A DNA stretch of 64,000 nt from Coleofasciculus sp. LEGE 07092. GTDB taxonomy: Bacteria; Cyanobacteriota; Cyanobacteriia; Cyanobacteriales; Coleofasciculaceae. A program made the position numbers and the translations under genes. The DNA lies in assembly GCF_015207375.1 (NCBI RefSeq), contig NZ_JADEWY010000001.1:1-64000 (forward strand). Direction: 5' to 3'. Under the pieces are notes generated by a model, which did not search any database, was not told the origin of the DNA, and worked only from the letters and a program-made list of their open reading frames with translations. Positions 1 to 64,000 of this stretch are shown one piece after another. The first letter of the stretch is position 1. Each line of letters begins with the position of its first letter.

Positions 1-686
1 GGGATGAGGGGTGTCTGGGGAGGTTGCCAATCACCGAAAACTCGCTTTACCTGCTCAACTGCTTCTTCTGGCGTGAGGCGACCGGCGAGACTAATGACCA
101 TATTATCGGGACGGAAATAAGTCTGGTGATAACGCTCCAAATCACTTCGCAGCAGTCCCGATACCGTAGCTTCCGTTCCCAAAACGGAAAGAGCATAGGG
201 ATGGTCTTGATACATTGCCTTTCGCAACTGCTCAAAGGCTACACTAAAAGGCTGCTCCTTTTGAGAACGAATATCTTGAAGGGTTAAGTATCGCTCCAGT
301 TCCACCTCTGTTTCTGGGAAACTAGGCGATCGCAATAATTGCCCCGCTAGTTCCAACATATTGAGCCAATCTGTAGAAACCGTTTTCAGCGAGAGCAAAA
401 AGTAATCTGTTGCCGCATCAGCACTCAGTTGAGCGCCGACAGACTCAACCCGTTCGGCAATTTCAATCGACGAGAGACTTTGGGTTCCTTTAGTGAGGAC
501 GGCGGCAAGCAGGTGAGAGAGTCCAGATTTTTCGCGGGGTTCCCACTGGCTACCTGTCCTCATAAAGATGCGAGTTGCAATAATATCTGCCGCTGAATTT
601 TCAATGGCAATCACAACGATGCCATTATCCAGAACCATGGGGTGGATAAGTTGCTGGGATTGTGACGTTGTGGCATTTTGAAGCAT
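1..686 (-). CDS. M16-family peptidase-like subunit, zinc site lost (3' end cut by window edge)
   Basis: The frame opens with ATG at 686 and is still open at position 1, so only about the first 228 residues are visible. The N-terminal half has the M16 (insulinase / mitochondrial processing peptidase) layout, including the QWEPREKSGLSHLLAAVLTKGT stretch, where active members carry HxxEH. Here it reads HLLAA, so two of the three motif positions are lost and the protein should not bind catalytic zinc. It lies 54 bases downstream of an M16 protein with an intact HFLEH, in the same direction. By analogy with two-subunit M16 enzymes it is probably the non-catalytic partner. The family is certain from the alignment of the two neighbours; the partner role is inferred. 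Confidence 0.85.
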   Translation of the reverse strand, partial: MLQNATTSQSQQLIHPMVLDNGIVVIAIENSAADIIATRIFMRTGSQWEPREKSGLSHLLAAVLTKGTQSLSSIEIAERVESVGAQLSADAATDYFLLSLKTVSTDWLNMLELAGQLLRSPSFPETEVELERYLTLQDIRSQKEQPFSVAFEQLRKAMYQDHPYALSVLGTEATVSGLLRSDLERYHQTYFRPDNMVISLAGRLTPEEAVEQVKRVFGDWQPPQTPLI

Positions 687-740
687 GAAGTTTAAAATAG
701 TGACCAGTTAGGTACAAGATACGGATGCCTGAGTTATCAA

Positions 741-2036
741 TCACCAATCTCCAGCGATCGGTTTGAGAACTGTCACCGCGTAATGATGGGGAGAAAGATA
801 CTGCTGTGCTAACACCATCAAGTCAGACGGTGTTAGTCCTTGAATCTGACGGGGATAAGTGACAGCAAGTTCTGCTGTCGCAATAGTATTGTAATATCCG
901 TACAGACCTGCGAGTTGACCGGCAGCCTCCGTCGAAAAGATGTAATCATTACATAGTAAGCGCTGACAGCGGCTGAGTTCTTTTTGAGATACAGGCGTTG
1001 TTTGGAGTTGCAGGAGGCGATCGCAAATATGTGCTTCTACTTGCTCTAAGTACTGGGGTTCTAAGTAGGCGCTAATCGTGAACAAACTCGAATCGCGCTG
1101 GAGTGAGAAACCACTGCTAATCCCTTGAACCCATCGCAGCTCTTCTCGCAACTCTCGTACCAACCGTGACGAGCGTCCATCGGCTAGTAACACCGAGAGT
1201 AAATCTAAACCATAGGCATCTCTAAGTCCTTCGACACCCGGTCCAATCCAAGCCATCAACAGGCGTGCCTGTTCGATGCGAGGCAAATACAGTTCCTGAC
1301 GCCGAATTTCGGTAATCGGTGGTTCTGCCTCAGATTGCAAGATTGGACAATAGCTGGGATTGCAGAAGTTTTCAAAGGACTTGTTCACCAACTCCAACGC
1401 TGAGGCTTGCTCAACTCCCCCAGTAATTACCACCGTCATGTTTTCCGGTTGGTAGTGAGTGGCGTGAAAACTGCGCATCTGCTGGGGGGATTGCGCCATC
1501 AGTTGCATTTCCGTTCCCAGCACCGAACGTCCGTAGGGATGACGCTGATAAATGTTTTCTGAGAGTGCCTGAAACCCTATCCAATCGGGATTGTCAAAGC
1601 AGGCGCGAATTTCTTCTAACACCACATCCCGTTCCCGCTCGAATTCGTCGTCAGGGATAGCGGCGTGTAAGAGTAAATCGGCTAGGGGAGGCAGGGTATC
1701 TTCTAAATAACGATTGGCTGTAGTCAGGAAAAAATGAGCGTAGTCATGGCTAGTCGCGGCATTCGTGAGTCCGCCGTGACTTTCAATCACCGAGTCAAAC
1801 ACACCCGGAGCTAATTTCTGAGTGCCTTTGAAAATCATGTGTTCCAGGAAATGAGCCATACCAGTCCATTCCTGGGGTTCTGCGATCGCACCTGCACGCA
1901 CCCAAACATCCACAACAACGACGGGTGTCGCGGGTAGACATTGGTGAATGACACTCAATCCATTTGGAAGTTTGAAGATATTAGCGGAAAAGTTTGTAGT
2001 AATCAGCGGATCAGATAGCAATTTTTCTAATCTCAA
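741..2036 (-). CDS. M16-family zinc metallopeptidase (processing peptidase type), catalytic subunit
   Basis: 431 residues, normal for a single-unit bacterial M16 protein. The inverted zinc motif HFLEH lies at residues 62-66 (His62, Glu65, His66), and the downstream ERERDVVLEEI segment near residue 142 supplies the third zinc ligand seen in the family. The C-terminal half contains the usual LLADGRSSRLVRELREE segment. There is no signal peptide. The gene directly downstream (1-686) is a paralogue without the motif, so the two probably form a heterodimer from one transcript. The physiological substrate is unknown. Confidence 0.9.
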   Translation of the reverse strand: MRLEKLLSDPLITTNFSANIFKLPNGLSVIHQCLPATPVVVVDVWVRAGAIAEPQEWTGMAHFLEHMIFKGTQKLAPGVFDSVIESHGGLTNAATSHDYAHFFLTTANRYLEDTLPPLADLLLHAAIPDDEFERERDVVLEEIRACFDNPDWIGFQALSENIYQRHPYGRSVLGTEMQLMAQSPQQMRSFHATHYQPENMTVVITGGVEQASALELVNKSFENFCNPSYCPILQSEAEPPITEIRRQELYLPRIEQARLLMAWIGPGVEGLRDAYGLDLLSVLLADGRSSRLVRELREELRWVQGISSGFSLQRDSSLFTISAYLEPQYLEQVEAHICDRLLQLQTTPVSQKELSRCQRLLCNDYIFSTEAAGQLAGLYGYYNTIATAELAVTYPRQIQGLTPSDLMVLAQQYLSPHHYAVTVLKPIAGDW

Positions 2037-2166
2037 CTTTCAGCTTATGAGTTAAATTTAGTCTCATAGTAACGCCTGAGGGTTGAAAATTCAGAAAATT
2101 TTACTACACAAATCCTATTTAGAGTCAGCATTATTCTGAGGATTTCCACCAAGTCTCTAAACACCA

Positions 2167-2196
2167 AAATCCCCAGTCTCTCAAGACAGGGGATTT
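2167..2196. repeat. perfect hairpin, 8 bp + 4 bp
   Basis: AAATCCCC (2167-2174) pairs with GGGGATTT (2189-2196); inside, GTCT (2176-2179) pairs with AGAC (2184-2187) around a CTCA loop, with one A.A mismatch between the two helices. There is no clear T-run, so it is not an obvious terminator. It could be one end of a small mobile element or part of the structured RNA that follows. Confidence 0.7.
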
Positions 2197-2241
2197 CAGA
2201 GATATGAAGTTCCCCAGGACGCCGTCTTACCTCAGTTTATG

Positions 2242-2330
2242 ACCTGGCTGAACCAGGTGGGTACCGTAGACTCTCGTTTTTAAGTTTCCGGGTACAAGCC
2301 CGGTCTACTGCCACGAGAACACTGGGTTCC
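2242..2330 (+). ncRNA. candidate structured RNA with pseudoknot (possible orphan omega-RNA/HEARO)
   Basis: Helices visible by eye: ACCTGG/CCAGGT (2242-2247 with 2253-2258), CCGGG/CCCGG (2288-2292 with 2299-2303), GTAGAC/GTCTAC (2266-2271 with 2303-2308) and TCTCGT/ACGAGA (2272-2277 with 2313-2318). The last two cross, which makes an H-type pseudoknot around the CCGGG hairpin, and they share base 2303 with that hairpin. The 3' flank GAGAACACTGGGTTCCC resembles GAGAACGCTTTGGGGAAC at 27863-27880, where the same crossed topology occurs. No TnpB or IscB gene is next to it. The structure is seen in the sequence; the RNA class is a guess. Confidence 0.4.
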
Positions 2331-2462
2331 CTTATATAAACGGACATAGATCAACAAACTTTATTGGCAGTCACCAACGTCCCAGTAGAAACTCTAAACT
2401 CCATTGTAGTCGTTTGCCTCAGGATGTCCACTCGCTTGTTCAGTTTGTCCAGGGTTCATCTG

Positions 2463-2494
<32 letters not shown>

Positions 2495-2566
2495 AAATGG
2501 TAAAATAGATATTGGTTTTCGCTCTCGGATTGGTTGGGAACACCTAACCCTTCGGTTTGGTGGTAG

Positions 2567-3460
2567 ATGGTATACAACGAACCCCACTCCTATCTCATTA
2601 AACTCGGCTTATCTCATTGGAATAACTGGAGGGCAAAAAAGCCCGATGTCATTCCTATGCTTGAGGGAGCTAACCTCAATTTACTAGACTTGAGCGGATT
2701 TAATCTCAGGGAAGCCAAAATCCAGGGGGCTAACCTCTTCGGCACCGATCTTATTGAAGCCGATTTAACTGGAGCTGATCTTAGAAAAGCTGACTTAACT
2801 GGAGCTGATCTTAAGAAAGCGAACTTAACTGGAGCTGATCTGTCGGAGGCAAGGCTGATCCGAACTCAGACATTAGAGACAAATTTTAAGGGGGCAAAAT
2901 TTACTGGCACTTGCCTAGAAGATTGGAATGTCGATAGTGGTACGAACCTTGAAGGTGCAATCTGTGACTATGTTTACCTCAAGTCTAAGTATTCCCCTCA
3001 AGAAAAACGGTATGTTCTGCAAGAACGCCGTCCGTATACTGGAACGTTTGAGCTGGGAGAGTTCACCCGACTATTCCAAAAAACGTTAGAAACTGTTGAC
3101 CTGATTTTCCGTAACGGTATTGATTGGCAAGCTTTTCTGATGGCATTTCAACAGTTAGAGATTGAGCGCAACAAATCGGAGCTGTCGATTCAAGGGCTTG
3201 AGAATAAGAATGGCTCTTTTGTGGTTCGGATTAGCGTTGCACCAGAAGAGGACAAGACAGAACTTGAAAAATCTTTTAAACAGCAGTACAAACTAGCTCT
3301 CCAAGCCATTGAAGAAAACTATCGAGAACAGCTTGAAGGAGTCGGTAATTTGGATGAGTGGATTGCCGATTACCGCCACCGAAATGCCGAACTCAAAGAG
3401 ATGATCGAGGTGATGGCTAAAGTCCAGTCTCCATCTTGTCGAAATTCGATTATACCGTAA
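2567..3460 (+). CDS. pentapeptide-repeat protein with C-terminal helical domain
   Basis: 297 residues. Residues about 33-125 form a pentapeptide (A(D/N)LxG) block, including three successive TGADL units encoded by near-identical DNA at 2769-2840. Residues about 140-297 are a separate charged domain (YVLQERRPYTGTFELGEF, then a long E/K-rich helix likely to form a coiled coil around 235-280). The pentapeptide block predicts a right-handed quadrilateral beta helix. No signal peptide or membrane segment is visible, so it is likely cytoplasmic. Function is unknown; this N/C arrangement is common in cyanobacterial paralogue families. Confidence 0.85.
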   Translation: MVYNEPHSYLIKLGLSHWNNWRAKKPDVIPMLEGANLNLLDLSGFNLREAKIQGANLFGTDLIEADLTGADLRKADLTGADLKKANLTGADLSEARLIRTQTLETNFKGAKFTGTCLEDWNVDSGTNLEGAICDYVYLKSKYSPQEKRYVLQERRPYTGTFELGEFTRLFQKTLETVDLIFRNGIDWQAFLMAFQQLEIERNKSELSIQGLENKNGSFVVRISVAPEEDKTELEKSFKQQYKLALQAIEENYREQLEGVGNLDEWIADYRHRNAELKEMIEVMAKVQSPSCRNSIIP

Positions 3461-3637
3461 ACTAACTTAAATAAATATTCACTTCATAGGGACTTTCTGT
3501 GCCATCGGGATTCCGGCGATAGCTGATTTCCCCCCCCAATTGCATCATGCACTTAAGCAACGTCTGGTTATGCCTGATTTGAGAGAACAACTGCTCTGTT
3601 GTGTTCAACGGGATGCAACTTCCCCACTCCCTACTCC

Positions 3638-5974
3638 CTACTCCACCCGTTGCAGACTCGTTTGCTTCGGATCAATAATTTTCTGTCCCAAACCAGAAAA
3701 TTTAACCGCAATACTGATTTTATTTCCTGATCCAAAGACATGGGTAACTTCACCCGTTCCAAAGGCTTCGTGAATCAACAAATCACCCTTTTTCCAGGTT
3801 TGAGATTTCGAGCCTTTAGATTTTGACCCTTTAGCTGCTGCAACCTTAGAGAGTTGATGTGCGGATTTAACTTTCACCAACGTGCTACTGATTAGATCTG
3901 CGGGCAACTCTTCTAAAAACTGAGAACGAACTGCCGGTTCCCGATACCCATAAAGACGACGTTCGCGGGCGTGGGAGAGGAATAACTGTTCTTGGGCGCG
4001 GGTAATGCCAACATAACAGAGACGGCGTTCTTCTTCCAAGGCAATGGGGTCATTTAGGGTGCGGGAGTGGGGAAGCAATCCTTGTTCTAAACCGACGAGG
4101 AATACAACCGGAAACTCTAACCCTTTAGCAGAATGTAGAGTCATCAGAGAGACGGCTTTTTGCCCTTCTTCAAGGTTATCTAAATCAGAAGCAAGGGAGG
4201 CATTTGCTAGAAATCCTTCTAAGCTAGTATCTTCATTTTCTTCCTGAAATTGCAAGACGGCGTTATAGAGTTCGGAAATATTTTCTAATCGGTTTTCGGC
4301 TTCATCCGTGCCTTGCTTTTTTAAGTCATCAATATAGCCGGACTCTTCCATTACAGACTTAACGATTTCAGCCGCTTGCAGGGTTTCAATTTGCTCTTGG
4401 CATTGCCGAATCACTTGACCAAACTTATTAACGGCTTTAGCCGAACGTCCGGCAAGGGTATTAACGGAGGTTTCATCGCTGATGATTTCCCACAGGGGAA
4501 CCCCTAATTCTCGGGAAGCAACCACAAGATGATCGATTGTAGCTTGACCGATACCGCGTCGGGGAGTATTGATAATTCGCAGAAGACTGACCGTATCAGA
4601 GGGATTAGCGATCGCTCTCAGATAAGCGAGGGCGTCTTTAATTTCTTTGCGATCGTAGAACTTCAACCCACCGACAATGATATAAGGAACTTTCCCCCGC
4701 AGTGCATCCTCAATGGGACGAGATTGGGCGTTAGTGCGGTACAGAATGGCAAAGCTGCCCCAGTCTAATTCGGGGTTTTCTTGCGTCAGCTTGAGAATTT
4801 GACCTACCACAAATTGAGCTTCTTCTAACTCATCTTCTGCTTTGTGGCAGTAAATTTGTTCTCCCAATCCCCGTGTGGCTCGGAGAATTTTATCAATGCG
4901 TTGGGTATTTTTTTCGATTAAGTAATTAGCCGCTTGAAGAATGTTTTCTCTAGAGCGATAGTTTTCCTCTAATTTTACCATAGTACGGGTAGCTTCATCG
5001 GGCAATCCATCACCAAAGTCGGCTTGAAATCCCAATAATATGGTAAAGTCTGCCATTCTGAAGGAGTAGATAGACTGGTCAGCGTCACCCACAACAAACA
5101 CCGAGCGATCGCGCCAATCCCATTGGTTTTTTCGGGTTTCGTCGTTAGTCGCTAACAAGCGAATCAGATCATATTGAATCCGGTTAGTATCTTGATATTC
5201 ATCGACCAAAATATGGCGAAATTGTTTATGCCAGTAACCCAAGACGGATTCATTCTGCTGAAAGAGTTTAACGGGGACTAAAATCAAGTCGTCAAAGTCC
5301 AGAGCATTGTTAGCCGCTAGTTGCTCTTGGTAATGGCTGTAAACTTCCCCATAGACTCGTCCTTTGTACCCGGATTGCTCTTTTTCAAATTCTTGGGGAG
5401 ATAACCCTAAGTTTTTGGCGTTGCTAATAGCGTAGCGGATTTTTCGGGGGTCAAATTTTTTGTCATCCAGATTGAGTTGTTTGGTGACAATAGTTTTAAC
5501 GAGGGTTTGGGCATCGGAATCATCAAAGATGGAAAAGTTTCGATTCCACTGGCGTCCTTGTTCATCTTGATATTTATTAATATCGTAGCGGAGGATTCGG
5601 GCAAAGAGGCTGTGAAAGGTGCCAATCCACAGGGGTTTGATGTATTTTTTATAAACTTGCGATCGCAACTGGGTTTGTTCCGCCTCTGGCAGTAACTCTA
5701 AGCGTTGACTGTGCTTGTGTGCGGCTAGCTGCTGGGCAAATATCATTTCAATCCGGGATTTCATCTCCCTTGCCGCTTTATTGGTGAAGGTGACTGCCAG
5801 GATGTTCTCTGGATCAACCTTGTGGGTAAGAATTAAATTGGCAATTCGATAAGTTAGCGCCCTAGTTTTGCCGGAACCCGCACCAGCGACAACTAGCAGA
5901 GGACCGCAGAAGTGTTCGACGGCGCGACGTTGGGAGGAGTTGAGGTGCGTCAGAAAGTCGGTGGTTTGAGTCAT
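3638..5974 (-). CDS. pcrA: ATP-dependent DNA helicase, UvrD/PcrA family (SF1)
   Basis: About 778 residues from the ATG at 5974; an ATG 24 bases upstream would add eight residues, but family members begin close to the MTQTTDFLTHLN start. SF1 helicase motifs are in order: VVAGAGSGKTRAL (Walker A), TFTNKAAREMK, VDEYQDTN (Walker B), GDADQSIYSFR, LMTLHSAKGLEFPVVF and RRLCYVGITRAQ. The C-terminal tail carries the LLIHEAFGTGEVTHVFG Tudor-like segment typical of PcrA. It unwinds DNA 3'-5' in repair and replication-fork maintenance. Likely monocistronic. Confidence 0.95.
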   Translation of the reverse strand: MTQTTDFLTHLNSSQRRAVEHFCGPLLVVAGAGSGKTRALTYRIANLILTHKVDPENILAVTFTNKAAREMKSRIEMIFAQQLAAHKHSQRLELLPEAEQTQLRSQVYKKYIKPLWIGTFHSLFARILRYDINKYQDEQGRQWNRNFSIFDDSDAQTLVKTIVTKQLNLDDKKFDPRKIRYAISNAKNLGLSPQEFEKEQSGYKGRVYGEVYSHYQEQLAANNALDFDDLILVPVKLFQQNESVLGYWHKQFRHILVDEYQDTNRIQYDLIRLLATNDETRKNQWDWRDRSVFVVGDADQSIYSFRMADFTILLGFQADFGDGLPDEATRTMVKLEENYRSRENILQAANYLIEKNTQRIDKILRATRGLGEQIYCHKAEDELEEAQFVVGQILKLTQENPELDWGSFAILYRTNAQSRPIEDALRGKVPYIIVGGLKFYDRKEIKDALAYLRAIANPSDTVSLLRIINTPRRGIGQATIDHLVVASRELGVPLWEIISDETSVNTLAGRSAKAVNKFGQVIRQCQEQIETLQAAEIVKSVMEESGYIDDLKKQGTDEAENRLENISELYNAVLQFQEENEDTSLEGFLANASLASDLDNLEEGQKAVSLMTLHSAKGLEFPVVFLVGLEQGLLPHSRTLNDPIALEEERRLCYVGITRAQEQLFLSHARERRLYGYREPAVRSQFLEELPADLISSTLVKVKSAHQLSKVAAAKGSKSKGSKSQTWKKGDLLIHEAFGTGEVTHVFGSGNKISIAVKFSGLGQKIIDPKQTSLQRVE

Positions 5975-6060
5975 GGCTAGCTGAGGCGATGAGGGCAAGT
6001 CTTCGCAAGGGAGTCTATTCTAGTTAAGGGTATCGTATCTTTGCCGCCGACTGTAGGGAG

Positions 6061-6100
6061 ACAAGGGGACACGGGGACAAGGGGACAAGGAGATTTTTGA
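6061..6100. repeat. purine-rich GGGGACA repeat tract
   Basis: Three near-copies of GGGGACA(A/C) lead into ATTTTTGA, then the MITE at 6103. The same GGGGACA ... TTTTTGAAGTGTTACTC module recurs at 42898-42934 without the MITE. Related G-rich then C-rich tracts follow genes at about 26010-26060 and 36100-36140. Confidence 0.7.
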
Positions 6101-6102
6101 AG

Positions 6103-6196
6103 TCAGGACTTACGCACAGACGCTACATCTGGTAGGGGTATGAGATATCGTACCCCTACAATTAGAGGTTGATCGGTAAATTTGCGTAAGTCCTGA
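6103..6196. mobile_element. 94-bp MITE-like element with 14-bp perfect terminal inverted repeats
   Basis: The ends TCAGGACTTACGCA (6103-6116) and TGCGTAAGTCCTGA (6183-6196) are perfect inverted copies. An inner hairpin GTAGGGGTA/TACCCCTAC spans 6132-6159. No coding capacity. The flanking module exists uninterrupted at 42915-42934 (TTTTTGAAGTGTTACTC), giving an empty site and showing that the element moved into a pre-existing repeat. It is probably mobilised in trans by a transposase sharing its ends; the transposase family cannot be settled from the window. Confidence 0.75.
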
Positions 6197-6216
6197 AGTG
6201 TTACTCTTCTCGCCTA

Positions 6217-7266
6217 TCACCCTACACCCCACACCCCCTTAAATCCTATCAACGTCCAAAAATACCCATCGGGTGCAACAAACGAGAAACTGGTTTCTCC
6301 AAACTCATTGCCCGTTATTTCTGTTACGCTTCGAGCTGCACTGACCTTTACCCGATTAAAATACTCTTCTAACTCCTTTACCCGATAGGTATATAACGAC
6401 ATCCCCAAACACCCAGGTTTGGCTTTTTCAAAACAGTCTGCTAATTGCATCGCCTCAGGAAACCGGAGAATGTACAACCGACCCGAACGTACTGCCTGTA
6501 AGTCAGATTTTGATGACCGTGGATCGTCAAATGCTGTCACCAAAAACCGTTCTCCTGGTTGAAGATCAAACATCTGTCGAGCAGCGTCTGAGGATTCATA
6601 AGTTGTTTCTACATCATCTCGTGTCCGCAATAATCCTAAAATGTCTTCATAAAAGCACAGGGTTTCCTTGCTATCATCCTGAATAACCATGCCCATATGA
6701 GTAATCTGGCTGGTTTTGAAAAAAGCACTTTCATTAATCTGTCCATAATTCGGTAGACTGTAGCCGAAGCGCTGGAACAATACTTGCCGAGTCAGCGGTT
6801 GCAGCAGCATCATTTCTCGCACCCCCACTGCCGTCTCAAGAAACGGACGACTTTTTCTCTCTTTGTTATAGATAATTTCCCAGTGAAGATGGGTATAGTT
6901 GACGGGCAATCCTGCTGCTGTTGCTTCTTGGGCATGATTTAGGATAGTCAACAAATCAGCAGTTAATGCAGTTGCCCAACGGTTGCCTTTTCCTTTCATT
7001 GAACTCATCTGCAACCCTTCATTGGTAGGGTTTTCCCAAACCATCAAGCGAATCAGCCCGTGATCGGCATCTTGGTGATAAAGTCGAATCGAGTGCAAAG
7101 CCGAGTTCACGCTGTACAACTGGTTGGCGGCTGTGGCTGACAATTCACCCATCTGCCCAATTCGATAGCCAAACTGCTGCCAGTATTGAATTTGTGATAG
7201 GGCATCCTGAGTTCCGATACACACTTCATAGATGCCTTCTATTGAGGTAGGCTGTACCTGAGTCAT
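6217..7266 (-). CDS. two-domain VOC/glyoxalase-fold protein
   Basis: About 349 residues from the ATG at 7266; 7299 would add 11 residues with no homologous look. Two vicinal-oxygen-chelate modules can be seen: residues about 10-130 (GIYEVCIGTQDALSQIQYWQQFGYRIG) and about 190-345 (HMGMVIQDDSKETLCFYEDILGL ... SFVAPDGYFWTLIGF). The second module has the FYEDILGL helix and the terminal DGYFWTLIG strand of glyoxalase/bleomycin-resistance proteins. The substrate cannot be called. Unusually large for a simple glyoxalase; probably a tandem-VOC dioxygenase-like or binding protein. Confidence 0.75.
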   Translation of the reverse strand: MTQVQPTSIEGIYEVCIGTQDALSQIQYWQQFGYRIGQMGELSATAANQLYSVNSALHSIRLYHQDADHGLIRLMVWENPTNEGLQMSSMKGKGNRWATALTADLLTILNHAQEATAAGLPVNYTHLHWEIIYNKERKSRPFLETAVGVREMMLLQPLTRQVLFQRFGYSLPNYGQINESAFFKTSQITHMGMVIQDDSKETLCFYEDILGLLRTRDDVETTYESSDAARQMFDLQPGERFLVTAFDDPRSSKSDLQAVRSGRLYILRFPEAMQLADCFEKAKPGCLGMSLYTYRVKELEEYFNRVKVSAARSVTEITGNEFGETSFSFVAPDGYFWTLIGFKGVWGVG

Positions 7267-7430
7267 AGTCGTAGAGACTTCCACAGAACTTCTCTTCACC
7301 GTTTGTCCGTTGCAGTGACAGATATCACTAAAACTATACCGTTATTGTCACGATTGCTTTTATTTGAAAATCACATAAAAATCGGGTAAAACCGTTCATA
7401 TTAATAGAAACAACTTTTTGTATAGTTACA

Positions 7431-7634
7431 ATGTCTGCTGAAGTAGTTGTCGTTCAGACTAATATTGAAGAATTGGTCGCCCAAATTTTAATGTATCGTA
7501 GAGTCACCCGTACCGAGCAGTTTATTTTGAAGTATACACTGCTTTATAAAGAAGAGCTGAATGAACAGGAGAAAACTTTAATTGACCGCATATTCTATGG
7601 GGTACGGCATGGGTTGCTCAAACTCGTTGAATAA
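7431..7634 (+). CDS. small conserved-type hypothetical protein (67 aa)
   Basis: 67 residues, mostly helical and charged (VAQILMYRRVTRTEQFILKY). The frame opens at an ATG after the AT-rich stretch 7380-7430, which has plausible -10-like sequence (TATAGT). I cannot name a family. Coding support is moderate: balanced codon use, a divergent promoter region shared with 6217-7266, and no competing frame. Two-helix make-up suggests a small regulatory or anti-sigma-like role, but this is speculation. Confidence 0.55.
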   Translation: MSAEVVVVQTNIEELVAQILMYRRVTRTEQFILKYTLLYKEELNEQEKTLIDRIFYGVRHGLLKLVE

Positions 7635-7667
7635 GGGTTGATTCCCATAGCCTGATTTAATCGACGA

Positions 7668-8123
7668 ATGCAGCAGTTATTTGTATATAAAATAAAGGAA
7701 AATATAAGAATAAATTTACCCGTTAATAACGATATCTGTAACGATTCAGCGAATAACCGCTTTTGGCAACACGTTGTCCAAACCATCGCTACGGCTGTAA
7801 AGTGTCCGGCGGATTTAGTCGCTCATTATGGGAGTGGTAGATTTGCCGTCATTTTATCGAATACTCAGGCAGAAGGCGCTGTCTGTTTAGCAGAAGAGAT
7901 TCGCTTTCAGATTAAAGCCATTGAGATTGATTCAGCCCATTGCCAATTTCGCCAATCCCTCACCGCTAGTTTGGGAGTGGCTAGCGTGATTCCCAGCCGC
8001 GACTACTCTCCAACCCTGTTGCTCACTGCTGCGGCTCAAGCACTCTATCAAGCAAAAGTACAAGGATGCGATCGCGTTATTCTCTACGAAACACTGCTGC
8101 GGCAAACTCAATTCGCACGTTGA
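7668..8123 (+). CDS. degenerate GGDEF-domain protein, N-terminally short
   Basis: 151 residues matching the second half of a GGDEF domain: ADLVAHYGSGRFAVILSNTQ is where active diguanylate cyclases have RYGGEEFAVLLP, followed by the CLAEEIRFQIKAI helix and SLTASLGVAS ... AAAQALYQAKVQGCDRV. The signature is GSGRF, so both acidic catalytic residues of GGEEF are gone, and the N-terminal substrate-binding strand is barely recognisable. It cannot make c-di-GMP. Either a pseudogene-like remnant or a stand-alone degenerate domain. Starts 33 bases after the 67-aa gene and may be co-transcribed. Confidence 0.65.
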   Translation: MQQLFVYKIKENIRINLPVNNDICNDSANNRFWQHVVQTIATAVKCPADLVAHYGSGRFAVILSNTQAEGAVCLAEEIRFQIKAIEIDSAHCQFRQSLTASLGVASVIPSRDYSPTLLLTAAAQALYQAKVQGCDRVILYETLLRQTQFAR

Positions 8124-8173
8124 TGTCGATTGCTAAATTATTTGTCACCGTTGTCAGATTAGTGTCATCTTGC

Positions 8174-8365
8174 TTAGGGCATATAGCTTGCTCCCCTCAG
8201 CACCCAAACTAGCTCACACAAAACGATATTGGTGATAAAGCAAGGCTGATTCTCTTGAATAACACTAACGGTCTGTTGCCATTGTTGCTCATCATCTCTA
8301 GTAAGGTATCGAATTACGGCGATGGGCGATCGCACTGGACGGCACACAAATGTCAGAAAGCGCAT
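8174..8365 (-). pseudogene. truncated VapC-like PIN-domain toxin
   Basis: 63 residues. The segment IRYLTRDDEQQWQQTVSVIQENQPCFITNIVLCELVWVLRG is typical of VapC toxins (about 130 aa). The preceding residues (FVCRPVRSPIAV) replace the DTN motif holding the first catalytic Asp, and a GCGATCGC octamer lies in that stretch. The C-terminal half is missing: the frame stops just after VLRGASYMP. Two lesions make it non-functional. Its start overlaps the stop of the antitoxin (TAATG), the normal vapBC arrangement. Confidence 0.7.
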
Positions 8366-8562
8366 TATGCTAAACGCTGATACAACTCACCATTCTTTGT
8401 CAACACATAATTGGCTGCTTCAACAAACTCGCTCTTTTGAGAGTTGAGCCAATCCTCCAAGCTTGCCTTCAATAACACTTCGAGTGCAATCCCATGCACT
8501 GCTGCCAAATCTTGTAGCTTTTGGAATTGGGTGTCTGAAAGGTCAAGGGTAATAGAAGCCAC
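8365..8562 (-). CDS. VapB-type antitoxin, now orphaned
   Basis: 65 residues, MASITLDLSDTQFQKLQDLA start with a beta strand then two helices as in ribbon-helix-helix antitoxins; the C-terminal half (EAANYVLTKNGELYQRLA) would bind the toxin. Translation is coupled to the broken PIN gene by TAATG. With the toxin truncated it would be free to keep binding its operator or to neutralise related toxins elsewhere. Confidence 0.75.
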   Translation of the reverse strand: MASITLDLSDTQFQKLQDLAAVHGIALEVLLKASLEDWLNSQKSEFVEAANYVLTKNGELYQRLA

Positions 8563-8785
8563 AGCGATCGCTCTCCCGATGTTTTTGGGTTAAGTCTAGC
8601 ATCTACCCCCAATCGGCAGCCTCGTTGTGCAGTCCCAATCCAGGAACGAAGCCAGCTAAGAATCTCCTCGTCTGAGGGTTGGTGAAAGGAAACGATACGC
8701 CCTGTCATTCTAGCTTGAGCAATCACGTCCACGGTCACAGCCTAAAGTGCGATCGCTCTTCATATCGCTTGTTGGTTGAGAAACA

Positions 8786-9898
8786 TCATTTCAGCGTGAT
8801 CAGTAGGTTTTGCACAGTAAAGTCAGACAAGATAGTTTTGTCCAGACGCGCTAGATTGACCTTTTGAGCGAGATGAAATCTTGTATGTGTCAAGTTTGTG
8901 CTGTGGTGAAAATGAGCGCTTTTCAAGGTTGCTTTAGAGCAATCGGCATTAGTTAAGTCTGCTCCCTTAAACTGAGTGCCACCTAGTCCTACAATCCATG
9001 AGGCTACAGTGAAAACGAGGCGTTCACGAGGATCACATCTTATCGTTCTGCAACTAATTAAATAGCTGACTGACAGGATTATACCAGCACCAGCAAAAGC
9101 GAAGATGATTGCAGCAATTCCAGCACCGGTAAAAGCGCTAGAGCCATCAATAATGTACAAGAGAATAGCAACAACAGAGGCGAAAATAAGAGCAAAAACA
9201 ATAAGGCTTGCACTTGTGAAAATCAATGCCGTAGTGCTAGCAACAGCAACAGCAATTGTACTTGCAACAATAGTGGGAAAAGTAAACAAGAATGCCAAGA
9301 AGCTATACACACCACTAATCAGGGCTGTATAAGCAACGATATAGGCAACTATAGGTGCATCAGAATTACTAGAAACGCCAGGGTAAGCAACAAAGATAAT
9401 GATGGCAATAATACCACTATTAGCAATAATTGCAGTCGTAATCCCCAGAGAACCTAAAGTACCTCGTCTATAAATCAATAGGGGGAAAATCATCAAGACA
9501 AATAACCCACTTACACCACAAGTGATATCTCCCCAGACTGTTTTTGTGGCTTCAGTTGACCCGTTAGGATCAAATATCAGAATTGCACAAACAGCCCAGA
9601 ACATTGCTGCAAACAAAGTCGGTATTGCTATAAAAACTGAAGCCACCATTAATTTTGGAATAGCCCATCGCCGCAATGTTCCAGTTTTGGCTCCGCAGAG
9701 ATCAACGCCAACCAGTCGGGCATCTGTAAAGTTTGTTCCCCGGAGGTCGCTGAGGCTGAGGTCAGATCCACTCAGATCAATGCCGCGCAGTCTCATCCCA
9801 CGTAAAGACTCATAGCTAAGGTTTGCACCCACAAAGCTACGTTCTCCTTGACGGTAGCGATGATAGAGTTCTTTGGCAGTAAAGCGAGGACACTCCAT
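8786..9898 (-). CDS. pentapeptide-repeat / multi-pass membrane protein, probably 3'-truncated
   Basis: 370 residues. It opens with CPRFTAKELYHRYRQGERSFVGANLS, a short pentapeptide block (to about residue 70), then a hydrophobic region of about 7-8 membrane segments (75-285) rich in AIIA/VAVAS, then a second pentapeptide block (FKGADLTNADCSKATLKSAHF). The protein ends at ILSDFTVQNLLITLK. From memory, relatives continue after this LLxTxxG-like point with a long further pentapeptide domain, so the end here looks cut. The DNA just downstream is a patchwork ending in the broken vapBC remnant. Confidence 0.75.
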   Translation of the reverse strand: MECPRFTAKELYHRYRQGERSFVGANLSYESLRGMRLRGIDLSGSDLSLSDLRGTNFTDARLVGVDLCGAKTGTLRRWAIPKLMVASVFIAIPTLFAAMFWAVCAILIFDPNGSTEATKTVWGDITCGVSGLFVLMIFPLLIYRRGTLGSLGITTAIIANSGIIAIIIFVAYPGVSSNSDAPIVAYIVAYTALISGVYSFLAFLFTFPTIVASTIAVAVASTTALIFTSASLIVFALIFASVVAILLYIIDGSSAFTGAGIAAIIFAFAGAGIILSVSYLISCRTIRCDPRERLVFTVASWIVGLGGTQFKGADLTNADCSKATLKSAHFHHSTNLTHTRFHLAQKVNLARLDKTILSDFTVQNLLITLK

Positions 9899-10090
9899 TA
9901 GCAGTATAGGGAAAGGATGCTCCTATTAAATTGAATCTTAGACTAAGCAAAAACTATTTTTTAGGTAGCAGATTATTTCTGCATAATACGCGGCTTAAGC
10001 TGAATAGCCAGAATCTTTCCACATATTTTCAGATTCCTTACGGAGGCGAGCAGGTGTACTATTAGATGCACAGTACATCTACTTATCTCT

Positions 10091-10348
10091 ATGCAGCCAC
10101 CTCCTAAGAAATTGCTGGATCAGGTACGGGATGCTATTCGTCTCAAACACTACGCCTACCGCACTGAAGAAACCTATGTGCAGTGGATTCGCTGCTACAT
10201 CCTATTTCACATTATAAGCGCCATCCAAACTATGGGGATTCGTGCCGGAGCAAACAATCGTTGGTCGTGCGGTTCTACAAATCTATCCTCTTATGCACTT
10301 TCAGGGTCTGTTGTAACGGCTAAAGTGAGCGGCGGCGAATATGACTGA
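10091..10348 (+). pseudogene. integron-type tyrosine integrase, N-terminal remnant with frameshift
   Basis: The first 50 residues (MQPPPKKLLDQVRDAIRLKH, then AYRTEETYVQWIRCYILFH) are the SAM-like N-terminal domain of integron/XerC-type tyrosine recombinases. After ILFH the frame is lost: the +1 frame gives KRHPNYGDS at about 10214-10240, resembling the expected NKRHPxxMG. No catalytic domain (R...HxxR...Y) follows; the remaining residues are not recombinase-like. So this is a 5' fragment. An attC-like palindrome follows at 10311-10396. Confidence 0.75.
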
Positions 10349-10396
10349 AACGAAGTGCAAAGACTCTCTACCGTCCACTCCACTGAGCTGTTAGCC
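10311..10396. repeat. attC-like imperfect palindrome next to integrase remnant
   Basis: Left arm TAACGGCT then AGTG (10314-10321, 10324-10327); right arm CACT then AGCTGTTA (10381-10384, 10386-10393), ending GTTAGCC. The arms pair over 12 bp (one G.T) with an AA/G asymmetric interruption; inner GCGG.../CCGTCC... extends it imperfectly. A TAAC...GTTA frame, an unequal internal loop and an 86-base length are the marks of integron attC sites. This is a structural resemblance only. Confidence 0.4.
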
Positions 10397-10422
10397 TGCG
10401 TTGCACTACGTCAGATTGGGGT

Positions 10423-10788
10423 TTACAATTTATCAATTGTCACCAACCCGCCTTCTGTAAACTGAATCACAAGTTCTTGCTCTTCTAGCAAGGCAGTTCC
10501 CAGTAAAGGTCGCCGTCCTGTAGCAATAACAAGGACTTCTCGCTCTTCACCATTCCAAAGGACAATCGCCTCGTAAATTGGTAGCAAGACTTCGCTGTTA
10601 TCTGCCAAATTCGCGGGAGTATCGTGTCTGAAGGTCAAGCCCATCAAAGAAACCGCTTCTGAAGGAAGACATAGTTCTCCTGTGAACCCTGTATCTATAA
10701 CAAACTCAATAGGGATGGTTGAGCCGTTTGGCAGCAAAAATGTTAGTGCGACAGTTGCATATCTATCCGTCACGATTCCAGAAATCAC
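10423..10788 (-). CDS. retropepsin-like aspartic protease (clan AA)
   Basis: 121 residues with a GTG start. The catalytic triad FVIDTGFTGELCLP sits at residues 29-42 (Asp32-Thr-Gly) and the second hallmark LLGTALLEEQELVIQF near residues 96-110. Single-domain bacterial proteins of this type must dimerise to be active. The start overlaps the upstream gene by four bases (GTGA). Two-gene cassettes like this are scattered through cyanobacterial genomes; the substrate is not known. Confidence 0.85.
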   Translation of the reverse strand: MISGIVTDRYATVALTFLLPNGSTIPIEFVIDTGFTGELCLPSEAVSLMGLTFRHDTPANLADNSEVLLPIYEAIVLWNGEEREVLVIATGRRPLLGTALLEEQELVIQFTEGGLVTIDKL

Positions 10789-11057
10789 TTGGAGACACGC
10801 TCCATGACCCCACCAAATGAGACGGCAACGTTGTATCCAATGCGAATACCAAAGAGTCGAGCATTTAGGTGCTTCTTACTGAGGTTACGTGATGCTTGCA
10901 GTCCAGTTTTATCAACTTCATAATCACCTGTTTCAATGTCGATAATGACCATCTTGCCAATGTTTTCCTCGGTCTCAACTTTTTGACGAATTCCGCCCTC
11001 GTACAGTTGCTTTGCCCGATGCGCAACTTCCTCACGACTTAACAGAATTGCTTGCAT
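10785..11057 (-). CDS. small hypothetical protein paired with aspartic protease
   Basis: 90 residues from the ATG at 11057, which has an AGGAG ribosome-binding site seven bases upstream; a longer frame to 11141 runs into the neighbouring toxin and is unlikely. Text: SREEVAHRAKQLYEGGIRQKV then MVIIDIETGDYEVD and RIGYNVAVSFGG. The stop overlaps the GTG of the aspartic-protease gene (GTGA), so the two are translationally coupled. Family not recognised; the fixed pairing suggests a toxin-antitoxin-like or processing pair (inference). Confidence 0.7.
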   Translation of the reverse strand: MQAILLSREEVAHRAKQLYEGGIRQKVETEENIGKMVIIDIETGDYEVDKTGLQASRNLSKKHLNARLFGIRIGYNVAVSFGGVMERVSK

Positions 11058-11107
11058 ACACTGGCTCCTGGTCAATATGCCATCTGTTTGTACCCCTTCA
11101 TAATATC

Positions 11108-11431
11108 TTAGAAACAAATAATGATTCGCGATCGCCGACAACGCTCCACAATCCCCCTATCTCTGGTAGAAGCTGAGTTAGAACAACAATCCTGCACTCC
11201 TGGCATGGGCTGTCCCTGCCTCACACGATCGTAGGCATAACGAGTAATCGTAGCGACATCATGAGTCAGTAAAACACGTCCTTCTTGGGCTGCCCACTCT
11301 AAAATGGTTGGATCGTCCTCGCCTGACAACCCAATATCTTGCACACGAACCATGTCAAGCATTGGATTACGGCGAAATAATCCTCGAACGATCGTGTTAT
11401 CAAAGTTCTCATCAACCAGAAGTTTCAACAC
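11108..11431 (-). pseudogene. DUF5615-type PIN-like toxin with disrupted C-terminus
   Basis: GTG start, 107 residues. Residues 1-80 (LLVDENFDNTIVRGLF ... LLTHDVATITRYAYDR ... GQPMPG) are a normal DUF5615 PIN-like nuclease with acidic residues intact (D8, E9). After MPGV the frame becomes basic and Cys-rich and unlike the family. In another frame the DNA around 11165-11195 reads IVVLTQLLPE, like the expected continuation, so an indel at about 11191-11200 is likely. The start overlaps the antitoxin stop by 7 bases. Confidence 0.65.
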
Positions 11432-11763
11432 GCTTGCTGCTTTGCTTTACGGGCAAGCAGGCGATCGCGCAAGCCTTGCGGATCAAATCTCGCTTGATTC
11501 ATTTCACGAATCTCTTGTGCTTGCTGCTGTCGCTGTTGTAAGTAGGCTTCTACTTTTGACTGGTGCTTGAGATAGAAGGCAATTGTGGCATAAACGTCGG
11601 CTAGATTCAGGGACGGATACCGATACGCAATTTCCTCTGCTGTCGCGCCTTGCCCAAAGACAGCGACCACAGTATCCAATGTCACGCGAGTTTTTCCGAC
11701 TAAAATTACGCCATCCTCATTCGCTTGTAAAGGAGCAGGTTCAGCCACAATTGCCAAAGTCAT
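11425..11763 (-). CDS. DUF433-family antitoxin
   Basis: 112 residues from the ATG at 11763 (six more if 11781 is used). The core VGKTRVTLDTVVAVFGQGATAEEIAYRYPSL... LADVYATIAFYLKH is the DUF433 helix-turn-helix that binds DNA and blocks a PIN-like partner. A charged helix follows (VEAYLQQRQQQAQEIREMNQ). It is upstream of and overlaps the DUF5615 gene, the usual antitoxin-toxin order. As the toxin looks frameshifted, the pair is probably no longer active. Confidence 0.85.
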   Translation of the reverse strand: MTLAIVAEPAPLQANEDGVILVGKTRVTLDTVVAVFGQGATAEEIAYRYPSLNLADVYATIAFYLKHQSKVEAYLQQRQQQAQEIREMNQARFDPQGLRDRLLARKAKQQAC

Positions 11764-12109
11764 GAGCAGCTTCAAATTCACTGCCTTGATGGTAACAGAT
11801 AAGTTACGCAGACATTCTTAAGCAAACAGTACAGGCGGCAACCGTTAATCAACCCCGGCTATAGGCGATCAAACTCTATCCTGTTTGTAATATAGATTCA
11901 GGTCACTTTCTAATCCTGGCTACAGGGTGGGATAAACAGCGATGGCTCGACACTATTCTGTTTCATGTCTGAACACCAAAAGCGATCAAACACACGCGCT
12001 AAATCCTCAACAGCAATCCTATTCGTCATAATAATTGGGCAATCGACAGTTGAGTAAACCCCTGAAAAGGGAAAAGACAAATCCCTTTTCCCGGAATTTC
12101 TAGGCTCGT
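11764..12109. other. intergenic region, about 346 bases
   Basis: Holds the terminator at 12063-12092 and a weak 67-codon frame with no protein-like features. No other signal seen. Confidence 0.5.
12063..12092 (-). terminator. intrinsic terminator of the 12110-13162 gene
   Basis: Read on the minus strand: GGGAAAAG (12092-12085), loop of 8, CTTTTCCC (12076-12069), then TTTTC. An 8-bp perfect stem with a T tract 18 bases after the stop codon. Confidence 0.75.
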
Positions 12110-13162
12110 TCACTCATAGGTTGTACCATTCGGCATAATTGCCCCTTTTAAAGAAGCCTCTGTCAAATTGGCTCCTGTCAAGTTGGCTCCAATCAAGTTA
12201 GCTTCACTTAAATTAGCCTCGTTGAGATTAGCTCCAGTGAGATAAGTGAGGAGCAAGCCCGTTCGTAGCAGATTAGCTTGACTTAGGTTCGCATCCTGCA
12301 AGTTTGCCTCCAGCAGATTGGCACCGATTAAATTGGCTTTGTACAAGTTAACCTTGTAAAGATTAGCTTTGCTCAAGTTACTTCCCCGCAGGTTAGCCTT
12401 TTTCAAGAACGCTCCCTTCAGGTTGGCACCACTGAGATTAGCATTACTAAGGTCTGCGCTATTAAGGTTGGCACCACTGAGATTAGCATTACTAAGATCT
12501 GCGCCATTAAGGTTAGCATCACTGAGATTAGCATTACTAAAGTCTGCTTCTTTCAAGATAGCTTCACTCAAGTCGGCACTCTCTAAGTTAGCATCCCGCA
12601 AGTCTACTCGATGCAAATAGGCTCGGATCAAACTAGCTCCACTCAGGTTGGCTCTCCTTAAATCTGCTTCACTGCAAATTGTACGATTCAGTGTTGCCTT
12701 TCTCAAGTCAGCATCCTTGAAAATTGCTCGACTCAAGGTTGCCCCAGTCAAGTTCGCCTTGCTCAATTTTGCCCCTTTTACCCGAGCACCAATCAGACTG
12801 CTGCCAATCAAAACAGCAACCTTTAGATCTGCCTCTGATAAAGTAGCACCGCTGAGGATAGCTCCACTCAAATTGGCTTCAATCAAGATTGCCCCCGTCA
12901 GATCAGCTTGGGAGAGAGTGGTTTCGATTAATTGGGCGCTTTTGAGATTGGCAACCCTCAAATCTGCATCCTTAAGATAAGCGCCAATGAGTTTAGCTTT
13001 TGTTAAATTTGCCCCCTTCAGATGAGCGGCACTTAAATTGATCCGATTCAGATTAGCTTCACTTAAATCGGCTCCAATAAGGTTGGCTCCAGAAAAATTA
13101 CGTTCTCCTGTTTCGTGCCGATTCAAAAGTTCGGCTTTACTTAAAAATTCACTTGCTTTCAT
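12110..13162 (-). CDS. pentapeptide-repeat protein (nearly all repeat)
   Basis: 350 residues. After SKAELLNRHETGERNFSGAN, almost the whole chain is A(N/D)LxxA/S pentapeptides, about 60 units, predicting a long beta-helix rod. Residues about 217-262 derive from a 45-bp DNA unit repeated three times (12421-12465, 12466-12510, 12511-), showing recent in-frame expansion. No signal peptide or membrane segment. Ends IMPNGTTYE, the usual capping motif of this family. Function unknown; single-gene transcript with its own terminator. Confidence 0.9.
   Translation of the reverse strand: MKASEFLSKAELLNRHETGERNFSGANLIGADLSEANLNRINLSAAHLKGANLTKAKLIGAYLKDADLRVANLKSAQLIETTLSQADLTGAILIEANLSGAILSGATLSEADLKVAVLIGSSLIGARVKGAKLSKANLTGATLSRAIFKDADLRKATLNRTICSEADLRRANLSGASLIRAYLHRVDLRDANLESADLSEAILKEADFSNANLSDANLNGADLSNANLSGANLNSADLSNANLSGANLKGAFLKKANLRGSNLSKANLYKVNLYKANLIGANLLEANLQDANLSQANLLRTGLLLTYLTGANLNEANLSEANLIGANLTGANLTEASLKGAIMPNGTTYE
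12421..12547. repeat. 45-bp tandem repeat inside pentapeptide gene
   Basis: Two copies differ by two bases (GGTTGGCACCACTGAGATTA start each); a third, more diverged copy follows. 45 bp equals three pentapeptides, so expansion keeps frame and register. Confidence 0.85.
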
Positions 13163-13405
13163 AAAAATTGCCTGGTTGTTTTGCTGTTGTTCAGCGACAG
13201 GCTCTCCCTAAATTTGTAAAAAGAAACTCCATAGAACGGCTTTGCTAATCCTTCTTGGGAAAATTAACACAATGAGTAAATTTTAAAAGCTATCTGGGTA
13301 GCTGTAAGCTAACAGGTGAGGAGAAAAAATTACTCTCTCATCGTTAGACTTGAGTGAGACTGAGCGAGCACCACCTACGACAGTAACAGTGACTCTCAAT
13401 CGAGG

Positions 13406-13450
13406 CAGTATTTAAGTATTCACTTTTCTAGAGTGAATACTTAAATACTG
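13406..13450. repeat. perfect 19-bp inverted repeat with 7-base loop
   Basis: CAGTATTTAAGTATTCACT (13406-13424), loop TTTCTAG, and its exact complement (13432-13450). No T tract on either side, and it is far from any stop codon. Too perfect for chance; it may be a protein-binding site, a mobile element core or a recombination scar. Confidence 0.9.
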
Positions 13451-13504
13451 TTCTCGGACGACTCAGCCGGTGTCACCTCCCCTACTACTGCACGACTTTA
13501 ATAA

Positions 13505-13729
13505 ACTAGAATCTGTGGAGAATCGTCGTTCGCCGCTTGGGTTTACCAATCTACCAGTAACGGCAACAGCTACAAAAAGCCTTTTCCCAAGGATGGGTTT
13601 TTATTCCAACCAGGTCTCGGCATTAAACTAGAAAAGTCTCTTGTATTCAATGCCCTAGTGAACTCTACTGCTGCTCCCAAGTCTTGGCTAGGCGTCATAC
13701 AGTTAGATCGAGATCGTGTAGGTTTGTAA
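13505..13729 (+). pseudogene. possible gene remnant, unrecognised
   Basis: A 74-codon open frame with no start codon, ending TAA at 13727-13729. The text (ESSFAAWVYQSTSNGNSYKK, FLFQPGLGIKLEKSLVFNAL) has protein-like composition and strand/turn pattern, suggesting the C-terminal end of a lost secreted or beta-rich protein. No family recognised. Confidence 0.25.
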
Positions 13730-13867
13730 TTCGTGAGCGATCGCCCAGTTGTTAATCGCTAGACATGAACTTATTTTATAGATAGCGCTTCGCTGGTCAG
13801 CCGCCATCTGCTTTCATCTGACTACAAGCATCCTAAAACTACTGGTTGCAGATAGTCTGAGTTTGAT

Positions 13868-13978
13868 ATGCCAGAAAAACGACGAGAAGCCACATCTAAA
13901 AAACTTTATTCTTTAAAGATAATGGTTCGAGGTCAGATTGTGCAAGGTAGGGTTAGCAGTAGAGCCGCAGGCGTCTAA
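13868..13978 (+). CDS. very small ORF (36 aa), doubtful
   Basis: ATG frame of 36 residues, very basic (MPEKRREATSKKLYSLKIMV). No clear ribosome-binding site. Could be a real small basic protein or chance; listed for completeness. Confidence 0.15.
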   Translation: MPEKRREATSKKLYSLKIMVRGQIVQGRVSSRAAGV

Positions 13979-14107
13979 TCTGAGGCAGGATGTTCATTGC
14001 TCAGGGTTCATGGATTGACACCCATGAATCCTATAATCCTAGTGTCCTTTAAAGATGTGTTATACTAGATCACCACATTAAATTTTTATCTTCATCAAGG
14101 AAAAGCA

Positions 14108-14173
14108 ATGATTCCCTTGCTCCTTCCTTGTCCAGCTCCCAAGGCTGGAGTTTTACCAAATAGCAATTTTTGA
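14108..14173 (+). CDS. putative leader peptide coupled to CHAD gene
   Basis: 21 codons (MIPLLLPCPAPKAGVLPNSN F) with AAGGA seven bases upstream. Its TGA overlaps the ATG of the CHAD gene by one base (TGATG at 14171-14175), while the CHAD gene lacks its own ribosome-binding site. Within it, TCCAGC/GCTGGA (14130-14148) forms a hairpin followed by GTTTT. This layout suggests translational coupling or attenuation. Confidence 0.4.
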   Translation: MIPLLLPCPAPKAGVLPNSNF

Positions 14174-15165
14174 TGACAGAAACTTCTCTATCAGACCCCA
14201 AAGTCGTCGGTTATTGGGCTTATCAGGCAATTGAAAAACATTTCCGAAAAGTAATTAAGCACGAAACGGACGTTCTTAAAGACAAAGATCCCGAAGCGCT
14301 TCATCAGATGCGCGTCGGTATGCGGCGTCTGCGTACAGCCGTTACGGGTTTTGCACCAGCCCTTTCACTGCCAAAAGCCGCACGCGAAAAAAAAATTGCC
14401 AACGTTGCCCGACAACTTGGACAACTGCGGGATATCGATATTTTGCAAGACGCCCTGCACAACCATTATTTGCCAGGACTACCAAAGTCAGAGCAAAAAA
14501 TCCTTAAGAAAGTTTTAGAAACCCTTGGAAAAGAGCGCAAGCATACCTTAAAGCAGGTACAGGCAACCCTCAGCCAGCAACGCTACCAAAACCTCAAGCA
14601 GGCATTGGAAACTTGGTTAGTACAGCCCAATTACAGCACGTTTGCCGAATTTGCAATTGACGATATCTTGCCCGAGTTGCTTCTGCCACTCGTAAGCAAC
14701 TTTTTCCTGCATCCAGCTTGGTTGGTGGGAGTCAAACTTCAATCTGGAGAGATTGAGGTTAAGAGCGATTTGAGTTCTGAAAACGTCATGCAGCTTCTAA
14801 GTACTCACGCCGAAACCGTACATGATTTGCGCAAGCAAGCCAAGCGAGTGCGTTATCAGATGGAACTGTTTACTGAATTTTACGATTCTACCTATCAGGA
14901 TCACGTTAAATCAGTAAAAGCTATTCAGGGTCTTTTAGGACAAATTCAAGATAGTTTTGTATTGGTAGAGTTTCTTTGTAAAAACCTGAACACAGACGTT
15001 ACTGTCGAATTACCAACCCTTGGCAAACAGTTGAAAGAAACTCGTTACCAGATATGGCAGGAATGGCAGTTCCTACAGCAGCAATATCTCAATGCTAAAG
15101 TCAGAAAAGACTTGCATAAGCTTATACTCCAACCCAGTCAGCAAGATGCCAAAGCCAGAATCTAA
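14173..15165 (+). CDS. CHAD-domain protein (polyphosphate-binding type)
   Basis: 330 residues from ATG 14173. The two CHAD half-repeats are clear: ALHQMRVGMRRLRTAVTGF (residues about 43-61) and VHDLRKQAKRVRYQMELF (about 216-233). Conserved His and Arg/Lys residues line a basic channel which in characterised CHAD proteins binds inorganic polyphosphate. No CYTH triphosphatase domain is fused. It is likely associated with polyphosphate granules. A coupled 21-codon leader precedes it. Confidence 0.9.
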   Translation: MTETSLSDPKVVGYWAYQAIEKHFRKVIKHETDVLKDKDPEALHQMRVGMRRLRTAVTGFAPALSLPKAAREKKIANVARQLGQLRDIDILQDALHNHYLPGLPKSEQKILKKVLETLGKERKHTLKQVQATLSQQRYQNLKQALETWLVQPNYSTFAEFAIDDILPELLLPLVSNFFLHPAWLVGVKLQSGEIEVKSDLSSENVMQLLSTHAETVHDLRKQAKRVRYQMELFTEFYDSTYQDHVKSVKAIQGLLGQIQDSFVLVEFLCKNLNTDVTVELPTLGKQLKETRYQIWQEWQFLQQQYLNAKVRKDLHKLILQPSQQDAKARI

Positions 15166-15346
15166 AAGTTAGCAGACACTCAATACTTGAACCCTCGCGC
15201 CATGAGGCAAATTTACCCATTTCCGGTTTGATTTCTAAAGCTATGAATGGCTTAATCGTTTGATTACCAAGCCTTTACCTTGGTCGCTTATAGTTGAGAC
15301 TGCCTTCCCTATACCAGTGTTTGAAAGCTGGAAAAAGTTGCAACTC

Positions 15347-15976
15347 ATGATCCAAGCTTCCAAAGTTGTTCTAGAGAGCGAGCGAGCGGAATCCACAGAA
15401 GGACGCCGATTGCATTTTTATGCCAAAGGGGAAAATATTCCATTAGTGTCTCAAGGGGTATGGCAAGTCTGCCAAGGTTTAGTGCAGCTAAGTACACTTT
15501 GCCAAAACGGTGAAGAAATATGGTTGGGTTGGGCAGAACCTTCAACATTCTTTGGTAACTGGTTTTCTTTGCTGACTGCTTATCAAGCCACCGCCCTCTC
15601 TGACGTTCATCTCATCTGGTTTTCCTTAGCAGAAATCAACGCTTCACCCCGCCTAGCGTCAGCGATGTTACCGCAGATGGTGCGACGGATGCGGCAGACG
15701 GAAGCGCTGCTAGCCATAGCCGGTCAGCGGCGGGTCGAGGATCGCTTGCAACGGTTACTATCGTTGATGAAACAGGAAATTGGTCAACCTATAGCAGAGG
15801 GAACTCGTTTAGGTGTACGCTTGACCCATCAGAATCTGGCGAATGCCATCGGCACCACACGAGTAACGATCACACGACTCCTCAGTAAGCTGAAGAAGGA
15901 GGGAGCCATTACCCTTGGGAGCGATCGCCACATTATCCTTAAAGATGGATACTTTACAAATATTGGAAATTGGTGA
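15347..15976 (+). CDS. Crp/Fnr-family transcription regulator
   Basis: 209 residues from ATG 15347; the frame extends to a TTG at 15262 side, but residues upstream are not domain-like. An N-terminal cyclic-nucleotide-binding-like beta roll (LHFYAKGENIPLVSQGVWQVCQGLVQLSTL) is followed by a dimer helix (RRMRQTEALLAIAGQRRVEDRLQRLLSLMKQE) and a winged HTH (LTHQNLANAIGTTRVTITRLLSKLKKEGAI). The ligand-binding cassette is poorly conserved, so cAMP binding is doubtful. Similar in layout to NtcA-group cyanobacterial regulators but lacks enough identity to be called NtcA. Confidence 0.85.
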   Translation: MIQASKVVLESERAESTEGRRLHFYAKGENIPLVSQGVWQVCQGLVQLSTLCQNGEEIWLGWAEPSTFFGNWFSLLTAYQATALSDVHLIWFSLAEINASPRLASAMLPQMVRRMRQTEALLAIAGQRRVEDRLQRLLSLMKQEIGQPIAEGTRLGVRLTHQNLANAIGTTRVTITRLLSKLKKEGAITLGSDRHIILKDGYFTNIGNW

Positions 15977-16051
15977 TACAATTGTTAGTTTAATACAAAT
16001 CATACGTTTATATATTAGGTAGTCACCAGTTGTAGTTACAGGAGTAGACCC

Positions 16052-16663
16052 CTGTCTCTCGACGCTATTTCAATTCCACCCCAAACATCTCAACAGCCAA
16101 CTGGTTTGGTTGTAGTCTTGCACGGTTGGGGGGCTAATGCCCAAGATTTGGTCTCTTTGGTGCCAGAATGGGCTCTACCGAATTACCATTTCTTGTTCCC
16201 CAATGCTCCGTTTGCTCACCCCCAAGTGTCAGGGGGTACTATGTGGTACGACCTTGAACGAGAAGATTATCAGGGACTAACCCAAAGCAAGCTAATGCTG
16301 ACAGACTGGATTAAATCCATCGAAAGTGTCACTGGCATTCCTCTCTCCTCCACGGTTTTGACGGGCTTTTCTCAGGGTGGGGCAATGATTCTGGATGTGG
16401 GATTGAGTTTACCAGTAGCTGGTTTAGTCTCCATGAGCGGTTATCTGCATCGAACTCCTCAAAATGTCGAGCCTCCCTTACCACCGGTCTTAATCGCCCA
16501 TGGTAGACAAGATAATGTTGTTCCTTTGAGTGCAGCTCAACGCTTGCGGGACTATTTACTCAACTTAGGAGCACCGATACAGTACAAAGAATTTGATATG
16601 GGACATGAAATTGTCCCAGAGGTTATCGATGTTGTTCGAGATTTTATTTTAGTCAATACGTGA
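16052..16663 (+). CDS. alpha/beta-hydrolase, carboxylesterase/phospholipase (YpfH-like), probable CTG start
   Basis: Serine hydrolase: VVVLHGWGAN (oxyanion loop), GFSQGG (nucleophile Ser), HGRQDNVVP (Asp) and GHEI (His) complete the triad. No ATG/GTG is in frame between the stop at 16016 and the strongly conserved core; TTG 16106 would remove the first strand. CTG 16052 has GGAG seven bases upstream and gives SLDAISIPPQTSQQPTGLVV, the usual N-terminal length of relatives, so I set it as start. The product is about 203 residues, cytoplasmic. Substrates are probably short acyl esters. Confidence 0.8.
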   Translation: MSLDAISIPPQTSQQPTGLVVVLHGWGANAQDLVSLVPEWALPNYHFLFPNAPFAHPQVSGGTMWYDLEREDYQGLTQSKLMLTDWIKSIESVTGIPLSSTVLTGFSQGGAMILDVGLSLPVAGLVSMSGYLHRTPQNVEPPLPPVLIAHGRQDNVVPLSAAQRLRDYLLNLGAPIQYKEFDMGHEIVPEVIDVVRDFILVNT

Positions 16664-16923
16664 GGATTGGTCATGGGTCATGGGTCATTAGCGAATACCA
16701 ACCGATAACTTATCTGTTACATCGGTTACTAAATCTGTTGCCACACTGAATCTGTTGCCACTTGCTGACCAAAGAAGAAAGGACAAACGACAAATCACCA
16801 AAAAACTTACAATACCTTAACGTAACTCTTCCCCAGTCCCGTCCTCAAATAGCGATAATATAAAAGCGGCTGTAGCGTGCTACAGGGCTTAACGACAGAT
16901 GCTATTCAAGGGAGGCGTGAGCA

Positions 16924-17136
16924 ATGGCAACTTTAAGTATTTCCCAGCGCGATCTTTCCACTCTCACTGTAGAAGACGTTGCTGATTTGGCTACTCGTCT
17001 AGAACGAGATGATTACACCAATGCCTTTGAAAGTTTAGATGATTGGCATTTGCTCAGAGCGCTGGCGTTTCAGCGTCCAGAATTAGCCGAACCCTACCTC
17101 TACTTGCTGGATTTGGAAGGCTACGATGAAGCGTGA
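16924..17136 (+). CDS. DUF2555 protein
   Basis: 70 residues, acidic and helical ([50 protein letters not shown]). I recognise this as the small cyanobacterial DUF2555 family. GGGAGG lies about seven bases before the ATG. Its stop overlaps the GTG start of coaBC (GTGA), so the two are coupled. Function unknown. Confidence 0.85.
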
Positions 17137-18344
17137 GCAACGGTAGACGAGTTTTAATAGGTATAGGCGGTGGCATTGCCGCCTATAAAGTTTGTGAGCT
17201 TATTTCTACCTTATTTAAGGTTGGAATACAAGTCAGGGTCATTCTCACATCTGCGTCTCAAGAATTTATCACTCCTCTTACTGTCAGCACGCTTTCGCGT
17301 CATCCAGCATACAGCGATCGCCTTTTCTGGCAACCAACCCACAACTGCCCAGTTCATATTGAATTGGGAGAATGGGCAGAGGTTTTTGTTATTGCTCCCT
17401 TGACAGCTAACACCTTGGGTAAGTTAGCCCACGGTTTAGCCGATAATTTACTAACTAATACAATACTGGCATCTCGTTGTCCCGTCTTGCTGACACCTGC
17501 GATGAATACCGATATGTGGGAACAGCAGTCTGTGCAGCGCAACTGGCAACAGCTACTGAGTGACTCGAGATATCATAGTGTTGGACCTGGTGCTGGACTG
17601 CTGGCGTGCGATCGCGTTGGTTCCGGACGCATGGCAGAACCTGCTGAAATTTTCACCTCTATTCACTCTTTATTGCATACTGGGGGCAAGCGAGATTTAG
17701 CAGGTAAGCGAGTATTAGTTAGTGCAGGTGGCACGCGGGAGCATTTAGATCCAGTACGATTTATTGGCAATCCCTCCACCGGAAAAATGGGATTGGCTTT
17801 AGCACAAGCTGCTAGGGATCGGGGCGCACAAGTAACGCTAGTATACGCACCCGCTACCTGGGAAATCCCTACAGACATTCAATCCATTCGAGTTGTGAGT
17901 GCTGCTGAGATGCGAGATGCCATGGTGTCCTATTTCCCAGAAGCAGATTTAACTGTCATGGCAGCAGCAGTGGCAGATGTGAAACCCGTAGAGTATGTAC
18001 CGGAGAAGTTACCCAAAAATAAGCTGCCTACTGCCTTAGCCTTAGAACCCGTGCCAGATATCATCGCTGAGTTAGGACGCCTCAAGCAACCTCATCAACG
18101 CTTAGTCGGCTTTGCTGCACAAAGTGGTGATATTGTCAAGCCTGCGTTACAGAAGTTGCAAGCGAAGAAGTTGGACGCGATCGCAGCTAATCCCATTGAT
18201 CAACCTAATGTCGGGTTTGGCAGCGACTCCAATCAAGCGATTTTCATCGACAAACAAGGACGCCAGCAGCAAATTGAACCCTGTAGCAAATTGCAGCTCG
18301 CTCATTATTTGTGGGATTTTATCAGAAGCATTCCCAGAGACTGA
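17133..18344 (+). CDS. coaBC: bifunctional phosphopantothenoylcysteine decarboxylase / phosphopantothenate-cysteine ligase
   Basis: 403 residues, GTG start overlapping DUF2555. The CoaC flavin domain (residues 1-190) shows [26 protein letters not shown] (catalytic His), [20 protein letters not shown] and PAMNTDMWE. The CoaB domain shows [36 protein letters not shown] and [11 protein letters not shown]. It converts 4'-phosphopantothenate to 4'-phosphopantetheine in CoA synthesis. Full length. Confidence 0.97.
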
Positions 18345-18381
18345 TACGAAGTTGCAGTCTCTCCCCGTCCGGTAAAAGTAT

Positions 18382-18981
18382 CTACGCCGATCGCAGCGGC
18401 TGAGTTTGCCACTGACGCTGCTGTAACTGATGCATATGGTCAAACAGCTTCCAGCAGTAGGGTTCTGTCAGCCCACAAGTGACTGCACCCCGGAGTACAA
18501 CATTGAAATACCAATCGTCAGGAGCCAGTTCTTCTGCCAACTTATCCACCACCACATAGGTACGGACATCCTTATATAAGTGTCCGCGACAGTGAACTTC
18601 TATTGTTTCTCGCCGATAACCACCACGAGGCACTTCTTCGCGTTCATCTAAGGTATCGCTACACCGCCAAGGCAGGCAATACAAGACTCCTTCAACGATC
18701 GCAGTTGGATCTGGAACAATATCGAGTACTCCACAGTTACGCCGCAAGGATTTGCGATTAAAAGCAAGTCGATACCCATGGAGTAAGCCTGAACCCATGA
18801 CGAAATCGTGGGTACTCTCGCCGAGCGATCGCTTTAAATCCACCGGACACATACAAGAGCCATATGCGAAATAGTAGAAAGTTGGCTCTTTTAGAGGTAG
18901 CTGTAATACATTAGCACCTAGCTGGGAATCTTTGGGAAACGGTGACGGTGAACCTTGACGATCGCTAGACTGAACGCTCAT
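18382..18981 (-). CDS. gamma-glutamylcyclotransferase-fold protein
   Basis: 199 residues, convergent with coaBC. FYYFAYGSCM is the GGCT signature (YGxxM/L) and LDEREEVPRGGYRRE carries the conserved acidic residue used as general acid/base. The first 30 residues are low-complexity and may not belong to the fold. Likely cleaves or binds gamma-glutamyl compounds in the cytosol. The substrate is not certain. Confidence 0.85.
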   Translation of the reverse strand: MSVQSSDRQGSPSPFPKDSQLGANVLQLPLKEPTFYYFAYGSCMCPVDLKRSLGESTHDFVMGSGLLHGYRLAFNRKSLRRNCGVLDIVPDPTAIVEGVLYCLPWRCSDTLDEREEVPRGGYRRETIEVHCRGHLYKDVRTYVVVDKLAEELAPDDWYFNVVLRGAVTCGLTEPYCWKLFDHMHQLQQRQWQTQPLRSA

Positions 18982-19127
18982 TTCTAGAAGATTCTATTTC
19001 TGATTTTAAGTATGGATTATAACAGGAATCTCTTTTATACAACACAATCTCGATAGCTTAACCGTAGATTCCAGGAATTTGAAGTGATTTGTAAAACTAA
19101 TGAGACAGCAAGTGGACTTTCACTATT

Positions 19128-19151
19128 AGCCCGGAGTTCAAACTCCGGGCT
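19128..19151. repeat. palindrome AGCCCGGAGTT / AACTCCGGGCT
   Basis: 11-bp perfect arms around a CA centre, downstream (on the minus strand) of the 19196-20611 gene. A member of the same palindrome type (TGCCCGGAG...CTCCGGGCA) sits inside the nrdJ intein at 39091-39113, so this is a dispersed repeat family. It could double as a terminator although no T tract follows. Confidence 0.8.
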
Positions 19152-19195
19152 GATTTTCGGGCTTACCGACAAAGGTACAAGTATCAAGTGAAAAC

Positions 19196-20611
19196 TTACC
19201 TCGCCATCTGATTCCAAGCTTGAACAACCGTCTGCAACGATTCAGGCAGTTGGTTTTGAGCGATATCAGCGTAGCGAGTCGTACCTGTTTTACTTGTGAG
19301 CGTGACGGTGAAGTAGTCAGCAGCTCCCGTAGGTGCAGGAAATGCCAGTTGATTGAACTGAGAAAACGTCTGCCGCTCTAGCAATTGCTGAAACTGCCGT
19401 AACTGTCGCCGGGAAATCCGATGAATCTCCGGTTTGGATGGGGTGTTATTATTCCGACCCAGTTGCACTCGGCTAACTTGCCCATTATTCATCAAAGTGG
19501 TTTGATAGGTCATACCCGCAATACCACCACTTGTAATTGCTCGAAAAACTTCTCGCTGTCCTAACGGTGACGGCAGTTCACTCACCGGAATTTTGGTCGC
19601 GGAATTGGGTAAATTGCCATCACTGATGTTGCTAGCTGACTCATTGAACCTCACCTGAGAACCATTAGAACTAGCATGATAAATCAATCGTTGTTCACCA
19701 GCCCCTACAGTTACCTGCCAAATAGGGACTAAATCCCTGGTGCAGCCTTCACCGGGACGGGGTAACTCTAGACAACTACTGCTCCCTCGAATCTGGTTAG
19801 ATTTGACAACTGTTAGCCGATAGGTTGGTATACCTGTGCGCTGAGATGCTGTCCGCAAAACAGCATCGGTAACGGAAGACGGAGCATCCCCGATATTACT
19901 AGCATCTTCATTAAGTCTGACTAGGGAACCTTTGGCATCCGTGCGATAAACCAAGCGTTGCCGTCCGCCTTCTACAGTTACCTCCCAACCCATTTGGGCA
20001 ATCTCGGTGCAAATTTCATCTGGTTGCAGCAGTCCCAGACATCCGTTCGTTACCATTTGTTGGGCTTTAACAATGCGGAGCTGAGACGTAGATAACCTTG
20101 TACGCTGGGATGCGGCTTGCAACACGGCATCAGCAATGGAACGCGGCAAATCAGCAGAAGGATTACCCGCGTTTTCGGGTTCTATCCGTAACGTGTCGCC
20201 CTGACTATCTGTGCGGTAAATCCAAGTTTGGCGTCCATTAGACATCACCACGCGCCAACCTTCTACCAACATTTCACCGCAGAATTCGTTGGGTTTTGCC
20301 AGTCCCAGACAGGTATTCGACCAGGTTTCTGGACTAGAACTAACGACTCTCCACTGACCGCGAGGGCTTCCAGTACGATTGGCTAGGTCTTCACGAACAG
20401 CATTGAGAACAGCAGGAGGTAATCGGTTAGGGCGAGACTGCTGAGAAGTAGTAACATCCTCACGGCGACGGTTCAAGCCTTCAGTATGTTGAGACGGTTG
20501 CGTTACAGAAGCAGTAGCAGCATCTAATACGGCTATACCAGCACTTAGGGACAAAAGGCTGGTTAGAGCTAAAGTGGCGAAAATTCGTTGGGCTTGGCGA
20601 TCGCGTTTCAT
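19196..20611 (-). CDS. secreted protein with three tandem repeats, function unknown
   Basis: About 471 residues from ATG 20611; the frame upstream to 20743 is not protein-like. Residues 1-33 (MKRDRQAQRIFATLALTSLL ...AATA) form a signal peptide. Three repeats of about 75 residues share (D)AVLxxASQRTG..LRIVK... CLGL..P.E.C ... GW.VxVxxGRQRLIYRTDxxG, each with two Cys that could pair. The C-terminal part (residues about 350-471) is different: a YADIAQNQLPESLQTVVQAW helix after beta strands. Probably periplasmic or extracellular. Confidence 0.75.
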   Translation of the reverse strand: MKRDRQAQRIFATLALTSLLSLSAGIAVLDAATASVTQPSQHTEGLNRRREDVTTSQQSRPNRLPPAVLNAVREDLANRTGSPRGQWRVVSSSPETWSNTCLGLAKPNEFCGEMLVEGWRVVMSNGRQTWIYRTDSQGDTLRIEPENAGNPSADLPRSIADAVLQAASQRTRLSTSQLRIVKAQQMVTNGCLGLLQPDEICTEIAQMGWEVTVEGGRQRLVYRTDAKGSLVRLNEDASNIGDAPSSVTDAVLRTASQRTGIPTYRLTVVKSNQIRGSSSCLELPRPGEGCTRDLVPIWQVTVGAGEQRLIYHASSNGSQVRFNESASNISDGNLPNSATKIPVSELPSPLGQREVFRAITSGGIAGMTYQTTLMNNGQVSRVQLGRNNNTPSKPEIHRISRRQLRQFQQLLERQTFSQFNQLAFPAPTGAADYFTVTLTSKTGTTRYADIAQNQLPESLQTVVQAWNQMAR

Positions 20612-20952
20612 AGTCAATACCTTACCTTTAACGCAATACGCTGCTGTTATTTCCAGCAAACGTATAAAAGTACACAGAAAAATGGGACGTTTAACTAACG
20701 CTAGGAAGTTCCGCAGTTTAAATGGCATTTGGGTGGCAAACACTTCCCAAAACCTACTGTCACTGCTCTTTAATCAAACTTAAAAGTGATTTAGCCAAAA
20801 GCGCATCACCTTGTCAGTTCAGTCAACAGGGTGATTTGGTGCAACGGAGCTAAAAACGCTACAGTTACCTTGTTAAGGACTGCGTTTGAGATAGGATCAA
20901 AATAGACAGGCAGCAGACGGACATTGAGCGCTTAGAAGCAGATACCTAATCG

Positions 20953-21144
20953 ATGCTGCATTTGGTAAAGCTTCTGAAGAAACTTTCGGAAGTGCTGTCT
21001 CGTCAAGCTGTCTGCCGTGCGCTAAATCTGTCTTGTCTCGTAGGGACTAGAGCCTATAAGCTGGCTACCTGGATTTGGCGTAAACTAGGCAAAGCTACAT
21101 CAGAGTCTTTGACGTTAGTCACCGATAAAACCAATGACTACTAA
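20953..21144 (+). CDS. possible small basic protein upstream of lptA-like gene
   Basis: 63 residues (MLHLVKLLKKLSEVLSRQAV start), amphipathic and basic. The stop overlaps the lptA-like start by 11 bases, which would allow coupling. No family recognised, no strong ribosome-binding site; may equally be part of the 5' leader. Confidence 0.3.
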   Translation: MLHLVKLLKKLSEVLSRQAVCRALNLSCLVGTRAYKLATWIWRKLGKATSESLTLVTDKTNDY

Positions 21145-21646
21145 CTTGAAGCAAGGTCTGGGTTTAGTATTAATGCTGCCAATAACCTTGCTCGGAGCGA
21201 TCGCCACTCCGGCTTATCTCCAAAACGCCCAAGCTCAGACAGGAGATGGACGTGCTATTACCGTTCGTGCCGATGTCCAGGAAGCTAACTCCCTAACCGG
21301 GGTGGTTACAGCTCGCGGAAACGTACAAATCGACTACCCTGCTCGACAAATCCAAGCCACTGCTGCTCAAGCCCAATATTTTAGCAAGGAACGCCGCATT
21401 ATTCTCAGTGGCAATGTCTACGTTTTGCAGCAAGGCAATAGCTTGCGGGGCGAAACCATTACTTATTTAATTGATGAAGGACGCTTTATCGCCCTGCCTG
21501 AAGACCAAGGGCAGCAGGTAGAATCCATTTATATTGTTTCTGACCCAGAAGCGCCCACACAGCCTGTAGCGCCGCCTGTGACTCCCCCATTTAATCCCAA
21601 ACCGGCATTCAAAACGCCAGTCAGCGATCCAGCGTCTGGGCAGTGA
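21134..21646 (+). CDS. LptA/OstA-like periplasmic protein
   Basis: 170 residues: signal peptide (to about residue 35, AYLQNAQA), then an OstA/LptA beta-jellyroll stretch (ITVRADVQEANSLTGVVTARGNVQIDYPARQIQATAAQAQYF, RRIILSGNVYVLQQGNSLRGETITYLIDEGRF) and a Pro-rich tail. It would form part of the periplasmic bridge for lipopolysaccharide export. The gene for an LptB-type ATPase follows 51 bases later and an LptF/G permease 2 kb on, so context supports the call. Confidence 0.88.
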   Translation: MTTNLKQGLGLVLMLPITLLGAIATPAYLQNAQAQTGDGRAITVRADVQEANSLTGVVTARGNVQIDYPARQIQATAAQAQYFSKERRIILSGNVYVLQQGNSLRGETITYLIDEGRFIALPEDQGQQVESIYIVSDPEAPTQPVAPPVTPPFNPKPAFKTPVSDPASGQ

Positions 21647-21697
21647 TTGGTAATTGGGGACGAACCCCCAACGAACCATCAATAACTGAGGTGCGGG

Positions 21698-22426
21698 TTG
21701 AAAATTGTATTAGAAAATATCCATAAGTCTTATAACAAACGGTCAATTGTCAGTCGCGTCAATCTTTCCGTAGCCCAAGGGGAAGTCGTGGGACTACTCG
21801 GTCCTAATGGTGCTGGCAAAACGACAACGTTTTATATTGCCACCGGATTGGAAAAACCTGACCGGGGTATAGTCTGGCTAGACGATCGCGACATTACCAA
21901 TCTACCCATACACAAACGGGCGAATCTGGGTATCGGCTATCTAGCTCAAGAACCCAGTATTTTCCGCAACCTCACTGTCTGGGATAATATTCAACTGATA
22001 CTCGAACAAACGGGCGTCCCGCGTCAGGAGTGGCGCTGGCGGCTGCACAAGTTACTAGAGGAGTTCAGCCTGGAAAAAGTGGCTTACACCTTGGGGCGTC
22101 AAGTCTCTGGAGGAGAGCGGCGTCGAACTGAACTGGCACGTTCCTTAGCCTCTGGTGTAGAAGGACCAAAATTTTTATTTTTAGATGAGCCGTTTGCAGG
22201 TGTTGACCCTATTGCTGTGTCAGAAATTCAAAAAATTATTGCCCAATTGCGCGATCGCCAAATGGGCATTTTGATTACCGATCACAACGTCCGGGAAACC
22301 CTGGCAATTACTGATCGCGCCTACATTATGCGAGATGGACAAATCTTAGCATCGGGTAGTGCTGAAGAACTTTACAGCAATCCACTCGTTCGGCAGTATT
22401 ACCTGGGTGATGAATTTCAGCAATAA
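21698..22426 (+). CDS. lptB: LPS export ABC transporter ATP-binding protein
   Basis: 242 residues, TTG start with GAGG upstream; no in-frame ATG would keep the first strand. GLLGPNGAGKTT (Walker A), YLAQEPSIFRNLTV (Q-loop), VSGGERRRTELARSLA (ABC signature) and FLFLDEPFAGVDPIA (Walker B) then ITDHNVRE (H-loop). The EPSIFRNLTVWDNI text is diagnostic of LptB. It powers lipopolysaccharide extraction with LptF/G. Confidence 0.95.
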   Translation: MKIVLENIHKSYNKRSIVSRVNLSVAQGEVVGLLGPNGAGKTTTFYIATGLEKPDRGIVWLDDRDITNLPIHKRANLGIGYLAQEPSIFRNLTVWDNIQLILEQTGVPRQEWRWRLHKLLEEFSLEKVAYTLGRQVSGGERRRTELARSLASGVEGPKFLFLDEPFAGVDPIAVSEIQKIIAQLRDRQMGILITDHNVRETLAITDRAYIMRDGQILASGSAEELYSNPLVRQYYLGDEFQQ

Positions 22427-22588
22427 CGAAATTGTTCAAAATTCTAGTACTTTGATGTAAAGAATTATTTCAAAGCTCGCGCTAGTTTTTGCCTTGGTTT
22501 TAAAGCAATCGTCAATTAGTGACAGACAATGTGGGAGGATGATTGGTTGTAATTAACGTGCAGCGTTCTCAAATAGGAGTATTAGCCC

Positions 22589-23332
22589 TTGGCAACCCTT
22601 CGCTGTCGAGATGTCACGTTCCCGAATATCCAAGCGGTCATTTTTGATAAAGATGGCACACTAGAGGATTCCCAAGATTTTTTGCGAGAATTGGGGCAAA
22701 AGCGATCGCGTCTGATTGATGCTCAAATCCCTGGAATCGGAGAGCCGCTACTGATGGCATTTGGTATCAATGAAGACACCCTTGACCCGACAGGGTTAAT
22801 GGCAGTGGGTAGTCGTCGAGAAAATGAAATTGCGGCGGCGGCTTATATTGCGGAGACGGGGAGGGGTTGGTTAGAGTCGTTAGCGATCGCTCACCGTGCT
22901 TTTGAAGAAACGGATCAATATCTTAAAGATGCTGCGGGAACATCACCCCTGTTTGCTGGGTGTCTGGAAGTGCTGAAATTTCTTTCAGATGCGGGTTTGA
23001 AACTGGGAATTCTTTCTGCTGACTCTACATCAGGAGTACAGGCATTTGTCAAGCGTCACCAACTTGACTCCTATATTCAGTTACAGGAAGGCGTGGATAC
23101 AGAACTGAGCAAACCTGATCCGGCATTATTTCTGCAAGCTTGCCAAACCCTAGGCGTTGAACCTGCCTCAACCCTGATGGTTGGAGATTCGGCGGGGGAT
23201 ATAGAAATGGGACGCCGTGGGGGTGCGGCGGGTTGTATTGGTATTCGTTGGGGCAATGGGGGGGATGTTGGGTTAGCAGGCGCTGATGTTGCGATCGCGC
23301 AGTTGGATGAAATTCAAGTGGTGGATGCTTGA
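22589..23332 (+). CDS. HAD-superfamily hydrolase
   Basis: 247 residues, TTG start with GGAG nine bases upstream. HAD motif I FDKDGTLEDS, motif II LGILSADST, motif III Lys in ELSKPDPALF and motif IV MVGDSAGDIEMGRRGG are complete. The cap between motifs I and II is helical (C1 type) as in phosphoglycolate phosphatase and related sugar phosphatases. Substrate not assignable. Inserted between two Lpt genes and may be co-transcribed. Confidence 0.9.
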   Translation: MATLRCRDVTFPNIQAVIFDKDGTLEDSQDFLRELGQKRSRLIDAQIPGIGEPLLMAFGINEDTLDPTGLMAVGSRRENEIAAAAYIAETGRGWLESLAIAHRAFEETDQYLKDAAGTSPLFAGCLEVLKFLSDAGLKLGILSADSTSGVQAFVKRHQLDSYIQLQEGVDTELSKPDPALFLQACQTLGVEPASTLMVGDSAGDIEMGRRGGAAGCIGIRWGNGGDVGLAGADVAIAQLDEIQVVDA

Positions 23333-23552
23333 TATATAGCGGTTTTCACTTACATGAGGTACAGTCCCATTCCCTACTCCCTGCCTTACCCTCTCAGTGT
23401 AGAGTAGGGTAGTATGGGTAGTCTGTGGAATGAAATACCGAAAATGGTGATCGGTGCGCTCCATCATAGGTGCGACACTTAAAGGATAATTCCATTCAGT
23501 AGTAGTGATATTGGGTAAAATTCACAACCTTTTCTAGCCCTCACCTTCAAGA

Positions 23553-24716
23553 ATGACTGTCGCTAAATACAAATCCCCACTCTTACTCATTCCCGGTTTA
23601 TCGGTGATGGATCGCTACATTATCACCGAACTCATTCCGCCATTTCTGTTTGGCATGGGAATGTTTTCAGCCGTTGGAGTCACCATTGGTAGCTTATTTG
23701 ACCTGATGCGTCGAGCTGTGGATGAGGGGTTGCCTGCCACGCTGGTACTGAAAGTACTAGTACTCAGCCTGCCGCAATTTATTGCCTATGCCTTTCCCAC
23801 ATCAATCTTGCTGGCGACTTTATTAACCTACAGCCGTCTCTCTAGCGACAGTGAACTGACTGCCCTGCGAAGCTGCGGCGTCAGTATTTATCGTCTCGTA
23901 CTACCAGGAATCCTCCTGAGTTTGCTCGTTACCGGTCTGACTTTTCTCTTCAATGAACAGATAGTGCCAGCCGCTAACTATCAAGCGACTGTTACCATGG
24001 AGCGAGCACTCAACGAAGAAAAACCACCTTTCAAAGAACGGAATATCTTTTATCGAGAATACGATAGCGTCGATCAAGAAGGAAATAAAGAAACGATACT
24101 GAAGCGTCTCTTTTATGCTCAACAGTTTGATGGCGAACGGATGAGAGGCTTAACAATTCTTGACTGGTCGCAGCAAGGTCTTAACCAAATCGTGACAGCA
24201 GAATCGGCCGTGTGGAATTTCACCCAAAGTACCTGGGATTTCTTCAACGGCACTATTTATTTAATCGCTCCTGATGCATCCTACCGCAACATCTTGCGGT
24301 TTACCCACCAACAGCTACAACTACCGCGCACTCCCCTAGACTTGGCGAACAAAGGTCGAGACTATGATGAGATGAATATCGCCGAATCTAGAGAGCGTCT
24401 GAAGTTAGAGAGAGCCAGCGGTGACGAAGATGACGTGCGCAAGATCCTAATCCGCATTCACCAAAGAATTGCCCTACCCTTCGCTTGTTTGGTCTTTGGC
24501 TTGGTCGGTAGTGCTTTGGGAAATAGCCCCCAACGCACCAACAAAGCCACCGGCTTTGGGGTCAGTGTGTTAGTGATTTTTATTTACTATATGCTAATGG
24601 CTGTAGGAGATGCTCTGGGACTCAGTAATTACCTACCGCCAATCGTGGCAGCTTGGTTGCCAAACTTGTTGTGTTTGAGTGTTGGTGGATTTTTGTTAGT
24701 CAAAACGGCTCAATAG
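23553..24716 (+). CDS. LptF/LptG (YjgP/YjgQ) family permease
   Basis: 387 residues. Three N-terminal membrane helices (residues about 30-135), a periplasmic beta-jellyroll middle (about 140-300) and three C-terminal helices (about 310-385). DRYIITELIPPFLFGMGMFSAV and LPQFIAYAFPTSILLATLLTYSRLSSDSELTALRSCGVS are hallmark YjgP/YjgQ segments. Cyanobacteria often carry a single such protein that would act as a homodimer with LptB. Confidence 0.93.
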   Translation: MTVAKYKSPLLLIPGLSVMDRYIITELIPPFLFGMGMFSAVGVTIGSLFDLMRRAVDEGLPATLVLKVLVLSLPQFIAYAFPTSILLATLLTYSRLSSDSELTALRSCGVSIYRLVLPGILLSLLVTGLTFLFNEQIVPAANYQATVTMERALNEEKPPFKERNIFYREYDSVDQEGNKETILKRLFYAQQFDGERMRGLTILDWSQQGLNQIVTAESAVWNFTQSTWDFFNGTIYLIAPDASYRNILRFTHQQLQLPRTPLDLANKGRDYDEMNIAESRERLKLERASGDEDDVRKILIRIHQRIALPFACLVFGLVGSALGNSPQRTNKATGFGVSVLVIFIYYMLMAVGDALGLSNYLPPIVAAWLPNLLCLSVGGFLLVKTAQ

Positions 24717-24914
24717 TTCATTAAGTCGCGCCCTTTCCTACCCCATACCTTCCACCCTGTTAAAGGTTCATCCTTCGCTTTGAGCAAGCAATAAACCACA
24801 GGTATGCCCTTGGTTAATGACTTAAAGTGTTTCATTCAAATTAAAACCGCTATAGTAGAAGCTAGGAGCTTTGTCGCTGCTACAGAATCGTAAGTCCAGC
24901 TACACGATTGCACC

Positions 24915-25982
24915 ATGTCTTCTCCTAATCAACTTCCTGCCTACTTCCGCTATTTAAAAGCCCGATTACAGCCTTTTAAGCGACCTGCATTTTGGATTTC
25001 CTCAATGGGGCTGTTGCTAGTTCTGCTTTTTGCCTGGGAGTATTGGAATGATCCAGAGTGGTTCAGTTTTCTAGAAACAAGTCCGAGCGATGATTTGTTC
25101 GCTCCGGCTGAACCAACCCTCTCCTCTGAAGAACTTGCCGCAACCGTTGCCGAGATCGACAGTTCCTCAGTACTGCTCGAAGAATTTAACCCCGAAAAAG
25201 CTTTAGCTTTAACGAATTTACCAGACTCAACGGCTGAAAAACAGGACTCAGGAGGATTGCTGAGTGAGTTGGCACCTGCAAACACCCAACAAGAATCTGC
25301 TCCCTCAATTCTCAAGGAAACATCTGAAGCTAAATCAAACTCCAGCAATCCCTTCGCAAAATCTGCACAAGACTTTTTAAATGCTGGAATTTTCTCTGGC
25401 ACTAACCTGTTTGCCAATCCCAATTCTTCTTCTACGGATACAGAGTCTTCTTCCTCAACAGGTGGCGATGTCGGCAGCATAAATTTGCTCAACATCTCAA
25501 ACACCGACTCAGGTAAGGCATCCACTAGTCCCTCATCGAACACACCCACCGGAGTCAGGGGAACGGGTTCTGCTAGCAGCAGCAGTAGCACTCAGACTTT
25601 GCCAATTCCTACCAATCGTGGACAAGACATAGCTCCATCTACTATTGTGCCAATAACTCCCTACAGTGGTGCGGGGCAAGTTAACTATCCGCCTGCTACT
25701 GTACCAGGAGCAAGTAGCTATAACGGTGCTGGACAGATGAATTATTCCACTGCTCCCGTACCGAGCGCACCCCGTTACAACGGTGCTGGACAACAGGCTT
25801 ATCCACCCGCTGCCGCACCAAATGCAACAGGTTATGGTACTTATCCGACAACTCCTAATAACGTCGGGCAGTACTCGAATCAACCTTCTAACGGATTTCC
25901 CAACTCATCAGGAGTCAACTCAACACCGATATCGCCAGGGTTGCAGCCGAGTCAGCTCAATGGCTCGAATCTGAATCGTTAA
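24915..25982 (+). CDS. single-pass membrane protein with long disordered Ser/Pro/Asn-rich tail
   Basis: 355 residues. One membrane helix at residues about 25-43 (ISSMGLLLVLLFAWEYW) and then about 310 residues of low-complexity sequence. From about residue 235 there are imperfect repeats of the type Y(S/N)GAGQxxYPxAxVPxA (three copies). Probably anchored in the plasma membrane with the tail in the periplasm. No family recognised; rapid divergence expected. Confidence 0.7.
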   Translation: MSSPNQLPAYFRYLKARLQPFKRPAFWISSMGLLLVLLFAWEYWNDPEWFSFLETSPSDDLFAPAEPTLSSEELAATVAEIDSSSVLLEEFNPEKALALTNLPDSTAEKQDSGGLLSELAPANTQQESAPSILKETSEAKSNSSNPFAKSAQDFLNAGIFSGTNLFANPNSSSTDTESSSSTGGDVGSINLLNISNTDSGKASTSPSSNTPTGVRGTGSASSSSSTQTLPIPTNRGQDIAPSTIVPITPYSGAGQVNYPPATVPGASSYNGAGQMNYSTAPVPSAPRYNGAGQQAYPPAAAPNATGYGTYPTTPNNVGQYSNQPSNGFPNSSGVNSTPISPGLQPSQLNGSNLNR

Positions 25983-25999
25983 GTTGTTTTTTAAAGAGG

Positions 26000-26065
26000 G
26001 GTAGGGTTTAGGAAATAAGGGGACAAGGGGACAAAGAAAATTCTATTACCCCCATACCCCCTTGC
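26000..26065. repeat. G-rich then C-rich repeat tract between convergent genes
   Basis: GGGGACAAGGGGACAAAG followed by ACCCCCATACCCCC. The two arms can pair imperfectly and sit between the convergent stops of 24915-25982 and icd, so may serve as a bidirectional terminator. Same family as 6061 and 42866. Confidence 0.5.
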
Positions 26066-26076
26066 CACTTTTCAGG

Positions 26077-27501
26077 CTAGGAAAAGTGTTGGATAATTGC
26101 TTCTGCAAATTCCGAACACTTCAGGGGTGATTCCACAGGAGGCGTCATCATCCGGGCTAAGTCATAGGTGACTTGCCGATTGGAAATCGCTGCCCCAATA
26201 CCCTGCTTGATCAAATCGGCAGCTTCCTGCCAACCCATATATTCCAACATCATCACCCCTGATAGGATGAGCGAACCTGGGTTGATGCGGTCTAAACCCG
26301 CGTGTTTAGGTGCGGTGCCGTGAGTCGCCTCAAAAATAGCACAGGTGTCACCAATATTAGCTCCAGGTCCCATTCCTAAGCCACCCACTAAGGCAGCAGC
26401 GGCGTCAGAAAGGTAATCGCCGTTTAAGTTCATGGTGGCAAGAATTGAGTATTCATCGGGGCGGGTTTGGATTTGTTGGAAAATGCTATCGGCAATGCGA
26501 TCGTTGACCATTATTTTATCGTTCCACTGACCGTTACCGTGGGTGTCCCAAATTGCATTGAGTACACCTTCGACCTCGTGGATAACTTCAGCCCGTTTTT
26601 CTGGAGTTAAGGCATCGTAACCCGGTTCAATCTTGCGGGCATTTTCTTCTAAGGTAATATCGGCATTGTGTTCTTTGTTGCTGAGAATCCAGGATTCCCG
26701 TTCCGTAATACACTCAGCCCGAAATTCTGTCGTGGCTAGTTCATAACCCCAGTCCCGGAAAGCCCCTTCGGTGTACTTCATAATGTTGCCCTTATGCACT
26801 AAGGTAACTTGTTGCTTGGCTTTGGGTAGCCGTAGGGCTTGCTCAATAGCACGGCGCACCAAACGTTGAGAACCTGTTTTACTGATGGGTTTAATGCCAA
26901 TTCCAGAGTCAAGACGAATCTGCTTGTTGCCATGTTCTGGCGTTGCCGGGATCAAATCTTGATTCAGGAGAGCAATGAGTTTTTCAGCAATTTCACTACC
27001 CATCGACCACTCAATGCCCAGATAAATGTCTTCCGTGTTCTCCCGGTAGATGATGACATCTAGTTTTTCTGGGTGTTTGTGGGGAGAGGGTGTACCCGGA
27101 TAGTATTTGCAGGGACGCACGCAGGCGTAGAGGTCGTTAATTTGTCGCAGGGCAACATTCAGGGAACGAATTCCTCCCCCTACAGGAGTCGTTAGCGGAC
27201 CTTTGATGGCAATGCCGTACTCTTTAATCGCCTCGAGGGTGTCTTCGGGTAAATATTGATAGGTGCCGTACTTGTCGCAGGCTTCGTCTCCGGCATAAAT
27301 TTTAAACCAACTAATTTGCCGCTGGTTGTTGTAGGCAGTGCGGACGGCAGTATCAATGACTTTTTGGGTGGCGGGCCAAATATCGACGCCGGTGCCGTCC
27401 CCGCGAATGAAGGGAATAATCGGATTATCGGGAACGATGGGTTTACCCTTGTCGAAGGTAACGCGAGAGCCAGTATCTGGAGGTGTGATTTTTTCGTACA
27501 T
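26077..27501 (-). CDS. icd: NADP-dependent isocitrate dehydrogenase
   Basis: 474 residues from ATG 27501. Typical bacterial Icd: [44 protein letters not shown] (substrate Ser and Arg residues), [34 protein letters not shown] and [22 protein letters not shown] (nucleotide site). It produces 2-oxoglutarate, the nitrogen-status signal sensed by NtcA and PII, the latter encoded 9 kb away. No clear GTAN8TAC site was seen upstream. Confidence 0.97.
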
Positions 27502-27519
27502 AGAATTCAGTTGAATCAA

Positions 27520-28184
27520 ACTTAGCGTTAGTATTGTCTACGCTTGTGAAAATTACCAGATCCCCTGAGGCAGGGCGGCGACGTTAAGCTTTTTTGCAGA
27601 TGACATAGACCAACAACAGGGTAAGACTGTTTATCTCGATACTCTAGAGCTTGCGTAGATAGAGATGGTTTTCTACGCTGAAGTTTGAAGCCTTGGCTAA
27701 GTTGGTGTTGCTTTTAAGGCACTCTCACTAAATCAGCCATTATGCTGGAGTAGGGTATCCCAAGTAGGATATTAGCTTTGGTGTAGTCTGAGCTTCCACT
27801 TAGTCGGGTGACGAGGCGCAAAGCCCAACCCTTGACTAGTAGAGTACCAGACTTCGGAAGCAGAGAACGCTTTGGGGAACTGAGATGGCTGTGTTGGAGC
27901 CAAGAGCTGGTTCGGTTTGGTGTGTCGTCCCGCAGCTATTGTTCGTCTACTTTGAGGACTGAGCAACCATGAATCGTAAACAATAATAGTGGAAAGTTGT
28001 AAGTGCTCTGCCCAACCTAACTTAATCTAGGCTTTTGTCAGGTATGACAGTCTATTGCGCCAACAGCTATTCCATCGGCTCCTCCTAGAGCTGGCACCTG
28101 CTAGTGACACTACAGCCAACGAATCAGCCCCTAAGGGGAACTTTCCGTCGTTTAACTCTTTTGAGGAATCACTAACGACCAACG
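27520..28184. other. 665-base non-coding region with structured RNA candidate
   Basis: No convincing gene on either strand. The central 27785-27902 part is strongly structured (see next entry). A 64-codon minus-strand frame across it (27772-27966) is most likely an antisense shadow. Confidence 0.6.
27785..27902 (+). ncRNA. candidate structured RNA with pseudoknot (possible orphan HEARO/omega-RNA)
   Basis: Helices: TAGTC/GACTA (27801-27805 with 27834-27838) continued by GGGT/ACCC (27806-27809 with 27828-27831) and GGC/GCC; AGTCT/AGACT (27785-27789 with 27849-27853) and GCTTCC/GGAAGC (27792-27797 with 27856-27861), which cross each other as a pseudoknot; TGGCT/AGCCA (27886-27890 with 27898-27902). 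The layout matches 2266-2318. About 65 bases downstream is an ATG (27969) with only five codons, where an IscB-type gene would be expected in an intact HEARO locus. Class assignment is tentative. Confidence 0.45.
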
Positions 28185-28904
28185 ATGAAAAAAATTTTAG
28201 TGGTTGATGATGATAGAACTCTGCGAATCGCCCTGACATGCGCTCTGGAAAATATGGGATATCAAGTCGAACAGGTGAGTTCTGGCGTTGAAGCCTTGGA
28301 AACTTGCCTCAAAAATCCACCCGACTTGGTGGTTTCTGATGTGATGATGCCGGAGATGGATGGGTTGGAATTTTGCCGCCGCCTGAGAGCTACTCCTTCT
28401 GGTCAACTAATGCCGTTTATCTTTTTGTCCGGTAAAGGAGAACTTGAAGACCGAATTCACGGTCATTCTATCGGAGCTGATGATTATTTAACAAAACCCG
28501 TCGATCCTAGAGAATTAGCTGCCAAAATAGAAACTCAACTGGAACGAACGCGCCGCATCCATGCCCTAATCATCCAGTTGATGCAGCTAAATTCCAGTTC
28601 AACGGTAGCTGAGTTAGCCATTCCCACTTCCTTAACAATGTCGGAATCTGCCGGAGTATCGGCTGCTAATCCTGAAGAAGCAGCAACACCCACCCCTTTA
28701 CCCTTAACACCCGCAGAAGAGCGAGTATTTTGGGAAGTGATTCAGGGATTGACCAATAAACAAATCAGCAATCGCTTGTTTATCAGTCCCCGCACTGTTC
28801 AAACTCATCTGAGCAGCATCCTCAACAAACTAAAGCTCCCGAATCGCGCTCAGTTAATTCGCTTTGCTTATGAAAATGGATACCAATCTCCTAACGAGGG
28901 GTAA
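28185..28904 (+). CDS. NarL/LuxR-type two-component response regulator
   Basis: 239 residues. Receiver domain 1-120: KILVVDDDRTLR, phosphoacceptor Asp in DLVVSDVMMPEMDG, Thr/Ser in FIFLSGKGE and Lys in DDYLTKPVDP. A Thr/Pro linker, then a LuxR HTH at about 170-235 (LTPAEERVFWEVIQGLTNKQISNRLFISPRTVQTHLSSILNKL). Transcription regulator of unknown targets. No adjacent canonical kinase; the nearest kinase-like gene (30313) lacks its phospho-His. Confidence 0.93.
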   Translation: MKKILVVDDDRTLRIALTCALENMGYQVEQVSSGVEALETCLKNPPDLVVSDVMMPEMDGLEFCRRLRATPSGQLMPFIFLSGKGELEDRIHGHSIGADDYLTKPVDPRELAAKIETQLERTRRIHALIIQLMQLNSSSTVAELAIPTSLTMSESAGVSAANPEEAATPTPLPLTPAEERVFWEVIQGLTNKQISNRLFISPRTVQTHLSSILNKLKLPNRAQLIRFAYENGYQSPNEG

Positions 28905-29227
28905 GGCTTCTTACTGTTAACGATTAAATGTAACGTGTGTTTCATCTGATGCGATCGCAGAGTGTATTGTGTCTTGATAGGCGTAAATGATCCGATCAAT
29001 CCATGAGATAATCAACGATATGGAACGAACACTGGCGCTGGTTGCTGATATTCAGCCGTTTGAGGAGTCAGCTCAAACACCCTTGAGGTGGCTCTTAAGA
29101 TAGGGATAGAGGATTAAACTTTATCAACCAAACCGTTAACCCCCATCTGACCAACAACCTGGAAGGACACGCCTTAGGTTAACCTCCACACTGTGATCGA
29201 TTGCCGCAACTTCAAACAAGCCGCTTC
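28905..29227. other. intergenic region with a 38-codon ORF
   Basis: A frame at 28987-29103 (MIRSIHEIINDMERTLALVA...) has protein-like composition but no clear ribosome-binding site. It may be a remnant or a small protein. Nothing else seen. Confidence 0.3.
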
Positions 29228-29950
29228 ATGACAGACCAAACGACTGCCTCCGTACCAGAAGCTTCGAGTCCGATTGCTGAGTTGACTGCTCAACTCTATT
29301 CTGGTTCTGAAAAAAAACAACTTCAGCTCATTCCAGAACTGGCAAACGCAGGTACTGGTGGTTTAGCCGTCTTGATGGATTTTCTCACAGAGCAAGCTTC
29401 AGCCCCTCCTAATCTCAGCACAGGTTTTGCCTATCAAATTCTCTATCAGACTGACCTACCCAAAGTCCAAGATTTTCTGAAAACCCATTTCCCCAAGGGG
29501 ATTGTACCCCTAGGTTCCGAAGCGGGGATTGACTATACACCCCTGCAACAACTACTTGTCAAACAAGATTTTCTCGCCGCTGACAACCATACCTTAGAAA
29601 AACTCTGCCAGTTAGCTGGACCTACTGCCATGCAACGAAAATGGCTGTACTTCTCTGAAGTTGAGAAATTTCCCATTACTGACCTACAAACGATTAATAG
29701 CCTGTGGTTCATTCATTCCCAAGGCAAATTTGGCTACTCCGTTCAGCGAGAGATTTGGCTATCACTCGGCAAAAATTGGGAGAAGCTCTGGTCGAAAATT
29801 GGCTGGAAGACAGGAAATAACTGGACTCGATACCCCAAAGAGTTCACCTGGGAACTCAGCGCTCCTAAAGGTCATCTGCCTCTTTCCAATCAACTACGAG
29901 GAGTGCGGGTGATTGCTTCATTACTGTCTCATCCAGCCTGGAGCAATTGA
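29228..29950 (+). CDS. gun4: GUN4 tetrapyrrole-biosynthesis regulator
   Basis: 240 residues from ATG 29228 (a TTG nine codons upstream is less likely). N-terminal helical bundle (residues about 12-85) and the GUN4 core (about 90-240): DYTPLQQLLVKQDFLAADNHTLEKLCQLAG, INSLWFIHSQGKFGYSVQREIWLSLGKNWEKLWSKIGWK and NWTRYPKEFTWELSAPKGHLP. It binds protoporphyrin IX / Mg-protoporphyrin and stimulates Mg-chelatase in chlorophyll synthesis. Confidence 0.95.
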   Translation: MTDQTTASVPEASSPIAELTAQLYSGSEKKQLQLIPELANAGTGGLAVLMDFLTEQASAPPNLSTGFAYQILYQTDLPKVQDFLKTHFPKGIVPLGSEAGIDYTPLQQLLVKQDFLAADNHTLEKLCQLAGPTAMQRKWLYFSEVEKFPITDLQTINSLWFIHSQGKFGYSVQREIWLSLGKNWEKLWSKIGWKTGNNWTRYPKEFTWELSAPKGHLPLSNQLRGVRVIASLLSHPAWSN

Positions 29951-30312
29951 GCAAGTTGTCGGTAGGGAGATAAGGGAGATGGGGAAGATAAAGAGCTTTA
30001 GGCATTCTTTACTATCAAATAAAAGTTAATTTGTCAACTATCTTTAATGGACGGGCGTTTTAGCTCTCGCCAAAGCTTTGCCTGTGTACGAATGAGGTGA
30101 TGGGGCTTTCGAGTAACATCTCCCTACTCCCCACTCCCTTTCACGTGGTTTTAACCACTGGCGGGTTGTTGCTACTGGTGCAAGTTATCAGTTATTTTCC
30201 GACTTTGTAGGGGAACGTTATGTATGAAGGGTAACAGGGAAGACGGAAAATACGCACTTTACTTGCCCACTTACATTGATACCTACTGTACTTGTTGGAA
30301 ATAAGGATTATT
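29951..30312. other. intergenic region, about 360 bases
   Basis: Contains a short G-rich tract (GGGAGATAAGGGAGATGGGG, 29966-29985) and later CTCCCTACTCCCCACTCCC (30119-30137), an imperfect pair like other dispersed tracts here. AAGGA precedes the ATG at 30313. No gene seen. Confidence 0.5.
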
Positions 30313-31899
30313 ATGGCAGAGCCGGAAAATAGATTATTTTGTCGTCTGGATTGCTTGACACCAGCAGCACGAGAACAAAAACGGCTCGTGGTTCTTAAAT
30401 CGCTAGGTTTACTTGAAGCCGAAGCAGTCGCAGTTTTTGACGAAGCCACTCAGACTGCTGCCGAATTCTTGGATGCCCCTATCTGCATCTTGAGTATAAT
30501 GACACCCGATTGGCAGCTTATTAAATCAGCCGTGGGTTTATCCAGAATTGGGCTGATGAATCAGCTCGCGCAGTCGCGCCAGTTGCCACGCAGTGAAAGC
30601 TTTTGTACTTATGTTGTGGACAGCCATCAGGTTCTAGCGATTCACGATACGGCAGCAAACTCCTTGTTTGCCAGTAGTTTATTAGTAGGTCACTACGGCA
30701 TCCGAGCTTACTTAGGCGCACCGCTATTAACTACAGAGGGGCAGTGCTTAGGCACCTTAGCGGTGATGGATTTAGAGCCTCGCTCCTTTTCGAGTAGAGA
30801 CAGTGAGTTCTTGGCAATGACCGCTCGCTGGAGTCTGAGCGAATTTCAGCGAAATCAACTTGTGAAACACGCCAATTCTAACTCTTGGTGGCTGAACTCT
30901 CCAATAGCCAATCGCTATGAGACGGGACAGATATCTGAGGCAACCCCCACCAGTCAGAACAATTTACAGAATTTGCCAGCCCCCCTATTCTCCACAAGTT
31001 CTATCAAACTGAAGCTGCTCTCTCAGCTAACACAGGAACTGCGAACACCCCTAACCTCGATTATGGGCATGGCAAGCGTACTCAATCGCCAAATATACGG
31101 TTCTCTGACGAGCAAACAACAAGAATACTTGGAAATAATCCATCAAAGCGGTCAGCATCTGGTGTCGTTGGTTGAGGAAATAGTCACCCTCGGTTTTTTA
31201 GATGAAGCTAGCGAGAAACTTCACCTCAACTCTGTCGATATTGAAATGCTCTGTCAGCAAGCCATCAACAGTTTGCTAGAGTCAGCGAACCAGAGGCAGC
31301 AACAACTACGTTTATCTGTAGAGCCAGGAAATCGCATCTGGCTGTTGGACAAAGAAAAAGTGCGGCAGATGCTGTATTACCTACTCTTTAGCGTGCTTCA
31401 CTCGGCTGAGGCGGGAAGTGAGATTCGCATTCACGTTTCTCGCAAAACTAACTACCTCAATATCGCCGTTTGGGTTTCTCACCCTTGGTTAGGAGATGGT
31501 CTACCTGTAGTATACGGGGGAATGACCGACTCACTCTTGCCCCCGCCAATCATTGCCACGGGTATATCAGTAGAAACCAACGAAGGCGTTGAGAGCAGCG
31601 AATCGGTGTCAGTCTCTTATCTACCCCCTAACAACCAGCCACTTTCTAGCATCTCTCTTGTCAAAGCCGTAATATCTATCACCGAATCTACTAAGGCATC
31701 GGGGAGTGGCGAATCCCGCGAACATCTGGGGCTATTACTGAGCTGTCATTTGGCAGAACTGCACCGAGGGAAAATTTCTATTCAAGGTTTATCCGATTCT
31801 GGAAGCCGCTACGTTATCACTTTACCCCAATTAGAGTTTGGTGTTGACCCAAATAGGGGAGTCACACATTCACCAGTACCGTCTGACCGGAAAGTCTGA
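30313..31899 (+). CDS. GAF-domain histidine-kinase-like protein lacking the phosphoacceptor His
   Basis: 528 residues from ATG 30313 with AAGGA upstream. GAF domain at about 25-180 (FDEATQTAAEFLDAPICILSIM ... SESFCTYVV ... YLGAPLLTTEGQCLGTLAVMD). The dimerisation helix reads LLSQLTQELRTPLTSIMGMASVL: the normal SHELRTPL has Gln241 in place of His. The ATP-binding part is also degenerate: the N-box text is YYLLFSVLHSAEAGSEI with no NLxxNA. It therefore should not autophosphorylate; a sensory or scaffold role is inferred. Confidence 0.8.
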   Translation: MAEPENRLFCRLDCLTPAAREQKRLVVLKSLGLLEAEAVAVFDEATQTAAEFLDAPICILSIMTPDWQLIKSAVGLSRIGLMNQLAQSRQLPRSESFCTYVVDSHQVLAIHDTAANSLFASSLLVGHYGIRAYLGAPLLTTEGQCLGTLAVMDLEPRSFSSRDSEFLAMTARWSLSEFQRNQLVKHANSNSWWLNSPIANRYETGQISEATPTSQNNLQNLPAPLFSTSSIKLKLLSQLTQELRTPLTSIMGMASVLNRQIYGSLTSKQQEYLEIIHQSGQHLVSLVEEIVTLGFLDEASEKLHLNSVDIEMLCQQAINSLLESANQRQQQLRLSVEPGNRIWLLDKEKVRQMLYYLLFSVLHSAEAGSEIRIHVSRKTNYLNIAVWVSHPWLGDGLPVVYGGMTDSLLPPPIIATGISVETNEGVESSESVSVSYLPPNNQPLSSISLVKAVISITESTKASGSGESREHLGLLLSCHLAELHRGKISIQGLSDSGSRYVITLPQLEFGVDPNRGVTHSPVPSDRKV

Positions 31900-32035
31900 T
31901 TTCCGGGTTCGATTTGGGTAATCGGGCAATGGTGAGTAATATTAATCCAGGGAAGGAAACCCCTTATAGTTAGACATTAGAGTAGCGGGCTTACGAGTTC
32001 CGTATTAATGATGTTAGTCGTTTCTGTTGGACATA

Positions 32036-34561
32036 ATGACTGCAACGGTTAAAACTAGAACTCCGATTTCATTAGTCGAAGACGAGACTCAAAAATTACT
32101 CGCTTGGGCTGAACAGGTAAATCAGTCAGATGAGACGATTTTCCGAAAAGCCCAAATCCTGGCAACACGACTCGGTGCCCATTACCGTGCCGATGGCTTA
32201 ACCGACATAGGTTTCTGGGCACCGGAGTTGGGAGCGGATATGATCCAGCCCAAGAACATTTATTTAGAGGTACTCACTCCCATCCATAAAATTGACCCGA
32301 CCGCGCCTCTACAAAAGGTGAAATTTCATCGGGAGCATTTACAGCTAGAGAAACAAGGTGAATATTTCTGGGGCGTACTGTCGGGTATGCGACCCGGAAC
32401 CAAAGACCAGATGGGTTCTTTTTACTGGCTCTGCTACCTAGATTTTGATAATGAGGTGCGAATCATTGGAGATGTTTTAGCCTATTCTTTGCCCTATGGT
32501 GTTTACGCTCCGGCTGAACTCTACGATATTAATAGCTTGCAACAGAATCGGGCAGACTTAGACTATTTTGGGCAAGGTGATACCAACGATGAGGGAATAG
32601 TCCGCGTTCATCCACCGCACAACATTTTGCAACTGCACATTACAACAGCCTCCAAAGAAGGCTCTCTAGCAGGGTTAACCCGAATCTACCGCCGAATTGC
32701 TGAGAAGTTGTCAGCCAATGAGCCGTTAACTCCTGCCGAACAAAACTATATCGGTTACGATGCCGTGCAATTACTGCCAATTGAGCCGACTGTCGAATAT
32801 CGGGCAGAACATGAACTCGGACAAGGATTTTTTATCTTCCGGGAGGATGATAGGTATGAGATGAACCCGGAGACAGAAGGCATTGAGTACGAAACTGAAG
32901 ATATCACGATCGCTCTCAAAAAGCCCGATACCCAAAATTGGGGTTATGATATCGTAATTTTTGCCTCTTCTGCCACCAATCCTTCTGTTTTAGAAACCCT
33001 ACGCCCTGATGAGTTAGTCGAGTTTATTGCCACGCTTCATACTTTTCCCACTCGACCAATTCAGGTCATCTTTGATATCGTTTATGGTCACGCTGACAAC
33101 CAGGCTTTAGATTTGCTCAACGGACGATTCCTCAAAGGACCGAATATGTACGGTCAGGATATCAATCACCAAAACCCAACCGTGCGGGCAATTTTGCTGG
33201 AAATGCAGGGGCGCAAAAACAATATGGGCGTCGATGGCATTCGCGTCGATGGTGCTCAGGACTTTAAATTCTTCAACCCCTTTTCCGGTCGGGTGGAGTA
33301 CGATGATATTTACCTGAAAGATATGGCGCAAGTGCTGCAAGAGATTGACTCTCATCAGCGGCTGCTGTTTGCCATTTTTGAAGATGGGCGACCTTGGCCC
33401 GCTGAAGGGTGGGAGGAAATTTCTACCTATCGTGATATCATTGAGTATCTGCCAGAAGCCTTTCAGTGGGGACCTTTAATCTTTGCCCACAATACTCCAG
33501 GCTTGAAAAAGTTTTGGGATAAGAAATGGCATCGGGTTTGCGAAGTGATGCAGGTGGGTGCCAACTGGATTACGGGGTGTGGCAACCATGATACCTTGCG
33601 TCGAGGCACCCAGGTTGATCCGGACTTGCCAATTAACTGGAATTTAGGCAAAACCTTACCGGAAGTTCTCAATACCGCCTATAACAATCCAGCCGTAACT
33701 CTATCTATTTACGGCTTTAGTCCAGGTCTGCCGATGGATTTTATTAACTGTACGATGGAATCGGCTTGGGGTTTTTTCCGCAATACCGATGACCGTTACG
33801 GTGTGAAAGTGGCAGCCGAAGAAGCCGGATTTTTGGACTGGCAGGTGGAAAAGGACGTCTATAACCAAACAGACATTTTCCCCCGCCTCAAGCAAATGGG
33901 TTTTCGTAAAATAGATGAGTTACGTCAGTTCATGCGTGGGCTGTATGATGCGATCGAAGAAACGAACTATGACTTAGAAGCAGTAGTAAATCTATGTCAG
34001 CGTTATCTGGGGGAGGAGTCTGAGAAAGAGGATGTGAAGCAAGAAGCAACTCAGCGGAAATCGGCGGCTCAATTGCAGAAATTGAATGTTCCTGATAAAT
34101 CCCAGGTGCTGACGGAGTTGGATGTGGGTAAGCTCAAGATTTTTGCCCAAGCATTTATGGAAGATATGCATGAGGCGTGTAATGTCTGGAACTACGAAGA
34201 GTATTTAGTGCCAGAATTAACGGCATTTAATTTAGCCCTGCGCCGCTTCCGCCTCGCTCATCCTTGGCTGCGAGAAAACTTATCGGGAGTTGATCGCTTT
34301 AATCGCATCAGCGATGATGATTATACTATCTTCTACGGCTGGCGGAGTGAACCCCTGAATGAGTCTGGGAAAACACCCAAGCAAATCGTGATGGTGTCCC
34401 ACATGGGGGGTGAGCCACTGACGGTGACTATCGGTGATTGGCTGCAATTGGATCTTGATGAGTGGCAAGTAGCAATAGCATCGCCGGGGCTTGAGGTGAG
34501 TGATTTGCGATCGTTTGAATTGCGAGACACTCAAGCTTTACTCCTAGAACGGCTTGGTTAG
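32036..34561 (+). CDS. gghA: glucosylglycerol hydrolase (GH13-like glycosidase)
   Basis: 841 residues from ATG 32036. GH13 barrel motifs: GIRVDGAQDFKFF (catalytic Asp), LLFAIFEDGRPWP (acid/base Glu) and GCGNHDTLRRG (substrate His-Asp). Length and N-terminal text (LLAWAEQVNQSDETIFRKAQILATRLGAHY) match my memory of the cyanobacterial glycosidase family containing the Synechocystis glucosylglycerol hydrolase. It would break down the osmolyte glucosylglycerol to glucose and glycerol when salt falls. No synthesis genes are nearby. A terminator follows at 34614. Confidence 0.75.
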   Translation: MTATVKTRTPISLVEDETQKLLAWAEQVNQSDETIFRKAQILATRLGAHYRADGLTDIGFWAPELGADMIQPKNIYLEVLTPIHKIDPTAPLQKVKFHREHLQLEKQGEYFWGVLSGMRPGTKDQMGSFYWLCYLDFDNEVRIIGDVLAYSLPYGVYAPAELYDINSLQQNRADLDYFGQGDTNDEGIVRVHPPHNILQLHITTASKEGSLAGLTRIYRRIAEKLSANEPLTPAEQNYIGYDAVQLLPIEPTVEYRAEHELGQGFFIFREDDRYEMNPETEGIEYETEDITIALKKPDTQNWGYDIVIFASSATNPSVLETLRPDELVEFIATLHTFPTRPIQVIFDIVYGHADNQALDLLNGRFLKGPNMYGQDINHQNPTVRAILLEMQGRKNNMGVDGIRVDGAQDFKFFNPFSGRVEYDDIYLKDMAQVLQEIDSHQRLLFAIFEDGRPWPAEGWEEISTYRDIIEYLPEAFQWGPLIFAHNTPGLKKFWDKKWHRVCEVMQVGANWITGCGNHDTLRRGTQVDPDLPINWNLGKTLPEVLNTAYNNPAVTLSIYGFSPGLPMDFINCTMESAWGFFRNTDDRYGVKVAAEEAGFLDWQVEKDVYNQTDIFPRLKQMGFRKIDELRQFMRGLYDAIEETNYDLEAVVNLCQRYLGEESEKEDVKQEATQRKSAAQLQKLNVPDKSQVLTELDVGKLKIFAQAFMEDMHEACNVWNYEEYLVPELTAFNLALRRFRLAHPWLRENLSGVDRFNRISDDDYTIFYGWRSEPLNESGKTPKQIVMVSHMGGEPLTVTIGDWLQLDLDEWQVAIASPGLEVSDLRSFELRDTQALLLERLG

Positions 34562-34613
34562 CAACAAATTTTTTAACGGATTTAGCGGATAAAATTAGAA
34601 CCTTGCCCCTTTT

Positions 34614-34642
34614 CCTCCCTGAAACAGGGGGGATTATTTTGT
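34614..34642 (+). terminator. intrinsic terminator of gghA
   Basis: CCTCCCTG (34614-34621), AAA loop, CAGGGGGG (34625-34632), one T.G pair, followed by ATTATTTTG. 53 bases after the gghA stop. Confidence 0.8.
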
Positions 34643-34684
34643 AATCTATTTCTTAGTCTTCATTAGCCTTTACACTACTCCTTT

Positions 34685-36079
34685 ATGAATTCAGTGTGGC
34701 AACAATTTACTCTCTCAACCTTACACCTGTATCGGTGGCGAACCGCTAGCTATTTGTATCGGCTGGTGGGATTGCTGCAATCTTGGCGTCGGGGCAGTTG
34801 GCTCCTCCAGTGGGCTGAACCGATGGGAGCTTTATTAGTGGCTCTTATCTTTGCTGTGGCTCCTTTTGTCTCAACGAGCCTAATTGGTATTTTATTAATT
34901 GCCAGTAGTGGTTTTTGGGCGTTGTTAACTCTGTCGGATGAGACAGCATACCCGCAGGTGACACCGATTCATCTATTGGTGTTGCTGTATTGGGGCATTG
35001 CAACAGCAGCAACCGCCCTTTCTCCCGTTAAGGAGTCAGCGGCTACGGGTTTGGTGAAGCTAACCCTTTACTTGTTGCTCTTTGCCCTAATGGCACGGGT
35101 GTTGCGATCGCCCCGCCTTCGTTCCTGGATTATTGGTATTTTTTTGCATATTTCGCTGATAGTCAGTATTTACGGACTGCGGCAGTGGTTTTTTGGTGCC
35201 GAAGCATTGGCAACTTGGACTGACCCAAGCTCGGATTCTGCGGGTGTGACACGAGTTTACAGCTATCTGGGCAACCCGAATTTATTAGCCGCCTATTTAC
35301 TGCCAGCCGTGACATTGAGCTTGGCAGCGGTTTTTGCTTGGCAGCGGTGGCTTCCGAAAGCGTTGGCTGTGACTATGTTTGTTGTGAATTCCGCCTGTTT
35401 AGTCCTAACCTTCAGTCGCGGGGGTTGGATTGGGTTTGTTGTGTGTCTGTTTATCGCTTTGGTTTTGTTGGTTTACTGGTACAGTATCCAGTTGCCTCTT
35501 AGTTGGCGTCCGTTAGCAATGCCGGTGCTGCTTGGCAGTTGTGCTGGAGTGGTTATTCTGGCGGTAGTGTTTGTAGAACCTGTGCGGAATCGCGTTGCCA
35601 GTATTTTTGCAGGTCGGGAAGATAGCAGCAATAACTTCCGGATGAATGTTTGGGCAGCGGTTATCGATATGATTCGCGATCGCCCTATTATCGGTATTGG
35701 TCCGGGGAACAATGCTTTCAACAAAATCTATCCCCTCTACCAGCACCCCAAATATACGGCGCTGAGTGCCTATTCAATTTTCTTGGAGCTGGCTGTTGAA
35801 ACGGGTTTCATTGGTTTGTCCTGCTTTCTGTGGTTGCTGGTAGTTACTTTTAACCAAGGCATCAAGCAATTGAGTCGTCTGCGAAATTTAGGCAATCCTC
35901 AAGGATTTTGGTTAATCGCAGCGATCGCGGCAATGGCTGGAATCCTGACTCACGGGTTAGTTGATACAGTTTGGTATCGTCCCCAAGTCAGTACACTGTG
36001 GTGGTTGATGGTGGCAATTATTGCGAGTTACTACATTACTCCAAAAGCAGACACTTTAACTGCTGTTCAGGATAGCTGA
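34685..36079 (+). CDS. ictB: IctB-type membrane protein (O-antigen ligase/Wzy fold)
   Basis: 464 residues with about ten to eleven membrane helices. VYSYLGNPNLLAAYLLPAV, LTFSRGGWIGF and the large loop text FRMNVWAAVIDMIRDRPIIGIGPGNNAFNKIYPLYQHPKYTALSAY are the Wzy_C/IctB hallmarks. Cyanobacterial IctB was first proposed as an inorganic carbon transporter, but the fold is that of an O-antigen ligase/polymerase and the role is disputed. Stand-alone gene. Confidence 0.9.
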   Translation: MNSVWQQFTLSTLHLYRWRTASYLYRLVGLLQSWRRGSWLLQWAEPMGALLVALIFAVAPFVSTSLIGILLIASSGFWALLTLSDETAYPQVTPIHLLVLLYWGIATAATALSPVKESAATGLVKLTLYLLLFALMARVLRSPRLRSWIIGIFLHISLIVSIYGLRQWFFGAEALATWTDPSSDSAGVTRVYSYLGNPNLLAAYLLPAVTLSLAAVFAWQRWLPKALAVTMFVVNSACLVLTFSRGGWIGFVVCLFIALVLLVYWYSIQLPLSWRPLAMPVLLGSCAGVVILAVVFVEPVRNRVASIFAGREDSSNNFRMNVWAAVIDMIRDRPIIGIGPGNNAFNKIYPLYQHPKYTALSAYSIFLELAVETGFIGLSCFLWLLVVTFNQGIKQLSRLRNLGNPQGFWLIAAIAAMAGILTHGLVDTVWYRPQVSTLWWLMVAIIASYYITPKADTLTAVQDS

Positions 36080-36198
36080 TGGCAAGTTGCATTCTAAGCC
36101 GTAACAAGGGGACAAGGGGGAACATCTCCCCATCACCCCCTCTCAAACCTCCTCCGGAATGGCCGGTTTTTGAGCAAATGAACCATGAACATACTGTA

Positions 36199-36651
<453 letters not shown>

Positions 36652-36831
36652 TCAAATTACCTGAAAGTGAACGTTTTAAGAATAAACGTTTATGCTTACT
36701 GTTGTCTTATATAACTACTTAATCCATCAGTTGTGTTTCTCCGACTTATTCAGCAGACCCTATATCATAAAAAAAGATAAGTCAGGCTAAAGCTAACAAC
36801 CATCCATTAGAAATACTTCCAGTCAACAAAG

Positions 36832-36857
36832 AGGCACACCGCGCTCGCAGTGTGCCT
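36832..36857. terminator. hairpin AGGCACAC / GTGTGCCT, likely terminator
   Basis: 8-bp perfect arms with a 10-base loop. On the minus strand it follows the stop of 36880-37098 and is succeeded by CTTTGTTG. Probably ends that gene's transcript. Confidence 0.6.
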
Positions 36858-36879
36858 TTGAGTACAGAGTTAATTGGGT

Positions 36880-37098
36880 TTATTCGATCGAAATGGATTG
36901 GGGACCGCCTGTTTTGCCGTTGTCACTGTCAAAACTAGTGGTTGGGTAGACAGTAGAGCCACTTTGCTGCTCCAGCCAACTTTTTACTGGATCGTCCGAG
37001 AGATTGAGTCGAAACGCCCCAGAGCAAAATCCACCAAGAAAAGCCACAGGCTGTTGGAGGAGTTCTTTGAAAACGGGAGTTAGTTCATCGAGGAACAT
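36880..37098 (-). CDS. small conserved-type cyanobacterial protein (72 aa)
   Basis: 72 residues: MFLDELTPVFKELLQQPVAF, then LGGFCSGAFRLNLSDDPVKSWLEQQSG and an acidic low-complexity end. AAGGAG eight bases before the ATG and a terminator hairpin 22 bases after the stop make it a convincing gene. The text resembles small UPF-type cyanobacterial proteins, but I cannot name the family. Confidence 0.75.
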   Translation of the reverse strand: MFLDELTPVFKELLQQPVAFLGGFCSGAFRLNLSDDPVKSWLEQQSGSTVYPTTSFDSDNGKTGGPQSISIE

Positions 37099-37313
37099 CG
37101 GACAATCTCCTTAGTGCTTTTGAAGGATCTGTGAGCTGCTTACTCTGGGATCGTAGCGTGTCTGTTAACCCAATCGGCAATTTTACTTCCCAAGAGGTCT
37201 TACTTTTCTGGCTCAATCGAGGTGGGGAAGATGAGGAAAATGAGGAAGAAAAATTACTACCTTGTCTCCCCAGCTCCTCTGCTCCCCTACCAAGACTTCT
37301 TGTGAAAACTCAG

Positions 37314-40300
37314 CTAGGAGGTGGGTTGCTGCTCTGGAAGCATACATTTGTCAGAATCACAGCCAGATGGACCTGCCTCTATCAATTCACCAGAGTCATA
37401 TTTACTCAGTGCTGCACGAAAATCCTCCGTTTTGCGCCGGACTTGAACGTCTTGCATGAGTTGCTCGTAGGTAAGTTTATCGACGGGCTCAAAGGGCAAA
37501 CGTGGGAAGGATTGATGATCATCAAACCGAGCTAACAGAGCGGCTGAGATGTATCCTTCGTCATTCTGAATAGCTTCGTAGATACGTTGAGCCAAAGGTT
37601 CGACTTCATGCGATCGCAATTCCCAAGTTGAGGAGGTATTGTGAGTGACATACCAGCGCTGAACTTGCAGCGAAAAGTCCATTTGTGCTAACGCCGAAAA
37701 CTGGCTGATATCAATCTCATCCGCTCCTGGTAAGTCCGCCCAAGGTACGGCAACAGGGATTTCCACCAGCCATTCTGAACAAGCCTCTAAAAAGGGATCA
37801 TTCAAAAGATGTCCGTTTTCATCCTTATCGGATTGAGAAGGAGTGACGTTGTAACCGTAGTCGAGACAAGCGAGGGCAACCGGATCATTTTTTCTGAAGG
37901 TGATCCGCCGGATAAACCGTTGGGCTTTCGGGGGATGCCATCCGGGAGATGCACTAGTAAGGAGGGATTTTGTACCCGAGGGTTGAACGGTTGTACAACG
38001 GTTGGGACGTTTGATACCTTGGCGATCGCAATACTCCCACACGACTCGATGCACAATGTCTCGCCAACGAGTCAGGTAGTCTTTCTCCTGTTCCTTAAAC
38101 TGCAATCCCTGTAAAGTTTCAGGGCGTCCCTCTTCCCACCAACGCAACCAATCAACGCCAAAGGCATTAACAAAAAAGTCAAATAAACCTGTAAAGGATA
38201 CGCCAACAATTGGATCAAGTTCGCGGCTGTACTGGTAGCGAGGCTCAAGAAATTTATGGTTGAGCAGTGCGGCTACAGAAAGCGCTCCGGCACTGAAGGC
38301 GTTTTCTTGTTCTTGGTAATTGTGTGGATCGATTTGGTTGAGGTGGATTTCTGCTAAATTGCAATGAAAATCTGAGCCAATAATTTCACCGCAGTTGTGC
38401 GCCACAATGCCATTCGCATCGAAGCGAGATGGACCAGGAACCGTGCAATCGTAAACGGATTCGATACTACCAGGTGAAACAGACTGAACTGTTACAACAA
38501 AACGTTCACGGTTGAGCTTACGTTTGTATCCATTTAATAAATTGCCTAACTTTTGGTGTTTCTCAGGCTGACGGAAATCAACGATATCCCGGAAGTAGGT
38601 CAAATTATCGTTAGCAATGACCAATTCGTGCTGCGCTTTACAGAAGTAAGGAGCCATATCGCGATTGGTATCAGGCATCAAACGATAGCCTGCCATCCGA
38701 CGATTTTGATAAACCGTCGAAACAATTCCTAAGCGAAGCAGCATCCGCTGAACAGCTTGCAGTAATTCGAGATTACTTTGGGCTAGACGCACACTAATGC
38801 CTTTATTCTGCGTTCCTTGCACGCTACCATCAGCATCGAACAAACCTTGTAATAATCCGCGATAAAACTCATAGCTGGCTTGCTCAACTTCGGGTGTAAC
38901 TACTTTTTGACCGCGATGAATATTGAACTGTGCTGCTAGTTTTGCCAGCCCACTGGAAGCAACTTGATGTAAATTGTGTTGGCGATGATAGTGACCTCCT
39001 AAATTAGCGCCGCAACTTACATTTTTCTGGAGAGTCGCTATTGCATACTCAGCTATCTCTGTTTGAGAGTCACCCTTCGGGTTGCTTCCTTGCCCGGAGG
39101 TAAACTCCGGGCACCAGCAACCCCAAAATCGCAATATTGTCTGGTCTTTCCATGCCGTTTCCGCTAGAGTCCCGTCACCGACAAGACTGCCGAGTAGCCA
39201 CCCTTCTTCAAAGGTTCCCACACCATGCCAAGGCTGAATTTCTCGGTGATTGTGCAAGCAAATGCGATCGCCCGGTTTCAAATGTTCAGCCGCTACCCAT
39301 TCGGTGTATTGATGCTTTTGGGTTTGAGCGCTGACTCGTAAAATTTGATGGTTTCCGGTCAAACGTAGCGAGAAACCTTCTTTTGTTGATAGGGTGAAAA
39401 CAGGGCGATCGCCTGTGTAAAAAAAGCCTTCAGCCGTTGTGCTAAAGAGTTCGCCGTTGACGTAGGTTCCATGTTGCTGACCGATTAAGTCTTTGACTTG
39501 ACGCGGACCAAACTCCGTATGTACCCAAGTATCACCAGTCACGCAGGGATTTAAACCTAAACGAGCTAACCGATGATCTAGCTCATCAGTAGGAAGGTTA
39601 GGATAATGGAGGTGTAACCACTCTTTAGCATTTTTTTGCTCATAAGCTTTTAAAAAGTCACGTTTCAACTCTAAAGTGGGTAGCAGATCGTAATTGGCTC
39701 TAGCTATAGCTTCTCCAGCCCATTGAATTGCACCTTCTCCAGAGTAGTATTGCTTGCGTACTGCATCAATACAATCTTGCAGGGAGGGTTTGTGGTGAAA
39801 AACTCGGGTATGATTTGCCATTCTGAGAGCATCGCGTTCGGGATCGATGCGCCAGTTACCCGCTTCATTTTGCTGCCATAGATTGTCTTTGGCATTAGCA
39901 AATACTTCATCGCTACTAGTACCCTGACGCATCCCTGCAGAACGACGCACGTTGCCTGCTACAACCACTACGGCTGCTTCATCAATTAATATGCAACATT
40001 CAACAGAATTTAATTGCCGCCCTACGGCTTTATTCAAAATAGCAGCACAATTCTGATAAAGTTCCGGCAACTTAACAGGATTAGCAACACCCCCAAAACC
40101 TTTTAACGGTTCTCCCGCAGCGCGGACATCGTTAATGTCTACCGAGACTTGAACCTCTCCAGAGAAATGCTCGTTAGTGGATAATTCTAGTAGGGTTTGA
40201 TAAGATTTGACCCAGCCTTGGCGAGAGTCTCCTACATAAATCGTGACTTGATTGCCCTCTATCTTAACTTCGGTTTTTTCACGACGGTTTTCGGGTGGAG

Positions 40301-40763
40301 TTGAGCCAAGCTCACCTTGCACCACTACATTGAGGCGATTGCGAATGGAGGGTAATTGGTTGATATATTTCGGTTCGAGGACAGCTCCTGTACCGCACCC
40401 CATCATCGCCAAATCCATCATCAGACCGAAGGAACGCCAGTCTACAACGTTGGTAGAGGTGCAATTGTATGCCCCGGAGAAGTTTTCTGGGCGTTCAATC
40501 CAGTCTGTACCGCCTACCCACATCCAGCGACCGGAGGGTAAACTTTTAAGTTGGCGCATCATTTGGTCAAGTAGGGCAGTTTCTTCCGGTGTTAGCTTAC
40601 CCAGTTCGCTCAAGCCGCGAATTGTGCGATCGCAGACCTCTGCCCAACTCTCACGACCCGTTGTTGTTCTGCGGCTGTAGGTTCTGAAAAATACTGGATT
40701 GGCGGCTGGTGCAGTTTCTGGAAAATCGCCGTTGAGGTGTTTTCGCTCAAGTTCTCGAACCAT
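37314..40763 (-). CDS. nrdJ: adenosylcobalamin-dependent (class II) ribonucleotide reductase with intein
   Basis: 1149 codons: N-extein residues 1-406, intein 407-790, C-extein 791-1149 (spliced enzyme about 765 aa). Extein landmarks: SGAYNCTSTNVVDWRSFG, MMGCGTGAVLEP, NVRRSAGMRQG, the active-site NPCGEI split by the intein (NP|C...N|CGEI), TTVQPSGTKSLL and a C-terminal Cys pair CDSDKC for thioredoxin. It reduces ribonucleotides for DNA synthesis with B12. The gene's first 47 codons and promoter are duplicated at 42008-42295. Confidence 0.96.
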   Translation of the reverse strand: MVRELERKHLNGDFPETAPAANPVFFRTYSRRTTTGRESWAEVCDRTIRGLSELGKLTPEETALLDQMMRQLKSLPSGRWMWVGGTDWIERPENFSGAYNCTSTNVVDWRSFGLMMDLAMMGCGTGAVLEPKYINQLPSIRNRLNVVVQGELGSTPPENRREKTEVKIEGNQVTIYVGDSRQGWVKSYQTLLELSTNEHFSGEVQVSVDINDVRAAGEPLKGFGGVANPVKLPELYQNCAAILNKAVGRQLNSVECCILIDEAAVVVVAGNVRRSAGMRQGTSSDEVFANAKDNLWQQNEAGNWRIDPERDALRMANHTRVFHHKPSLQDCIDAVRKQYYSGEGAIQWAGEAIARANYDLLPTLELKRDFLKAYEQKNAKEWLHLHYPNLPTDELDHRLARLGLNPCVTGDTWVHTEFGPRQVKDLIGQQHGTYVNGELFSTTAEGFFYTGDRPVFTLSTKEGFSLRLTGNHQILRVSAQTQKHQYTEWVAAEHLKPGDRICLHNHREIQPWHGVGTFEEGWLLGSLVGDGTLAETAWKDQTILRFWGCWCPEFTSGQGSNPKGDSQTEIAEYAIATLQKNVSCGANLGGHYHRQHNLHQVASSGLAKLAAQFNIHRGQKVVTPEVEQASYEFYRGLLQGLFDADGSVQGTQNKGISVRLAQSNLELLQAVQRMLLRLGIVSTVYQNRRMAGYRLMPDTNRDMAPYFCKAQHELVIANDNLTYFRDIVDFRQPEKHQKLGNLLNGYKRKLNRERFVVTVQSVSPGSIESVYDCTVPGPSRFDANGIVAHNCGEIIGSDFHCNLAEIHLNQIDPHNYQEQENAFSAGALSVAALLNHKFLEPRYQYSRELDPIVGVSFTGLFDFFVNAFGVDWLRWWEEGRPETLQGLQFKEQEKDYLTRWRDIVHRVVWEYCDRQGIKRPNRCTTVQPSGTKSLLTSASPGWHPPKAQRFIRRITFRKNDPVALACLDYGYNVTPSQSDKDENGHLLNDPFLEACSEWLVEIPVAVPWADLPGADEIDISQFSALAQMDFSLQVQRWYVTHNTSSTWELRSHEVEPLAQRIYEAIQNDEGYISAALLARFDDHQSFPRLPFEPVDKLTYEQLMQDVQVRRKTEDFRAALSKYDSGELIEAGPSGCDSDKCMLPEQQPTS
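38394..39545 (-). other. intein in nrdJ with LAGLIDADG homing endonuclease
   Basis: 384 residues. Splice junctions: Cys407 (LNP|CVTGDTWV) and His-Asn|Cys (GIVAHN|CGEI). Block B TGNHQILRV contains the TxxH-like residues. The two LAGLIDADG helices are GWLLGSLVGDGTL and LLQGLFDADGSV. Catalytic Asp of both helices are present, so the endonuclease could be active. Inserted at the most conserved point of the enzyme active site, as usual. It carries an in-frame palindrome at 39079-39123. Confidence 0.93.
39079..39123. repeat. 45-bp palindromic repeat inside the intein coding sequence
   Basis: GGGTTGCT (39079-39086) pairs with AGCAACCC (39116-39123), and TGCCCGGAG (39091-39099) with CTCCGGGCA (39105-39113). 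It is read in frame as GCWCPEFTSGQGSNP (residues about 547-562), an odd Cys/Trp/Gly-rich text within the intein. Same palindrome type as 19128-19151. Confidence 0.85.
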
Positions 40764-40911
40764 AGATAAAGTCTGTTGGATTATGACAAACCTTCACTAT
40801 ACGCGATTCCTCGATTGAGATGTAGTGGCAAATCTTGAAACATTAAAGCAGTTGCGCTAAATATAGGGCTTTAAAGAGCTAAAATTCAATGGTTCTTGCT
40901 CCTTGGCGATC
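40624..40911. repeat. 288-bp direct repeat, copy 1 (nrdJ 5' end, promoter, start of PPOX gene)
   Basis: Identical to 42008-42295 apart from four substitutions, with no indels (constant offset 1384). It contains nrdJ codons 1-47, the divergent promoter region and the first codons of the PPOX gene. The left end is at GTGCGATCGC and the right end at GGCGATC, both HIP1-type sites. Confidence 0.95.
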
Positions 40912-41167
40912 ACCCTCTCAGACCTCCCACGAGATTCGTTTGTAAGCCCTCTGAAATTTTCTTCAGGTAATGTGTGGGGGGTCTAGAGGGAACTGTAATC
41001 AAGTAATTAACCAGATGTTCCCGTGATCACAACTATAATAAACATCTCTAGAGATCTATTCTCCAGAGGTGTCTAACCCTTAGTCACTGGAATTTTGGGA
41101 ATCCCTATTAATTGCTTAGTTACTTAGGCATTTGTTGAGACGAGGGCATGGATTTTGGTGATAGAGC
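40764..41167. other. intergenic region with promoter copy and PPOX gene stub
   Basis: First half belongs to the 288-bp repeat; the rest is AT-rich with no gene. CTCTAGAG lies at about 41046-41053. Otherwise nothing seen. Confidence 0.5.
40889..40945 (+). pseudogene. 5' stub of duplicated PPOX gene
   Basis: MVLAPWRSPSQTSHEIRL: the first 7-8 codons match the intact gene at 42273 (MVLTPWRS), then the text diverges where the duplication ends at a GCGATC site and stops at 40945. Not functional. Confidence 0.8.
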
Positions 41168-41758
41168 CTATGGAGTCGGAGATTGTTGAGTAGCAGGTGC
41201 AGGTATTTGCGGTGAAGGATCTTCATTGTGTAGCTGTAGGACATTGATAACAATGACGATGCCACTCCCCCCTAGAGTAGCAATCGTGAGCGGTACGATT
41301 ACATACTGTATCCACCATCGGATATTCGGAAACTCCAACGTTGAACCCTTAAAGATTGCGCCTCGTTTTTTCAGGTCACGTCTGGTATCTCGTGAGAGTC
41401 CCGTAGAACCTTCAAATTGAGAACCTTGCACATTTGCACTACTCAAGTTGGTTCCGCTTAAGTTCGCGTTCCTCAAATCCGCTCTACGCAAGTCAGCACC
41501 GCTTAAGTCAGCACCGCTTAAGTCAGCACCGCTTAAGTCAGCACCACTTAATTGGGAATTTGGCAACTGAGTGCCACATAACTTAGCTTCTTTTAGGTTG
41601 GCTCCATATAGTTGAGCCTCCTGCAATTTAGCTCCATTTAGCTTAGTGTGGCTCAAATTGCAGCCATTAAATCTAATACCTCTTAGATTACAGTGACTTA
41701 GATCTTCATGGCTCAAATCGCGACCGCTATGGTCTTGAAGAATGTTTTTATTTTTCAT
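41168..41758 (-). CDS. pentapeptide-repeat protein with C-terminal membrane anchor
   Basis: 196 residues from ATG 41758 (17 more if 41809 is used). Pentapeptide block about residues 10-115, with four GADLS units from a 15-bp DNA repeat (41491-41550). A hydrophilic linker DTRRDLKKRGAIFKGS, then a membrane helix WWIQYVIVPLTIATLGGSGIVIVINVL (about 146-172) and a Pro/Gln tail. Found only in the 1.1-kb segment bracketed by the 288-bp direct repeats, so it is probably newly inserted cargo. Confidence 0.85.
   Translation of the reverse strand: MKNKNILQDHSGRDLSHEDLSHCNLRGIRFNGCNLSHTKLNGAKLQEAQLYGANLKEAKLCGTQLPNSQLSGADLSGADLSGADLSGADLRRADLRNANLSGTNLSSANVQGSQFEGSTGLSRDTRRDLKKRGAIFKGSTLEFPNIRWWIQYVIVPLTIATLGGSGIVIVINVLQLHNEDPSPQIPAPATQQSPTP
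41491..41550. repeat. 15-bp tandem repeat x4 in pentapeptide gene
   Basis: AGTCAGCACCGCTTA repeated at 41491, 41506, 41521 and 41536 (last copy one mismatch). It encodes identical pentapeptides; recent slippage expansion. Confidence 0.95.
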
Positions 41759-42272
41759 ACATCTTGGGATTAGGGGCTGATGAAGACCAAAATCCAGCAC
41801 AAGACCCAATATATAGTTTCTGCTGTGGCATTAAAGCCAACATATGCAATGATGGAAGTCTACTTTATGTGCCTGAGTTCGGCTGGATCTTCTGCTGGAT
41901 TCGGGCTTTCTACTGGTAATTGACGGGACAAAACCCTCTAGTCTAATAGAAATCTAGGTGGTTACTGTGCAGATTCAAAAAAAACCGCAGCAACAAAGCC
42001 ACGGCTGGTGCGATCGCAGACCTCTGCCCAACTCTCACGACCCGTTGTTGTTCTGCGGCTGTAGGTTCTGAAAAATACTGGATTGGCGGCTGGTGCTGTT
42101 TCTGGAAAATCGCCGTTGAGGTGTTTTCGCTCAAGTTCTCGAACCATAGATAAAGTCTGTTGGATTATGACAAACCTTCACTATACGCGATTCCTCGATT
42201 GAGATGTAGTGGCAAATCTTGAAAAATTAAAGCGGTTGCGCTAAATATAGGGCTTTAAAGAGCTAAAATTCA
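41759..42272. other. intergenic region, mostly duplicated nrdJ 5' end
   Basis: 41810-42007 shows nothing recognisable; 42008-42272 is copy 2 of the repeat, giving the PPOX gene its promoter. Confidence 0.6.
42008..42147 (-). pseudogene. nrdJ 5' fragment (47 codons), duplicated
   Basis: Reads MVRELERKHLNGDFPETAPA and on to VCDRT exactly as nrdJ, then diverges (SRGFVAAVFFESAQ) at the repeat edge and stops at 41962. No catalytic part. It retains the nrdJ promoter, so a short useless transcript is likely. Confidence 0.9.
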
Positions 42273-42295
42273 ATGGTTCTTACTCCTTGGCGATC
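42008..42295. repeat. 288-bp direct repeat, copy 2
   Basis: See 40624-40911. This copy joins the intact PPOX gene; copy 1 joins the intact nrdJ. The unit between equivalent points is 1384 bp. Confidence 0.95.
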
Positions 42296-42860
42296 GCTTC
42301 TATCTCGCGCCCTTCACCAAAACAGCAGCCTACCTTATGCGCGTTACTTCCAACTGGCAACCGTTCGCTCAGATGGGCGTCCGGCAAACCGTACCGTTGT
42401 TTTTCGCGGATTTTTCGGCGATACCAACCAACTGAAAATCATCACCGATGCCCGAAGCCAGAAAGTTAACCAAATCGAACACCAGTCTTGGGGAGAAGCT
42501 TGCTGGTACTTCCCCAAAAGCCGCGAACAATTTCGTCTCGCGGGTGAGCTAACCCTTGTCCGAGCAGATTATCCCGAACCGGAACTCAAAAACGCCCGTC
42601 AAACTGCTTGGCAAGACCTTTCTGACTCAGCTCGTTTGCAATTCGCTTGGCAACCTCATCCAGGAGAAGTGAGAACAGAAGACCAAGATGGTTTTTCGCC
42701 ACCCCTACCAGACCCAAAACAACCCTTACCGAATTTTTGTCTATTATTACTCAAACCGATACAAGTTGATCATCTACAATTGCGCGGCAATCCCCAAGAC
42801 CGATGGCTTTATTCCCAAAAGAGTAATGGGGAATGGTTGAAGCAAGCTGTTAATCCGTAG
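42273..42860 (+). CDS. PPOX-type FMN-binding flavoprotein
   Basis: 195 residues. Split-barrel pyridoxamine-phosphate-oxidase-like text: YFQLATVRSDGRPANRTVVFRGF (FMN-phosphate contacts), LKIITDARSQKVNQIEHQSWGEACWYFPKSREQFRLAGELTLV and a C-terminal LLLLKPIQVDHLQLRG ... RWLYSQKSNGEWLKQAVNP. This is the cyanobacterial/plant Alr4036-type group. Its substrate is unknown and true PNPOx activity is unlikely to be the main role. Originally divergent from nrdJ; now separated by the duplication. Confidence 0.88.
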   Translation: MVLTPWRSLLSRALHQNSSLPYARYFQLATVRSDGRPANRTVVFRGFFGDTNQLKIITDARSQKVNQIEHQSWGEACWYFPKSREQFRLAGELTLVRADYPEPELKNARQTAWQDLSDSARLQFAWQPHPGEVRTEDQDGFSPPLPDPKQPLPNFCLLLLKPIQVDHLQLRGNPQDRWLYSQKSNGEWLKQAVNP

Positions 42861-42865
42861 AGAAG

Positions 42866-42960
42866 AGAGGGAATGGGGAATAGGGAGTGGGGAATGGGGA
42901 CGCGGAGACACAGGGAATTTTTGAAGTGTTACTCATCTCTCCATCTTCCCCATCTCCCCC
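42866..42960. repeat. G-rich/C-rich dispersed repeat (empty MITE site inside)
   Basis: GGGAATGGGGAATAGGGAGT ... then TTTTTGAAGTGTTACTC and CTCTCCATCTTCCCCATCTC. It can fold into a long imperfect hairpin between the convergent PPOX and cysE genes. At 6061-6215 the same module is split by the 94-bp MITE. Confidence 0.65.
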
Positions 42961-43728
42961 CTAAATACCAGCGCCATCTAAAAATTGCTGAATATCTTTA
43001 TCTCGAATGCGGCAACTTTTGCTTGGGAAAGCAGCAGCCTCTAGGGAATCGCATTCTGAAGAGATAGCATGAACCAGAGAGTGGGTGGAAGACTGCTGAT
43101 TGGATAAATCTTGCACTTGTTGCTCGAGTGATTCAATCCGGTCTACTAATGCCCGAATTACGGTTGCTTCTGAATCGGGCAGACTCGCGTGTTCTAATGG
43201 GTTAACTCTAACGCCAGAACGGTAGACAACCCGACCGGGAACGCCCACTACCGTACAATCGGAGGGAACATCGCGCAACACAACTGACCCAGCACCGATG
43301 CGGACGTTGTTGCCGATTTGGATATTACCTAAAACTTTGGCACCAGCACCAATAACAGCATTTTCGCCAAGGGTTGGGTGCCGCTTGCCGCACTCCTTAC
43401 CTGTACCGCCGAGGGTGACGCCTTGATAGATGAGGCAGTAGTCTCCCACAATGGCAGTCTCTCCGACGACAACACCCATGCCGTGGTCAATAAAGACGCC
43501 CTTTCCAATCGTGGCACCGGGATGGATTTCAATACCCGTCACAAAGCGAGAAAACTGGGAAAGTAAGCGGGGAATGAAAGGAATGCCTACATTGTGGAGC
43601 CAATGAGAAAAGCGGTGAAAGAGCAGTGCCTGTAAACCGGGGTAGCAGAATAAAACTTCCAACCAGTTACGGGCGGCTGGATCGCGCTCGAAGATGATGC
43701 GGAAATCAGTAATAAAGGTAGATAGCAC
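42961..43728 (-). CDS. cysE: serine O-acetyltransferase
   Basis: 255 residues from GTG 43728 ([20 protein letters not shown]..., the usual start; a TTG at 43743 adds five residues). N-terminal helices then left-handed beta-helix hexapeptides ([78 protein letters not shown]). Catalytic His in FIDHGMG and Asp nearby. The last about 65 residues are an extra coiled-coil-like tail. Makes O-acetylserine for cysteine synthesis. Confidence 0.96.
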
Positions 43729-43783
43729 AGGCGAGTTACCCAATGAACGGTAAACAACTCACTGACTATCTTATCGTTCCTCG

Positions 43784-44254
43784 TTACTCTTGGACACGGA
43801 GAGTGTATTGCCAGTTTTTATTGGGTTCTAGGGAACCCACCCAAATGCTGTACTCTCCTGGTTTCAAATTCGATGCTTCTACGCTAGCATCTTTGCTTGA
43901 ACCCGTATCATCGCCACAGAGTGCAAAATTATCGGGTCCTTTAATCACTAAGGTTGTATCTTTTCCACCACTATCAACTCTGATGTTGAGCTGGGAGAAG
44001 TCGTCCTGCAAGACCATAATATGATCGGGGGTTTCGTCACCATAACCGAGACATGGGGTATTATTGCGATCGCGGTTGACTAGGGACGGCAAGGAATAAG
44101 AACCCCCTGTATTGCCTGCTACCATCCCTGCCCCTCTGGGGAAACCCGGTGATAGCGTCACTTGCCCAAAATTTGCATCTCGGGCTAACACTGGCGTAGC
44201 ACTCAGGGCTGCTAGCAAACCGATGAAAGCTGGACTTCTAAATAACCTCAGCAT
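43784..44254 (-). CDS. secreted protein with pre-peptidase-like beta fold
   Basis: 156 residues from ATG 44254 (signal peptide MLRLFRSPAFIGLLAALSAT ending PVLA|R). The remainder ends LVIKGPDNFALCGDDTGSSKDASVEASNLKPGEYSIWVGSL, resembling pre-peptidase C-terminal/beta-sandwich domains. Two or three Cys may form a disulfide. Function not known; shares the intergenic region with neither neighbour closely. Confidence 0.75.
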   Translation of the reverse strand: MLRLFRSPAFIGLLAALSATPVLARDANFGQVTLSPGFPRGAGMVAGNTGGSYSLPSLVNRDRNNTPCLGYGDETPDHIMVLQDDFSQLNIRVDSGGKDTTLVIKGPDNFALCGDDTGSSKDASVEASNLKPGEYSIWVGSLEPNKNWQYTLRVQE

Positions 44255-44493
44255 AGATTTTGACCCTCCTATTACCACTGATGACTAAGTTTGTCTAGTC
44301 GGTTGAGTATGACATACACAACTGTCTACTCTCTGTTCTATCCGCTCTCAAGTCGTTTCGTGGGGGTAGGCGTGACAATCTACCATCTGCCACATGGCTT
44401 GTCAAGTTGCCTTGTCAAGTTGCCTTGGCAAAATCCGCCCTGAATTAAAGTGCAGGCTAACCGAACTTAAACAAAAAATAAGAGCTAAAGTAC

Positions 44494-46752
44494 TCAGTTC
44501 GTGATTCTAGGAGCCTCAGTTGAAGTATCGAGCCACGATCGCACGGTAGTAATTACTTTTTCTAAGTCTAACGGCTTACTCAAGTAGTCATCAGCACCCG
44601 CTTCCAGACAGCGATCGCGATCGCCTGCCATAGCCATCGCCGTCAGTGCAATCACAGGTACATTCTGCCAGGTTGGATGAGCTTTCAGTTGGCGAATCAA
44701 TTCAAAGCCATCGACCTGAGGAAGTTGAATATCCATTAAAATCAAATGCGGCAGCGACTGCGGTTTGACTAGAGGAGAGTGTAGCGTCTCCAACATAGTT
44801 TGACCATCGTAGAGTAGTTCTACCAAATGCCCTTCCAGTTCCAGTACCTCCAAAATGAGCGCTTGGTTCAACGGTTGATCTTCAACGACTAAGATGCGTT
44901 TAGAGTCTCCGACGGGTAATTCATTCTTGAGAAAGGAACGTCTTGACGATTCAGAATCAGATACCGTATTCTTTGCCGCTAGACTTGATCGCATTTCTGT
45001 CAGGGGCAACCAGACGCGAAAGGTACTCCCCTGGTTTTCTTTCGATTCCACAGAAACAGTACCGCCGTGAAGTTCTGCCAGCCGCTTTGTAAGAGCCAAA
45101 CCCAAACCAGTGCCTTCATGCCGCCTGGTTAGGGAAGAATCTACCTGTTGGAACGGTCGAAACAGCAAGTTTAGCTTGTTATCAGGAATGCCGATGCCAC
45201 TGTCTATGATCTCCAGGCATAGGTATGGAGTACTGCAATTGACTGGACTGTGATCCGGACGAAATGCCTGTTGCAGTTCGCAACCGTATGCTAGCCGTCC
45301 CGTAAGTTTAACCGTTCCTGCCTCTGGTGTAAACTTGACGGCATTGGAGAGAAGATTCACCAAGATTTGACGAACGCGACGCTCATCTAAAAATACCTCT
45401 TGCAACCGATAATCAAGTTCTAGTAATAGTGCCAGCCGTTTTTTGTCAGCACGGGGCTGAATCATTTTCAGACAGTGGTTGCACAAGGCTGGAATAGAGA
45501 CGGGTGTTAGTTCTAAGTCAACTTTACCCGCTTCAATCTTCGACAAATCGAGAATATCGTTAATGAGTGCCAGTAGGTGTTCGCCACTGCTCTTAATCGC
45601 CTGAACGTGACTCAGTTGGCGAGATGTCATCGAACCGCCCGTTTGCCGCTGTAGCAAGTCAGAAAAACCCAGAATGCTGTTCAGGGGGGTACGCAGTTCA
45701 TGGGACATCGATGCCAAAAATTCGGATTTGAGCTGAGACGCTCGTTCTAAATCTTCATTCGCTTGACGTAGCCGTTCCTGAGCTTGGGCGCGTTCGATGG
45801 CAACGCCTAGGGTGCGACAAGCAGCTAATAGCATATCTTGTTGGGGAAGTTCCTGAAGGGTTTTCCCATCTCGGGATTCCAACGTTAAGACACCGATAAT
45901 CTTGCCCGTTGCACCGGGAATAGGAAAGATTCCTAATTGAGAGACACCCGCGTGACGAAAGGCGGCGACTGCCTGAGGGTGGTTTTTATAATCTTCAACA
46001 AATAAGGGTTCTCCGGTTTCCACAACCTGCCAGAGCAACCCCTGTCCGTAGGGAATTCCTTGCTTGAGAACGGCTTCCATCTCGCTCACTGCCATCGTGC
46101 CATAGGTGGCAATGAACTGAGTAGAAACTTTATTGGTGACTACACCCGCACGAGCCTCTTTTCCTTCACCTGCGATCACCTTGACATCCCCAAAGGCTGC
46201 TCCTGTGGTTTGTACCAGGTAAGTGAGGGCAAATTGACCAATTTCCCACAACTCTCCAGCCGGTTGCAGTCGTTCTGTCAAACCCTGCAAAAATCTCAGA
46301 CGCTTGACTTCAGAATTCAAACTCGTCTGCATTAAGATAGCCTCCCGTTGGGCTTGTGCTTTGGCGGTGATATCGTGAAATGTAAATAAATATCCGCCGT
46401 CTGAAGTGAGCGTGACTTTAACGTTAAGATGGATTCCATCCGCTTGTTCCAAGGGGAACGAAACGGTTTCGGCAGGCGCAGTGGGTAAGGACGAAAGAAG
46501 ATGTTCTGCTTGGGCAGCCGACCAGTAGCCTCGGGCAACAACCCGCTCCCAAACGTCTTGTAAAGGGGGTTGTTCCTGTAACCAATCGACTGAAACCTCC
46601 CAAACTTGGGTAAATCTTTGATTGAATAACACCAACTGGTGAGACGAATTAAACAGGGCGATCGCATTATCCACCTGGTTGAAAATTAGTTGTTGCTCCT
46701 CCTTTAACTGCTGTAGACGTTGCTCAATTGGCTCAGAGTGGATGGATTTCAT
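44494..46752 (-). CDS. hybrid sensor histidine kinase/response regulator
   Basis: 752 residues. Order: PAS-like (about 20-130, NAIALFNSSHQLVLFNQRF), GAF (about 160-320, FALTYLVQTTGAAFGDV ... IIGVLTLESRDGK), HisKA (FLASMSHELRTPLNSILGF, phospho-His present), HATPase (NLLSNAVKFT, DSGIGI, GTGLGLALTKRL) and a C-terminal receiver (ILVVEDQPLNQ, phospho-Asp in HLILMDIQLPQVDG, Lys in DDYLSKPLD). No membrane segment, so a soluble sensor. Target unknown. Confidence 0.95.
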   Translation of the reverse strand: MKSIHSEPIEQRLQQLKEEQQLIFNQVDNAIALFNSSHQLVLFNQRFTQVWEVSVDWLQEQPPLQDVWERVVARGYWSAAQAEHLLSSLPTAPAETVSFPLEQADGIHLNVKVTLTSDGGYLFTFHDITAKAQAQREAILMQTSLNSEVKRLRFLQGLTERLQPAGELWEIGQFALTYLVQTTGAAFGDVKVIAGEGKEARAGVVTNKVSTQFIATYGTMAVSEMEAVLKQGIPYGQGLLWQVVETGEPLFVEDYKNHPQAVAAFRHAGVSQLGIFPIPGATGKIIGVLTLESRDGKTLQELPQQDMLLAACRTLGVAIERAQAQERLRQANEDLERASQLKSEFLASMSHELRTPLNSILGFSDLLQRQTGGSMTSRQLSHVQAIKSSGEHLLALINDILDLSKIEAGKVDLELTPVSIPALCNHCLKMIQPRADKKRLALLLELDYRLQEVFLDERRVRQILVNLLSNAVKFTPEAGTVKLTGRLAYGCELQQAFRPDHSPVNCSTPYLCLEIIDSGIGIPDNKLNLLFRPFQQVDSSLTRRHEGTGLGLALTKRLAELHGGTVSVESKENQGSTFRVWLPLTEMRSSLAAKNTVSDSESSRRSFLKNELPVGDSKRILVVEDQPLNQALILEVLELEGHLVELLYDGQTMLETLHSPLVKPQSLPHLILMDIQLPQVDGFELIRQLKAHPTWQNVPVIALTAMAMAGDRDRCLEAGADDYLSKPLDLEKVITTVRSWLDTSTEAPRITN

Positions 46753-47061
46753 CATTAACAGTCACGGGTCAGTGGTCATTGGCAAGAGTGAAGTTGATCG
46801 TCAATAAGCAACTGCATAACTGCTACTCCCGGTAGTTTACAAAATGTAACAATCGCTGGAGGTGAGGAAATACCCTAGTTTCTGTGATCTAGAACACGTC
46901 GGGTTCAGATCGGAATCTCAGTTAGGACGTGTTAGACATCAAACTGCCAGCCTAACTGTGTCATAAGGGTTATAGGACAGCGATCGCTTCTTCCCAATGA
47001 TAGAAATGGTCAAATAGGAAATAGTCGGTAGTGTCAGTGCAGCAAGAGGAAGAGGGTTGTC
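46753..47061. other. divergent promoter region, about 309 bases
   Basis: Lies between the outward-facing kinase and HetZ-related genes. No repeat or coding signal; GCGATCGC at about 46981. Confidence 0.5.
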
Positions 47062-48234
47062 ATGCAAACATTCAAACTGGGGTTTGAGGAGTGCAATCTC
47101 ATGGACAAGGTGGCAGACCAACTGGAGCAAAAGTGGCAATCGCGTCTGTTGAATGACTGCCCCCATCAGAGTATAGCGACCCGAAACAGCATTACCCGCT
47201 GGTTGCTGGGAGATAACGTTGAGCGCTATGACACTCTCCTACCCAACCAGCTAGGGATTGCACGCCAAGCGATGGATTATCGCTATCGGATTTTACAACA
47301 GCGTTACCTAGGAGTAGGTCCAGAACAAGCCTACCGTAATCTAACAACGAGGCTAGGGAGTTTGGTGATATTGCGCAACAAAATCCGTACTTGGGTGTCC
47401 CTGAGTCGCGATCGCCAGCGTGCAGTTGTCGATGTTCTGCAAGAAGTCATTCAGGAATTATTAAACAGCGATCGCTATATTCAAAAGCAAATCGCCCGGA
47501 TTGCCCAATGTACTTCAGATACCCACCTGCGCAATTCCCTCTTGCTCACGACAATTGAGGAGTATTGTTTGCGCCCGATTCGCAACCAGCCTCTGCTTGT
47601 CTATCGATTTGTCAACTATCTGCGACGATCAGGACGGGGGGGTATGACTCACGTTCCTGAAGGTGAGATGGTACGGCTGGTTTCAGAGTCTGTTACCCCA
47701 GAGGATGTGGAAACCTCTGTTAGCCTCTTAGATCGCCAAGCCATTGCCGATTATCAAGATGCCCAAATCTGGGAGGAGCAACAGACATTGCGCGTGTCTG
47801 TACGGCGGGAGTTTGAAGCCTATCTGGAAGAAAACTTGGGTTCTGAAGCTGCCCAATGGCTGCGGCTTTATCTCCAAGGGCAGTCCCAAGAAGCGATCGC
47901 TAGCGCCTTAGGGTTGCCGATCCAGAAAGTCTATCGATTGCGAGAAAAAATCAGCTACCATGCCATTCGGATTTTTTCGATTAAAGCCAAACCGGAATTA
48001 GTGACGACTTGGCTAGAAATCTCCTTACACGAGCATAATTTGGGGCTAACCCCGATGCAGTGGCAGGAATACTGGCAAAACCTCACCCCCCAGCAGCAGC
48101 AATTAATCGAACAGTTGAAAACCGGTAGAGCATTGGAATCCATCGCCAAAGACTTAAACTTGAAATACAACCAAGCAGTGGGCGAATGGAGCAAACTGTA
48201 TTTGGAAGCTCAAGCGATACGCGGATCGTCATAA
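47062..48234 (+). CDS. HetZ-related protein
   Basis: 390 residues, all helical. The N-terminal and central part (ITRWLLGDNVERYDTLLPNQLGIARQAMDYRYRILQQRYLG, NSLLLTTIEEYCLRPIRNQPLLVYRFVNYLRRSGRGGMTHVP) looks like the HetZ-related family of cyanobacteria. Near residues 275-310 is a sigma-70-region-4-like HTH (QSQEAIASALGLPIQKVYRLREKISYHAIRIF) and another at the C-terminus (RALESIAKDLNLKYNQAVGEW). Probably a DNA-binding regulator. HetZ itself controls heterocyst development; relatives also occur in strains without heterocysts. Name given with moderate confidence. Confidence 0.6.
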   Translation: MQTFKLGFEECNLMDKVADQLEQKWQSRLLNDCPHQSIATRNSITRWLLGDNVERYDTLLPNQLGIARQAMDYRYRILQQRYLGVGPEQAYRNLTTRLGSLVILRNKIRTWVSLSRDRQRAVVDVLQEVIQELLNSDRYIQKQIARIAQCTSDTHLRNSLLLTTIEEYCLRPIRNQPLLVYRFVNYLRRSGRGGMTHVPEGEMVRLVSESVTPEDVETSVSLLDRQAIADYQDAQIWEEQQTLRVSVRREFEAYLEENLGSEAAQWLRLYLQGQSQEAIASALGLPIQKVYRLREKISYHAIRIFSIKAKPELVTTWLEISLHEHNLGLTPMQWQEYWQNLTPQQQQLIEQLKTGRALESIAKDLNLKYNQAVGEWSKLYLEAQAIRGSS

Positions 48235-48402
48235 ACCGGGGCTGGATGGTCAGGTAACTTTTCAGTTGCTCTCCCCGGAGCTGTCACTCAAAATTAAGTA
48301 AAGGGGAGTTAAGAGTTCATCTCTTTTCCCGAACTGAAAAATTCAAGCCATTAGACTCCTGGGGCATCTCGATCAGTCGATACTCAGGTTGGAGAAATTT
48401 CT

Positions 48403-49635
48403 ATGTTGCCCTCGCCCAGGGACCCCGAACGAGCCGACACCTCTGCTCAGTCTACGCCCTCTCCCTCACAAGCATCCGAGCTCAGTGAGGTGGATACTGA
48501 GCAAATGTTTCGGTTGATTGACACAATTTTGCCGTTTGAAGCTTGCTTGTACTATCAATTTCTGCCCTTAGCTCTGGAAGGCAAATACCTCAAGTTGGGT
48601 ATAGTAGATCCTCAAGACGCCTCTGCCCTCGACTACGTGCGTCACATCTTAGCTTACCTACACTGCTCATTCAAGACCGAACGGATTGCGGCAAAGACTC
48701 ATCAGTCGATGCTTTCGGCGTACTTAAATCACGTCCACACCACGTCCTCTGCTGAAGAGTCACCCTCCCTAAAAAAAAATCCCAAAAATAATACGCCTCG
48801 GTCTGAACAACCGACTTTTATTTTAGAGGAGCCATCCCTAGCAGACGAAAATTTAAATCCCCCCCCCAGTTCATCCAACACCACAACACCCTCGACTGCC
48901 ATACCAAAGCCACCACTGCCATTGCCAAAGAACTTGCCGTTCGTTTCCTCCCATTCAAGCAGCCAGGACACACCAGCCGATAAAGCACCCCCCTTCTCGA
49001 AACCGTTACCCTTAGGTGAGAGTCCAGCACCCCTAGAGGTAGAAGCTCTTTATCGGGATCATCCCATTGAATTTATCGCCACCCTAGCCCCTCAGGAGCT
49101 ATTGCAAGAGTTGTTAGGTCGAGTTTTAGAGCGTGGCATTGGGCGGCTTTATTTCGAGCGACAGTCAGATGCTGGTCGTATCCTTTGGAGTCAAGATGGT
49201 GTTTTACAATCCATCTTAGAAAGATTGAGCTTGTCAGTCTTTGAAAGCGTCATTATCGAACTCAAGCAGGTTGTTACCTTCCCTCTGCTGCCCGTGAACC
49301 AGCCCCAACAGGTAGAAATTGAAAGAGTTTACCGACAAGAATGCCTATTACTGCGTTTGCGAGTCATGCCGGGTACTTACGGCGAAGAGGCAACGCTTCA
49401 GGTGCTGCGGGGTGTTGCCTTGAAATTTTATCAACGCCAAAAGTTGGAACGGCTCAGTCAAGAAGCGCTGAATCTAGCCGAACAGCTACAGCGCAAGTTA
49501 AATGAAATTCGCGATCGCTCCTGCCGCTATTCCCTGACAATGGAAGGATTACCCGCACTCAAACAACGACTAAAAGGGGTAGAACAACAACTCGAAGCCA
49601 TAGCGAAACTGCCTATCAAAGCGACCGAGAAGTAA
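48403..49635 (+). CDS. PilB/GspE N-domain-like protein lacking the ATPase core
   Basis: 410 residues, GGAG eight bases before ATG. Residues about 30-110 (MFRLIDTILPFEACLYYQFLPLALEGKYLKLGIVDPQD... YVRHILAYLHCSFKTERI) resemble the MshEN N-domain of type II/IV secretion ATPases. A 90-residue Pro/Ser linker follows. Residues about 210-350 (ELLGRVLERGIGRLYFERQSDAGRILWSQDGVLQSIL ... RLRVMPGTYGEEATLQVLRG) resemble the GspE middle domain (VRLRIDG...HGE). No Walker A/B follows; the chain ends in a coiled coil. A pseudo-ATPase partner in pilus or secretion control is inferred. Confidence 0.6.
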   Translation: MLPSPRDPERADTSAQSTPSPSQASELSEVDTEQMFRLIDTILPFEACLYYQFLPLALEGKYLKLGIVDPQDASALDYVRHILAYLHCSFKTERIAAKTHQSMLSAYLNHVHTTSSAEESPSLKKNPKNNTPRSEQPTFILEEPSLADENLNPPPSSSNTTTPSTAIPKPPLPLPKNLPFVSSHSSSQDTPADKAPPFSKPLPLGESPAPLEVEALYRDHPIEFIATLAPQELLQELLGRVLERGIGRLYFERQSDAGRILWSQDGVLQSILERLSLSVFESVIIELKQVVTFPLLPVNQPQQVEIERVYRQECLLLRLRVMPGTYGEEATLQVLRGVALKFYQRQKLERLSQEALNLAEQLQRKLNEIRDRSCRYSLTMEGLPALKQRLKGVEQQLEAIAKLPIKATEK

Positions 49636-49753
49636 AACCAGACAATTACAAAAAGCATGATTCCCGCCCCTGTAGACTTTTACGAACTCCGATAGATGCA
49701 ACTCTTTGTCAATTAGAGTTATTGTTAAAGTGTAGATACGCAGGAGGAAAGGC

Positions 49754-50383
49754 GTGGGTAAATCGTATAAGGAAGCCAAAGTCTCAACTTTCACTCTGGA
49801 AGGGCGGTTCGTTGGTTTTCTAGGAAAAGTTGAGGAAAAACCAAAACTCCTATGGATTGACACCGCTGAAGGCGATCGCTACCTTAAACTCTCAAAAGAG
49901 CTACGTAGTCCATTACGAGAAGTACTTCAACCCGGAGATTGGATAGAGATATCTGGCAAGCAGAAGTATAAGCCCAAAACTGGGGAACTGAAGCTAAAAG
50001 CTCAACGTGTGAAACTTAAGACTTCCCCACAGCGGCATGAACAACCGCCAGTCTTACCCCCTCCCGGTGTAGCTCCTAGAACTAAAGCCAGTATTATGGT
50101 TTGTCAAAAATCCTCTTGTCGCAAGCGAGGTGCGGCTGAGGTTTGTCAAGCTGCCACTGGAGCGTTGCGTGATCGTGGCTTAGACGATCAAGTGGCTATT
50201 AAGGAAACGGGTTGCATGAAACAGTGCAAGCAAGGACCGTGTATGGTCGTAATGCCAGACAAAGCTCGTTATACCCGAGTTGACCCTAACAAGATGTCGA
50301 TGTTAGTAGAGAAGCACTTTGCCGCTAAACTAAAACCAGAAGAACGTAAAGCTCGACTCTCTGCGTCTAACGGGAAAATTTAA
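49754..50383 (+). CDS. [2Fe-2S] thioredoxin-like ferredoxin-domain protein
   Basis: 209 residues, GTG start with strong AGGAGG upstream. Residues 1-90 form an OB-like beta domain (FTLEGRFVGFLGKVEEKPKLLWIDTAEGDRYLKLSKEL). Residues 112-190 are a thioredoxin-like [2Fe-2S] ferredoxin: MVCQKSSCRKRG then ETGCMKQCKQGPC, with ligands Cys117, Cys122, Cys154 and Cys158. The redox partner is not known. Ends in a basic tail. Confidence 0.88.
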   Translation: MGKSYKEAKVSTFTLEGRFVGFLGKVEEKPKLLWIDTAEGDRYLKLSKELRSPLREVLQPGDWIEISGKQKYKPKTGELKLKAQRVKLKTSPQRHEQPPVLPPPGVAPRTKASIMVCQKSSCRKRGAAEVCQAATGALRDRGLDDQVAIKETGCMKQCKQGPCMVVMPDKARYTRVDPNKMSMLVEKHFAAKLKPEERKARLSASNGKI

Positions 50384-50489
50384 GGATTGAGGAGAAAGCA
50401 ACAAAGAGTACTGGAGCCATCCAATACTCAACGTTCTCCGATTCTGGATGCAGTTGAGAGAGCATCATTGCTAGTAAGGTGAGGTGCAA

Positions 50490-51479
50490 ATGAGAAATTT
50501 ACCGCCGTCCGATCCCAACTCATCTCGACTCGGGCTTGATGAATGGATCGCTATAATTGTTGCCTTCACCACTATCGGTACTATCCTGATTGGGACGTTA
50601 ATGTACAGGGATAGGGGCTTTAACTTGAGACGATGGATAGGATCAGCTCCTGATAGCACATCAGAGGCAGTAAAAGAGGCAACTCCCTTACCCTTACCCG
50701 AAGAAACACCTGTTCGCCAACCAAGGGTAAGGGTGCGCCAAACACCTGCATCTCCTTCCACCCTATTACCGCCTGAGCAGCCTTTACCTACAGAAGAACC
50801 CGAACAAGCGAGAATACTCCCCCTCGTTCCCGTTCCCTTAACTCCTCGTGCAGAAACACCAGCAACACCCACTGAGACGCCGGCTGAAACCGTAAACTTT
50901 ACAGATGTGCCCGAAGAGTTTTGGGCGAGTTCCTACATTGCTGCTTTGGTGAGGCGGGATATCATGAGTGGCTATACTGATGGCACCTTCAGACCCAACA
51001 GCACGATCAATCGGGCAGAATTTGCTGCCTTATTGAGGAAAGCATTCGACCAAGAACCAACCTTGCAGACCCCAAACTTTCAGGATATAACATCTGATTT
51101 TTGGGGATGGTCGGCTATTCAAGAAACAACCAAAACTAACTTTTTACGAGGGTATCCTGATAAAACCTTTCGACCGGAGCAACCAATTCCTAAAGTGCAA
51201 GTTTTAGTAGCCCTAGCAAGTGGATTGGGCTTAGAAACTCCTTCATCGGTTCCGGAAGTACTGCAAGCCTACCAAGATGCCGAGCAAATTCCGAACTACG
51301 CCACCCAAAAGGTTGCGGCTGCCACAGATGCAGGGATTGTTATTAATTACCCCAATGCTCAGTCCCTCAATCCGAATCAGGATGCCACTCGCGCAGAGGT
51401 TGCCGCTTTGATTTATCAAGCATTGGTTGAAGCAGGGAAGGCAGAAGCGATTCCGTCTGAGTATAGGGTCGAGCCTTGA
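50490..51479 (+). CDS. SLH-domain protein with N-terminal membrane anchor
   Basis: 329 residues from ATG 50490 (AAGGTGAGG upstream); a GTG two codons earlier is possible. One membrane helix at about 18-38 (EWIAIIVAFTTIGTILIGTLM), a Pro/Thr linker, then three S-layer homology modules: DVPEEFWASSYIAALVRRDIMSGYTDGTFRPNSTINRAEFAALLRKA, DITSDFWGWSAIQ ... FLRGYPDKTFRPEQPI and a weaker third. The SLH region should bind peptidoglycan-linked polymer, so it tethers the inner membrane to the wall or outer layers. Confidence 0.9.
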   Translation: MRNLPPSDPNSSRLGLDEWIAIIVAFTTIGTILIGTLMYRDRGFNLRRWIGSAPDSTSEAVKEATPLPLPEETPVRQPRVRVRQTPASPSTLLPPEQPLPTEEPEQARILPLVPVPLTPRAETPATPTETPAETVNFTDVPEEFWASSYIAALVRRDIMSGYTDGTFRPNSTINRAEFAALLRKAFDQEPTLQTPNFQDITSDFWGWSAIQETTKTNFLRGYPDKTFRPEQPIPKVQVLVALASGLGLETPSSVPEVLQAYQDAEQIPNYATQKVAAATDAGIVINYPNAQSLNPNQDATRAEVAALIYQALVEAGKAEAIPSEYRVEP

Positions 51480-51506
51480 GCCGAATGGCACTGACTTAAG
51501 GAAACC

Positions 51507-51584
51507 GTAGGTTGGGTTAAGAGATAGCGAAACCCAACAAATCCATCCTTGTGTTGGGTTGAGCGAAGTCGAAACCCAACCTAC
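51507..51584. repeat. double hairpin repeat GTTGGGTT ... AACCCAAC
   Basis: Two hairpins in a row (GTTGGGTT...AACCCAAC at 51511-51538 and 51553-51580), the outer ends GTAGGTTGGGTT / AACCCAACCTAC being inverted copies. A dispersed cyanobacterial palindrome type, located between convergent genes. Confidence 0.85.
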
Positions 51585-51642
51585 AAAGCTAACCAATGGA
51601 ACTTATTTCAGTGACATTCGCCTTAAGCCTCTCATCTAAACG

Positions 51643-51672
51643 TGTAGAGACGCGATATATCGCGTCTCTACA
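51643..51672. terminator. 30-bp perfect palindrome between convergent genes, likely bidirectional terminator
   Basis: TGTAGAGACGCGATA followed directly by its exact complement. It sits between the stops of the SLH gene and desD. The cruciform/hairpin would stop transcription from both sides; the same sequence type is dispersed in many cyanobacteria. Confidence 0.65.
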
Positions 51673-51678
51673 TCAGTG

Positions 51679-52779
51679 CTAGCTTCTAGCCAGCTTAACC
51701 GGCTCAGGCGCACGTCCCAAGGTTTTCAACCAGTAATAGTTCGCACTAAGTACGTCTGCAAAGGTTCCGTATACCTTGTACTCCACCCCAAATTCTTGGC
51801 AAACCTCTGCCACAACTTTTGCCATTTTTGGGTAATGAATATGACAAACCTGGGGAAAAAGATGGTGAATAACTTGGTAATTTAACCCCCCAACATACCA
51901 GTTGATAAACTGATTGGTTGGAGCAAAGTCAACAGTGCTTCGGACTTGCCAAATCGCCCATTCATCCTCAATTCTTTCTGTTTGAGTCGTAGGAGTTAAA
52001 AACTCGGCTGAATCTACCACATGAGCCATCATAAAGACGACATTGATGACCAACCCGTAAGTCATAAAGGTAACTAAAACTCCTAGGAGTACCTGTAATG
52101 GGGTAAAGCCAATGGCTAACGGGATACCAATGACATAGCCAACCCACACGAGCTTAAATCCGAACAGGGTTATCTTTTCTAAACGGTTGAGTTTTGGGAT
52201 ATTATGTTCGTGATATTTACCCTTTCTTAACACCAAATCAACATCGCAATAAGACCAGTAGAGGGGGACAAAACAGTAGACGAACCAAATATAAAGATGC
52301 TGAAAACGGTGATACCAATGATAGTCTTGATGAGGATACATTCTCAACCAGCCATCCCCATCAATTTCAACATCATGACCTGAGATATTGGTATAGGTAT
52401 GATGCAAAACGTTATGACGATATCGCCATAAGTAACTAGAAAGTCCCATGAAGTCGTAAGTCAAACCCAATACACGATTGATATAGTTATGATTGGAATA
52501 ACCTCCATGATTAGCATCATGTCCGACATTAAAGACAAATCCAGCCATCCCAAAGGCTAGGAATACACAACCTACTAATCTCATCCACCCGGACAACGGG
52601 GCAAAAACAACCAACATCCAAGCCGACACAATCCAGCCCAATAGAATAGTTGTTTTCAGGTACATCGCCGGATTATCTCGTGGGGAAATGTTTTCAGATT
52701 CAAAGTAAGCAGCAACTCTGCGATTCAGTTCTTTTCTGAACCCAATTCCTTTGGCAAAGGTAATTTTGGCGTTGGTCAT
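51679..52779 (-). CDS. desD: acyl-lipid delta-6 desaturase
   Basis: 366 residues from ATG 52779. Three His boxes: GHDANHGGYS, RHNVLHHTY and NYQVIHHLFP, where the Gln at the start of the third box (QxxHH) marks front-end desaturases. The text NISGHDVEIDGDG, KGKYHEHNIP and FGVEYKVYGTFADVLSANYYWL follows Synechocystis DesD closely. It introduces the delta-6 double bond into membrane lipids (gamma-linolenate). No cytochrome b5 domain is fused, as usual in cyanobacteria. Confidence 0.93.
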   Translation of the reverse strand: MTNAKITFAKGIGFRKELNRRVAAYFESENISPRDNPAMYLKTTILLGWIVSAWMLVVFAPLSGWMRLVGCVFLAFGMAGFVFNVGHDANHGGYSNHNYINRVLGLTYDFMGLSSYLWRYRHNVLHHTYTNISGHDVEIDGDGWLRMYPHQDYHWYHRFQHLYIWFVYCFVPLYWSYCDVDLVLRKGKYHEHNIPKLNRLEKITLFGFKLVWVGYVIGIPLAIGFTPLQVLLGVLVTFMTYGLVINVVFMMAHVVDSAEFLTPTTQTERIEDEWAIWQVRSTVDFAPTNQFINWYVGGLNYQVIHHLFPQVCHIHYPKMAKVVAEVCQEFGVEYKVYGTFADVLSANYYWLKTLGRAPEPVKLARS

Positions 52780-53066
52780 GTTATCCAATAAACACAAAGA
52801 TCTTTAGTATAACCTGTCCATGTGTAACATCTCGACAAAATGATATTACACATAACTAAGTCAATATTGATAATTTTTACTAAAAGTAAATCTCTGAGAA
52901 ATAATTGGCACTCGCTTTCATCGCAGGGGAGCAACCAATAGACTGAATTGATAGCTGTCGAACTCAGGTGAACGTTATCTGGCTAATGCTATTGTTAATT
53001 TTCACTTATAGAGGTATAATTACTATATTTTTAAATTAGTTAACATCCAATTTAACAAAGAAGAAA

Positions 53067-53504
53067 ATGCAATTAGAAAATATGGATGAATCACAACTGA
53101 CTGTACTAGAACGGACTCAATATGAATTTAATGATCAGCAGAATCTACTATTTCAAGAGCTAGCAAATAAGATGCTCTGGGTTAGCAGATTTTTACTCTG
53201 GTTGGTGATACCTTTGATGATAACCTTTGCTTTCGATCCAGATGAAAATCCTCAATGGTTCTACAAAGGTTTTCATATTTTTAATGCAGTTTTGTATTTC
53301 TTCATAAGTCGTTTTACAGCTAGAGCTGCTAAGTCTTTTCGACGAATTATTGAGACAGAAAGCAATGATATTAAACACCTCATGAATGCTATTGAAAAAA
53401 TAAGAAAACTGTATTGGATTCAGCGTTTGCTTGTAGAGATAAGTGTTTTTCTAGTAGGGATAGTATCTGTGGGGATTGTGGTTTATTCTGCATTGTTTCG
53501 ATAA
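53067..53504 (+). CDS. small membrane protein, family unrecognised
   Basis: 145 residues, AAGAAG before the ATG. Three membrane helices: about 36-54 (MLWVSRFLLWLVIPLMITFAF), about 67-82 (GFHIFNAVLYFFISRF) and about 119-143 (LVEISVFLVGIVSVGIVVYSALF), with an amphipathic charged stretch between. Base composition is more AT-rich than neighbours, which hints at recent acquisition. Function unknown. Confidence 0.6.
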   Translation: MQLENMDESQLTVLERTQYEFNDQQNLLFQELANKMLWVSRFLLWLVIPLMITFAFDPDENPQWFYKGFHIFNAVLYFFISRFTARAAKSFRRIIETESNDIKHLMNAIEKIRKLYWIQRLLVEISVFLVGIVSVGIVVYSALFR

Positions 53505-53554
53505 AAGAGAAGAATTATTAAGTGTTCTTTGTATAACACTAATTTCAAAGTTGA

Positions 53555-54871
53555 TTAAAAGCCGATCAAGGGTGGAGATTCCCAACCGATACGGAGTTTA
53601 TCAGTAACCTGCCACAGTTTGATAGTTTCATCCCAACTGCCAGTGGCTAAAGTATCACTTTCGGGAGTATCACTCTCAAGAGAATTAAAAGCTAGAGAAT
53701 TAACAGCGTAGGGATGACTTTTGAGAATACGAAGTTCTTTACCGTTAGAGATGCTCCAGAGCTTGATAGTGCCGTCTGCACCCCCACTGGCTAAAATTTT
53801 ACCATCACCGCTAAAGGCAAGGGACAAAATTTGATCATGAGGCGCTAGGCTTCTCATCAGATCTGTATTCATTTTTTTAAGGTTATTCTCGATTGTCCAC
53901 AGCTTAATGTTGCCGTCAGTACCACCACTAGCTAACTGATCTTGACCTAATATATACTTAAGTAGGTTAGAGGAAAACCCTACTGGGTTAAAGGCAATAC
54001 ATTTAACTGGACTGCCATGCTCTAGAGTTTGATCAGGGGAGTCTTTCAAATCTGCTGGCTTCTCTGGATTCAAACTCCATAGCTTGATTTTACCGTTATT
54101 AGTACTACCAGTACCAATTGCTAAAATATTTCCCCTAGGGTTAAATGCGACAGAACTAATCTCACCTTCATCATTTTTAAGGGTTTTAATTTCTTTGCCA
54201 TCCTCAATCTTCCACAGCTTAATTGTCTTGTCCTTACTGGCACTAGCTAAGATCTTCGTTGTGGGGTGAAAGGCAATAGAAGTCACTTCCTTTGTCTGAC
54301 TTGTGAGAGGGCGCGTCATAGAGTGAGCTTCACCTTCCGAAGAGATATTCCACAGTTCAATTGTCCCATCCTCCCTACCAACAGCTATAGTATAACCATC
54401 ATAGGAAGTATCACCCTCATAGGAGCCAAATGCCATAGCCTTAACTTGTTTATCACCGATATTCAGGGTTTGCTTGTGAGCGTAAGTTTTTTTCGAGTCA
54501 TTCAACTCCCATAGCTTAATAATCCCATTCACACTGGCACTAGCAAATATATCGCTATAGTTGCTATAGGCGACAGAAATAACTTCACCAGAATGATGCA
54601 TGACTTCAATATCAAGGTTTTCTTGAATATCTGAAACAGTGTTCGGAGTAATTGGCACAACCACCTTCTTACTAGTGAGGGAAACATAGTTATACTGAAC
54701 CCATCCCGCAACTCCTAGTACTGTCACCAGAGTGAAAATTAATAATCTCTCTTGTAATAATCTACCCGATTCTGATTTAGAAAGTTGGTGAAGTTGTCCT
54801 CTAATTTTTCTAAAGAGTTTTGCAATTTTGGGAATTAGTGGGAGTTTCCTGATCCACGTTATCTGTTGCAT
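53555..54871 (-). CDS. membrane-anchored WD40-repeat protein
   Basis: 438 residues. A basic N-terminus (to about 40), one membrane helix (LLIFTLVTVLGVAGWVQY, about 44-61), then WD40 blades from about residue 90: several IKLWELND, IELWNIS, IKLWKIED, IKLWSLNP, IKLWTIENN, IKLWSISNG and IKLWQVTD endings give seven blades. It follows the WWW-repeat gene by 52 bases in the same direction, so the two are probably an operon. Orientation puts the propeller outside the cytoplasm or at the thylakoid lumen, depending on topology. Confidence 0.9.
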   Translation of the reverse strand: MQQITWIRKLPLIPKIAKLFRKIRGQLHQLSKSESGRLLQERLLIFTLVTVLGVAGWVQYNYVSLTSKKVVVPITPNTVSDIQENLDIEVMHHSGEVISVAYSNYSDIFASASVNGIIKLWELNDSKKTYAHKQTLNIGDKQVKAMAFGSYEGDTSYDGYTIAVGREDGTIELWNISSEGEAHSMTRPLTSQTKEVTSIAFHPTTKILASASKDKTIKLWKIEDGKEIKTLKNDEGEISSVAFNPRGNILAIGTGSTNNGKIKLWSLNPEKPADLKDSPDQTLEHGSPVKCIAFNPVGFSSNLLKYILGQDQLASGGTDGNIKLWTIENNLKKMNTDLMRSLAPHDQILSLAFSGDGKILASGGADGTIKLWSISNGKELRILKSHPYAVNSLAFNSLESDTPESDTLATGSWDETIKLWQVTDKLRIGWESPPLIGF

Positions 54872-54923
54872 TAGCTACTCCTATATCTTTGAAGATATCC
54901 CTGTCGGTTTTAAAATTTTTCCA

Positions 54924-57215
54924 TCATTGAATTGTATCCAATCTGGCTCGAATGATGGCGGCATCATAATTATCATCTATGCCTTTATTAAGGATTTGTT
55001 CGCAGTAGGTCGGCTTAATTTGCCGATTGATGAGTGCCTCAGCTAATTGTGAGTAACAGCGAGCAAGCCGTCCCCTTAGGGTTGTGGGTAATTTTTCCTC
55101 TAGCTTATAGGCGTCGTTAAATTTTTCTTTAGCCTCCGTTAACAAGCCCTTATTTTCATCTGGGGGTTTCATCAAGTCCACTTGACTCCAATTCCAAAGA
55201 CCTTGGTTAATATAAATGTTCTTAAGGAGTTGTTGGGAGTGTATCTGGTTCTGTCCGGTCTTTTGCCCGTCTTTCATCTGACTGGTAGCAAGCTGGAAGT
55301 TAATCTCAGGTTGTTGGAGCTTCTCTTGATCAGCAATTGGCTTTGTCCATCCCCCCTTTTGCCATTCCTGCAATAGCTGTGCCCTACCCAAAGCACTGAA
55401 AACTGCGGGATTATCCGTTGCCAAACCCGTTTGATAGGCTGTGATAGCATCTTCAAGGTTGCCTTGGCGTTCGTAAACATCACCTAGACTGAGACTGAGT
55501 TTGGCTTGTTGTTCTGCATCCTGGATGAGTTTCTTCCCCTGAAGAAATTTATCCTGGGCTTGAAACAGTTGACCTTCTTGTGCCAACTGTTGACCCCTAT
55601 CGTAGTACCATGTCCCCAGTTGGGGTAAGGACTCGTTGATAGTCCAAGCAACTCCCAGAGCGATCGCCGATAGCCCAAAGGTTGCCGGAGCTTGCCAATT
55701 TGGGCGAATAAACGGAATACTGGTGAGTATGTCTTCGAGGGCTTTTTGTCCTTTCTGAGTCGCAGCACCGACTGTCAGGCTCAGTAGCCCCCCAGCCTGA
55801 GCAATCACGAGCAGGTTTTGCAAAGTATCTGACCCAGTACTGCCTTCTTTGGTGCCAAAGGTCTGGAACGTCTGACTTGTACTAACCACGAACCCAGCCG
55901 CAAGACCCAAACATAGTACAGCTCCACCCGTCCACAGCCGATCCGACCACGACATGAATTCGTCTTCCGCACCCAGGAAGGTCGGTTTAAAATTCCACCA
56001 CCAATGAGTTTCGGGTGGATTCAAACTCTTTTTCCAGTCCGCTAATTGGTTGCCTTTTGCGAGTGCTAACCGCTTTTCCTTCAAGCGGCTATCTAAATCG
56101 ATGAGCTGTTTACAGACCGACTCTGGTAAAGCCTGATTGCTGATAGCTTTCTCCACCCTATCGCGAGTCCGAAGCAATTCTCGAACTTGCTCTGAAGACG
56201 GGTCTGAGTGGCTTTTTATCTTATCTAAGGCTTGCTCGTATTGCTTTAAGGCTTGCTCGTTGCGCTTGATTTTATGGGTCGGATAGCAGGACTCTTCCAG
56301 CGTTCTCCACCACCAATAGGTTGGTAGAGGGTTGAAATTATCTTTCCATTCTTGCAGGCTCTCGTGCAGATTATCATTATTGGCGATCGCACTAGCTTGA
56401 GTCCGCCAGCACTTGTCTAACTCAAGCATTTGAGAGATCCCCTCTGGTGAAGGATACTTTTGCGCCGTCCGCACTCTCTCAACCGCATCACGAACTAACA
56501 GCAGCTCCAGCACAACATTAGCAGAGGGACTGGGAGTTGATTTTTCTATTTCCCCTAGGGCTCTCCTATAGTCCTGAATCCCTTGATTGAACGATAAGGG
56601 ATAGGTTAGATGCCACCACCAAGAAGTTGCTGGGGGATTCAAACTGGTTCTCCAACCCTCCAAGCGATCGCCGCTGATGATCGCTTTTGCCTGTGCCTTT
56701 AATCGCTCATCCAACTCGATTAGAGCTTTAGCCATCCGTTCTAGAAACGGCTTATTATTCCGGATAACTTCAATGGCATTGCGAGCCAGCAGGACTTCTT
56801 GCACCTGTGCCGATGTTGGCTTCCCCTCAGCAGCCTCAATAGCAACCAAAGCTTGCTCGTAACGAGCGATCGCCTGCTTCGGTAATGGTGGTAAGGGGTA
56901 TTCGAGATGCCACCACCAGTATTTTTCTGGAATGTTCAACGTCTCTTTCCATTCCACTAAGCGATCATCATTAGCGATCGCTTGCGCCTGTCCTTTTAAT
57001 CGGCTATCTAATTGGATGAGCCTAACGATACTAGTTACGGCTGGATTCGGGTCTGCCACTCTATTTTGTTCAACGGCATCGCGAGCAACTAGCACTTCCA
57101 CAATTTGCTCACAGGAGGGTTCTAGAGCTGCTGATTCGAGCTGGCTTATCCTAGCGGCATAGAGAGCAAGGGCTTGGTCTAATGGGGATGCAGGTTGAGC
57201 GTCAGTGTAACTCAT
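54924..57215 (-). CDS. four tandem WWW-motif domains, membrane helices and TPR region
   Basis: 763 residues. Residues about 1-410 consist of four helical repeats of about 100 residues, each ending (W)xxxLNPPxxxWWW (WWW at 100-102, 199-201, 301-303, 405-407) and containing (L/V)xARDAVExxR and (L/I)xELDxRLKxQAxAI. Then membrane helices about 428-447, 470-485 and 515-530, and from about 540 TPR-like helices (RGQQLAQEGQLFQAQDKFLQGKKL, LGDVYERQGNLEDAITAYQTGLA). Family unknown to me by name; likely a scaffold working with the downstream WD40 protein. Confidence 0.75.
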   Translation of the reverse strand: MSYTDAQPASPLDQALALYAARISQLESAALEPSCEQIVEVLVARDAVEQNRVADPNPAVTSIVRLIQLDSRLKGQAQAIANDDRLVEWKETLNIPEKYWWWHLEYPLPPLPKQAIARYEQALVAIEAAEGKPTSAQVQEVLLARNAIEVIRNNKPFLERMAKALIELDERLKAQAKAIISGDRLEGWRTSLNPPATSWWWHLTYPLSFNQGIQDYRRALGEIEKSTPSPSANVVLELLLVRDAVERVRTAQKYPSPEGISQMLELDKCWRTQASAIANNDNLHESLQEWKDNFNPLPTYWWWRTLEESCYPTHKIKRNEQALKQYEQALDKIKSHSDPSSEQVRELLRTRDRVEKAISNQALPESVCKQLIDLDSRLKEKRLALAKGNQLADWKKSLNPPETHWWWNFKPTFLGAEDEFMSWSDRLWTGGAVLCLGLAAGFVVSTSQTFQTFGTKEGSTGSDTLQNLLVIAQAGGLLSLTVGAATQKGQKALEDILTSIPFIRPNWQAPATFGLSAIALGVAWTINESLPQLGTWYYDRGQQLAQEGQLFQAQDKFLQGKKLIQDAEQQAKLSLSLGDVYERQGNLEDAITAYQTGLATDNPAVFSALGRAQLLQEWQKGGWTKPIADQEKLQQPEINFQLATSQMKDGQKTGQNQIHSQQLLKNIYINQGLWNWSQVDLMKPPDENKGLLTEAKEKFNDAYKLEEKLPTTLRGRLARCYSQLAEALINRQIKPTYCEQILNKGIDDNYDAAIIRARLDTIQ

Positions 57216-57387
57216 AGCCTCAATACCTCACTTTCCACCACATCTTTAAACTGTTTTATTAACACAAGATTAGAACTTGCGCAACTTTCAAACGAGATAC
57301 ATTTAGGTTAGAAACGACTGAAAATGACAGATCAAAGTTCTAGGAATTTGATCGGCTAGTCAGAAAACTTTGTCATATCTTGTTTTT

Positions 57388-57927
57388 CTAGCCCGCAGCT
57401 ACTAGATGCCAAGTCGTAACCAGAAAAACGATAACCGCTGCCACTGACAGCAATCCTTGAATTAAATTTCCGATCAACGAACCCACCACAATCCCTAGAC
57501 TCGCTTTCAACGCCAACTTCAATCGGGGTTCTAGCGCCAATTCCTGCCGATAAAGAAACTCACCGATAAATGCTCCCGCGAAGGGACCCAATAAGATTCC
57601 TAATAAAGGACCCCCCACGGGTAAAGCTGGCAGCAGTCCTACAATTCCCAGCACTAAACCCACAATCGCACCAATCTGCCCCCATTTACTAGCACCTGCA
57701 CGTTTTGCCCCCCAAGAAGCGGCTAAAAAATCAATGCCTACACTGGCAAGCAAGACTAAAACGGCAACAATCAATGCCCAGCTAACCGTATTCAAACCGT
57801 TGACTAATCCCCAAATGAAAATTGCCGCCAAAATTAAACTAGAACCGGGCATAGCAGGAACGACAGAGCCGACGACGCCAACTGCCATGACAGCGATGAG
57901 TATCCAGTAGAGAAGAGTTAAAGACAT
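57388..57927 (-). CDS. DUF456 membrane protein
   Basis: 179 residues, about five membrane helices. SVVPAMPGSSLILAAIFIWGL and GLLPALPVGGPLLGILLGPFAGAFIGE are the two internal Gly/Pro-rich repeats of DUF456. Function unknown. 20 bases after the CCB gene and likely co-transcribed. Confidence 0.92.
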   Translation of the reverse strand: MSLTLLYWILIAVMAVGVVGSVVPAMPGSSLILAAIFIWGLVNGLNTVSWALIVAVLVLLASVGIDFLAASWGAKRAGASKWGQIGAIVGLVLGIVGLLPALPVGGPLLGILLGPFAGAFIGEFLYRQELALEPRLKLALKASLGIVVGSLIGNLIQGLLSVAAVIVFLVTTWHLVAAG

Positions 57928-57947
57928 TTACAACTTAGTCGATGCAA

Positions 57948-58604
57948 TCATTTTTTTGTTTTTGCTTGATGGTGACTCAGGGTATTTGCTAGTTTTTGGG
58001 CAATCCCCTCAATCCAATTTTCATCCTGTTTGGTGTAACTGCGCGGGGCATTGGCTGCCAAAATTAAGGCACCCTGAGCGTCAAGGGGTTGACAGATTAG
58101 CCCTTGGGTATTTTCTGGCAAGTAGTCAAACTCAATTCGCCCTGGATATAGCTTCAAGTTAACCAGATAAATCGCTTTTTGCTTCTCCAGTACCCGCGTT
58201 AATATAGGTCCCGGCTTTACCTCTGAGTTGTTGACCAAAATCCCCCGACGCAGCAGGACTTGACCTTGATAGAAAACTACGAGCGATCGCGTTACCGTAT
58301 TAGTTAGCAATAAGTGCGATGCCCAAGCCAGTTCTGTTTTCACTTCATCCGGTAGTTCGGGTGCGAGTTCAAAACCCTCTTCCCCAACCAACTCTACTGC
58401 ATCAGGCGATCGCGATTGCACTTGCTGCCATAGCAAACCCGTCAAAATCAACATCGCACTCAGAATCACCCCCAGTGCATCAGAACGAGCTTGAGAAGCA
58501 GTGAGCTGAGGTGTTAGCAAGCGGTTCACCAACAGCAGCGTACCGCCTAATCCCCCAACAACAAATGGTAGCTGCCGCAGCACGTAGTTTTGGTCATTTG
58601 TCAT
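57948..58604 (-). CDS. cofactor assembly of complex C (CCB2/CCB4-type) protein
   Basis: 218 residues. Two N-terminal membrane helices (about 12-28 and 42-60), then a soluble GAF-like domain ending NWIEGIAQKLANTLSHHQAKTKK. The VLRQLPFVVGGLGGTLLLVNRLLTP start and LLRRGIL, FDYLPENTQGLICQPL text are those of the cyanobacterial/plastid CCB2-CCB4 family, which attaches heme ci to cytochrome b6. Next to rpaB, as often in cyanobacteria. Confidence 0.85.
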   Translation of the reverse strand: MTNDQNYVLRQLPFVVGGLGGTLLLVNRLLTPQLTASQARSDALGVILSAMLILTGLLWQQVQSRSPDAVELVGEEGFELAPELPDEVKTELAWASHLLLTNTVTRSLVVFYQGQVLLRRGILVNNSEVKPGPILTRVLEKQKAIYLVNLKLYPGRIEFDYLPENTQGLICQPLDAQGALILAANAPRSYTKQDENWIEGIAQKLANTLSHHQAKTKK

Positions 58605-58698
58605 GGGTTATTTAGTCATTGGTTATTAGTGGTTAGCAAAGAACAAAGGACTAATGACATAGACGCGCAAGCGGCTTCCCGAAAGGTAGGACTAACGA

Positions 58699-59427
58699 TT
58701 ACTCCTCCCCAGGTTCGATAATCCGTTGGAATAAATAGCCCGTTCCCCGTGCTGTCAGAATCAACTCTGGATTGCTAGGATCGTCTTCCAACTTGGCTCT
58801 TAAGCGGGAGATGTGAACATCCACCACGCGAGTATCGACGTGACGCTCTGGGGTGTAGCCCCACACCTCCTGCAAAATCTCCGAACGGGAGAAGGGTTCA
58901 CCAGAACGGCTGACTAATAGCTCTAGGAGACTGAACTCCATACCCGTGAGCCGGATACGTTCGTCTCCTTTGTAGACTTGCCGCTTGTTGGTGTCGATTT
59001 TGATACTGCTAACGTGGATAACGCCAGAACTGGGAATGCCCGAAGCGCCAACTTTGTCAACTCGTCGTAGTACCGAGCGAATGCGGGCTTCCAGCTCTTT
59101 GGGAGAAAAAGGCTTGACAACATAGTCATCTGCACCCAACTCCAGTCCAGTAATTCTGTCAGCAACGTCACCCAAGGCAGTTAGCATGATGATGGGAATG
59201 TCCGACTCCTTGCGCAGTTCTTGACAGACGCCGTAGCCATCAAGCTTGGGCATCATTACATCTAGCACCACCAAGTCGGGTTCAGCACTGCGAAAGGTTT
59301 CTAGGGCTTCTTCTCCATCGGCAGCGGTGACGACATCGTAGCCAATCATGGAAAGACGAGTTTCCAAGATGCGGCGGATACTTGCTTCATCATCGACAAC
59401 CAGAATTTTTTCCTTATGGGTTTCCAA
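58699..59427 (-). CDS. rpaB: OmpR-type response regulator RpaB
   Basis: 242 residues. Receiver (KILVVDDEASIRRILETRLSMIGYDVVTAADGEEAL, phospho-Asp in DLVVLDVMMPKLDGYGVCQ) and winged-helix domain (YTPERHVDTRVVDVHISRLRAKLEDDPSNPELILTARGTGYLFQ). The text is nearly invariant RpaB/Ycf27, an essential regulator of high-light and photosystem genes, paired with NblS/Hik33. Divergent from radA, a conserved arrangement. Confidence 0.96.
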   Translation of the reverse strand: METHKEKILVVDDEASIRRILETRLSMIGYDVVTAADGEEALETFRSAEPDLVVLDVMMPKLDGYGVCQELRKESDIPIIMLTALGDVADRITGLELGADDYVVKPFSPKELEARIRSVLRRVDKVGASGIPSSGVIHVSSIKIDTNKRQVYKGDERIRLTGMEFSLLELLVSRSGEPFSRSEILQEVWGYTPERHVDTRVVDVHISRLRAKLEDDPSNPELILTARGTGYLFQRIIEPGEE

Positions 59428-59602
59428 TTGACTGAATACTCCTGAAATGCGGTCACTGAATTGTTAATTTATCAGTAGCTTATCTCTAAGATATAACGTT
59501 ATACAAAGGTTTTTTAAGGCGTAAAGGTTCGGTCTCGCCATCCCTTACAGGTTTTTAACATCGATTTAATTATTGAAAATTGTTAACACTCTCGATATTG
59601 GG

Positions 59603-61153
59603 ATGCCAAAGTCTAAGTCTATCTATGTTTGTAACGAATGTGCGGCAGAGTTTCCACAGTGGTTTGGCAGGTGTGCGTCCTGCGGCACCTACAACTCTCT
59701 CGAAGAGAGCGTTCTGCAAAGCTCTACCAACTTAAGCCGAGGGGGTTGGCAATCAAATACCCGCTCCTCTCCTCAGTCAGCTCCTACTGGAGCAGCTCAA
59801 CCGAGAACTTCACTTAAGTTCTCAGAAATTTCCAACAACGCCCAAGAACGGTTTGCTTCAGGTTATGGTGAACTCGACCGGGTATTGGGAGGTGGAATCG
59901 TTCCGGGTTCTTTGGTACTCATTGGTGGCGATCCGGGGATTGGCAAATCAACCCTGCTGTTGCAGGTTGCCAACCAACTGGCTCAAAACTACCGCATTCT
60001 CTATGTTAGTGCCGAAGAGTCGGGACAACAGGTGAAATTGCGGGCAGCTCGCTTGGGTGTGGGCGAGGTGCCAGTTGAGGATGCCCCTAACAATGGTACG
60101 GCAAAAAAGCACCGGAAGTCCTCAGACTCGAAAACAGACAATGGGAGTAAAAGGCTTTCTGCTAAGGAACCAAACCTTTACGTGCTGGCAGAGACAGATC
60201 TAGAAGAGGTATTGCGGGAGTTGGAGTCTCTCAAACCCCAAGTAGCAGTTATTGACAGTATCCAAACCCTTTATTTTGCCGCGTTGACTTCGGCTCCGGG
60301 TTCAGTTGCGCAGGTACGGGAATGTACCTCAGCCCTGATGCAGGTGGCAAAACGGGCAAATATTACCTTGTTCATCGTAGGGCATGTCACCAAAGAAGGG
60401 GCGATCGCCGGACCCAGGGTGCTGGAACATTTGGTGGATACGGTATTGTACTTTGAAGGCGATCGCTTTGCCTCCCACCGCTTGCTGCGCTCTGTGAAAA
60501 ACCGTTTCGGTGCTACCCACGAAATCGGCATTTTTGAAATGGTAGACAAGGGCTTGCAGGAAGTCTTGAATCCATCTGAGCTGTTTTTGGGCAACCGGGA
60601 TGAAATGGGCCCCGGTACGGCTACGGTGGTGGCTTGTGAGGGGACTCGTCCGATTTTAGTCGAGTTACAGGCATTGGTTTCCCCCGCCAGCTATGGTGCG
60701 CCGCGTCGCTCAACTACGGGTGTAGATTACAGTCGATTACAGCAAATTTTGGCGGTATTGGAAAAACGGGTGGGGATTCCCCTGTCGAAATTAGATGCTT
60801 ATGTGGCAACGGCAGGTGGATTGGGAGTCGAAGAACCAGCGGCTGATTTGGGGATTGCCATTGCGGTGGTGGCTTCATTTCGCGATCGCATGGTTGATCC
60901 ACGCACGGTGATGATTGGCGAAGTGGGATTAGGGGGACAGGTGCGTCTGGTGTCCCAGATGGAGCTACGGTTGAAGGAAGCCGCCAAGTTAGGATTTAAG
61001 CGGGCAATTGTTCCAAAAGGTCAAGTGTTACCGGATATGGATATTGAGGTGATTCCGGTTTCGAGGGTTCTGGATGCGATTATTGCCGCTTTACCGGGAG
61101 GATTACGTCAGAATTTGGCGGATGATGCAAATGAGGAGGAAGAGGAGTTTTAG
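59603..61153 (+). CDS. radA: DNA repair protein RadA/Sms
   Basis: 516 residues from ATG 59603 (the frame opens 30 bases earlier, but this start gives the Zn finger). Zn finger Cys10, Cys13, Cys24, Cys27; Walker A GGDPGIGKST at about 108-117; KNRFG motif in LRSVKNRFGATHEIGIF and a C-terminal Lon-protease-like domain (GLGVEEPAADLGIAIAVVASFRDR). Branch-migration helicase in recombinational repair. A hydrophilic insert of about 35 residues (155-189, NNGTAKKHRKSSDSKTDNGS) is an unusual extra. Confidence 0.95.
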   Translation: MPKSKSIYVCNECAAEFPQWFGRCASCGTYNSLEESVLQSSTNLSRGGWQSNTRSSPQSAPTGAAQPRTSLKFSEISNNAQERFASGYGELDRVLGGGIVPGSLVLIGGDPGIGKSTLLLQVANQLAQNYRILYVSAEESGQQVKLRAARLGVGEVPVEDAPNNGTAKKHRKSSDSKTDNGSKRLSAKEPNLYVLAETDLEEVLRELESLKPQVAVIDSIQTLYFAALTSAPGSVAQVRECTSALMQVAKRANITLFIVGHVTKEGAIAGPRVLEHLVDTVLYFEGDRFASHRLLRSVKNRFGATHEIGIFEMVDKGLQEVLNPSELFLGNRDEMGPGTATVVACEGTRPILVELQALVSPASYGAPRRSTTGVDYSRLQQILAVLEKRVGIPLSKLDAYVATAGGLGVEEPAADLGIAIAVVASFRDRMVDPRTVMIGEVGLGGQVRLVSQMELRLKEAAKLGFKRAIVPKGQVLPDMDIEVIPVSRVLDAIIAALPGGLRQNLADDANEEEEEF

Positions 61154-61186
61154 TGTGACACAGGTGTGCAGACTATCGGCATAAAA

Positions 61187-62119
61187 ATGAAGCTCTACTA
61201 CTACAAATTTGATAAACACGCCAATTTTGGTGATGAACTCAACCCTTGGATCTGGAAACAACTCATTCCCCACATTTTGGATGAAGATAAACGAACCCTG
61301 TTTGTGGGTATTGGAACTTTACTCAACAGAAAATTACCCAAAGCAGAGAAAACCGTTGTATTTGGCACAGGTGTGGGATATGGGTATGGAACTGTACCTA
61401 AAATTAATGATTCTTGGACTATATACTGTGTCAGGGGACCCCTTTCTGCTCAAGCGCTCGGTGTTCCAGAAGACTTAGCTGTTACAGATGCGGGCTTACT
61501 CGTAAGGCGATTATTTCCGGCTAATTATTCTAAAACCCAGCAGTTTGCTTTCATGCCTCATTTTAAGCACGCCATTTCTGCAAGTTCAGCCTGGGCTTCC
61601 ATTTGTGAACAACTCGGATTCGCATATATTGATCCGTGTTGGTCAATCGAAAAAGTTTTATCAGCGATTAGCGAAACCGAGATATTAATTGCTGAAGCCA
61701 TGCATGGTGCTATCATTGCAGATGCTTTGAGAGTGCCTTGGATTCCGATCAAAACCAGTGCCAATATTAACTCCTTTAAATGGCAGGATTGGTGTCTTTC
61801 TCTAGGAATTGAATACCAACCTCGATATGTTATGCCCCTCTGGGATTTCTATCCAGTGTTTCCTGAAGCTCCTTCGACTCGCTTGCGTATTCGCCCAGAA
61901 ATTAATTATTGGATAGATTGGTTAAAACAGGAGCAATTAAATGTGTTTAATAAAATTGGAGGTGATCCAAACCAGCGAGTTGCCAGACAACTTATGGATA
62001 TTGCAAAAACGGCACAACCCTTTTTAAGCGATGAGTTAATCGTTGAACGTCTCACCCATGAACTTGAAGCAAGACTAGAGCAATTTAAGAATGATGTTAG
62101 AATTGGCTGTTTTTTTTAA
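61187..62119 (+). CDS. polysaccharide pyruvyltransferase-family protein
   Basis: 310 residues from ATG 61187. N-terminal YYKFDKHANFGDELNPWIWKQL and FVGIGTLLN, VVFGTGVGYG, IYCVRGPLSAQALGVPEDLAVTDAGLL are the PS_pyruv_trans signature, with EAMHGAIIADALRVPWIPI in the second half. Members add pyruvyl groups or transfer related moieties to exopolysaccharide. It begins a cell-envelope sugar cluster with the two glycosyltransferases that follow on the other strand. Confidence 0.85.
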   Translation: MKLYYYKFDKHANFGDELNPWIWKQLIPHILDEDKRTLFVGIGTLLNRKLPKAEKTVVFGTGVGYGYGTVPKINDSWTIYCVRGPLSAQALGVPEDLAVTDAGLLVRRLFPANYSKTQQFAFMPHFKHAISASSAWASICEQLGFAYIDPCWSIEKVLSAISETEILIAEAMHGAIIADALRVPWIPIKTSANINSFKWQDWCLSLGIEYQPRYVMPLWDFYPVFPEAPSTRLRIRPEINYWIDWLKQEQLNVFNKIGGDPNQRVARQLMDIAKTAQPFLSDELIVERLTHELEARLEQFKNDVRIGCFF

Positions 62120-62181
62120 CGAGCCAATGATGAGCTCAACCGTTAAGTTTAATTGTTCCTACCTACTTAAAGCTTTGATTC

Positions 62182-63261
62182 TTAATTTTCTGGAAAAATG
62201 AGTTTTGCGATCGCTTCTGCGGTTCGTTGTTCTCGCCAAATCCAGTGATTATCCTGTCCCTTGTCGCGGATGTGAGTGACACCTTGGTCAATGAGAGAGC
62301 CGATTTCGTCAAATGTTGAAAAGGTTGCACCAATTGGGATGGGGCAATTTACTTGATGGTTGATAACTGGATAGTCAGAGGCAATTATATAGCATCCACA
62401 AGACCCAGCATCACTAATGACACCACTGGTTCGGTAGTAATAACGGTCTTTGTCATAGTGAATTACTAAAATATCGATTTTCCTTAAGACGTTAATATAA
62501 TCATCTTCCTTCGTCGTGTCGTAGAGTTTTACTCCCAGTTTGTCTAAGTAATCAGGTTTTTGTCCAAAAGGAGTGCCAATGATTAGCTCGCATCTGTCTT
62601 TATTTGAGGCGATGTAATCTTGTAATTTTTCAATCAGTTTGGATATGGGTTTATCCTGTCGGATCATGCCCACTACACCTATTTTAGTTTTGGCGGTTGT
62701 TGTTAATCTTTCTCCTGGCATGAGCTTAGGAGTTGCTTCGCTGATGATTGGATGAGGGATGATTACTTTTGATGAATCAGGTAGTCTAAATTTTTCTGGA
62801 ATCACATCATCATCGATTTCAAATAGAATAACTTTTAATTTACTGAAAAACCGCAAATATTTTTTTAAATAGAGTAAACCCCAAAATTTTATTCGGCTGT
62901 TCATTGCAAATTGTTGATTGCCATGTAAGCTAATCAATACCTCTTTACCACATAATGCTAGTAAAGGCAAAACACTAAATAGATGCTGGTTATATATTTC
63001 AAATACAAAAATCATATCAATGTCTTTTAATTTAAAGGCTCTTACCCCCATAGAAATGTGGCGATACTCGCGTCGTAGCTGGAGTCCTATTGAGTAATTT
63101 TGAATTGATTGGGTAACTTTTTTTACTAAAGGTGGTATAGGAGTTTCGATAGACAAAAAACCGATAGTTTTGTTTTTAACGTATTGGTCAATTAGAAGAA
63201 GGTCTTTGAGTCCCGGATGCATTAATTGCATGAGCAAAATAAATGAATATATCTTAAACAT
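62182..63261 (-). CDS. glycosyltransferase, GT4-like
   Basis: 359 residues. Rossmann-type halves: VFEIYNQHLFSVLPLLALCGKEVLISLHGNQQFA in the N-domain, IGVVGMIRQDKPISKLIEKLQDYI and KLYDTTKEDDYINVLRKIDILVIHYDKDRYYYRTSGVISDAGSCGCYIIASDYPVI in the C-domain, the last matching the GT-B nucleotide-sugar site (EAxAxGxPVIA). The usual Glu of the EX7E motif is Asp/Ser-rich here, so the activity is uncertain. Acceptor unknown. Confidence 0.7.
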   Translation of the reverse strand: MFKIYSFILLMQLMHPGLKDLLLIDQYVKNKTIGFLSIETPIPPLVKKVTQSIQNYSIGLQLRREYRHISMGVRAFKLKDIDMIFVFEIYNQHLFSVLPLLALCGKEVLISLHGNQQFAMNSRIKFWGLLYLKKYLRFFSKLKVILFEIDDDVIPEKFRLPDSSKVIIPHPIISEATPKLMPGERLTTTAKTKIGVVGMIRQDKPISKLIEKLQDYIASNKDRCELIIGTPFGQKPDYLDKLGVKLYDTTKEDDYINVLRKIDILVIHYDKDRYYYRTSGVISDAGSCGCYIIASDYPVINHQVNCPIPIGATFSTFDEIGSLIDQGVTHIRDKGQDNHWIWREQRTAEAIAKLIFPEN

Positions 63262-63273
63262 TTATACATGATT

Positions 63274-64000
63274 TTAACTCAATTCTCTAAATACTTTTGC
63301 AATTTCCTCTACGACCACTCTCTGACTAAAATATTTCTCTGCAACAGTTCGTCCTTGTTTGCCGTATTCATCAGCTAATTCTCTATTTTTAAAAAACAGG
63401 ACAAGAGCTTCATACCAATCCGAGTTGTTCATCGCCTCTATCCCTAAGTTTCCTAAAGCAAGTACTTCTGCATTCATACCCACAGGAGAAACAATAACGG
63501 GTATACCACACGCCATATATTGAAGCATTTTGAAACTGCATTTTCCCTTAGTCCATTCGTTATCTGGCAAAGGCATTAGACCCACATCCATTTGTTTTAC
63601 GACGTCCGCTTCTGTAGCTGGAAACCAAGGGATATATCGGACTCTATCACTAGGTAAAGATTTAAAAAATGGTGGTTTATCCGCCATAATTAAAAGCTCT
63701 GATTCAGCAAATTTATTCATAAACTCCCGTAAGGGGGCTTCAATAGTTTTCAAGTATCTAAGATTTCCGGCGCTTCCAGTCCAACCAATCACAAACCGGG
63801 TTGATTTCTGTCTTACTTCTGTTAATTCGGGATGGAATCTTTCTGTGTCAATTGCTGTAGGGATTATGCGGATATCGCGGGCATAATCTGCAAACCAATC
63901 TGCTAAGTAACGGTTGCCAGCAATAACTACTTCAGCCAGCTTTGCGATTGAACTAATGGATTGAGATACACGTTTTGCGTATAACCTTTCCGAAGAGTAT
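63274..64000 (-). CDS. glycosyltransferase family 4 (5' end cut by window edge)
   Basis: The frame is open to position 64000, so the gene begins outside; a GTG at 63792 is internal. About 241 residues are visible: VVIAGNRYLADWFADYA...IPTAIDTERFHP, FVIGWTGSAGNLRYLKTIEAPLREFMNKF (GT-B linker) and MDVGLMPLPDNEWTKGKCSFKMLQYMACGIPVIVSPVGMNAEVL, where KCSFKMLQYMACGIPV is the donor-sugar-binding motif (E replaced by K-x-L-Q). Twelve bases separate it from 62182-63261, so they are in one operon. Confidence 0.85.
   Translation of the reverse strand, partial: YSSERLYAKRVSQSISSIAKLAEVVIAGNRYLADWFADYARDIRIIPTAIDTERFHPELTEVRQKSTRFVIGWTGSAGNLRYLKTIEAPLREFMNKFAESELLIMADKPPFFKSLPSDRVRYIPWFPATEADVVKQMDVGLMPLPDNEWTKGKCSFKMLQYMACGIPVIVSPVGMNAEVLALGNLGIEAMNNSDWYEALVLFFKNRELADEYGKQGRTVAEKYFSQRVVVEEIAKVFRELS

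Follow-up and report, generated by a model that had tools for sequence, protein, structure and literature searches.

The window analysed here, a 64,000-nt stretch of DNA from Coleofasciculus sp. LEGE 07092, contains two divergent genes, nrdJ and a PPOX-type flavoprotein gene, with a small pentapeptide-repeat gene between them that is flanked on both sides by near-identical copies of the nrdJ start. This raises the question of how the small gene came to occupy this place, and whether the arrangement is peculiar to the strain or recurs beside nrdJ in other Cyanobacteriales.

Anatomy of the nrdJ–PPOX locus

The nrdJ gene (37314–40763, minus strand) encodes an adenosylcobalamin-dependent ribonucleotide reductase, an enzyme required for DNA synthesis (TIGR02505, E = 1.2e-216; also TIGR01443, TIGR01445, PF14528 and PF14890), in which a LAGLIDADG intein occupies about residues 407–789. 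The PPOX-type gene of the Npun_F5749 family (42273–42860, plus strand) is recognised by TIGR04026 (E = 9.9e-92) and PF12766. The facing ends of the two genes are included in two direct repeats of 288 bp each, R (40624–40911) and R′ (42008–42295), both given on the minus strand, which align without gaps at an offset of 1384 with four substitutions (mismatches at 40713, 40841, 40850 and 40898), as the first-pass annotation had stated; the identity is 98.6% over 288 bp, and a repeat search takes in 12 further, poorly matching bases on the nrdJ side and so reports 300 nt at 97%. R comprises the nrdJ promoter region, the beginning of the intact nrdJ as far as codon 46, and a truncated PPOX start (40889–40911, plus strand, start codon at 40889), while R′ comprises the equivalent region with a truncated nrdJ start and is joined to the intact PPOX gene. 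Either copy thus borders an intact gene and carries a stump of the other, which agrees with the earlier description and marks the window arrangement as an insertion that duplicated the region between nrdJ and PPOX. As the whole of this region is contained in the duplicated unit, neither neighbour has lost its start.

The segment between the repeats (40912–42007), described earlier as about 1.1 kb with a membrane pentapeptide gene, measures 1096 bp and contains a pentapeptide-repeat gene (41168–41809, minus strand; Pfam PF00805, E = 5.7e-32) as its only long ORF, oriented in the nrdJ direction. The 213-aa ORF has a hydrophobic C-terminal stretch when read by eye, and the ATG at 41758 appears to be its likelier start. 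Upstream of this gene, a leader ORF of 61 codons (41962–42147, minus strand) consists of NrdJ codons 1–46 followed by 15 other codons and a stop. A putative -10-like hexamer, TATAGT, precedes the nrdJ start of R by about 35 bp (40796–40801, minus strand) and has a counterpart in R′ (42180–42185); the sequence around it was printed for seven genomes, and it may serve as part of a promoter. A search of 40000–43000 against Rfam at a relaxed threshold returned no riboswitch; its sole hits were two to a plant microRNA model, both below threshold. Neither a transposase nor terminal inverted repeats were seen among the ORFs, Pfam matches and reported repeat pairs of the cargo segment.

Direct repeats of at least 60 nt within 6 kb of each other form two families in the window. 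One is the nrdJ/PPOX pair, and the other consists of repeats inside an array of the pentapeptide type (12150–12568). No third copy of the nrdJ/PPOX repeat was found in the whole genome (296 contigs), where positions 40500–42400 as a query matched their own site and six short places, all within the pentapeptide-coding part; a dispersed-repeat origin was rejected for the window, since this search revealed no further copy. A plasmid or phage form of the unit was not found either: five plasmids match the pentapeptide-coding sequence only, and no phage record matches. The first-pass annotation is therefore right that an insertion with duplication took place, and the single crossover by a circle that it offered as one explanation is a possible mode of movement, for which these searches revealed no plasmid or phage carrier.

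The near-identity of the repeats and their single site in the genome would be expected if they were the product of a single recent chance event in this strain, such as a tandem duplication or the repair of a long staggered break that captured a stray fragment, with no exchange system involved; the anatomy is also that expected from long staggered-break repair. However, an uncultured Coleofasciculus metagenome-assembled genome of a different genus (G009) has the same order of nrdJ, repeat, related pentapeptide gene (protein 60% alike to that of the window) and repeat, with an nrdJ-side junction that departs from that of the window by a base or two at most. The two repeats of G009 are 97% alike, compared with 71–73% between them and those of the window. 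Relatives with the same arrangement and diverged repeats had been named earlier as evidence that would refute the proposal, and the outcome is mixed: the arrangement and the junction are present in G009, but its own copies are alike. This argues against a single recent event in the window strain, and for either an older arrangement with copies kept alike or repeated insertion at one place. Since the same frame also recurs with other cargo, as described below, an isolated accident is considered unlikely.

Recurrence and cargo of duplicated nrdJ starts

The first 47 residues of NrdJ, used as a query, found a match in 218 of 388 genomes of the order. Eleven genomes have two matches, the second being close upstream in seven (G000, G009, G209, G288, G311, G364 and G386) and on another contig in four (G156, G168, G193 and G376). 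Upstream DNA was taken from 125 genomes, five of them picked for the double match, with about 93 of the 218 left out; additional named loci (the best 80 of 273) contributed 43 new ones. Self-comparison at E 1e-4 revealed an upstream copy of the nrdJ start at 15/125 and 6/43 loci, that is 21 of 168 Cyanobacteriales loci, in a set which is not random and in which the upstream DNA is short at some loci. Four of the 15 are weak, namely G072 (42 nt), G384 (89 nt, 76%), and G375 and G320 (67–68%, about 220 nt apart). Under a strict test (at least 100 nt, at least 82% identity and at least 250 nt apart), a copy was detected at 16 of 162 nrdJ starts versus 8 of 556 control ORF starts, the latter drawn from 800 kb of four genomes that themselves bear an nrdJ duplication; the Fisher P of 3e-6 overstates the difference and is descriptive rather than a strict test, because nrdJ loci share ancestry. 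The eight control positives include a low-complexity ORF and, at L351, a single repeat pair that was counted at two ORFs. The control stretches may hold further cases of the theme at L373 and L368. Used as a query, the R copy of G386 was found in two places each in G386, G288 and G009, and in one in G051. Siblings with a single repeat are known for three loci: L305 for L307, L322 and G276 for G051, and G380 for L334.

In many relatives and genera, nrdJ and PPOX are divergent neighbours. PPOX was in reach at 40 non-duplicated loci of the 125-locus set, at 14 of which it lies 119–181 bp from the nrdJ ATG and at 17 within 250 bp; in two genera of the family to which the window belongs, the distance is 119 and 121 bp. 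The distance from the R′ ATG to PPOX is 126 bp in the window, 115 bp in G288 and 167 bp in G072, close to that at non-duplicated loci, which indicates that R′ occupies the old place in these three genomes. At four other duplicated loci (G386, G384, G311 and G364) PPOX is farther from the R′ ATG, at 0.7 to 1.9 kb, and a DUF2887 gene lies in between; in G009 nrdJ has no adjoining PPOX; these five are neutral or speak against this point. No empty site was found in a close relative; the nearest to the window by repeat sequence (G004) has an N gap upstream.

The repeats of the strict set range from 112 to about 410 bp, and their edges are not constant. On the nrdJ side, the edge varies between a position ahead of the start codon (G008) and codon 83 or later (L340, where the search stretch ended), and the other edge ranges from -101 to -240. 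One of the two explanations proposed earlier for the duplication was unequal exchange at HIP1 sites, which were placed at both repeat edges. Octamers are indeed present at 40626–40633 (nrdJ codons C-D-R, copy 1), at the counterpart 42010–42017 and at 42290–42297 (PPOX codons W-R-S-L), but the PPOX-side octamer is absent from copy 1. Moreover, GCGATCGC occupies conserved codons: it is found at this place in nrdJ at 135 of the 168 loci, and 33 of 48 PPOX genes have it within their first 60 nt, duplicated or not. The 34 edges of 17 loci, including poorly trimmed ones in G209, G311 and G288 (gapped alignments) that were counted as they stood, were compared with shifted edges at tolerances of 0, 2 and 5 nt. 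Five edges have an octamer within 5 nt, whereas shifted edges average 1.8 (P = 0.03), and the five include both window edges and the nrdJ-side edge of G009; at 0 and 2 nt the count is two edges each (P = 0.23 and 0.36). The support for HIP1 at the edges is therefore borderline, at one of three tolerances, and unequal exchange or joining at these octamers, weakly supported as a rule, is an improbable origin of the duplication.

In comparable frames, relatives carry small genes of quite different kinds, which makes the front end of nrdJ look like a docking site used repeatedly by changing passengers. Pentapeptide cargo is found in three genera of the window's family (G000, G009 and G008), including Kastovskya adunca (G008), where a partial copy of the nrdJ promoter region precedes each of two pentapeptide genes, which were recognised partly by eye. 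In the family of G209 (f33), five genomes (G209, G386, G288, G308 and G384) carry a PBECR-like protein and a 120-aa partner without a family assignment; the resemblance to PBECR nucleases (Pfam E = 1.4e-4 for G386) is below the curated cut-off, and the two may form a toxin/immunity pair. The same pair lies beside nrdJ without a detected R′ in G141 and G281, while G191 has a fragment of the PBECR-like gene with the partner and G311 has the partner beyond R′. A coiled-coil cargo with a DGDAICN-like tail is encoded at seven loci (G311, G364, G301, G051, G072, L292 and L334), and within 2.5 kb upstream of nrdJ this tail occurs, among the 168 loci, at duplicated ones only, including the weak G072. 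The L294 cargo contains a CyanoTRADDas_TM domain (E = 4e-13), characteristic of a TRADD-N-associated membrane protein; TRADD-N proteins are treated as parts of conflict and immunity systems in PMC8195603. Small cargo proteins without a family are encoded at L307 and L345, and the L340 cargo is a fusion whose only match, to the ribonucleotide reductase domain, is below threshold. The siblings L292 and L294, whose nrdJ genes are 94% alike, have different cargo. At seven of the 15 loci tested (G311, L292, L294, L307, L334, L340 and L345) the cargo is in frame with the copied nrdJ start; at the other eight the leader frame stops before the cargo. The PADLOC models, applied to six cargo proteins at E 0.01, matched no defence system and gave two weak coiled-coil matches for one protein.

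The possibility that the DGDAICN tail marks a general start-copying element was also considered and not borne out. A search for the tail gave one match each in 15 of 388 genomes. Five matches (L387–L391) are in or beside genes which we take to be carboxysome-shell genes and are not tail proteins, two (L396 and L397) are nrdJ places, and L386 lacks a tail ORF of at least 45 aa. For the seven remaining tail genes (L392–L395 and L398–L400), no flanking repeat was detected within about 1.5 kb.

The constant site, the duplicated gene start and cargo partly of the conflict type are features that would also be shared by a site-specific mobile element using the nrdJ start as its attachment site and carrying a replacement 5′ end. 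However, Pfam revealed no recombinase among the 12 cargo proteins scanned, and the variable repeat edges on both sides leave no constant attachment core, which makes such an element highly improbable. Homing of inteins or introns into nrdJ could act through repeated break repair at nrdJ, during which the upstream flank is exchanged. In its favour, the nrdJ frame is interrupted or lengthened in 16 of 17 duplicated loci versus 115 of 150 others. Against it stand the Fisher P of 0.08, the assignment of this class from the open-frame length only and the start of the window's intein about 1 kb from R; this explanation is regarded as unlikely.

History of the copies and the proposed exchange of cassettes

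R′ is closest to the R of its own locus in 13 of 17 loci (a tie in L345), the exceptions being G051, L307, L334 and L292 (the last also a tie). In a tree of the repeat region, to which eight genomes contributed both copies and whose bootstrap values had not settled, the two copies pair with strong support in G000, G009, G209 and G386, while those of G288, G308, G364 and G311 do not resolve. The two copies in G051 have different affinities, with R′ consisting mostly of G276 alleles (94.0%) and R being L322-like (98.0%), so alleles of two strains occur in one genome; the DNA outside both copies resembles either relative. In L307 and L334, one copy each is partly diverged from the single-repeat sibling, which could reflect import or relaxed selection. 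Cassettes and nrdJ also disagree in their relationships: G288 and G308 are 95% alike over nrdJ codons 60–130 and 77% over the cassettes, while for G308 and G281 the figures are 82% in nrdJ and 88% over the cassettes. The R′ remnant of G384 is 75% identical to the R′ of G386 and 76–78% to either R, and adds no support for exchange. The mixing of alleles, the disagreement between cassette and nrdJ and the similarity of R′ to its own R would fit recombinational exchange combined with conversion.

The observed anatomy, its recurrence, the diversity of the cargo and the mixed alleles in G051 are best explained, with a probability that we put at about 0.6 in view of the PPOX distances and the unresolved pair of G311, by exchangeable cassettes which lie beside a duplicated nrdJ promoter and which would be moved and homogenised by homologous recombination, a mechanism inferred from sequence comparison. 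A cassette would have lodged in the short space between the divergent nrdJ and PPOX genes, bracketed by a direct duplication of this space and of both gene starts, which places the cargo gene downstream of a second nrdJ promoter region that may drive its expression. The repeats would provide arms of homology to any genome with nrdJ and thereby may permit the entry, exchange and loss of cassettes by homologous recombination. Gene conversion would keep both copies alike, and recombination between R and R′ would remove a cassette without a scar. The repeat may first have been acquired through the repair of a long staggered break that captured foreign DNA, or from a circle produced by chance joining.

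A wider reading, tentative and possible rather than probable, is that the nrdJ start acts as a recombinational dock, in which the copied 5′ end of a core gene supplies a cassette with homology arms, promoter and start codon at once. Any genome with nrdJ could then gain, swap and lose passengers, several of which are of the conflict type, with precision and with no need of a recombinase, while the small ones could arise as fusions to the first codons of NrdJ. If true, genes could spread while lacking any mobility gene, with the front end of a conserved core gene serving them as both homology arm and promoter. It would also predict scarless loss and exchange, which population sequencing could test, and would make duplicated core-gene starts a search rule for passenger and conflict genes in other genomes.

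Comparison with known systems

Integration of the Campbell type, by a single crossover, yields the order R′–cargo–R with both flanks intact; the window has the same layout, and a plasmid or phage form was not found here. In transposition, the insert comes to lie between direct repeats of the target of a few bp. The nrdJ cassettes are likewise framed by direct repeats, but these are 112 to about 410 bp long in the strict set, and the window cargo has no transposase or terminal inverted repeats.

The MafB polymorphic toxins of Neisseria, whose toxin and immunity cassettes are thought to be exchanged by recombination (PMC4287609), resemble the nrdJ cassettes in that cassettes are proposed to be swapped by recombination. 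Unlike the MafB loci as described there, the nrdJ loci have no parent toxin, the repeat is the 5′ end of an unrelated core gene, and much of the cargo is not toxin.

A thin and narrow literature search found no paper on cassettes framed by a duplicated core-gene start. Among known kinds, the minimal mobile element of Neisseria comes closest; in it, whole-gene cassettes are placed between two conserved genes via homologous recombination (PMC3082526). Different whole-gene cassettes between conserved genes are common to both, and are seen here between species; the conserved flanks, nrdJ and PPOX, are divergent neighbours in many genera, although G009 lacks this pairing and G386, G384, G311 and G364 have it in a looser form. 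Two features of the nrdJ cassettes are not mentioned in the available part of PMC3082526, namely the bracketing duplication of the promoter region and first codons, and the position of the cargo behind, or fused to, the copied start. On this thin basis, the duplicated core-gene start and the cargo fused to it appear to be additions to the minimal mobile element.

Repeats around the pentapeptide gene and tandem arrays

An inverted repeat (41782-41910; arms of 27 nt, 78% alike, spacing of 75 nt) is located between the pentapeptide gene (41168-41809, minus strand) and the leader ORF, which carries NrdJ codons 1-46 (41962-42147, minus strand), and its sequence would allow a possible hairpin. A further pentapeptide-type repeat array lies at 12150-12568 in the window. 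At another locus (L041:79-450), a 186-nt tandem repeat lies within a 130-aa ORF that looks glycine-rich.

nrdJ starts and DGDAICN tails in other genomes

At one locus (L051, G010:C454) the match to the nrdJ start is broken into three pieces over about 5 kb, which suggests introns or other insertions within the first 150 codons. Genomes G156, G168, G193 and G376 contain an additional NrdJ-like start on a different contig, which probably represents a second gene. Small cyanobacterial proteins with the terminal DGDAICN motif are also encoded away from nrdJ (L392-L395, L398-L400), next to genes that we take to be hemC-like and methyltransferase-like.

Direct repeats at other genes

Control stretches from genomes with an nrdJ duplication carry direct repeats at other genes in two places. 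At L373:4937-6323, a 149-nt repeat (94.6% alike) occurs twice in the genome; one copy overlaps a small ORF, and the downstream gene is presumably dihydrouridine synthase. At L368:1052-2232, direct repeats of 225 nt (91.6% alike) each precede a small gene pair, the two pairs presumably being VapBC and ParDE, and may represent a second case of a duplicated promoter.
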